NCBI GenBank assembly: GCA_027081145.1
Contig: JALWLB010000166.1
Location: forward strand, 1-32,323
Source of the DNA: Campylobacterales bacterium
GTDB lineage: Bacteria; Campylobacterota; Campylobacteria; Campylobacterales; QNZT01
Direction: 5' to 3'
DNA: 32,323 bases
Shown: in pieces, positions 1 through 32,323 of the stretch
Layout of the letters: the number at the start of each line of letters is the position of its first letter
Position numbering within the stretch: position 1 is the stretch's first letter
Translations under genes and position numbers: made by a program
The notes under the pieces: generated by a model
Database searches by the model: none
Seen by the model: only the letters and a program-made list of their open reading frames with translations
What the model was told of the DNA's origin: nothing

Positions 1-659
1 ATTTTATATAAAATAAAGAAAAAATATAAAAAAATTGGAGGCGAAAATATAAGAGCATAAACACTCAAAGTATCTAAAAAATATCCTCTTGGTTTGCCTC
101 CAACTTGAAATCCATATAAATAGAGTGTTGCTAAAAATAAGATGGAATTAAGTATAGAGATATATCTATCTTTTGTACTTAATCCATAAACTATAAGCGA
201 TAGATAAAGAATAAAAAATGAATTATCTATAAAAAGAAATAGAGGTAACAATAGTAAATAAAGAGTTCGTTTTTTTTCTAAAAAAAGATATACAAACAAA
301 AGTGTACAAAATATAACAATAGATGAACTATTTACCAACAATGCTGCACTATTAACTCCGGGTAAAAGTGCAAAAATAGCTATACTAAGAAGCCGATCTT
401 GCTCTTTTTTTAGATAAAATTTGCCAATTTTATACAAAAGTATTAAACTTCCTACATGACTTAATACAAAAGGCAGACGAAGAGCATAATCATTTTGACC
501 AAATAGCTTTGTTGAAAATTGGATCAAAAAGTGTAAAAAACCCTTTTTCTCATAAAATATCAATGCCTCTTGATAACTAATAGAGATAGTTGATATACCA
601 TAAACTAAGAATGAAACACTTATGAAAATAATAAAAATTAAAAGAGCTCTCTCTCTCAT
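1..659 (-). CDS. GT-C (GT39/ArnT-like) membrane glycosyltransferase, partial at 3' end
   Basis: This frame is absent from the ORF track because it runs off the window edge. From an ATG at 659 it stays open for 219 codons down to base 3. The product is very hydrophobic with repeated membrane segments, starting with a helix at residues 4-22. A cytoplasm/periplasm loop carries YEKKGFLHFLIQFSTKLFG and YALRLPFVLSH, a layout like the N-terminal part of PMT/ArnT-type GT-C enzymes that use polyprenyl-phosphate sugars. Its ATG overlaps the trpG stop (ATGA), so the two genes are probably co-translated. The family assignment rests on topology and weak motif resemblance; the C-terminal half is outside the window, and the acceptor is unknown. 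Confidence 0.6.
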   Translation of the reverse strand, partial: MRERALLIFIIFISVSFLVYGISTISISYQEALIFYEKKGFLHFLIQFSTKLFGQNDYALRLPFVLSHVGSLILLYKIGKFYLKKEQDRLLSIAIFALLPGVNSAALLVNSSSIVIFCTLLFVYLFLEKKRTLYLLLLPLFLFIDNSFFILYLSLIVYGLSTKDRYISILNSILFLATLYLYGFQVGGKPRGYFLDTLSVYALIFSPPIFLYFFFILYK

Positions 660-1225
660 AATTTTAAAAAATTATCTAATATCTTATGTCCATACTCACT
701 CATGATAGATTCTGGATGAAATTGGACAGAAAAAATATCATATCCTTTGATCTCTAATGCCATAATCTCTTGATCATCATCACTAAATGCAGTAGGAGTG
801 ATAATATCTGGCAAAGATGATTTTTCAACTACAAGTGAGTGATATCTAGTAGAGATAAAACTAGATGGTATATCTTTAAATATAACGGATGAATTTGTTA
901 AGTTTATCTTAGAAGTTTTACCATGCATCATATTTTTTGCTCTAACTACTTTGGCACCAAAACTTTGAGCTATGGCTTGATGACCTAAACATATACCAAA
1001 AATTGGTAATTTATTTTTAAAGTGTTCAACAACATCTAAACTCACACCTGCTTCATTTGGAGTTGATGGACCAGGAGATATGATGATTTTTTGCGGATTT
1101 AAGCTTTGAATCTCTTTGATACTTAATTCATCATTTCTAATAACTTTTAAATTGGCACCCAACTCTTGGCAATATTGAACTACATTGTATGTAAAACTAT
1201 CATAATTATCTATCATTAATATCAT
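656..1225 (-). CDS. trpG: Anthranilate/aminodeoxychorismate synthase glutaminase subunit
   Basis: This is a class I glutamine amidotransferase of 189 residues, the normal size for TrpG/PabA. The N-terminus reads MILMIDNYDSFTYN, the nucleophile elbow is GICLGHQ (catalytic Cys near residue 79) and the His/Glu pair lies in FHPES near residue 170. It supplies ammonia to a chorismate-binding partner for tryptophan synthesis and perhaps also folate. No trpE or pabB is adjacent; the only candidate partner in the window is trpE about 25 kb away on the other strand. The gene lies 27 bases after wbaP and overlaps the next membrane gene by 4 bases. In-frame ATG codons at 1225 and 1216 are both possible; the first matches the usual family N-terminus. 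Whether it serves trp, pab or both cannot be told from sequence. Confidence 0.93.
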   Translation of the reverse strand: MILMIDNYDSFTYNVVQYCQELGANLKVIRNDELSIKEIQSLNPQKIIISPGPSTPNEAGVSLDVVEHFKNKLPIFGICLGHQAIAQSFGAKVVRAKNMMHGKTSKINLTNSSVIFKDIPSSFISTRYHSLVVEKSSLPDIITPTAFSDDDQEIMALEIKGYDIFSVQFHPESIMSEYGHKILDNFLKL

Positions 1226-1252
1226 AAATCGATTGTACTATTTGTTTGATTA

Positions 1253-2611
1253 TTAATAGCTTCCCTTTCTTGAAATCATTATAGCAATAGTTTTTACCAA
1301 AATAATAATATCAAGCTCCATCGACCAGTTTCTTACATACCAAACATCAAGTTGTACTCTCTCATCATATGCTAAATCATTTCTTCCACTAACTTGCCAA
1401 AGACCAGTCATACCTGGCTTTACTGCTTTAAAATAGTCTATAAATTCACCATACATTTGCATCTCTTCTTCTATGATTGGACGAGGACCAACTAAAGACA
1501 TCTTGCCCTGAAAAACATTTATAATTTGTGGAAGCTCATCGAGTGAAGTTCTTCTTAAAAATTTACCAATTGGTGTAACTCTTGGATCATCTTTTAATTT
1601 AAATTCACTCTCCCACTCTTTTTTTAAAGCTTCATCATTTGCAATTAAGTTTTCTAATACCTCATCAGCATCTATTCTCATAGTTCGAAATTTATAAATA
1701 CGAAAACTTTTACCATTTTGACCTACTCTTTTTTGTTTGAATATGGGATGACCTTTTGTTGAGATATATGTAATAATATATAGTACCAATAATAGTGGCA
1801 ACAAAATAATAGCCAATACTATTGACATAATCTTATCAAATATCTGTTTGATAATTTTCTCTGTTGTATTTAAAAGATTGTTTTTTATATAAATTGCCAA
1901 TCCTTTATGATTTATAGAGTTAAAAACTTCGGCATTAAAAAGTGGCATATTTGTAATTTTTGGTAAGACAAAAACTCTACTGGTATGGTGTTGGATATGA
2001 TTTACTATATGAAATGTAACATCTGTACTAAATTCACCCAAACTTACAACTGCTGCATGATAAGTTTTTGGATTTGAAAACTCATCAATGGATTTTTTTA
2101 TCTCTTTGATAGAGAGTCCATCTACAATAATCTTTTTATGCACATCAAATCCAAATGAGTTATCATGTACAAACCATTTATCAATCTCCTTTTCACCAAA
2201 TTTATCACATACAGCAAATATATCTTTTCTAAAGATTTTAAATTTCATAAAATATCTTTTTAAAAAATATGTCCATATAGGTATCAATAGATTAAGTATA
2301 AAAAATAAAAGAATAATCGATCTAGAATACTCTTCAGAAACTTTTGAAAAAAACAGAATCAAAGCTATAGCAATAAGTGCAAAAAGATTTGCTTTTTCTA
2401 TCTTGATAGCTTCATTTGACATAACCATACGATGAGTTATAAGTCTAAATAAAAAATAAAACATAAGATATATAACTATTTGCCATAAATATTTTTGAAA
2501 ATAGTGTGTTTGAGGATCTGGTATGTAATTATGAACAATCAAAATCGTAATAAAAAGATTTATCACCAATAAAAAGATAAAAATCGATAATTTTAGTATA
2601 TAATATTGCAC
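1253..2611 (-). CDS. wbaP: Undecaprenyl-phosphate hexose-1-phosphate transferase (WbaP type)
   Basis: A polyprenyl-phosphate hexose-1-phosphate transferase of 452 residues, which should start glycan assembly by moving a sugar phosphate from a nucleotide sugar to undecaprenyl phosphate at the inner membrane. The N-terminal half has four or five hydrophobic helices (roughly residues 5-27, 43-60, 75-92, 97-117) and a soluble Rossmann-like segment. Another membrane helix (about 260-285) precedes the catalytic domain, which carries KRVGQNGKSF, YKFRTMR, TSLDELPQ, SLVGPRP and PGMTGLWQVSGRN. The length and motifs fit WbaP better than the short PglC form. The start codon is GTG with AGGT upstream. It is the last gene of the glycan locus, after the orphan MNT gene. 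Which sugar it transfers (Gal, Glc, or another) is not readable. Confidence 0.9.
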   Translation of the reverse strand: MQYYILKLSIFIFLLVINLFITILIVHNYIPDPQTHYFQKYLWQIVIYLMFYFLFRLITHRMVMSNEAIKIEKANLFALIAIALILFFSKVSEEYSRSIILLFFILNLLIPIWTYFLKRYFMKFKIFRKDIFAVCDKFGEKEIDKWFVHDNSFGFDVHKKIIVDGLSIKEIKKSIDEFSNPKTYHAAVVSLGEFSTDVTFHIVNHIQHHTSRVFVLPKITNMPLFNAEVFNSINHKGLAIYIKNNLLNTTEKIIKQIFDKIMSIVLAIILLPLLLVLYIITYISTKGHPIFKQKRVGQNGKSFRIYKFRTMRIDADEVLENLIANDEALKKEWESEFKLKDDPRVTPIGKFLRRTSLDELPQIINVFQGKMSLVGPRPIIEEEMQMYGEFIDYFKAVKPGMTGLWQVSGRNDLAYDERVQLDVWYVRNWSMELDIIILVKTIAIMISRKGSY

Positions 2612-2701
2612 TTTTTACCTATAAAAATTTAAAATCTTTTTCTATTGTAACATATGTGTGCTTTTTTAAAAGATAAAGTTTGATTCACTATAGTTTTTAA
2701 T

Positions 2702-2773
2702 TTACTCTAGTTGTAAATCTTTTTTGATATATTCAATATATAGCTTTATATCATTTAGCTTATGTAGCAGCAT
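2702..2773 (-). pseudogene. Possible HEPN (HepT-like) toxin remnant, 23 codons
   Basis: A 23-codon frame starts at an ATG overlapping the end of the MNT gene, in the +1 frame. It encodes MLLHKLNDIKLYIEYIKK followed by DLQLE and a TAA. MNT genes are normally followed, often with an overlap, by a HEPN partner of about 110-140 residues that begins with a helix of this sort (K-L-x-x-I...I-E-x-I-K). After the stop the same frame continues with only a few residues before more stops and the wbaP start. I infer a decayed or truncated HEPN gene. The similarity is short and low in complexity, so chance is a real alternative. Confidence 0.3.
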
Positions 2774-3140
2774 CTATCATCTGTTTAAAATTAAAAAAAT
2801 CTATAATTTCATGCTGTTTTTGTACCTCAAAAACAGGACGATTTTCACTATCTTTTACTAAAATACCTTGATAGATAATATCTCTTAATAGCCGATAGTT
2901 TTTAGTATCATTTAAAATTATCAAGTCAATACTTTTATTTAGTGCAATCTCTAGCTTGTGATGCACATGCAATCCTACATCAAAATTATCAAAACCATCC
3001 TTGACATAGATAGCGATATCAATATCACTATGAGCAGATACAGCGTTTGAAGCAAAAGATCCAAATAGATAACCAAACTCAACCTCTTTTATAGTTGATA
3101 GTATAGATTTTATCTCTCTGATATAATCTGATGAATTCAT
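2760..3140 (-). CDS. Minimal nucleotidyltransferase (MNT, MntA-like)
   Basis: A small DNA polymerase-beta-fold nucleotidyltransferase of 126 residues. The complete GS-x10-D-x-D signature is visible (GSFASN...SDIDIAI, residues about 27-41), with a third acidic residue in KSIDLIILND, so the active site looks intact. Members of this family usually pair with a HEPN ribonuclease and act as antitoxins by AMPylating it (MntA/HepT). Here only a 23-codon stub follows, so the protein appears to be an orphan. A GAGGT ribosome site precedes the ATG. The gene stands between the glycosyltransferases and wbaP with gaps of about 100 and 150 bases, unlike the tightly packed sugar genes, which fits later insertion. 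A role in glycan synthesis is unlikely but not excluded. Confidence 0.82.
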   Translation of the reverse strand: MNSSDYIREIKSILSTIKEVEFGYLFGSFASNAVSAHSDIDIAIYVKDGFDNFDVGLHVHHKLEIALNKSIDLIILNDTKNYRLLRDIIYQGILVKDSENRPVFEVQKQHEIIDFFNFKQMIDAAT

Positions 3141-3241
3141 CTGTTTTACCTCAATTGTATATCATGTAAGTATATCGTAAAAATAATTTCTTTTGTCTGA
3201 TTAGAGTATCTAATACTATAGACTTTATAATGTTTTTGGTC

Positions 3242-4138
3242 TTATTTTTTGTGCCAATTTTTATGTAGTGATAAAGTTTTTCGTAATTTATATGGAATTT
3301 TTTTATAATTAAAACCCATTTTGTAAGCTATAAACTTTACAAAAGAGAAAATAAAAGATTTTGGAAGTAGGAGTCCATTTTTTTTACTAAGATACTTTAA
3401 CTCTTCTATCGCTTGTTTTATACCTGTGGATTCTGTATTTGCTTGATCTAAAATATATTGATTTGTCTTAAAAAAAACACCAATATCAAAATAGCGTTTG
3501 AAAATATCTCTTGAACTATAATTATGTGAGTGCCATACCTTTGCATCTGAACAATAAGCCACTTTTTTATCATCCATAATAGCACGATAAGCAAACTCCA
3601 TATCCTCATTCATAATAAGCCCCTCTTTAAAACCACCAACTTTTTTAAAATAATCAGCCCTATACATTGCACAACTATTTGAAGAGAAAAAAGTTTTTAT
3701 ACCTAACTCTTTGATAGAATCTTTTGACTTTATTATCGAAGTAGCAGGATAGTTTGTCTCTCTAGCAAATTTTTCTATCTCATTGGCATCTTTATAGGGT
3801 ATCTGTCTAGCGTAACTAACCACAACATTTTCATCATCAAACGGTTTGAAAAGATTTTCTACAAGTTTGTCATCGTATGGCAAAGCATCTTGTGTCATGA
3901 AGAGATAAAAATCCGCATCTTTTTGGAGAGCTAGGTTTCGAGTGGTGGCGTGGTTGAAATCGGAGCGTGGGATTTCATGAACCTCTACACCTGCAGTTTT
4001 AGCAATCTGTACGGTATTGTCCGTGGAGGAGGAGTCGATAATAAATATATTTACAATAGTTTGCTTTTTTAGGACATTTAACAAATTTTTGAATAATTTT
4101 GCTGCATTAAGAGTAGGAACAAAAACTAATATTTTCAA
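3242..4138 (-). CDS. GT2 family glycosyltransferase, rhamnosyltransferase-like
   Basis: A GT-A fold, family 2 glycosyltransferase of 298 residues. The nucleotide-binding start is VFVPTLNAA, IIDSSSTDNT follows, and FNHATTRN with FMTQDALP supplies the metal-binding acidic region. NSCAMYR, GGF and NEDMEFAYRA are acceptor-side and catalytic motifs. This combination resembles bacterial rhamnosyltransferases, and the locus makes dTDP-L-rhamnose, so rhamnose transfer to the growing lipid-linked chain in the cytoplasm is likely. The start codon is TTG at 4138, overlapping the TGA of the acyltransferase gene (TTGA); no better start is close to the conserved N-terminus. A gap of about 100 bases follows before the MNT gene. 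Linkage and acceptor are unknown. Confidence 0.85.
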   Translation of the reverse strand: MKILVFVPTLNAAKLFKNLLNVLKKQTIVNIFIIDSSSTDNTVQIAKTAGVEVHEIPRSDFNHATTRNLALQKDADFYLFMTQDALPYDDKLVENLFKPFDDENVVVSYARQIPYKDANEIEKFARETNYPATSIIKSKDSIKELGIKTFFSSNSCAMYRADYFKKVGGFKEGLIMNEDMEFAYRAIMDDKKVAYCSDAKVWHSHNYSSRDIFKRYFDIGVFFKTNQYILDQANTESTGIKQAIEELKYLSKKNGLLLPKSFIFSFVKFIAYKMGFNYKKIPYKLRKTLSLHKNWHKK

Positions 4139-4896
4139 CTATTATCTACTTTTTTTGGTTTTAAACACACCATCGGCTTTTTAACATAATACCAAGACAT
4201 AACTACAAATATCAAAAAAAAATATCTCTTGATGTTCCAGTGATACATCACTGCACCAGCCCAGAAAAATGTACCACCTATAAAAACTTGTCTTAAATCA
4301 GTGCCATAAACCACAACCATATTAGATGTTACTCTTGCCCAAATAATTGTCACCAATGCAAAAACAACAAATGTCAGCAAGACAACATATTTGATATGCT
4401 TTTTAGATTGTGCAAATACGGCAACCAAAATATACATAAAAAACTCTACAGGCAAAGACCATAGCGAATCATTTACAGCATTTGGTACAGGATTATGCTC
4501 AAAAACACCTGGTAAATAAAAAGATATATGTAAAAAAGTATTCTCAAAATATCTACTAAGTACAGAACTGGAAAAATATTCTTTCAAAGATAAAGTTGTA
4601 AAAATTGGACCTAATACAAAGATCGATAAAACAACCACCACAAACAGAACCGGAAAAATACGCAATGCTCTTTTAATAAAATATCTTTTAAACGAAGGAT
4701 CCAAATCCAAGCTCATAGAAATTAAATATCCACTTATAGAAAAAAATATAAAAAGTCCAAGTTCATGTGTCAATGCGGTATGCAATAATGCCTGTTGCCC
4801 AGACAATACAAAACTATGTCCATAAAAAACCAGAAAGGCAGCAAAAAGTCTTATAAAATTAAAATGATTCGCTTCATGTTTCGTTTGTATATACAT
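4135..4896 (-). CDS. Acyltransferase-3 (OafA-like) with probable internal deletion
   Basis: A membrane O-acyltransferase of the acyltransferase-3 family, which commonly O-acetylates surface glycans. The N-terminus has the family features: NFIRLFAAFLVFYGH with the conserved Arg and His near residues 15-26, FFSISGYLIS, KRALRIFPVL, and SLWSLPVEFFMY. At 253 residues it is about 100 shorter than usual. The C-terminus SWYYVKKP followed by basic residues is like the normal end of the family (S-W-x-x-x-E-K-P), but it comes straight after the segment around residue 225 that should lead into the last several helices. I infer an in-frame internal deletion around residues 220-233 (bases about 4198-4240), at a run of nine A bases. 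Activity is doubtful. It overlaps the downstream glycosyltransferase by 4 bases. Confidence 0.75.
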   Translation of the reverse strand: MYIQTKHEANHFNFIRLFAAFLVFYGHSFVLSGQQALLHTALTHELGLFIFFSISGYLISMSLDLDPSFKRYFIKRALRIFPVLFVVVVLSIFVLGPIFTTLSLKEYFSSSVLSRYFENTFLHISFYLPGVFEHNPVPNAVNDSLWSLPVEFFMYILVAVFAQSKKHIKYVVLLTFVVFALVTIIWARVTSNMVVVYGTDLRQVFIGGTFFWAGAVMYHWNIKRYFFLIFVVMSWYYVKKPMVCLKPKKVDNS

Positions 4897-4898
4897 AC

Positions 4899-6716
4899 CT
4901 ATTTCATACCTCGATGTCTAAGCTTATGATACACTTTTTTAAAAAAATTATAGAAGCGGTACAATACAGGTACTTTTGCAATAACATTCTTCATTCCTTC
5001 TCTTGAAACTGTCATTACATTAATCGACTGACTCAATTCTCGATAATACTCTACAACATCAGCAGGTGTCATTTCAACTTTCAAAATTCTTTGCTTTTCA
5101 ACTGCTTTTTTATAGTAAGAATCAAGTTCTTCCTGTCTTTTTTTCGTATGTTCTTCATAAAAAGGCACACGATAAAGTGATGTTGTTTTGTCTATATATT
5201 TAAAGTCATTTTTCAATGAATACCTTGTCCATAAATTCCAGTCTTCCAAATTATCCAGTGATTCATCAAAACCACCATATTTATCATATAACTCTTTTTT
5301 AAACAAAATAGATTGTATCGGTATATAATTGTTATACCACATCAAACATCGGGAAAACGGCTGCCTGTAAATTACATCATGACTCATCTCTTCATAAACC
5401 AAAGGATTTTTTGACAGTACTTTCGTTGCAACCTGAAAAGCAGAAGCATAACAAGCACTAATATTCTGGTCACTTTCTAATTCTGAAACCAACACTTCTA
5501 AATGATCTGCGAAAAAAAGATCATCATCATCTAAAAAAACGATATATTTCCCTGTTGCATTCTCCAAACCTACATTGCCACCTCTACATCTACCTGCTTT
5601 TGGCATTGCAACATATCGGATTCTATCGATATTGTCACTTTGTACTTCTTCTACATATTTTCTAGCATCCTCTGTTCCATCTTCAACAACAATCAACTCA
5701 ATATGGGGATAAGTTTGATTTTTGATACTTTCAATCGCCTCTTTCAGATAACCGAATCTTTGGCAGCACGTTCTTACGATAACCGATACAAGAGGAAAAT
5801 TTTCCAACTTTGTCTGTGGATATTTATAAAAAGCACCATCTCGTATAAACTCATAATCCCAAAGAAGAAATTTATAGTGTATATCCTTTCGTTTCTTTCT
5901 AGTAGATAAAAAATATGGAGCTTTTTTAATAATATCCAGCATATTTTTAAAAAGTTTCCAATGTTGCGATTTGAACTGTTTTGGAATGAAAAAAAGCCCA
6001 CAATAAAGCAAAATACCTTTTCCTATAGCCCTGATACCACCATAACGCATACGTAATAGTACATTAGAAGAAGTACTACCTAAAAATTGTAACTCTTTCA
6101 CTTGATTTGCTACTTCATATGTAAAGTGCCAACATACCGCTTTGGGATAGTATTTTAATTTATAACCATTATCTCGCAAACGGTAAGATATTTCCACATC
6201 TTCACCATACATAAAAATCTTCTCTTCATATCCACCGATTTTGTCCAAAGCTGATTTACGAAATAAAATACATGCACTACTGGACCAATTTGTTTCCATC
6301 GTAACAGGATTATAGTACTTTGGATGTTCATAAGGCTTTTGTCTAAATTCCCATGATGCAATTTCTGGTTGATCTTCAGATGCATACGAAACTATTTTTT
6401 CCAAGCTATCTTCTTCGAACTCAAGATCGACATTTGTGACCAATATGAATTCTGATTTTGCTTTTTTTATATTGTTATTATGTCCTGCTCCAAAACCGAG
6501 ATTCTTTGATTTGGAAAGGACAAAAGATGCATATTTACCTGATTTTTTTTCTCTAATTTCCTCAAGTTTTTGGTATGTATTATCTGCAGAACTGTTATCA
6601 GTAATATAAATATTAATCAATGATAATGGATACTTTTGTTTCTCTAAAGATTGAAAAAAATTTTCAATCCATTTTTGAGAGTTATAAGTAACGATTGAAA
6701 TATCTATTGGTTTCAT
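4899..6716 (-). CDS. Two-domain (tandem GT2) glycosyltransferase
   Basis: A 605-residue protein with two GT2 domains in tandem. Domain 1 (about 1-235) has DISIVTYNSQKWI, ITDNSSADNT, NLGFGAGHNN, VTNVDLEF and MYGEDVEISYRLRDNGYK, a WbbL/rhamnosyltransferase-like set. Domain 2 (about 308-565) has LVSVIVRTCCQR, VEDGTEDAR, the acidic motif FLDDDD, GGFDES and EDWNLWTRY. The linker (about 235-305) has aromatic and basic segments that may touch the membrane. Tandem GT2 proteins often add two different sugars or linkages of a repeat unit or act as polymerases. With the single GT2 nearby, this could be enough to build a simple rhamnose-containing polymer. The next gene starts 2 bases downstream, and the kinase gene ends 3 bases upstream. 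Specificity is not known. Confidence 0.85.
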   Translation of the reverse strand: MKPIDISIVTYNSQKWIENFFQSLEKQKYPLSLINIYITDNSSADNTYQKLEEIREKKSGKYASFVLSKSKNLGFGAGHNNNIKKAKSEFILVTNVDLEFEEDSLEKIVSYASEDQPEIASWEFRQKPYEHPKYYNPVTMETNWSSSACILFRKSALDKIGGYEEKIFMYGEDVEISYRLRDNGYKLKYYPKAVCWHFTYEVANQVKELQFLGSTSSNVLLRMRYGGIRAIGKGILLYCGLFFIPKQFKSQHWKLFKNMLDIIKKAPYFLSTRKKRKDIHYKFLLWDYEFIRDGAFYKYPQTKLENFPLVSVIVRTCCQRFGYLKEAIESIKNQTYPHIELIVVEDGTEDARKYVEEVQSDNIDRIRYVAMPKAGRCRGGNVGLENATGKYIVFLDDDDLFFADHLEVLVSELESDQNISACYASAFQVATKVLSKNPLVYEEMSHDVIYRQPFSRCLMWYNNYIPIQSILFKKELYDKYGGFDESLDNLEDWNLWTRYSLKNDFKYIDKTTSLYRVPFYEEHTKKRQEELDSYYKKAVEKQRILKVEMTPADVVEYYRELSQSINVMTVSREGMKNVIAKVPVLYRFYNFFKKVYHKLRHRGMK

Positions 6717-6719
6717 AAA

Positions 6720-7694
6720 TTAATACTTTTTTTTAAAATGAAATATGTTTTTTATTCTATTTTTTATTCGCATTGATTCCGCTAAATAAGATAACTTCCT
6801 ATTCTCTGCAATAAGATTTTGAATTTCACATTCCTTATGACACAACTGTTGATCCTGTTCAAGAAGTTGCTGCACTTTTATCTGAATATAATTTTCTTGT
6901 TCTTGAATTTTCTGTTCTTTTATCTGAATATAATCTTCTTGTTCTTGAATTTTCTGTTCTAGCTTTTTTATTTTTTCATTTATTGAAAATCTCTTTTTAT
7001 TATAGTTGTTTTGGTATTTAAAAAAAGATTTTTTATATACATATTGTTCAATAAAATAATATTCCATCTCATAATAGAGTTCACTTGAAATACTATATTT
7101 TTTTACTACCAAATCCTTATTTATTAAGGAACGATATAAGCAAAAAGATACTGGTAAACTACACCCAAAAACCCACTCATAATCAATAATATAGATTTGA
7201 TTATTTTTATAAATGATATTAGAAAAAATTAGATCAATATTTGATATTTCTTTAAAACAAATTTCACCATCCAATATAGAGTAATCAAAGTCTCCAAAAA
7301 TCTTTTTAAACTCTTGTGTAATATTTTTAGAATTAAATTTTGTTGTTTTAAAACTATCAATTAACAAAGCTCTATACTCATTAATAAACATTTTGATTTT
7401 TTCTTCACAATTACCAAATTTTTCTAAACGCTTAGCAAAGCTTTCGCCCTCAATAAACTCAAAAGTTAAACTATCTTCACTTTCATCTACAATCTTAGCT
7501 AACTTTATTTTTGGATTTGTGATGGAAGCAGTTAATTTATGATAATTATCTTTCATCTTTTTAAGATGTGGGATAGCTTCATTACAAAGAGCTTGTTTTT
7601 TTACATATTTTTGTCCGTTTTCTTCAAAAATAACAGTTTGTAATTGAAACTTTTTATCTCTTTCACTTCCGTTTTTTACATATAAAATATTCAT
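6720..7694 (-). CDS. Kinase-like protein with coiled coil and basic tail (WbdD kinase/ruler-like)
   Basis: A 324-residue protein in three parts. Residues 1-230 look like a small protein-kinase/APH-type fold: YVKKQA may hold the beta-3 lysine, NIDLIFSN (152-159) resembles the catalytic-loop metal ligand, and IYIIDYEWVF (168-177) resembles the DFG-equivalent. Residues 236-302 are a predicted coiled coil rich in Glu, Gln and Lys, with two near-identical 14-residue units (EQKIQEQEDYIQIK, and the same with N for D). The last 17 residues (MRIKNRIKNIFHFKKKY) are basic and amphipathic and could bind the membrane. This order matches the kinase, coiled coil and membrane helix of WbdD, the O9a chain-terminating enzyme, with its methyltransferase part encoded in the preceding gene. 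It overlaps that gene by ATGA. Kinase activity is inferred; the canonical HxD motif is not seen. Confidence 0.68.
   Translation of the reverse strand: MNILYVKNGSERDKKFQLQTVIFEENGQKYVKKQALCNEAIPHLKKMKDNYHKLTASITNPKIKLAKIVDESEDSLTFEFIEGESFAKRLEKFGNCEEKIKMFINEYRALLIDSFKTTKFNSKNITQEFKKIFGDFDYSILDGEICFKEISNIDLIFSNIIYKNNQIYIIDYEWVFGCSLPVSFCLYRSLINKDLVVKKYSISSELYYEMEYYFIEQYVYKKSFFKYQNNYNKKRFSINEKIKKLEQKIQEQEDYIQIKEQKIQEQENYIQIKVQQLLEQDQQLCHKECEIQNLIAENRKLSYLAESMRIKNRIKNIFHFKKKY
6876..6959 (-). repeat. 42-bp tandem duplication in the coiled-coil coding region
   Basis: Two adjacent 42-base units (6876-6917 and 6918-6959) differ at one base (a t/c change giving N versus D). Each encodes 14 residues, exactly two heptads, so duplication keeps both the reading frame and the coiled-coil register. 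The flanking coding sequence contains only diverged, similar Gln/Glu-rich stretches. Confidence 0.93.
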
Positions 7695-9577
7695 TTTATA
7701 CTACACTCAACAAAAAAAGAGTTTGCAAAAAAGGGAAATTGACCATTTTCTATGATACCTTTAAATGCCAATGGTTCACTAAAAAGCTCATATCGTTCAT
7801 TATCAAAATTCGGAGCGGACATTAACATCTCTTCACTACTCGGTAAATAGTCATCACTATACATTTCAAATGGCATTTTATAATCAGGATGAGGATAATA
7901 AAACTTTAAACTCTCAAACCCCGCACTCTTAAGTAAATGTTCCAGCTCAAGCTTTCCAAATGTTCTCACTGTATCGTTTCCTACATATCCTGTGATACTA
8001 TCAAACTCTTTACCGGTATGATCCTCCTTTGCCCCTGCAAAATATTTAAGTCCAAATCTATTTTCTATCGCTAAAAGCAGTTTTCCATCTTCGTTAAGAT
8101 ATGACTTTATATTTTTTAAAAACTCTTTATATGGTTCTTTTGTTTTGGTAAAACTACCTGCATACTCCAACACACCTATCAATGTCACATAATCAAACTT
8201 ATGATCAAGTTTTATATCATTCAAATTGCCAACAATTATTTCAAGATTGTCATACTCTCTGTTTCGCTCAAAATTAATTGTTGATCTACGCTTGGAAAGT
8301 TCTACAACTTTTACGGTTTGCACTCTCTTACATAAAAGTCCTGTAATTGCACCACACCCTCCACCAATTTCCAATAAAGTAGAGTCTTTTTTAAATGGAT
8401 ACCAATTTAAAATATTTTGACGGATGGGAGATAAATTTTTCAAAATTAACCATCTATTATCATGTAATAATATTTTTTCATAATCATCTTCAGTTCTACA
8501 AACTTCCAATAAATTTTCATACATAACAAATTTATTTACAACTGACTGATTATAATAGACAGACAAATCTTTTGGTTTTACTAGCTTAAATTGATACTCA
8601 TCCATTTGATCTATTAGTAAAAGTACTGGATCATAAGATAATAAAACATCATTCACATTGATATTATTAGCTAAAACTTTTAATCTTTGTTGATAGTCTT
8701 GAGAAAAAATAGGTTTATGAACTAATGCATGATAAAGCAAACTTACAAAATATAATCTATCATTTGGTCGATAAAATCCTTTAGAGTCTAATACACGCTC
8801 TTGAAGTAACAATCTCGCAAATTTTTCATCATAGTAATCATCCCCAACATAGCGAAAATCAAATAACACCTCTTCCCCATCAATCACAATTCGATAATGC
8901 ACTCTATATGGTTCTAAAAAAACTTTTTTAGCATTTGTTAAATAAATCACTTCATCAAGATTTTCAACTAAAAGATCTATATCTCCATGTTCAGCCATTG
9001 TATATTCATCAAACAAACATTCAAAATTTCGCATCACAATATATTTTGTAAATCTATTAAGATAATCAAAAAGCTTTTCTATACTTTCCCAACCATTTGC
9101 ACCAACAATATCTTGATTAAAGTTATTGAAATTTACTGCATCACTTGTAACATTTTTAAAAAAATCATAATGTTTACCAAAAAGTAAACTTAAATCATGT
9201 TCACTCTCTAAAATATTGTTTGTAGCATGTATCTTATGACCACCTCCAGTCCAATTTCTATATTTTAATTTTAAATCAAACATATTAATATTAACAAGTT
9301 CTAATCCTCTGGAGGTTACTCTAGTTTGATATTTCGGTGCTATATCTTCAACAATAATACAAATAAATTCATCAGTACCACAATGAATCTCTTTATCCGA
9401 TCCATTAGGTAAATTTTGTCCATAAAATCTACTCAAGTTTTCAGAAAATTTTTCTTTAGACCATTGTATAGTATATATTCGCTTAATATTCATATATAAT
9501 TTTATATCATCTAATATATCATGTAGTTTATCTGTTGCATTACTCCATATTATAAATAGATGGATTTCAGCTAACAT
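7691..9577 (-). CDS. Multidomain SAM methyltransferase with N-terminal nucleotidyltransferase-like region
   Basis: A 628-residue cytosolic protein. The C-terminal third (about 390-628) is a class I SAM methyltransferase: LLEIGGGCGAITG (401-413) is the SAM loop, VKVVELSKRR the acidic strand, and FDYVTLIGVLEY with LLLAIENRFG the later strands. Residues 175-290 contain RNFECLF and GDIDLLVEN (198-206) plus VLFDFRY, which resemble a nucleotidyltransferase-type acidic active site. Residues 70-140 have GGGHKIHATNN followed by ESEHDLSLLFG, loosely like the His-containing segment of nucleoside diphosphate kinases. Sitting between wzt and the kinase/coiled-coil gene, it probably methylates, and perhaps otherwise modifies, the non-reducing end of the glycan to stop chain growth, as WbdD does. 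It starts 1 base after the wzt stop. The methyltransferase call is firm; the N-terminal calls are tentative. Confidence 0.72.
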   Translation of the reverse strand: MLAEIHLFIIWSNATDKLHDILDDIKLYMNIKRIYTIQWSKEKFSENLSRFYGQNLPNGSDKEIHCGTDEFICIIVEDIAPKYQTRVTSRGLELVNINMFDLKLKYRNWTGGGHKIHATNNILESEHDLSLLFGKHYDFFKNVTSDAVNFNNFNQDIVGANGWESIEKLFDYLNRFTKYIVMRNFECLFDEYTMAEHGDIDLLVENLDEVIYLTNAKKVFLEPYRVHYRIVIDGEEVLFDFRYVGDDYYDEKFARLLLQERVLDSKGFYRPNDRLYFVSLLYHALVHKPIFSQDYQQRLKVLANNINVNDVLLSYDPVLLLIDQMDEYQFKLVKPKDLSVYYNQSVVNKFVMYENLLEVCRTEDDYEKILLHDNRWLILKNLSPIRQNILNWYPFKKDSTLLEIGGGCGAITGLLCKRVQTVKVVELSKRRSTINFERNREYDNLEIIVGNLNDIKLDHKFDYVTLIGVLEYAGSFTKTKEPYKEFLKNIKSYLNEDGKLLLAIENRFGLKYFAGAKEDHTGKEFDSITGYVGNDTVRTFGKLELEHLLKSAGFESLKFYYPHPDYKMPFEMYSDDYLPSSEEMLMSAPNFDNERYELFSEPLAFKGIIENGQFPFFANSFFVECSIK

Positions 9578-9578
9578 C

Positions 9579-10859
9579 TTAATCTACTTCCTCTTGTATT
9601 TCTATTTGGCTGTTAATATCAAAATATCCAACAATGTTTTTTACATTAATAATATCCAACACAAGAATATGATATAGTCTCTCATAGACTACAAACTTAT
9701 CATTTACAAAACCTGAACATGCAAAAGTTAATAAATATTTTCCACTAGCAATATTTAAATTTTGGGTAAATGAAACTGTTATTCGCTGATTTTTTTCAAA
9801 AACACCTGTACTAATTTTTTCTATAGCTGTATTTGTTCCTGTGATCTCTTTTCCTACTAAGTCTCTTATTGTAACTGTAAAAATAGGCTCATTAACCTGT
9901 TCTAAAAATTTAATTTTCATTTTGAAAATAGATTTTTCATTGGCAAACAGTTTTTGGGTGATTTTTCCATCTTTATTGATTACACTTATATCAACAATTT
10001 CTACTTTACCGTTTCCATAGACTTCATAAACTTTACTTAATTCCAACTCTTTACACCAATTTGCATTTGACAGCATTAATAATCTATCATCAAATTTATG
10101 ATTATAAGATTCAACTTTAATATCATCTAATAATACTTTTTTATACTGATCAATAGCAATTTTAGGATCACCTTCAAACTGTATAGAACCATTTACTATA
10201 AAAACAACTTTGGAGCTAAATTGCAAAATAGCACCAATATCATGGCTAACTAATAAAATTGTAGTCCCTGTGCCTTGTAAATCTTTAAATTTTTTCATAC
10301 ATTTTGCCTGAAAATTCATATCCCCCACACTCAAAGCCTCATCCACTATCAAAACATCAGGTTCTACATTTATTGCTACTGAAAAAGCAAGTCTTGCAAA
10401 CATTCCAGAGCTATACATCTTTACTGGTTGATGAATAAACTCTCCAATATCAGCAAATTCTAAAATAGCATCTATCTTATCATCCATCTCCTCTTTGGAA
10501 AATCCCATAATGGTACCATTTAGATAAATATTTTCAACTCCTGTCATCTCTGGATTAAAACCAGCACCAAGTTCAAGCAAAGAAGCTATCTTTCCATTTA
10601 CTTGAACCTCTCCACTTGTAGGTGTCAGCACTCCGGTTATGATCTTTAGTAGTGTAGATTTTCCTGCACCATTTTTGCCAATAATTCCTACAGTTTCACC
10701 TTTTTTGATCTCAAAACTCACATCTTTTAAAGCATAAAAATCGTGATGATACTTTTTTTTAAAAGGATTTAGTGCCTCTTTTAGTCTATCAACTGGTTTA
10801 TCATATAGATGATAGATTTTAGTGAGATTTTTGACACTTATAGCTATATTATCATCCAT
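9579..10859 (-). CDS. wzt: O-antigen ABC transporter ATPase with C-terminal cargo domain
   Basis: The ATP-binding subunit of a Wzm/Wzt polysaccharide exporter, powering flipping of undecaprenyl-linked glycan across the inner membrane. The nucleotide-binding domain (1-240) shows Walker A GKNGAGKST, the signature MYSSGMFARLAFS, Walker B VLIVDEAL and the H-loop LLVSHD. Residues about 255-425 form an extra beta-rich domain, as in Wzt proteins that bind the modified terminus of finished chains (E. coli O9a), not in short KpsT/TagH-like ATPases. That domain fits the neighbouring chain-terminator candidates. The track starts at a GTG (10862), but the ATG at 10859 gives a TGATG junction with wzm and seems better. 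Which end group it recognises cannot be read. Confidence 0.92.
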   Translation of the reverse strand: MDDNIAISVKNLTKIYHLYDKPVDRLKEALNPFKKKYHHDFYALKDVSFEIKKGETVGIIGKNGAGKSTLLKIITGVLTPTSGEVQVNGKIASLLELGAGFNPEMTGVENIYLNGTIMGFSKEEMDDKIDAILEFADIGEFIHQPVKMYSSGMFARLAFSVAINVEPDVLIVDEALSVGDMNFQAKCMKKFKDLQGTGTTILLVSHDIGAILQFSSKVVFIVNGSIQFEGDPKIAIDQYKKVLLDDIKVESYNHKFDDRLLMLSNANWCKELELSKVYEVYGNGKVEIVDISVINKDGKITQKLFANEKSIFKMKIKFLEQVNEPIFTVTIRDLVGKEITGTNTAIEKISTGVFEKNQRITVSFTQNLNIASGKYLLTFACSGFVNDKFVVYERLYHILVLDIINVKNIVGYFDINSQIEIQEEVD

Positions 10860-11650
10860 CACAATACATCCGCAAAGTGTGGTCTAAGTCTTTTAAATGT
10901 TACAGCACCCAAAACAAAAATTACTCCAGTAACACTCCAAAAATAAGCCATCAATGTAAAATCTTCCCAAAACCATTTTCCATATATCAAACTATTTCGA
11001 TACCCCTCTATTATATAAAATAGTGGATTTAGCTTTATTAAAAATTGATACTTTTGAGGAACCATGCTCAATGACCAAAAAATAGGAGTTAACCAAAATC
11101 CAAACTGAAGAATCATATTTACAATTTGTCCTATATCTTTAAAAAAAATTACGATAGAAGAACTTATCCAAGAAAGTCCAAGCAATAAAATAAAAATAGC
11201 ACCCAAATAGTAAAATATCTGTATCCAGTAGATATTTGGCCAATATCCATAAACCATAAACATAGTAAACATAAAAAATATAAAAAACAGATGAACAACA
11301 AGTGCAGAAAAAAGTTTAATAATTGGCAAAATACTCACACGAAAGAGCACTTTTTTAACTAAAAAGCTATTTTCAACTATACTATTTGTTGCATTAGCTA
11401 AAGCATCTGCAAAGAAAAACCAAGGTATTATTCCAGCTATTAGCCATAATATAAACGGAAAATTATCCACTGGTTGAGCTTTAAATCCAACTTGAAAAAC
11501 AAACCAAAATATTAATATAGTTATAGTTGGCTGTATAAAAGCCCAAAGGATTCCAAGATAAGAGCCAAGATATCGCTGTTTAAAATCATTTTTAGTAAGT
11601 GAATATAAAAGTGCTCTATTTTGAAAAATCGCCTTTAAAAAACCTAGCAA
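10859..11650 (-). CDS. wzm: O-antigen ABC transporter permease
   Basis: An ABC-2 type permease of 263 residues with six predicted membrane helices (first near residues 33-53, last near 230-250). NDFKQRYLGSYLGILWAFIQPT is the typical N-terminal coupling region of Wzm/TagG/RfbA-type exporters. It forms the channel for lipid-linked glycan with Wzt. The start codon is TTG at 11650 with an AAGGAAG ribosome site; it overlaps the end of rfbB by 7 bases and meets wzt at TGATG, so expression of both subunits is coupled. Confidence 0.92.
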   Translation of the reverse strand: MLGFLKAIFQNRALLYSLTKNDFKQRYLGSYLGILWAFIQPTITILIFWFVFQVGFKAQPVDNFPFILWLIAGIIPWFFFADALANATNSIVENSFLVKKVLFRVSILPIIKLFSALVVHLFFIFFMFTMFMVYGYWPNIYWIQIFYYLGAIFILLLGLSWISSSIVIFFKDIGQIVNMILQFGFWLTPIFWSLSMVPQKYQFLIKLNPLFYIIEGYRNSLIYGKWFWEDFTLMAYFWSVTGVIFVLGAVTFKRLRPHFADVL

Positions 11651-12795
11651 CCACTTCCTTTATTATATCTATTTAGATACCACTCAATAGTCTTTAAAAT
11701 CCCACTCTCAAAGTTCTCCTCAGCCTTCCAGCCAAGTTCATTTTCTATCTTTGTTGCATCTATCGCATATCTTCTATCATGTCCTGCACGATCTTGTACA
11801 AAAGTTATTAAACTTTTATAATTTTGAATGTTTAATTTTGAATTTTGAATGACTTTATTTGATGCAATAGGATAAACCTCATCCAATATTTCACATATTT
11901 TATTTACTATATATAGATTATCCCTCTCGTTTCTTCCACCTATATTATAGGTCTCTCCAGCTACTCCTACATGATAAGCCAAATCAATCCCTCTACAGTG
12001 ATCCTTGACATATAGCCAATCACGGATATTTTTACCATCACCATAAATTGGTATCGGATTTCCTTTTAGTGCATTTCTTATGATTGTAGGGATTAGTTTT
12101 TCATCATGCTGTTTTGGTCCATAGTTATTTGAACAGTTGGTTATGACAGTATTTAATCCAAAAGTGTGATGATAACTTCTTATTATCATGTCACTACTAG
12201 CTTTGGATGCACTATATGGAGAGTTTGGAGCATATGGAGTATCTTCACGAAACAATCCACTCTCACCAAGTGTTCCATAAACCTCATCAGTACTTATATG
12301 ATGAAATCTGCACTCTTCATAACCATCTTTATACTTAAAAGGTTTTTCCATCCAATAATTCTTAGCAACATCTACTAAAGTATAAGTTCCATTTACATTT
12401 GTCTCTATAAAAACACCTGGATTTTTTATAGAGTTATCTACATGAGATTCTGCTGCAAAGTGGATAACACCTCTTATATCATACTCATCAAATATCTTTT
12501 GCACAAGCTCTCTATCTCTTATATCACCTTGTATAAATGTATAATTTTTATGATTTTCAACCTCTTTTAAATTTTCCAAATCCCCAGCATAAGTTAAAAG
12601 ATCAAGGTTTATTACATGATATCTATCATACTTATCCAAAAAGTAAGGAACAAAATTACTTCCTATAAATCCTGCACAACCGGTTAGTAAGATAGTTTTG
12701 AGTTGTGAGTTTTGTCCTCGTTCCTGCGGAGTTGTCGCTTCGCTTGGACGAGTTTTGAGTTGTGAATTTTGAGTTTTGAGTTTATTGTTTTGCAT
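11644..12795 (-). CDS. rfbB: dTDP-glucose 4,6-dehydratase with repeat-derived extra segments
   Basis: An extended SDR enzyme that converts dTDP-glucose to dTDP-4-keto-6-deoxyglucose. The NAD-binding GCAGFIGSN, HISTDEVYG and the YSASK catalytic Tyr/Lys are present, as is FVQDRAGHDRRYAID. At 383 residues it is about 40 longer than usual. The excess is a 33-residue N-terminal leader of low complexity (KLKTQNSQLKT, PSEATTPQERGQNSQLKT) and about 13 residues (NKVIQNSKLNIQN) in the loop before LITFVQDR. Both are encoded by the heptamer repeat DNA found around the S23 gene. No ATG, GTG or TTG lies in frame between codon 1 and TILLTGCAG, so the leader is probably translated. The gene overlaps the S23 gene by 14 bases. 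The enzyme call is secure; effects of the additions are unknown. Confidence 0.95.
   Translation of the reverse strand: MQNNKLKTQNSQLKTRPSEATTPQERGQNSQLKTILLTGCAGFIGSNFVPYFLDKYDRYHVINLDLLTYAGDLENLKEVENHKNYTFIQGDIRDRELVQKIFDEYDIRGVIHFAAESHVDNSIKNPGVFIETNVNGTYTLVDVAKNYWMEKPFKYKDGYEECRFHHISTDEVYGTLGESGLFREDTPYAPNSPYSASKASSDMIIRSYHHTFGLNTVITNCSNNYGPKQHDEKLIPTIIRNALKGNPIPIYGDGKNIRDWLYVKDHCRGIDLAYHVGVAGETYNIGGRNERDNLYIVNKICEILDEVYPIASNKVIQNSKLNIQNYKSLITFVQDRAGHDRRYAIDATKIENELGWKAEENFESGILKTIEWYLNRYNKGSGC
11821..11852. repeat. Heptamer repeat patch inside rfbB
   Basis: This 32-base patch reads, on the plus strand, as consecutive heptamer-like units (GAATGTT, TAATTTT, GAATTTT, GAATGA). It is the same kind of sequence as in the arrays beside the S23 gene. 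It codes for the extra loop KVIQNSKLNIQN in RfbB, where family members have a short turn. Confidence 0.6.
12695..12786. repeat. Heptamer repeat block with GC-rich hairpin core at the rfbB start
   Basis: Two 20-base direct repeats (12695-12714 and 12752-12771, 19 of 20 identical, starting gttttgagttgtga) flank a GC-rich core at 12715-12751. Further GAGTTTT units run to 12786. The core carries imperfect inverted arms (ctcgttcc and ggacgag) around a 20-base loop and is clearly richer in GC than its surroundings. The block encodes the N-terminal extension of RfbB and the last codons of the S23 gene overlap its end. Confidence 0.75.
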
Positions 12796-13156
12796 TATTT
12801 AGCCTCTCTTGTGATGTTTTAACTATTGATGTTAATAGTTTTATAATTTCATCTATGTCACTCATTAAACTTTTTGTATGCTCTTTTGTTGCATCCAAAT
12901 ATCCTGTTGAGATCAACAATTTTATCCAATATTTAGTCTCTCTAGCCTCTTTATTTGCAATTGACATTTTAGATATAAAATCTTTTTTACTCTGTGCTGC
13001 AATAGACTCATTTATATTTGCCCCTATTGATGTTCCGCTTCTTAAAAGCTGTTTTGATAAAACATACTCTTTTTTTTCATCACGCAAATATTTATATACA
13101 TTTACAACTCTCACAGAAAAATTAAAACTCTTCTTTAATGTAATATTACTACTCAT
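12782..13156 (-). CDS. S23/four-helix-bundle protein (23S rRNA intervening-sequence family)
   Basis: A 124-residue protein of the S23 (PF05635-type) four-helix-bundle family. Recognisable features are FSVRVVNVYKYL, LSKQLLRSGTSIGANINES, QSKKDFISKMSIANKEARE and TKYWIKLLISTGYL. Relatives are found in 23S rRNA intervening sequences, as the Avd accessory protein of diversity-generating retroelements, and as lone genes often inside polysaccharide loci; the role of the lone forms is unknown to me. It splits the rfbACD and rfbB genes, and both flanks are heptamer repeats. The ATG at 13156 lies inside the last 28-bp repeat and lacks a Shine-Dalgarno site; it overlaps the stop of a repeat-encoded micro-ORF. 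The stop overlaps the rfbB start by 14 bases. No template/variable repeat or reverse transcriptase was seen. Confidence 0.88.
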   Translation of the reverse strand: MSSNITLKKSFNFSVRVVNVYKYLRDEKKEYVLSKQLLRSGTSIGANINESIAAQSKKDFISKMSIANKEARETKYWIKLLISTGYLDATKEHTKSLMSDIDEIIKLLTSIVKTSQERLNNAKQ

Positions 13157-13293
13157 AATTCAAAACTCATCACTCACAACTCATAATTCAAAACTCATCA
13201 CTCACAACTCATAATTCAAAACTCATCACTCACAACTCATAATTCAAAACTCATCACTCACAACTCATAATTCAAAATTCATCACTCACAACT
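13154..13293. repeat. Five tandem 28-bp repeats between rfbD and the S23 gene
   Basis: Five head-to-tail 28-base units (13154-13181, 13182-13209, 13210-13237, 13238-13265, 13266-13293) are identical except for one base in the last, and a partial sixth copy runs to about 13310 inside the end of rfbD. On the minus strand each unit is four degenerate heptamers: GAGTTGT, GAGTGAT, GAGTTTT, GAATTAT. Each unit also holds two micro-ORFs, MSCE and MSFEL (MNFEL in one unit), whose stops and starts overlap as TGATG and ATGA. There are no spacers, so it is not a CRISPR array. Confidence 0.95.
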
Positions 13294-14156
13294 CATAACC
13301 CATCACTCATAATTTTATCAATGCAATCAAAAAGAGAATCTTTCCAATAAGGCACTCTTATACCAAAATCTTTTTTAATTTTTGATTTATTTAGTACACT
13401 ATAGTATGGTCTTTTAGCTGGTGTTGGATACTCATAAGTCTCAATTGGATTGATCTTACATGATAATTTAGCCAATCGCATAATCTCTTTTGCAAAATCG
13501 TACCAACTAAGTACTCCTTCATTGGAGTAGTGATAGATTTTTGGAGTTGAGTTTTTAATTTTTGGAACTATTTCTAAAATAGTTTTTGCCAAATCTTTTG
13601 CATAAGTTGGAGATCCTATTTGATCATAAATAACACCTAACTCATCTTTTTCTTGCCCAAGTTTTAGCATTGTTTTTACAAAATTAGATCCATAACTACT
13701 ATAGAGCCATGAAGTACGAATGATGATACTATTTGCTGGAGCAATTTTTAGCATTGCCCTTTCTCCATCAAGTTTTGTTTTTCCATAAACTCCTTGTGGA
13801 TTTGTAATATCATCTTCTTTATATGGCTTATAATTTGTACCTTCATATACATAATCTGTTGAGATATGAATCAGTTTTATATTTCTCTCTTTTGAGATAA
13901 CACTAAGATTTTTTACCGCTACATGATTGATCTCATTTGCCAAAGATTGTTCAACCTCAGCTTTATCAACTGCTGTATATGCTGCACAATTTACAATTAC
14001 TTCAATTTTATTATCATGTAGAAAATCTTTTAAAGCTTTTTGATTTTGTATATCAACTATTTTCCTATTTGCAAAATAGAAATTTTTACTATCAACTAAG
14101 CTTTTGATTTCACTTCCAAGCTGACCATCTGCTCCAGTAACTAATATATTAGGCAT
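13293..14156 (-). CDS. rfbD: dTDP-4-dehydrorhamnose reductase
   Basis: An SDR-type reductase for the last step of dTDP-L-rhamnose synthesis (287 residues from the chosen start). Visible motifs are ILVTGADGQLGSE for NADPH binding, NCAAYTAVDKAE, STDYVYEG, the YGKTK catalytic Tyr/Lys, and RTSWLYSSYG. The track begins 12 codons earlier, inside rfbC. The ATG at 14156 gives the standard N-terminus [11 protein letters not shown] and an 8-base overlap with rfbC, so I prefer it. The C-terminal codons (IMSDGL) are built from the same repeat DNA that follows, so the original end of the protein was probably replaced. The stop codon overlaps the first ATG of the micro-ORF chain. Confidence 0.94.
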   Translation of the reverse strand: MPNILVTGADGQLGSEIKSLVDSKNFYFANRKIVDIQNQKALKDFLHDNKIEVIVNCAAYTAVDKAEVEQSLANEINHVAVKNLSVISKERNIKLIHISTDYVYEGTNYKPYKEDDITNPQGVYGKTKLDGERAMLKIAPANSIIIRTSWLYSSYGSNFVKTMLKLGQEKDELGVIYDQIGSPTYAKDLAKTILEIVPKIKNSTPKIYHYSNEGVLSWYDFAKEIMRLAKLSCKINPIETYEYPTPAKRPYYSVLNKSKIKKDFGIRVPYWKDSLFDCIDKIMSDGL

Positions 14157-14724
14157 ATATCTCTTCAAGTTTCTCTTTAAATATCTCTGCATCTTTTAAA
14201 AGAGGCTGTAACTTATCTTTGCTTGAGAGTTTAAGTTTATCTAATGGCAATTTCCAATCAATTGCAATAGTTGGATCATCAAATATAATTCCTCTATCAT
14301 GCTCTTTAGAGTAATAGTTATCAACCTTATAAGCCAACACCGCATACTCACTCAAAACTACAAATCCATGAGCAAACCCTTTTGGGATAAATAGTTGATA
14401 CTTATCCTCTCCAGATAACTCAACTGCAACATGTTTACCAAATGTAGGACTATCTTTTCTGATATCTACTGCCACATCTAACACTCTTCCTTTAGTAACT
14501 CTTACAAGTTTTGTTTGAGCAAATGGAGGTAGTTGATAATGAAGCCCTCTTAAAACTCCATGCAAACTTTCAGACTCATTATCTTGAACAAAGTTTATTT
14601 TAAATCCTAAAAACTCTTCAAGTTTATCTTCTCTAAATACTTCAACAAAATAGCCTCTACTATCACCATGAATTGTTGGTTTACAAATAAATACATCTGG
14701 AATTTCAGTTCTTACAAAATTCAT
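14149..14724 (-). CDS. rfbC: dTDP-4-dehydrorhamnose 3,5-epimerase
   Basis: A cupin-fold epimerase of 191 residues, normal for RfbC, which inverts C3 and C5 of dTDP-4-keto-6-deoxyglucose. [12 protein letters not shown], the catalytic-His motif [25 protein letters not shown] and [12 protein letters not shown] are all present, and the Tyr of [16 protein letters not shown] is the expected acid. It overlaps rfbA by 20 bases and rfbD by 8, so the three are translated as one unit. Confidence 0.95.
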
Positions 14725-15601
14725 CTTTCTCCTTTGCTCTTTTGATTAAATATTTTCCATATTGGCTCTTTTTAAGAGGTCTTGCCAACTCTAAAACCTC
14801 CTCTTTTGTTATATAATCCATCTCATAGGCTATCTCTTCTATACAAGCTACTTTTAAACCTTGTCTTTTTTCGATTGTTTGTATATAGTTTGATGCTTCT
14901 AATAAACTATCGTGTGTACCAGTATCTAACCATGCAAAACCTCTACCCATCAACTCTACTTTTAAACTCTCTTTTTTTAAATACTCTTCATTAACTGAAG
15001 TTATCTCTAACTCTCCTCTTTCACTTGGTTTTATACTTTTAGCTATATCAACCACATCATTTGTATAAAAGTATAATCCAGTAACTGCATAGTTACTTTT
15101 GGGCTCTTTAGGTTTTTCTTCGATGCTTACTACATTACCACTACTATCAAACTCAGCAACTCCATACCTATTTGGATCACTCACATAGTAGCCAAAAACA
15201 ACTGACTTTTTTTCATTTTCAACTATCTTTATACTCTTTCTTAAAAGTTCAACCAAACCTTCACCATAAAAGATATTATCACCCAAAATCAAACATACAT
15301 CATCATCACCTATAAACTCTTCTCCAAGAATAAAAGCTTGAGCCAATCCATCTGGAGTTGGTTGCTCTATATATGAGAGTTTTAATCCAAGTTTTTCTCC
15401 ACTACCTAATAGAGTTTGAAATTTTGGCAAATCTTTTGGAGTTGAGATGATAAGAATATCTCTTATACCAGCCAACATCAAAACGGAGAGTGGATAATAG
15501 ATCATCGGTTTATCATAAACTGGCAATAACTGTTTAACCACCTCTTTTGTTAGAGGATAGAGCCTTGTACCACTTCCCCCTGCTAAAATAATGCCTTTCA
15601 T
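14705..15601 (-). CDS. rfbA: Glucose-1-phosphate thymidylyltransferase
   Basis: It makes dTDP-glucose from dTTP and glucose-1-phosphate, the first dedicated step to dTDP-rhamnose. The 298-residue length and motifs are standard: [18 protein letters not shown] (nucleotide loop), [33 protein letters not shown] and [13 protein letters not shown]. It is the first rhamnose gene, 15 bases after hisG, with no clear terminator or promoter in that gap, so the glycan operon may be read partly from upstream genes. Confidence 0.96.
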
Positions 15602-15616
15602 ATTAACCTTTAATAA

Positions 15617-16237
15617 TTAATCTTTATTTTTAATAATATCATTAATTTTCTGATATAGTGATAAAATATCTTGTTTCTTCTCTATGAAGCTATTTTTATT
15701 TGCTATCAAGTGAGCTGAAGAGTGCATAATAGTCTCTGTAACTTTTAATCCATTTTGTCTCATAGTATCTCCAGTTTCAACCAGATCAACTATAGCATCA
15801 CTTAGTCCTACTAATGGAGCCAATTCGATTGAGCCATACAATTTTATGATTTTTACTGCCATCGCTTTTTGTGAAAAGTGTTTTTTTGTGATATTTACCA
15901 TTTTAGTAGCTACTGTTATTGTTGGAGAGTTTGGATCAAGACTATCTTCATTTTTCATACCAACACACACTCTACACTTTCCAATTTTAAGATCCAATAG
16001 TTTCATCAAATCAAACTCTTTTTCATACAAAACATCAAGCCCAACTACACCAAGATCGGCAGCTTGATGTAGTACATACTCAGGGACATCTTGATTTCTT
16101 ACAAGCAAAAACTTAAAATCTTTACTCTCTAGTATCAATTTTCTATCTTCAAACTCAAATTTTTGATTAAAAGTTTTTTCAAATATATCTAGCGTATCTT
16201 TAGCAATTCTACCCTTTGGTAGTGCGATAGTTAGCAT
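15617..16237 (-). CDS. hisG: ATP phosphoribosyltransferase, short form
   Basis: The first enzyme of histidine synthesis, joining ATP and PRPP. MLTIALPKGRI, DLGVVGLDVL, and the PRPP-binding GLSDAIVDLVETGDTMRQNGL are present. At 206 residues it lacks the C-terminal ACT-like regulatory domain of the long form. Short HisG proteins work with the regulatory paralogue HisZ, which is not in this window. It overlaps coaX by 7 bases. Confidence 0.94.
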   Translation of the reverse strand: MLTIALPKGRIAKDTLDIFEKTFNQKFEFEDRKLILESKDFKFLLVRNQDVPEYVLHQAADLGVVGLDVLYEKEFDLMKLLDLKIGKCRVCVGMKNEDSLDPNSPTITVATKMVNITKKHFSQKAMAVKIIKLYGSIELAPLVGLSDAIVDLVETGDTMRQNGLKVTETIMHSSAHLIANKNSFIEKKQDILSLYQKINDIIKNKD

Positions 16238-16851
16238 TCTCTCTCCATAATAGCCTTTTTCATTCCATCAAAGACCAAATTTTTTTTATATACCGAATTT
16301 TCAAAAAATTTTTGCACCATTTTACCATCTCCACCTGTGAAATATATCTTTTTATCTTTTGCAACACTCCAAATAAGCAATATAATCGATTTTAATACCC
16401 CAAAACTGATCGCTTCTTTGGTAGAATTTGGCAAAATATTTAAATCAATATCAAAATCTATTGAATTTTTTAATATAGGTGAAATTGATTTAAAAGAGTT
16501 CTCAAAAGCAACAATTCCAGGAAGCAAGATTCCACCTTGGTGAATACTATTTTGCATAACATCTATACTAATAGCACTTCCTATATCAACAATCACTCCA
16601 TTTTTTATACTATAACAAGCCGCAACTCTATCTACTCCAAGCCCTCTATAGTTTGTTTTAAATTTAAAATATTTCTCTACATCAATAGATTGTTTTAGAG
16701 TTTTTAATCTCTCTTTTAATGTTTGATTTACACAAATATAATAAAACCGCTCTTGTAATTTTAGCTTATCAAACTTTTTAATAGAGATAGTTCTTGTTCT
16801 AGAATTTTTGTAGATTTTGATATTTGTATTGCCAATATCAAGTAGTTGCAT
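16231..16851 (-). CDS. coaX: Type III pantothenate kinase
   Basis: An ASKHA-fold kinase making 4'-phosphopantothenate for coenzyme A. The phosphate-binding MQLLDIGNTNIKIYK opens the protein, GLGVDRVAA follows near residue 70, and VDIGSAISID plus GGILLPGI are the later metal and pantothenate motifs. At 206 residues it is short for the family (about 210-260), as is common in Campylobacterota. It overlaps the upstream small unknown gene by 14 bases and hisG by 7. Confidence 0.9.
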   Translation of the reverse strand: MQLLDIGNTNIKIYKNSRTRTISIKKFDKLKLQERFYYICVNQTLKERLKTLKQSIDVEKYFKFKTNYRGLGVDRVAACYSIKNGVIVDIGSAISIDVMQNSIHQGGILLPGIVAFENSFKSISPILKNSIDFDIDLNILPNSTKEAISFGVLKSIILLIWSVAKDKKIYFTGGDGKMVQKFFENSVYKKNLVFDGMKKAIMEREC

Positions 16852-17170
16852 CTATTAATTTCCAATTTTTTGATTTTAATTTCTCTTTTGCTTTTGAACA
16901 CATGATAAGATCAAATACAAAAAGCTTCTTTTTAAAGTTATGATCTTTCACTATTTGTAATCTCTGATACAATATCTCAATCTCATCAGCACTTTTTTGC
17001 ACAAACCTACTCTTTTGTTTGAGTACAAATATAGCAACATAATAACTTTTTAAATCAACCCCTACAAAGATATCTATATTTTTTCTTGTTTTTAACTCTT
17101 TTTTATCAATTTTGTTTAATGATTTAAATATATATCCATGTTTTGATAATAGATCAACTATCTCTTTCAT
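16838..17170 (-). CDS. Conserved-looking small hypothetical protein
   Basis: I do not recognise this 110-residue protein. It is basic and soluble, without a signal peptide or membrane segment. The centre, DIFVGVDLKSYYVAIFVLKQKSRF, looks like two beta strands around a possible acidic site, followed by helices rich in Lys and Leu, and near the end FVFDLIMCSKAKEKL. Its ATG overlaps the xer stop by 4 bases and its end overlaps coaX by 14, so it is very likely translated in the same operon. The strand pattern is faintly nuclease-like, but no complete motif can be claimed. Confidence 0.7.
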   Translation of the reverse strand: MKEIVDLLSKHGYIFKSLNKIDKKELKTRKNIDIFVGVDLKSYYVAIFVLKQKSRFVQKSADEIEILYQRLQIVKDHNFKKKLFVFDLIMCSKAKEKLKSKNWKLIDATT

Positions 17171-17994
17171 ACATAATCCTTTGCAAGTGGATGAAATGAA
17201 TATATCGTATCGGCTAAATTTTTAGGTTGAAGATGAGTATAAATTTGAGTTGTATTTATGCTCACATGACCTAAAAGCTCTTGCACAACTCTCAAATCAG
17301 CACCACCTAAAATCAAAGCTGTAGCAAAAGAGTGTCTAAGTACATGAGGGGAAAATCCCAAATATTTTTTACACACTTTATATGCACTAACTCTACTCAT
17401 CTTTTCACCTTTATAATTTAACCAAATATACTCATTAAAGAGACCTCTTTTTTCTAAATAGAGATTGATAGCATTTATAGCACTTTGTGCAATTGGAACA
17501 ACTCTTTGTTTATCACCTTTTGCACTGGTTATCTTTAGCCAATTATCTTCTATATCACCTTTTTTAACCTCTAATGCTTCACTAACTCTAGCTCCACTAG
17601 CATATAAAAAAAGTAAAAATGCATAATCTCTACATGATAATACATCCACTCTTTTAATCACTTTCAAACGATTTTTAAACTCTTCAAACTCTATAAATTT
17701 TGGCAGAGTTTGAGGTACTTTTGAGAGTTTTATATTTGGCTTATCTTCTATAAAGTGAGATTTTAAACAAAAATCAAAAAAAGCATTTATGGCTGAGAGT
17801 TTTCTATTTAGTGTTCTTTTGTTTTGAATTGAAGATAAGAACTTTATAACATCTTCATTTTTTGCGTTTATGATATCTTTTTCTAAAAACTCTTCAAATT
17901 GCAAAAGATCACTTTTATAAGCTTTAATTGTAGCTTTGTTTAAAACCTTTATAACCGCAATATACTCTAAAAATGCCTCTATCGCATTTGACAT
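17167..17994 (-). CDS. Tyrosine recombinase of the XerC/XerD/XerH group
   Basis: A tyrosine recombinase of 275 residues with a SAM-like N-terminal DNA-binding domain (1-85) and a catalytic domain. All catalytic positions are visible: Arg in ASGARVSEAL, Lys in SAKGDKQR, His-x-x-Arg in HVLRHSFATAL, His in LLGHVS and the nucleophile Tyr in TQIYTHL. The size is that of XerC/XerD, smaller than the typical XerH. Being in a housekeeping operon with overlaps on both sides, it is probably a chromosomal resolvase and not a mobile-element integrase. No attachment or dif site was identified. Confidence 0.88.
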   Translation of the reverse strand: MSNAIEAFLEYIAVIKVLNKATIKAYKSDLLQFEEFLEKDIINAKNEDVIKFLSSIQNKRTLNRKLSAINAFFDFCLKSHFIEDKPNIKLSKVPQTLPKFIEFEEFKNRLKVIKRVDVLSCRDYAFLLFLYASGARVSEALEVKKGDIEDNWLKITSAKGDKQRVVPIAQSAINAINLYLEKRGLFNEYIWLNYKGEKMSRVSAYKVCKKYLGFSPHVLRHSFATALILGGADLRVVQELLGHVSINTTQIYTHLQPKNLADTIYSFHPLAKDYV

Positions 17995-19008
17995 CTATCT
18001 CTTTTTAGAAAACTTTTTAAGATCGATATAGTTACTTCCTATATATATCTTATCTTTTGCAAAAAAGACAAGAGAGTCTATTTTAGTAGGTAACTTATAA
18101 ACTATATGTTTGTCTAAATCTTTATCCACTCTTATCATGTAGCCATTTTTTAAAAGGACAAATATATCATCATTATAAATTGTAGCGTATGAAAATAGAG
18201 CAAATGGAAACTTTTTTTCTTTGATGGTGTTTAAATTTGTATCTGTTAAGACAATTGAGCCATCTTTTGTAAATATATAAATTTTATCTTTTAAAAAAAG
18301 TAAATCTTTTAAACTCTCATTAAATGTTGCAACATTTTTAGGATCTATTAATATTATACCATGTTGGGTGGCTGCTAGGAGTCTATTATCTTTGGCATCT
18401 AAAAATATTATATTATTAAAATCATCATCTATAGATACTACAAAATCTTTAATGATTTTTTTATCGTTTTTATTCATAATCAAAAGTCGCCCATCAAGAG
18501 TGGGAAAGATAATCAAATCATTTAAAAAGTATGGATTAGCAACTCTTGCATCGAGTGTAAATACAGGATCTAATCTCTCTTTAAAGAGTAACTTATCCTC
18601 TTTGATATCATGTAAGATTATTGTGTTATTGCTAAGTATTATTGCTAGTAAATTATCTTGAAGTGTGGCTGATGCAACTGCAACTTTATATTTAGTTACA
18701 AACTTCTCTTTTAAATCTTTAGAGACTATTTTTAATGCTCCATCTTTTCCAGCTATTACAAATAGATCTTTAAACTTATTTACTACTTGATAACCTTTTT
18801 TTAGTTTAAGTTCATAACGATTTGCATCTTTGGTTAAGATAGAGCCATCACTAAATTTTATAGAAAAAATATTTTTATCTTCAATTGATGAAAAAACTCT
18901 CGAATCAAAACCTATCTCTTTTGGCTCTACTTTTGGAGTAAAAACATTTTTTGAACTACACCCAAAAAGCAAAAAGATAGTAAATATAGATACAAAATAT
19001 TTAAACAT
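17995..19008 (-). CDS. BamB-like beta-propeller lipoprotein
   Basis: A 337-residue protein with a lipoprotein signal: a hydrophobic helix followed by LLFGC, so Cys17 should be lipidated. The rest is a run of short beta repeats (for example FKDLFVIAGKDGALKIVSKD and DNLLAIILSNNTIILHD) typical of a PQQ/WD-like propeller. In E. coli, yfgM and bamB are neighbours; here a YfgM-like gene lies immediately upstream, so a BamB-like role in outer-membrane protein assembly is a reasonable inference. Overall identity looks low and no BamB signature residue is claimed. The stop abuts the xer start. Confidence 0.68.
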   Translation of the reverse strand: MFKYFVSIFTIFLLFGCSSKNVFTPKVEPKEIGFDSRVFSSIEDKNIFSIKFSDGSILTKDANRYELKLKKGYQVVNKFKDLFVIAGKDGALKIVSKDLKEKFVTKYKVAVASATLQDNLLAIILSNNTIILHDIKEDKLLFKERLDPVFTLDARVANPYFLNDLIIFPTLDGRLLIMNKNDKKIIKDFVVSIDDDFNNIIFLDAKDNRLLAATQHGIILIDPKNVATFNESLKDLLFLKDKIYIFTKDGSIVLTDTNLNTIKEKKFPFALFSYATIYNDDIFVLLKNGYMIRVDKDLDKHIVYKLPTKIDSLVFFAKDKIYIGSNYIDLKKFSKKR

Positions 19009-19012
19009 CTAT

Positions 19013-19594
19013 CTATTTTCCAAAGTGGCTTAGATTTTGAGCTAAACCTTTTATAGGTGAAGTTGGAGAGATTTGTCTAAGCTTATCTTTTGCCTCTTTT
19101 ATTTTATTCTCTCTCATTAGTAAATATGCCTCTTCTAAAAGAGCCAACTCTTTTAAGATTGCATCTTGTTGCATTATATATTGTGAGAGGTTTTTTTCCT
19201 TTTTAGAAGCTACATGATAGTTTAATAAATCTTTTAATACACCATCTTTTATTTTAGACTCAACTCCATCTAAATTTCCACTCTTTAGTGCTTGTGAAAA
19301 TATAAAAGCTTCATAAAGAGGTGGATTTTTATCCTTTAAAGTAGCAATCGCAGTTTTATCATCTGGATCTTTTAATAGTTTTAAATAGGCTTCGTTTGAG
19401 CTTAGTAGTGCACTATCTTTCATACTACTATTTATAGTATAACCAATAACTAATGCTAAAATTATTACAACCAAAGCTATTAAAATTTTTTTATATTTTT
19501 TGAAAAAACCTTCAGCTTTTATCATACTCTCTAAAAACTGCTCTTCAGTATTTAACTCATTTTTTATCGCTTTTACATTATCTTTAAGACTCAA
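19013..19594 (-). CDS. YfgM-like membrane-anchored TPR-type protein
   Basis: A bitopic protein: cytoplasmic N-terminus, one membrane helix (KILIALVVIILALVIGYTI), then an alpha-helical periplasmic part with TPR-like pairs (ALLSSNEAYLKLL, ALLEEAYLLMRENKIKEAKDKLRQI). This matches the YfgM layout, a SecYEG-associated periplasmic chaperone partner. The track's start is a TTG at 19633. I prefer the TTG at 19594 because AAAGGA lies just upstream and it yields a clean MSLKDNVKAIKNEL N-terminus. The gene is the first of the minus-strand run and is divergent from gatC. Confidence 0.7.
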   Translation of the reverse strand: MSLKDNVKAIKNELNTEEQFLESMIKAEGFFKKYKKILIALVVIILALVIGYTINSSMKDSALLSSNEAYLKLLKDPDDKTAIATLKDKNPPLYEAFIFSQALKSGNLDGVESKIKDGVLKDLLNYHVASKKEKNLSQYIMQQDAILKELALLEEAYLLMRENKIKEAKDKLRQISPTSPIKGLAQNLSHFGK

Positions 19595-19647
19595 TGAAAA
19601 TCCTTTATTGAAAATTTTTACCAAATATATCAAATATATTATTAAAC

Positions 19648-19659
19648 TTTTGATACAAT
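19648..19659 (+). promoter_or_regulatory. Probable sigma-70 extended -10 promoter for gatC-pilT
   Basis: TTTTGATACAAT lies about 29 bases before the gatC ATG, in the short divergent gap with yfgM. It resembles the T-rich extended -10 of Campylobacterota promoters, which usually lack a -35 box. An AAGGAG ribosome site follows at 19672. Confidence 0.5.
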
Positions 19660-19687
19660 TTAAGATTATGCAAGGAGTTTAAAATAG

Positions 19688-19978
19688 ATGAAAATAGATG
19701 ATAAGACATTAACAAAACTTGAAAAATTGGCATCATTAGAGATTGAGAGTTCAAAAAGAGATGAGGCTATTAATGAACTTAGTAAAATTGTCGATTTTGT
19801 AGAAAATCTAAATGAATTAGATTTGGAACATGAAGAGGCAACTTTTACAACGATTAAAGGTGGAACTCCAATGAGAGAGGATACCCCAAAGAGCGATCCT
19901 AAAATTATAAAAACTATTTTAGAGAATGCTCCAAAAAGTGAAGGAGGTTTTTTCATTGTTCCTAAAATAATACAATAG
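19688..19978 (+). CDS. gatC: Asp-tRNA(Asn)/Glu-tRNA(Gln) amidotransferase subunit C
   Basis: The 96-residue small subunit of the GatCAB amidotransferase, which helps assemble GatA and GatB for making Gln-tRNA and Asn-tRNA by transamidation. The family N-terminus (LTKLEKLASLEI), the central IVDFVENLNELDLE and the TPMREDTP stretch are all present. gatA and gatB are not next to it. AAGGAG lies 10 bases before the ATG. pilT follows 9 bases after. Confidence 0.9.
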   Translation: MKIDDKTLTKLEKLASLEIESSKRDEAINELSKIVDFVENLNELDLEHEEATFTTIKGGTPMREDTPKSDPKIIKTILENAPKSEGGFFIVPKIIQ

Positions 19979-19987
19979 GGCAAAAAT

Positions 19988-21046
19988 ATGGATATCACTA
20001 CTCTTTTAAAAAATGTTGTTGCACATAATGCTTCTGATTTACACTTAGTTAGCAGAAGTGAGCCACAAATTAGAATAGATGGAAAGCTTATACCACTAAA
20101 CTTACCAGTTTTGGATGGAAAAACAATTGAGCAGATGTGCTATACTCTAATAACAGATAAACAAAAGAAGCATTTAGAGGAAGAAAAAGAGTTAGATTTT
20201 GCCATAGAGATACCTAATGTTGGAAGATTTAGAGGAAATTACTATTATACTATCAAAACTGAATTAGCTGCTGCTTTTAGAATCATTCCTACAGAGATTC
20301 CTTCATTAGATGATTTAAAATCACCTGCAGTTTTTAAAGAGATTATAAAAAGAGAAAAAGGTCTGATCTTAGTAACAGGACCTACTGGAAGTGGAAAATC
20401 AACAACCCTTTCAGCTCTATTGAATGAGATCAATATGACTGAACATAAACATATTATCACAGTTGAAGATCCAGTAGAGTTTATTCACCAAAATAAAAAG
20501 TCACTATTTTCCCATAGAAATGTTGGTGATGATACAAAAAGCTTTGCAAGAGCACTAAAGTTTGCTATGAGAGAAGATCCAGATATCATACTAATTGGTG
20601 AGATGAGAGATAAAGAGACAATTGCATCTGCTTTAACTGCGGCTGAAACTGGACACTTGGTTTTTGGAACTCTTCATACAAATTCAGCAATTCAAACCAT
20701 AAATAGGATTGTAGATAGCTTTGATGGAGCTGAACAGCTTCAAGTTAGAAATATGCTCTCAATCACTCTTACAGCAATTATATCTCAAATGCTGCTTCCA
20801 AAAATAGGAGGAGGTAGAGTTGCGGTACAAGAGATTATGATAAATAACCATGCAATAGCCAACTTAATTAGAGAGGATAAAGTTCATCAACTCTATTCAC
20901 AAATGCAACTAAATCAGACTCAAACAGGTATGCAAACTCAAACTCAAGCTCTAGTAAATTTTGTACAACAAAATATAGTACATAAAGAGGATGCTTTAAG
21001 AATCTCAACTCAACCAGATGAGTTAAAAAATAAAATAGGAATTTAG
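19988..21046 (+). CDS. pilT: Type IV pilus retraction-type ATPase
   Basis: A 352-residue secretion-type hexameric ATPase of the PilT/PilU group. The N-terminal domain (LKNVVAHNASDLHLVSRSEP) is followed by Walker A GPTGSGKSTT, the Asp box with EDPVEFIH, Walker B DPDIILIGEMRD, and the His box TGHLVFGTLHTNSAIQTINR. PilT depolymerises pilin for twitching or DNA uptake. No pilin or assembly genes are nearby, so its actual partner system cannot be judged. It probably shares the gatC promoter. Confidence 0.92.
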   Translation: MDITTLLKNVVAHNASDLHLVSRSEPQIRIDGKLIPLNLPVLDGKTIEQMCYTLITDKQKKHLEEEKELDFAIEIPNVGRFRGNYYYTIKTELAAAFRIIPTEIPSLDDLKSPAVFKEIIKREKGLILVTGPTGSGKSTTLSALLNEINMTEHKHIITVEDPVEFIHQNKKSLFSHRNVGDDTKSFARALKFAMREDPDIILIGEMRDKETIASALTAAETGHLVFGTLHTNSAIQTINRIVDSFDGAEQLQVRNMLSITLTAIISQMLLPKIGGGRVAVQEIMINNHAIANLIREDKVHQLYSQMQLNQTQTGMQTQTQALVNFVQQNIVHKEDALRISTQPDELKNKIGI

Positions 21047-21100
21047 AAATAACTTTAGATAAAAATTTTAACCAGTTATATATATACTAAAGAAAAAAAA

Positions 21101-21111
21101 TTTGCTATAAT
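21101..21111 (+). promoter_or_regulatory. Probable extended -10 promoter for cvpA-fur-lysS-glyA run
   Basis: TTTGCTATAAT is a perfect TATAAT with an extended upstream T-rich element, 31 bases before the cvpA TTG. A GAGGA ribosome site follows at 21131. This gap of 96 bases is the longest on the plus strand before aroE, so it is the natural start of the transcript. Confidence 0.65.
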
Positions 21112-21142
21112 AAATCCTTTAAAAAATTAAGAGGATTTTATT

Positions 21143-21748
21143 TTGTTAGAAAATTTTACAATATTTGACGCTATTTCAATACTTTTAATTTTAGTTCTTG
21201 GTATAAAAGGTATTCTTAGAGGTTTTATAAAAGAGTTTTTTGGATTAGTTGGTGTTATAGGTGGTATATTTGTCGCATCAAGATATGCCAATCAAATAGG
21301 AACTCTGCTTAGTGAAAATCTTTTTAAACTACAAAATGAGACCACTTTATATCTAGTAGGTTTTATCGTAACATTTGTACTATTTTGGATCATAACTGCC
21401 CTTATAGGCTCAGCCCTTTCAAAGATTGCAAATAGCTCAGGTTTGGGATTGATCAATAAAATATTTGGCTTTATTGTGGGTGGAGCTAAAATATTTTTGA
21501 TATTTTCTATCATCATATTTGTTTTATCAAATATAGTTATCATCAAAAAAAATATAGAAACATTTTTTAAAGATAGTTTTATGTATCCAATTTTTTATGA
21601 AGTTGGCTCAAAAATCGTTAAACTTGATGAAACTAATAAAAGTTTAGGTAAAATAGATACAAAGCATACTGATACAACAAATAGAGTAAAAGAGAGTACT
21701 CAGGATGTAATAGACTCAGATGAAGAGTATAAGAAATTTTTTGAGTAA
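21143..21748 (+). CDS. CvpA family membrane protein
   Basis: A 201-residue inner-membrane protein with four hydrophobic helices and the CvpA-family start DAISILLILVLGIKGILRGFIKEFFGLVG. The C-terminal 50 residues are polar and Lys/Asp-rich. The family was named for colicin V production but is linked to envelope homeostasis. The start is a TTG with AGAGGA 7 bases upstream. fur begins 14 bases downstream. Confidence 0.85.
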   Translation: MLENFTIFDAISILLILVLGIKGILRGFIKEFFGLVGVIGGIFVASRYANQIGTLLSENLFKLQNETTLYLVGFIVTFVLFWIITALIGSALSKIANSSGLGLINKIFGFIVGGAKIFLIFSIIIFVLSNIVIIKKNIETFFKDSFMYPIFYEVGSKIVKLDETNKSLGKIDTKHTDTTNRVKESTQDVIDSDEEYKKFFE

Positions 21749-21762
21749 AAAAGAGTTTATAG

Positions 21763-22236
21763 ATGAAAGATATTGAAAACTTAAACTATAAGGAGCTATT
21801 AGAAGAGTTTAAAATACTTTTAAAAGAGAGTGGTTTAAAATTCACCACTCAAAGAGAGGTTATTTTAAAAACTCTTTATAAACATGATACCCACTTTAGC
21901 CCAGAAGATTTACATAGGCTTCTTAGAAAAAAGTTTCCAAAACTAAATATTGGCATAACAACAGTTTATAGAACTTTAAATTTACTTGAGAAAAATTCAC
22001 TTGCAACATCTATCTCATTTGGCTCTCAAGGCAAAAAGTTTGAACTAAATAATAAACCTCACCATGATCATCTAATTTGTGTAACTTGTGGAAAAATTGT
22101 TGAGTTTGAAGATAAAAAGATAGAAAAAAAACAGGAAAAAATTGCAAATGAGCATGAATTTGAGTTAACAGGGCATATTATGCAACTATATGGACATTGT
22201 AAAGAGTGTCAAATTAAAGATAAAGGAATAGATTGA
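21763..22236 (+). CDS. fur: Fur family metal-responsive repressor
   Basis: A 157-residue Fur protein: an N-terminal winged helix ([26 protein letters not shown], then [14 protein letters not shown]) and a dimerisation domain with the metal-binding [16 protein letters not shown]. Two Cys-x2-Cys pairs (CVTC and CKEC) would hold structural zinc. It most likely represses iron-uptake genes when iron is replete. The gene lies at the head of the lysS-glyA run, the same neighbourhood as in related genera. Its stop overlaps the lysS start (TTGA). Confidence 0.92.
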
Positions 22237-23747
22237 TCTTCAACAACCAGTATGAGCAATTAAGAATCGAAAAATCAAATAGACTAAAATCATTAGGAGT
22301 AAATCCCTATCCTCACAATATCACAAAAGATTTAAATATAAGTCAATTTTTAAAAGATTATGAGTATGTAAAAGATTTAGAAGATAAAAGAGATGAATCA
22401 AAAGAGATAACTCTTGTTGGTAGAGTCAAATTTTTAAGACTTATGGGAAAGGCTGCATTTGCAAAGATAGAAGATGAAAGTGGTGTTGTTCAGATATATT
22501 ATAATAAAAATGGTATTGGTGATGAGTGGTTTACAAATGTAAAAAAACTTATAGAAGTTGGTGATATTATTCAAGTTAGAGGTTTTGCATTTTTAACAAA
22601 AACTGGTGAATTATCACTTCATGTAAAAGAGTTAAACTTAGCTACAAAAGCGATCAAACCACTTCCTGAAAAGTTTCATGGTCTTCAAGATAAAGAGTTA
22701 AGATATAGACAAAGATATCTTGATATGATTATGAATCCTGAAGTTAAAAAAATTTTTAAAACAAGAAGTAAAATTATAAGTATCATAAGAGGTTTTTTTG
22801 AAAATAGAGGATTTTTAGAGATAGAGACACCTATGATGCATCCAATTGCTGGTGGAGCAAATGCAAGAGCATTTGAGACTCATCATAATGCTCTTGATGT
22901 TACAAGATATCTTAGGATTGCACCTGAGCTTTATTTAAAAAGAGTAATTGTGGGTGGATTTGAAGCCGTATTTGAGATAAATAGAAACTTTAGAAATGAG
23001 GGAATGGATCACACTCACAATCCTGAATTTACTATGCTTGAGTTTTATTGGGCGTATCACAATTATGAAGATTTGATAAACTTAACTCAAGAGCTATTTC
23101 AAAAACTCTTAAAAGATTTAAATCTTCCAACAAAGTTAGAGTATGGTGATCTGGTTATAGATTTTCAAACACCATTTAAGAAGATAAACTATTTTGATTC
23201 TATGAGTGAAATTGGAGGTATTTCTAAAGATATCTTACAAGATAAACAAAAGATTATCTCATTTTTAAACCAAAATAGTATCAAAGTTGATCCAAATTTG
23301 CCTATAATTAAATTATGGGATGAGTTATTTGATAACTTTGTAGAGCCAAAATTGATAAATCCAACATTTATAACCAACTATCCTATTGAAATTAGCCCAC
23401 TTGCTAGAAGAAGTGATGATGATTTAGATATTGCTGAGAGATTTGAATTTTTTATAGCAGGGGTTGAGATAGCAAATGGATTTAATGAACTTAATGATCC
23501 AATAGATCAATACAATAGATTTAAAAAACAGATTGAGAATAAAAGTGCTGGAGATGATGAAGCTCATGAGATGGATGAAGAGTATATTCATGCTTTAGGA
23601 TATGGTATGCCTCCAACCGCTGGTGAGGGAATTGGAATAGATAGACTTACTATGATATTAACAAATCAACACTCTATTAGAGATGTTATACTATTTCCAG
23701 CAATGAAGCCGATAAAAAAACAAGATGAAACCAAGGAAGATGAATGA
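22233..23747 (+). CDS. lysS: Lysyl-tRNA synthetase, class II
   Basis: A 504-residue class II synthetase charging tRNA-Lys. It has an N-terminal OB-fold anticodon domain ([20 protein letters not shown], about residues 60-150) and a catalytic core with motif 1 ([13 protein letters not shown]), motif 2 ([20 protein letters not shown]) and motif 3 ([13 protein letters not shown]). Initiation is at TTG with AAAGGA upstream, overlapping the fur stop. Confidence 0.96.
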
Positions 23748-24991
23748 CAAACTTAGAAAAAAATGATCCATTAGTTTATGATATTTTACAAGAGGAGTTA
23801 AAAAGACAGTGTGATCATCTGGAGATGATCGCAAGTGAAAATTTTACATATCCATCAGTAATGGAGGCTATGGGGAGTGTATTTACAAACAAATATGCTG
23901 AAGGTTATCCAAAAAAGAGATATTATGGCGGATGTGAATATGCGGATAAGATAGAGCAATTAGCAATCGATAGAGCTTGTGAACTATTTGGCTCTAAATT
24001 TGCAAATGTTCAACCAAACTCTGGTAGTCAAGCAAATCAAGCGGTATATCAAGCATTTTTAAAACCATATGACAAGATATTGGGTATGGATTTAAGCCAT
24101 GGTGGACATTTGACTCATGGTGCAAAAGTTAATAGCTCTGGAAAACTTTATCAAAGCTTTTTTTATGGAGTTGAGCTTGATGGTAGGATTAATTATGATA
24201 GAGTTTTAGATATTGCAAAAATTGTAAAACCTAAAATGATAGTTTGTGGAGCTAGTGCATATCCAAGAGAGTTGGATTTTAAAAAATTTAGAGAGATTGC
24301 TGATGAAGTTGGAGCAATCCTTTTTGCTGATATTGCCCATATTGCAGGACTTGTAGTAGCAGGTGAACATCCAGATCCATTTCCTTATTGTGATGTTGTG
24401 AGCACTACAACCCATAAAACTCTTAGAGGTCCTAGAGGAGGAGTCATACTTACCAATGATGAAGAGATGGCAAAAAAGATAAATAGTGCAATCTTTCCGG
24501 GAATTCAAGGAGGACCACTAGTTCATGTAATAGCTGCCAAAGCTGTTGGATTTGGAGAAAATCTAAAACCTGAGTGGAAAATATATGCAAAACAGGTTAA
24601 AAGTAACACAAAAGTATTGGCTGATGTTTTAATCAAAAGAGGTTATGATGTAGTAAGTGGAGGAAGTGATAATCATCTTGTTTTGGTATCATTTTTAAAC
24701 AAAGATTTTAGTGGAAAAGATGCTGAGATAGCTCTAAATAGTGCAGGAATTACCGTTAATAAAAACACAGTTCCAGGAGAGAGAAGAAGTCCATTTGTTA
24801 CAAGTGGTATTAGAATAGGATCTCCTGCTCTAAGTGCAAGAGGTATGAAAACACAAGAGTTTGAAGTGATTGCAAATAAAATTGCTGATATACTTGATGA
24901 TATAGAAAATATAAATTTACAAAAAGAGATCAAAGAGCAAATGAAAGAGTTAGCACAAAATTTTATCATTTATGATAGAGCAACCTATTAG
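23744..24991 (+). CDS. glyA: Serine hydroxymethyltransferase
   Basis: A 415-residue PLP enzyme that interconverts serine and glycine and feeds one-carbon units to tetrahydrofolate. [40 protein letters not shown] and the PLP-lysine motif [14 protein letters not shown] are as expected. It overlaps lysS by 4 bases (ATGA). Confidence 0.97.
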
Positions 24992-24999
24992 GAGTTTTT

Positions 25000-25542
25000 A
25001 TGTATAGCACGGATATCTCACTTATTAAAATGATAACAGATCACTATTGGATTAAAAGAGATACCATAGTTACTAAACACAATTACAAAGGAAGAGTCTT
25101 TTTTGATAAGTATGAAAAAGTTAATAAAACCCTATCCAGATCTATCATGAATGAACATAGTGATGGAAAAGTTACGGTTGCTCACTCTTTGATAAATAGT
25201 AGAGATAAAGTTGAGAATATTGTATTTGATTATAATGGCAGAGATCCTGAGAGATTTTGGCATAGAGCACAACTACTTTTTCGCGAAGAGGGGTATTTAA
25301 ACTTTACAGCTTATAAGAGCAAAAGTCCAAACCATCTTCACCTATATATTCACAAAGGTCATACAACTTTACAAGAGGCGTATCAATTGGCAAACACGCT
25401 ATCTATGAAACTATCATCAAAACTTCCAAGAGAGTGGAAAGTCTATCCAAATGCTGATATACCAAGAGAGTTTAATATACTAAATTTACCCGGAGAAGTG
25501 TTTAAAAAAGAGAGGGGGGCATCATGGGCAAGACATATGTAA
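25000..25542 (+). CDS. DUF1882 family protein
   Basis: A 180-residue soluble protein that I recognise as the Campylobacterota-restricted DUF1882 family (H. pylori HP0184 type), usually found next to glyA. The function is unknown. The core FDYNGRDPERFWHRAQLLF, SKSPNHLHLYIHKG and PREFNILNLPGEVFKKERG contains spaced Asp, His and charged positions that remind me of primase-polymerase folds, but I cannot confirm that. It starts 8 bases after glyA with a GGAG site and is followed by the SPOR gene 15 bases later. Confidence 0.8.
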   Translation: MYSTDISLIKMITDHYWIKRDTIVTKHNYKGRVFFDKYEKVNKTLSRSIMNEHSDGKVTVAHSLINSRDKVENIVFDYNGRDPERFWHRAQLLFREEGYLNFTAYKSKSPNHLHLYIHKGHTTLQEAYQLANTLSMKLSSKLPREWKVYPNADIPREFNILNLPGEVFKKERGASWARHM

Positions 25543-25557
25543 AAGGAGAAAAACGCA

Positions 25558-26298
25558 ATGCAAGAGGTTAAAAAAGATAATGAATTACAAGATATTGTAC
25601 TTGAGAGAGAAAGTATTGGGAGTGAGAGATTGAAAAAAGTTTTACTTACTATTGCAACTTTATTTTTGGTTTTTTTAATTGTTATTGTTATCTATAAACT
25701 TATTAGTGGTAGTGAAGAGCCAAAAAGTTTAACGCCAAATGCAGTAGCTCAAAAGGAGCAAGAGTCACTCAAAGAGAGTATAACTGAGTTAAAAGAGGAT
25801 ATCTTTAAACAAGAAAAAATTATAGATGATACTACTGAAACAGATTTGAAATTTGAAGAGATGGTTAGAAAACTTAAAGAACAAGATATGATTGAAAAAT
25901 CACAAGAGGAAGAATCAGAACCAAAACCTCAAGAGGATACTCAAGAGTCTAATAAAAAAGAGATTAAAATCACTCAAAGTAAACAACCAGCTAAACCAAA
26001 ACCAGTTGAAATTATAAAAACAGAAGTTGAAAAACCAAAAGAGGCTTATAAGTTATCTAAAATTAGCGGCTTTTTTGTACAAGTTGGAGCAACTTATGGA
26101 ACATATCCTGATAAAGCATTTTTAAAAAAGATTAATAAAAATGGATTTGATTATATAGTGCATAAAACTTATGTAAAAGGAAAAGCCATCAAAAAAGTTT
26201 TAGTAGGGCCATATGATAGTAGAGAAAAGGCTAGAAAAGCTCTATTGAAAATTAGATCCACTATCAAACCAGACGCTTTTATATATAGGTTAAATTAG
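25558..26298 (+). CDS. SPOR-domain membrane protein
   Basis: A 246-residue bitopic protein: a short charged cytoplasmic N-terminus, one membrane helix (VLLTIATLFLVFLIVIVIYKLI, residues 29-50), a long Lys/Glu/Pro-rich periplasmic linker (about 55-165), and a C-terminal SPOR domain (GFFVQVGATYGTYPDKAFL... VLVGPYDSREKARKALLKI). SPOR domains bind denuded peptidoglycan glycan strands at the division septum. A role in cell division or wall remodelling is likely. Which SPOR type it is (FtsN-, DedD- or RlpA-like) is not decidable. Confidence 0.9.
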   Translation: MQEVKKDNELQDIVLERESIGSERLKKVLLTIATLFLVFLIVIVIYKLISGSEEPKSLTPNAVAQKEQESLKESITELKEDIFKQEKIIDDTTETDLKFEEMVRKLKEQDMIEKSQEEESEPKPQEDTQESNKKEIKITQSKQPAKPKPVEIIKTEVEKPKEAYKLSKISGFFVQVGATYGTYPDKAFLKKINKNGFDYIVHKTYVKGKAIKKVLVGPYDSREKARKALLKIRSTIKPDAFIYRLN

Positions 26299-26299
26299 T

Positions 26300-27715
26300 G
26301 TGATTGCTTATAAACAGATACTGTTTGATCAATTTACACCAATTTGTATATACCAAAAGCTAAAAGAGAGATTTAAAGATGATCTCTCTTTTTTGTTTGA
26401 GAGTGCCATCAACTCTGATAAAGGAAATTATAGCTATATATTTATCGGATATTCTCAAAGAGTCTCTTATAAAGATAAAATCACCTATTTTACAGATGAA
26501 AATAAAAATACAAAAGAGTTACAAACCAATCCATTTGATTTTTTAAAAGAGTATTATAAAGATATTGATCCTACAAATTATCAAAATCTTGCAAAAAAAT
26601 TAGATATCGGTTATGTGGATGGATTTGTTGGATACATCGGATATGATAGTGTGAAAATATTTGAGCCTATCTTAAATAACTCTATGGATAAACTAAAGAG
26701 TGAATTAGATATTTCAGATATCGATCTTATAAGACCAAATTTGACAGTTGTCTATTCTCACAAAACAAATAAATTAACACTTCTATCCTACACAAAAGAG
26801 TTTGAGACCTCTCTTGATGATATTATCAAATATCTAAAAGAACCTACCAATCATGTAGAGATAAAAAAGAGTAAAATCGATAAAAAAAGAGGAGAATTTT
26901 CGATAAATAAAGAGAAATTTTTTGATATCATTGATGATGCAAAAGAGATGATAAGAAGTGGTGAAATATTTCAAATTTTAATTTCAAATAGATTTACTCA
27001 ATATGCCACTATAGATAAACTTAGTTTTTATCGCCTTTTAAGAAGCAAAAACCCCTCCCCTTATATGTTTTTACTAGATTTTAAAGATTTTTCTATCGTT
27101 GGAAGCTCACCTGAAGTGATGGTAGGGCTACATGATAGACATATACTTCTTAGACCAATTGCTGGAACTAGAAGACGAGGTGATAGTATCCAAAGAGATA
27201 AAGAGCTAGAGCTGGAAATGTTAAATGATGAAAAAGAGAGAGCTGAGCATTTAATGTTGGTTGATCTTGGTAGAAACGATGTTGGTAAAGTTGCAAAAAT
27301 AGCAACTGTAAAAGTTACCCAAATGATGAGAGTTGAGAGATACTCTCATGTAATGCATATGGTAAGTGATATAGATGCTATTTTGGATAAAAAATATGAT
27401 ATGTTTGATCTATTTGCCGCAACATTTACAGCAGGAACTATGACAGGAGCTCCAAAAATACGAGCAATGCAATTAATAGCAAAATATGAAGGATTAAAAA
27501 GAGAATTTTATAGTGGAGCTATAGGGTATTTTGGATTTGATGGAAATATGGATAGTGCAATAGCTATAAGAACCGCATATTTAGATGATGAAAAAATTGT
27601 CTTTCAAGCTGGAGCTGGTATAGTAGCAGATAGCCAAAAAGAGCTTGAATTTTTGGAAGTCAATAACAAACTAGGTGCTATGATGAGTACGCTAAAGGAG
27701 TTAGAGGATGAGTAA
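26300..27715 (+). CDS. trpE: Anthranilate synthase component I
   Basis: A 471-residue chorismate-utilising enzyme. The N-terminal part ([34 protein letters not shown]) resembles TrpE, including the region of the LLES-type tryptophan-feedback motif (here LFES). The core has [63 protein letters not shown] and [22 protein letters not shown]. PabB is the main alternative. The start codon is GTG, one base after the SPOR stop. Its glutaminase partner trpG lies about 25 kb away on the opposite strand. It overlaps aroE by 8 bases. Confidence 0.9.
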
Positions 27716-28493
27716 AAAATTTACCATTTTTGGAAATCCTGTAAAACACTCACTATCACCAAAAATGCACACATATGCAATTGAAGGTTTAAATCTTGAT
27801 GCAACCTATACAAAGACTTTACTAGAAGATGGCAAAAAGTTAAAAGAGCTATTTTTAAAAAATTTTGATGGAGCAAGTGTTACAATTCCACACAAAGAGA
27901 TCGCTTTTGAGCTTTGTGATGAAGTGGATGATTTAGCAAAATCTATAAAGGCTGTAAATACTCTAATCAAAAAAGATAATAAAATGGTAGGCTATAATAC
28001 AGATGCAACCGGTTTTTATAGATCTATAAAAGAGTTTGAGGGTATAAAAAGTGCTCTTATTTTAGGAGCTGGAGGAAGTGCAAAAGCGATAAGCACAATT
28101 TTAAAAACAAACCAGATATCATGTAGCATTTTAAATCGATCGAGTGAGAGATTAAAACATTTTAAAAACTTAGGTTTTGAAACTTTTACATGGGATGATC
28201 TTTTTAAAAAGAATTTTGATCTTATTATAAATACAACTTCAGCTGGATTAAATGATAGTAGCCTTCCTTGTCCTAAAGATATCATGTATGATATATTTTC
28301 AAATGCAAAATATGCAATCGATATAATTTATAATATCAACACACCATTTTTACAATTAGCAAAAAAATTTAATCTAAAAAATAAAGATGGCTCTGATATG
28401 CTTTTATATCAAGGGATAGAAGCTTTTAATCTCTTTTATGATAACAGGTTTTCATACGATATAATAGAAAAATTTATGAAAAAAGCTTTCTAA
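27708..28493 (+). CDS. aroE: Shikimate dehydrogenase
   Basis: A 261-residue NADP-dependent enzyme reducing 3-dehydroshikimate to shikimate. FGNPVKHSLSPKMHTYAI binds substrate, SVTIPHKE has the catalytic Lys, NTDATGF the Asp, and ALILGAGGSAKAI binds NADP. Together with trpE it places two chorismate/aromatic genes in tandem. The last nine codons recur 480 bases downstream as a direct repeat, and its stop has changed relative to the presumed ancestral end. Confidence 0.95.
   Translation: MSKKFTIFGNPVKHSLSPKMHTYAIEGLNLDATYTKTLLEDGKKLKELFLKNFDGASVTIPHKEIAFELCDEVDDLAKSIKAVNTLIKKDNKMVGYNTDATGFYRSIKEFEGIKSALILGAGGSAKAISTILKTNQISCSILNRSSERLKHFKNLGFETFTWDDLFKKNFDLIINTTSAGLNDSSLPCPKDIMYDIFSNAKYAIDIIYNINTPFLQLAKKFNLKNKDGSDMLLYQGIEAFNLFYDNRFSYDIIEKFMKKAF
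28458..28489. repeat. Direct repeat copy 1 (aroE 3' end)
   Basis: This segment of the aroE 3' end matches 28938-28970. The last 27 bases (28463-28489, starting aatagaaaaatttatgaaaa) are identical in both; the six before them match with a one-base indel. It marks the left border of the degenerate toxin-antitoxin insert. Confidence 0.92.
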
Positions 28494-28555
28494 AGCATAA
28501 CTTTTATATTTTTACAAAAAGCATAAAGATAGACATTTGTATCAAAATATACCAT
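28490..28555 (-). pseudogene. PIN-domain (VapC-like) toxin remnant, 21 codons
   Basis: An ATG overlapping the end of the antitoxin gene (frame +1) encodes MVYFDTNVYLYAFCKNIKVM plus one residue and a TAG. M-x-Y-F-D-T-N-V-x-L is the typical first strand of VapC-type PIN ribonucleases, with the first catalytic Asp at position 5. The other acidic residues and about 110 residues are missing; the stub ends where the aroE repeat begins. It is therefore a truncated, inactive toxin. Confidence 0.68.
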
Positions 28556-28775
28556 CTATTATCTCATCTGTATTGGTAGCATTTTGATATGTAAGCTTTA
28601 CTTTATTGTTAGAGCTTTTTACAAGTTTATAAAACTCTTCTAAATCTTTGTTATTAGCAATCGAAGTATCTTTTATCTTTATATCTTTTATCATACCATC
28701 TTTGAGACTTTCTAAGAGCTCTAAAACTTGATCAGTATATTTATCATCTATATCTATCATAACTGTTTGCACCAT
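28542..28775 (-). CDS. Antitoxin-like protein (VapB-type partner of the PIN remnant)
   Basis: A 77-residue acidic protein, MVQTVMIDIDDKYTDQVLELLESL at the N-terminus and a charged, probably flexible C-terminal tail. The pattern (short strand, then helices, then tail) and the overlap with a PIN-type reading frame suggest a type II antitoxin; I do not recognise its exact family. It is the only minus-strand gene between plus-strand genes here. AGGAG precedes the ATG, and a TATAAT -10 overlaps the small palindrome ATGATTATATCAT (28796-28808). With its toxin truncated, the gene would be a relic or an orphan regulator. Confidence 0.6.
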   Translation of the reverse strand: MVQTVMIDIDDKYTDQVLELLESLKDGMIKDIKIKDTSIANNKDLEEFYKLVKSSNNKVKLTYQNATNTDEIIDGIF

Positions 28776-28795
28776 AAACTCCTATTATCTTTAAA

Positions 28796-28808
28796 ATGAT
28801 TATATCAT
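28796..28808 (-). promoter_or_regulatory. Promoter -10 with overlapping palindrome for the antitoxin-like gene
   Basis: TATAAT (minus strand, 28804-28799) lies within the inverted repeat ATGAT-tat-ATCAT, about 24 bases before the antitoxin ATG. Type II antitoxins often repress their own promoter at such a site. Confidence 0.4.
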
Positions 28809-28862
28809 ATTTTTAAAACATAAATTGTATTCATAAGAAAAATCATATTATTTGAAGATATT

Positions 28863-28873
28863 TTTGCTACAAT
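28863..28873 (+). promoter_or_regulatory. Probable extended -10 promoter for the histidine kinase-hemH pair
   Basis: TTTGCTACAAT closely matches the cvpA promoter (TTTGCTATAAT). It would give the kinase its own promoter, about 100 bases upstream of the ATG, now that the insert separates it from aroE. Confidence 0.5.
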
Positions 28874-28874
28874 A

Positions 28875-28929
28875 GCTCTCATAAAGAGCCTTCTTTACTC
28901 TGCAAAATCACTATTTGTGATAATTTGCA
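28875..28929 (+). other. Two stem-loops in the histidine kinase leader
   Basis: The first is GCTCT-cataa-AGAGC (28875-28889). The second pairs TGCAAAATCAC with GTGATAATTTGCA (28901-28929), 11 base pairs with a two-base bulge and a 5-base loop. Neither is followed by a U-run, so they are not obvious terminators. Confidence 0.45.
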
Positions 28930-28937
28930 AGTGGCTT

Positions 28938-28970
28938 GATATAAATAGAAAAATTTATGAAAAAAGCTTT
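28938..28970. repeat. Direct repeat copy 2 (aroE 3' end) before the kinase gene
   Basis: The right-hand copy of the aroE-derived repeat. After the shared 27 bases the sequence reads tagatgatag. Read in the aroE frame of copy 1 this would end ...AF-R-TGA and overlap the kinase ATG as ATGA, which looks like the original aroE-kinase junction. Confidence 0.9.
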
Positions 28971-28973
28971 TAG

Positions 28974-30008
28974 ATGATAGATAAAACACTTCTTGATAAT
29001 TTAAATGATAAAGATAAAGAGAGCTTAAAGTGGACACTGGAGAATCTAATATCTCAAACATACTCAGTTGAGAGTGAATATAAAAAATTAAATCTATCCT
29101 ATCAAAATTTACAAGGTTTTTTAAACCAAATAGTGGAGGCTTTACCAAATGCACTATGGGTTTTGAATGAAGATGAGAGTATATATTTGCAAAATAGTGA
29201 AGCTAAAAAGGTTTCAAATTTAATAAAGCGTATAGATTTACAAAATAGTAGTAGCGAAATAGAGTATAAAAGAAAGATATATTTAGTAAAAACAAAACAG
29301 ATAGATAATAAAACAATTATAAGTGCAACAGATATAACTGAACAAAAAAGGGGTGAGAGATTGGCTTCTATGGGACAAATTGCGGCTCATCTTTCACATG
29401 AAATTAGAAATCCAATAGGAGCAATCTCTCTTTTATCTTCAACATTGATGCAAAAGGTAAAACCAGATAATAAACAGATTGTAAAAGAGATACAAAAATC
29501 TATATATAGAGTTGAGAGGATCATAAAATCGACTCTACTTTTTACAAAAGGGGTAGAGATATCTAAAGAGATCTTTTCACTAGATGAGTTAAAAGAGCAG
29601 ATCAAAGAGGCAAAAAATTACTACTCAACCACAAAAGAGATAAAGTTAAATATAGAGTTTGCTAAAAAAGATATATATGCAGATTTTGATCTACTCTCTA
29701 TGGTAATGCAAAACTTTTTATACAATGCGATAGATGCCATTGAAGAGGAGGATGAAAAAGAGAGTGGAGTTGTAACATTTATCTATCAAGATGAAAAAAC
29801 AGATGATATATTTATCATAAAAGATAGTGGTGCCAAAATTAAAAATAAAAATATTTTATTTGAACCGTTTCAAACCACAAAAACAAAAGGTCATGGATTA
29901 GGACTTGCACTCTCTTTAGAGATTATAAAAGCTCATGGTGGTAAAATTTCTCTTTTAAAAGATGAAAAAGGGTTTAAAATATCTATAAAAAAATGGAAAA
30001 AGATTTGA
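28974..30008 (+). CDS. flgS: Cytoplasmic sensor histidine kinase, FlgS-like
   Basis: A 344-residue soluble kinase without membrane helices. Residues 1-60 form a coiled segment, and about 55-125 a PAS-like domain (IVEALPNALWVLNEDESIYLQNS). The phosphoacceptor H-box is LASMGQIAAHLSHEIRNPIG (His near 141), followed by the N-box MVMQNFLYNAIDAIEE, the G1-like IIKDSGAKI and G2 TKGHGLGLAL. The N-terminal pattern is like Campylobacterota FlgS, which phosphorylates FlgR to switch on sigma-54 flagellar genes, hence the symbol with moderate confidence. No response regulator is adjacent. It overlaps hemH by 16 bases. Confidence 0.78.
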   Translation: MIDKTLLDNLNDKDKESLKWTLENLISQTYSVESEYKKLNLSYQNLQGFLNQIVEALPNALWVLNEDESIYLQNSEAKKVSNLIKRIDLQNSSSEIEYKRKIYLVKTKQIDNKTIISATDITEQKRGERLASMGQIAAHLSHEIRNPIGAISLLSSTLMQKVKPDNKQIVKEIQKSIYRVERIIKSTLLFTKGVEISKEIFSLDELKEQIKEAKNYYSTTKEIKLNIEFAKKDIYADFDLLSMVMQNFLYNAIDAIEEEDEKESGVVTFIYQDEKTDDIFIIKDSGAKIKNKNILFEPFQTTKTKGHGLGLALSLEIIKAHGGKISLLKDEKGFKISIKKWKKI

Positions 30009-30949
30009 AAAAAGCATTGGTTTTATTAAATATGGGAGCTCCACGAGATTTAGATGAAGTTGGAGTTTTTTTAAAAAATATGTTTAATGATAAAAATATC
30101 ATAACAACAAAAAGTGCTCTTTTAAGAAAATTTATCGCTTTTATGATTGTTTTAACAAGATCCAAAGAGGCAAAGAGTAACTATAAACATTTAGGCTCAA
30201 AATCTCCACTGCTAAAGCATACAGATAACTTGATCAACAAATTAAAAGATCACTTTGATGAGTATCTAATCTCCTCTATCATGAGATATACTCCACCATT
30301 TGCCATAGATGAGCTAAAGTGGCTAAAAGCAAAAAAGGTTGAAGAGATAGTTCTATTTCCACTATATCCTCAATACTCAACAACAACTACAAAATCGTCT
30401 CTTGAAGATTTTTATATATCATGTAAAGAGATAGATTATCATCCTAAAATTGTAGAGATAAAAAACTTTTATGATAATAGACTTTATAATCAAGCAATAA
30501 TAGAAAATATCAAAAAAACATTAGAGAATAAAGATGCAAATGAGTTTGATCTAATCTTTTCAGCCCACTCTCTTCCTCAAAAGATAGTAGATAGTGGAGA
30601 TCCTTATCAAAAAGAGACTCTTATAAATGTTGATATACTTGAAAATATGCTAAAAGAGGAGGGAATTAATTTTAATAAAATCCATTTAGCTTATCAATCA
30701 AAATTAGGTCCTATAAAGTGGCTTGAACCTTCGCTGGAGAGTAAATTAAAAGAGCTTTTAAATAAAAGAGTTTTAATCTATCCAATATCTTTTATATTAG
30801 ATAACTCTGAGACTGAGTTTGAGCTTGATATTGAGTATAAAGAGTTGGCTAATGAGTTAGGATATGAGGAGTATTTGGTATCAAAGTGTTTAAATGATAG
30901 TGATCTTTTTATAAAGGCTATGCAAGATATTATAAATAAAGCTACATGA
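29993..30949 (+). CDS. hemH: Ferrochelatase
   Basis: A 318-residue enzyme that inserts iron into protoporphyrin at the last step of heme synthesis. ALVLLNMGAPRDLDEVGVFLKNMF, FPLYPQYSTTTTKSSLEDF, the catalytic-His motif FSAHSLPQKIVDSGDPY and the Glu-rich NSETEFELDIEY are diagnostic. The ATG at 29993 lies in the end of the kinase gene; a TTG four codons downstream is a possible alternative. It converges with the TRIC gene after 2 bases. Confidence 0.94.
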   Translation: MEKDLKKALVLLNMGAPRDLDEVGVFLKNMFNDKNIITTKSALLRKFIAFMIVLTRSKEAKSNYKHLGSKSPLLKHTDNLINKLKDHFDEYLISSIMRYTPPFAIDELKWLKAKKVEEIVLFPLYPQYSTTTTKSSLEDFYISCKEIDYHPKIVEIKNFYDNRLYNQAIIENIKKTLENKDANEFDLIFSAHSLPQKIVDSGDPYQKETLINVDILENMLKEEGINFNKIHLAYQSKLGPIKWLEPSLESKLKELLNKRVLIYPISFILDNSETEFELDIEYKELANELGYEEYLVSKCLNDSDLFIKAMQDIINKAT

Positions 30950-30951
30950 TA

Positions 30952-31560
30952 TTAAACAATCTTTGGCAGATGCCAATTTTTATAATATGCCACAAGTCTA
31001 AGTATCATACCAAATCCAAAAACCATCAAAATAGTAATAAAATTTAAAAGATCTATTTGATTAAGCAGATATATCAAAACTCCAACCAAAATTGCTACAC
31101 TTCCATAAAATTCGCTAACTAGCACAAATGGAATTTTATTTATAAGCATATCTCTCATAACTCCGCCACCTACTGCTGTTATAAAAGCCAATAAAACCAC
31201 ACCAAAGAAGTTAAAATCAACTTCAACCGCTACAATGGCTCCAGAGATAGCAAAAGAGACTAAACCTAAAGTATCACTTATGATAAAAAATGGACTTTTT
31301 TCAATTTTTTCAAATCTATGAAGTTTTAACAAAATTGCAAAAAAGACAACAACTATTACCAAAATAGAGGCTAAGTTATTATGAAATGCAAATAGCTCTC
31401 TATTACTTAAAATATCTCTAACAACTCCACCACCAAGAGCTGTTAAAAAAGCAGCTAGTGCAATACCCAAAATATCGAGCTTATTCCAAGTAGCTATAAA
31501 AAAACCACTCAAAGAAAAAGATACTATCCCAACAATCTCTGCTACTTCTAAAATATTCAA
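30952..31560 (-). CDS. TRIC/UPF0126 family membrane protein
   Basis: About 202 residues with six to seven hydrophobic helices arranged as two similar halves, each with the signature GGGV(V/M)RD: TALGGGVVRDIL and TAVGGGVMRDML. The bacterial family is related to trimeric intracellular cation channels, and some members are implicated in glycine transport. The track's start at 31683 is in the neighbour's coding region and gives a basic leader foreign to the family. I prefer the TTG at 31560 (MNILEVAEIVGIVSFSLSG) with GGGAG upstream. It is divergent from the SLC13 gene. Confidence 0.87.
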   Translation of the reverse strand: MNILEVAEIVGIVSFSLSGFFIATWNKLDILGIALAAFLTALGGGVVRDILSNRELFAFHNNLASILVIVVVFFAILLKLHRFEKIEKSPFFIISDTLGLVSFAISGAIVAVEVDFNFFGVVLLAFITAVGGGVMRDMLINKIPFVLVSEFYGSVAILVGVLIYLLNQIDLLNFITILMVFGFGMILRLVAYYKNWHLPKIV

Positions 31561-31612
31561 TGCTATACTACTCCCAAAAGAAGTTATTATAACAAAACTA
31601 GGAAAATAGTAG

Positions 31613-32323
31613 ATGAGAGATATATTTATAGCTTTACTTATTGGAGTCTTTTTCTTTGGAATATCATTAATTGGCTTTAGCAATGAGCATTCACTTTTGA
31701 TTGGTGTTGTTGCATTTTTGGTAGCTTTATGGACAAATGCGGCTTTGCCTCTTGGGGTGGTCTCTTTATTGCCACTTATACTATTTCCATCTCTTGGTAT
31801 TCTTGATGTAAAAGAGGTTGCTCCAAATTATGCTAAGACTATTATATTTTTATTTATTGGTGGTTTTATGATGGCAATTGCGGTTGAAAAAATTGGACTT
31901 CATAAATACTTTAGTGCAAAACTTCTCTCATTTTTTCCAAAAACTTCAACCGGTATTATATATGCTCTTTCTATAACTGCTGCACTTTTGAGTGCAATAT
32001 TATCAAATACAACTATCACACTTATGCTAATGCCAATAGCACTCTTTTTAACTCAAAATATAAAATTAAAGGTTAGATTTTTATTAGCAATCGCATATGG
32101 AGCTAGTATAGGAGGTATAATAACTCCAATAGGAACTGCTCCAAATATGCTACTTCTTGGATTTTTAGAAGATAAGGGATTAAACTATCCTACATTTGGA
32201 GAGTGGGTATTTATGGTAGCTCCTGTTGCTATTTTGATGCTTCTTTGTGTTCCATATATACTCTCAAGAAGTGTAAAAGATGAGTGTGTCAAAGAGATAG
32301 ATTCAAAAATACCACCTTTAGAT
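31613..32323 (+). CDS. SLC13/DASS-type anion transporter, partial at 3' end
   Basis: Open from the ATG at 31613 for 237 codons to the window end, so it is missing from the ORF track. It is a multi-helix membrane protein of the divalent anion:sodium symporter (SLC13/CitT) group: ALWTNAALPLGVVSLLPL, FIGGFMMAIAVEKIGLH, the substrate/sodium loop LSNTTITLMLMP, and ASIGGIITPIGTAPNML, which is the first conserved SNT/TPIGT-type binding site. Substrates could be dicarboxylates, sulfate or similar anions. AGGAAAA lies 9 bases upstream. Confidence 0.88.
   Translation, partial: MRDIFIALLIGVFFFGISLIGFSNEHSLLIGVVAFLVALWTNAALPLGVVSLLPLILFPSLGILDVKEVAPNYAKTIIFLFIGGFMMAIAVEKIGLHKYFSAKLLSFFPKTSTGIIYALSITAALLSAILSNTTITLMLMPIALFLTQNIKLKVRFLLAIAYGASIGGIITPIGTAPNMLLLGFLEDKGLNYPTFGEWVFMVAPVAILMLLCVPYILSRSVKDECVKEIDSKIPPLD

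Follow-up and report, generated by a model that had tools for sequence, protein, structure and literature searches.

This study addressed whether a tandem duplication inside a coiled-coil gene has lengthened a putative molecular ruler for surface polysaccharide, and whether such growth recurs among relatives of the gene. The gene lies in the window, which is the whole 32,323-nucleotide stretch of DNA analysed here, and the source bacterium is related to Sulfurovum. A handful of gut bacteria are already known to use coiled-coil rulers. A literature search on the evolution of ruler length, including by tandem repeats, returned nothing relevant, most subscription journals lying outside its scope. 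We consider it probable that the kinase-coil protein encoded here is one half of a chain terminator, with the coil as its spacer, and that a recent 42-bp duplication lengthened this spacer by two heptads.

The 42-bp duplication and the protein that carries it

Tandem Repeats Finder detected a repeat of period 42 with 2.0 copies and 97% match at window 6875-6960. Both 42-base units fall exactly in codon phase and together encode residues 246-273 of the 324-residue ORF 7694..6720(-); their sole difference is GAT (Asp254) versus AAT (Asn268), read on the minus strand. The repeat search and the codon phase thus agree with the original prediction of two in-frame units that differ at one base. Self-similarity at a shift of 42 extended farther in weaker form (89% over 63 bases, score 42, against 15 for the best of 60 codon shuffles), and the decayed half-copy beyond the two units brings the array to approximately 2.5 copies. 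The features of the locus are listed in the table.

Table. Features of the terminator-like locus, in window coordinates
Feature	Position	Strand	Evidence or remark
Two-domain GT2 glycosyltransferase, likely polymerase component	4899..6716	-	Separate gene here
Kinase-fold/coiled-coil protein, 324 aa	6720..7694	-	AlphaFold2 mean pLDDT 89; Foldseek match to APH(3')-Ia
Conserved basic tail, RIKNRIKN.F.F	6720..6770	-	Common to relatives bearing a different (methyltransferase) head
Coiled coil, kinase end to tail, residues 232-308	6771..7001	-	77 residues, 11 heptads
Partial third copy, decayed	6853..6875	-	VQQLLEQ against EQKIQEQ
Copy 2 of the 42-bp unit	6876..6917	-	Residues 260-273 EQKIQEQENYIQIK; single-base difference, Asp to Asn
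Copy 1 of the 42-bp unit, in gene order	6918..6959	-	Residues 246-259 EQKIQEQEDYIQIK
APH-like kinase domain, residues 1-231	7002..7694	-	Homologue alignment, Foldseek; conserved SNIDLIFSN, IIDYEW
Methyltransferase (residues ~386-628) with 380-aa N-terminal extension, kinase partner	7691..9577	-	4-bp overlap with kinase ORF
Wzt, ABC ATPase with C-terminal Wzt_C domain	9579..10862	-	PF14524, E 9e-32
Wzm, ABC-2 permease	10859..11650	-	Domain search

The same synonymous codon was used in all 12 scored codons whose amino acid was kept (p ~0.0013 under local codon usage; the unit frame for this scoring was shifted by two codons), so the resemblance between the copies is not due to chance. Synonymous differences were also zero in the phase tabulated here. 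No second copy of the array was found in the 184-contig genome. In the neighbouring glycosyltransferase gene, dS between the window and its two nearest relatives (G011 and G021) was 0.78-0.92, or approximately half of the synonymous sites. For a duplication dating back to the split from these relatives, zero synonymous differences over approximately six synonymous sites would arise with a chance of ~0.02. The duplication therefore seems to postdate the divergence from the closest relatives sampled, and the recent origin originally proposed applies at the level of species, not at that of strains.

An AlphaFold2 model built from 14 homologues placed one unbroken 86-residue helix (residues 238-323) behind a kinase-like domain. 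This helix bears out the prediction that the duplication adds 14 residues, or two heptads, with the helical register kept. The Foldseek neighbours were aminoglycoside and macrolide phosphotransferases, the best being APH(3')-Ia (E 4e-6, probability 1.00, ~15% identity); the TM-scores were low, at 0.3-0.4, because the long helix was included. Searches of Pfam and NCBIfam returned no kinase family for residues 1-220 and weak coiled-coil matches only, and a PDB sequence search with the window protein returned no useful match and none to WbdD. The strongest hydrophobic period was 3.45-3.54 in 15 of 15 homologues. One core position of the window coil is occupied by polar residues, and the 3.5 periodicity of this coil was not significant on its own, being reached in 25 of 200 shuffles. 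Judged by the predicted helix and this hydrophobic period, an extended coiled coil stands behind the catalytic head, as it does in WbdD-type terminators.

Operon context and likeness to known terminators

The genes are ordered wzm-wzt-methyltransferase-kinase/coiled coil-glycosyltransferase. The operon contains the Wzm/Wzt transporter and the Wzt C-terminal domain that accompany WbdD-type terminators, and fold prediction and domain search place the APH-fold kinase and the methyltransferase domain in adjacent genes. The fusion of methyltransferase and kinase that is a trait of WbdD is absent: the two are separate ORFs here and in those relatives that have both genes. With genes assigned by motifs, the order wzm-wzt-methyltransferase-kinase/coiled coil was found in seven relatives, three of which have one extra ORF between wzt and the methyltransferase gene. 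Where this order is conserved, the methyltransferase and kinase genes lie a few bases apart. The N-terminal extension of the window methyltransferase contains EHGDIDLLV and was otherwise found only in G018, the methyltransferase of the other relatives being a stand-alone protein of ~300 aa. A structure of the 628-aa methyltransferase partner predicted from two sequences had a mean pLDDT of 36 and gave no fold for the N-terminal region.

The protein resembles E. coli WbdD (serotypes O9/O9a and O8) in having a putative terminator head, a predicted coiled coil and a candidate C-terminal docking region, accompanied by Wzm/Wzt and a separate, likely polymerase. It differs in that its kinase has no sequence match to WbdD, its methyltransferase and kinase are split, its tail reads RIKNRIK in place of SRSWRMT, and its 77-residue coil (~11 nm) is shorter than the ~20 nm coil of WbdD (PMC5082667). 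An S.SW..T motif replaces RIKNR after the coil in some relatives (L052, L053 and L036; genomes G160, G438 and G440), and the E. coli O8 and O9 WbdD proteins carry this motif too (SRSWRIT and SRSWRMT; L065 and L070).

The terminator-polymerase ORF6 of K. pneumoniae O7 (PMC11231755) also combines a methyltransferase, a kinase, a coiled coil and two GT2 modules, with wzm/wzt in the cluster, and the nearest solved structure to its kinase is the aminoglycoside-type kinase AmiN (PMC11231755). In ORF6, however, the methyltransferase, the kinase and an extra CBM domain share one protein with the glycosyltransferase, whereas the window family has a separate upstream methyltransferase gene and the window glycosyltransferase is a gene of its own. 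Relatives of the window protein that are fused to a glycosyltransferase match the architecture of ORF6 in the succession of an APH/AmiN-like kinase beside a methyltransferase, a coil and GT2-GT2. These fused relatives are also like WbbB of K. pneumoniae O12 (PMC11231755), in which terminator, coiled coil and polymerase modules form one chain; the terminator of WbbB is a glycosyltransferase, not a kinase.

The best reading of this architecture is a chain terminator with a coiled-coil ruler, similar to WbdD or to the O7 protein, and the protein is likely to gauge surface sugar chains and cap them. The ruler role assigned to it by analogy with WbdD is favoured by the place of the repeat in a predicted coiled coil, with a kinase-fold domain before it and a conserved tail after it, and by the surrounding polysaccharide operon of the ABC-transporter type; an identification with WbdD itself fails at the sequence level, given the APH-like kinase, the separate methyltransferase and the glycosyltransferase modules joined to the coil in most relatives.

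Coil length and DNA repeats among relatives

A scan of species genomes yielded 13 loci, all from Campylobacterota and mostly from Sulfurovum-like bacteria, and further relatives were added through whole-genome searches, with one genome sampled per species. In most relatives, the kinase, coil and tail are fused ahead of GT2 domains; in the window and in relatives sharing its glycosyltransferase, the gene stops after the tail. Two relatives (G002 and G014) have the coil, tail and glycosyltransferase of the window's family under a head of another kind, in which a second domain follows a methyltransferase, and G019 also has a methyltransferase-type head. The conserved tail thus occurs with both kinds of head and also in one chain with GT2 domains. 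That coil and tail recur under different heads suggests a module able to bear more than one terminator head, as would be expected of a spacer that ends in a docking site. In the fused proteins L012-L021, the distance from the tail to the first GT2 motif is 57, 71 or 85 in 7 of 11, in steps of 14, and this linker contains no evident coiled coil.

We measured coil length from the tyrosine at the kinase end to the arginine of the tail in 15 homologues, the window protein included. The lengths were 42, 42, 56, 59, 60, 63, 63, 67, 70, 70, 70, 77 (window), 81, 84 and 92 residues; ten are exact multiples of seven and five are not. A naive binomial for lengths modulo seven was dropped in favour of tree-based counts, the rows being related. 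The kinase tree carries at least 12 changes of coil length but only five changes of length class, so that at least 7 of 12 changes were whole heptads. When lengths were randomised or jittered on that tree, this count was matched in 0.035% to 0.23% of trials (p 3.5e-4 to 2.3e-3). As controls, kinase length changed by multiples of seven in 1 of 11 changes, and the non-coil linker between tail and glycosyltransferase did so in 3 of 7 (p 0.065). This linker also clusters modulo seven, and part of the clustering may therefore lie outside coil specificity.

Closely related pairs illustrate both kinds of change: the sisters L019 and L021 are one heptad apart, and a four-residue stutter separates L018 from L033. 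Coils of the methyltransferase type are 37, 44 and 51 residues long, with gaps of exactly seven-residue blocks (distances counted by hand). The coil of G011, whose glycosyltransferase is 90% identical to that of the window, has 56 residues, three heptads below the window; its contig begins just upstream of the coil, at a possibly chimeric join. These lengths support the view that the coils of relatives differ mainly by whole heptads.

Tandem repeats in the coil DNA clearly exceeded codon shuffles in four coils. The periods were 42 bp in the window, 42 bp in G011 (83%), 21 bp in G019 (96%, about four copies) and 105 bp in G160 (L036), where each unit encodes 35 residues, or five heptads, in ~2.7 copies with 98% identity over 174 bases. 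Each of these periods is a multiple of 21 bp, which has a chance of ~4e-4 among in-frame periods. The repeat units of the four coils are unlike in sequence and are probably the products of independent events, so heptad-step growth of the coil appears to recur in the family. That spacer length in the family has changed repeatedly in heptad steps, at least sometimes through tandem DNA duplication, is a likely part of the explanation as a whole.

Proposed mechanism and alternative explanations

The repeat, its frame, the predicted fold, the operon and the heptad-biased length changes rest on the data presented here; the substrate, the capping chemistry, the oligomeric state, the chain-length effect and the mechanism of each length change are what we infer from them. 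ORF 7694..6720 would be the kinase half of a two-protein terminator, made of a separate methyltransferase and kinase, for a polysaccharide exported by an ABC transporter. Its coil would act as a rigid spacer that sets the distance from the capping kinase to the conserved tail, the presumed site of polymerase or membrane. A chain long enough to pass the spacer would be phosphorylated and then methylated, and these modifications would end its growth and tag it for Wzt. The 42-bp duplication would represent a recent in-frame gain of two heptads (14 residues, ~2.1 nm) with preserved helical register. With the kinase ~2.1 nm farther from the polymerase, a higher modal chain length is expected by analogy.

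A wider proposal, which we regard as tentative and somewhat less probable than its opposite, is that ruler length is quantised and evolvable, with heptad-multiple tandem duplications repeatedly resetting the spacer under a fixed head and docking tail. If this is true, surface-glycan length would change stepwise, with ~1 nm of spacer per heptad. The family offers a natural length series, from 42 to 92 residues in mostly heptad steps with head and tail constant, and one member, the window protein, appears to have been caught shortly after a two-heptad duplication. Together, these make it directly testable whether a change of ruler length by itself alters chain length over evolution.

The duplication may also be harmless and without effect on chain length, heptad-sized indels simply being those that a drifting coiled coil tolerates best. 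Coiled coils in general retain register, four-residue stutters occur as well (L018 versus L033) and all lengths from 42 to 92 are tolerated; we judge this neutral explanation unlikely. Experiments on WbdD argue against it: insertions and truncations shift the modal chain length, which coil length sets, according to the account of Hagelueken 2015 given in PMC5082667. The constancy of WbdD within E. coli points the same way. The span of each match was compared with its query, O9 wbdD of strain HS or O8 wbdD of IAI1. The O9 gene matched 263 genomes (210 over at least 80% of the query), and 48 of 48 full-length places among the matches listed spanned the query length exactly, down to 88% identity; the O8 gene matched 303 genomes (302 over at least 80%), and 59 of 59 full-length places among the matches listed equalled the query length. 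No change of WbdD length was therefore seen in 107 E. coli strains among the matches listed. Within this species and these matches the ruler looks fixed, its length not free to drift, which also argues against assuming strain-level variation in the window protein, as was originally suggested. Rather more doubtful is a different role for the protein, be it the capping or modification of some other exported glycan (capsule or glycolipid) or the phosphorylation of another kind of substrate, with the coil merely tethering the protein to the polymerase. The additional 380-aa region of the methyltransferase partner counts in favour of such a role, but the operon logic equals that of known terminators and Wzt has a Wzt_C domain.

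Variation in copy number of the 42-bp unit within the population, with a switch of chain length, appears improbable. Near-identical tandem copies could recombine, and in 4 of 8 loci of the family (G003, G011, G018 and G021) the contig stops in the coiled coil or close to it. With a likelihood of 10-12% for a random end to fall there, this has a chance of ~0.005-0.01. Such breaks faintly suggest that repeats or population variation disrupted assembly. However, there are only two copies, the assembly runs straight through them with no other version of the array in the genome, and E. coli rulers look fixed among the matches listed; the contig ends may also stem from thin coverage or from short words in common, such as the ~21 bases that the end of G018 shares with the G011 join. 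An assembly artefact is highly improbable, even in a 184-contig draft whose relatives' contigs break at the coil: ordinary short reads can resolve 84 bp with a distinguishing base, the frame is intact, and independent relatives show the same kind of repeat, such as the 105-bp units (98% identity) of the single-contig genome G160. The four contig ends noted above belong to L002, L005, L006 and L060, and those of G003 and G021 lie inside the coil.

Repeats were also observed elsewhere in the window. A 28-bp tandem repeat, ACTCATAATTCAAAACTCATCACTCACA, with 5.3 copies at 99%, lies at window 13151-13298 between sugar-nucleotide genes and has weaker relatives on two other contigs. An RmlB-like ORF (window 11644-12795) begins with an unusual run of NSQLKT repeats, which may be the translation of a short repeat of the same kind, and its true start is probably later.
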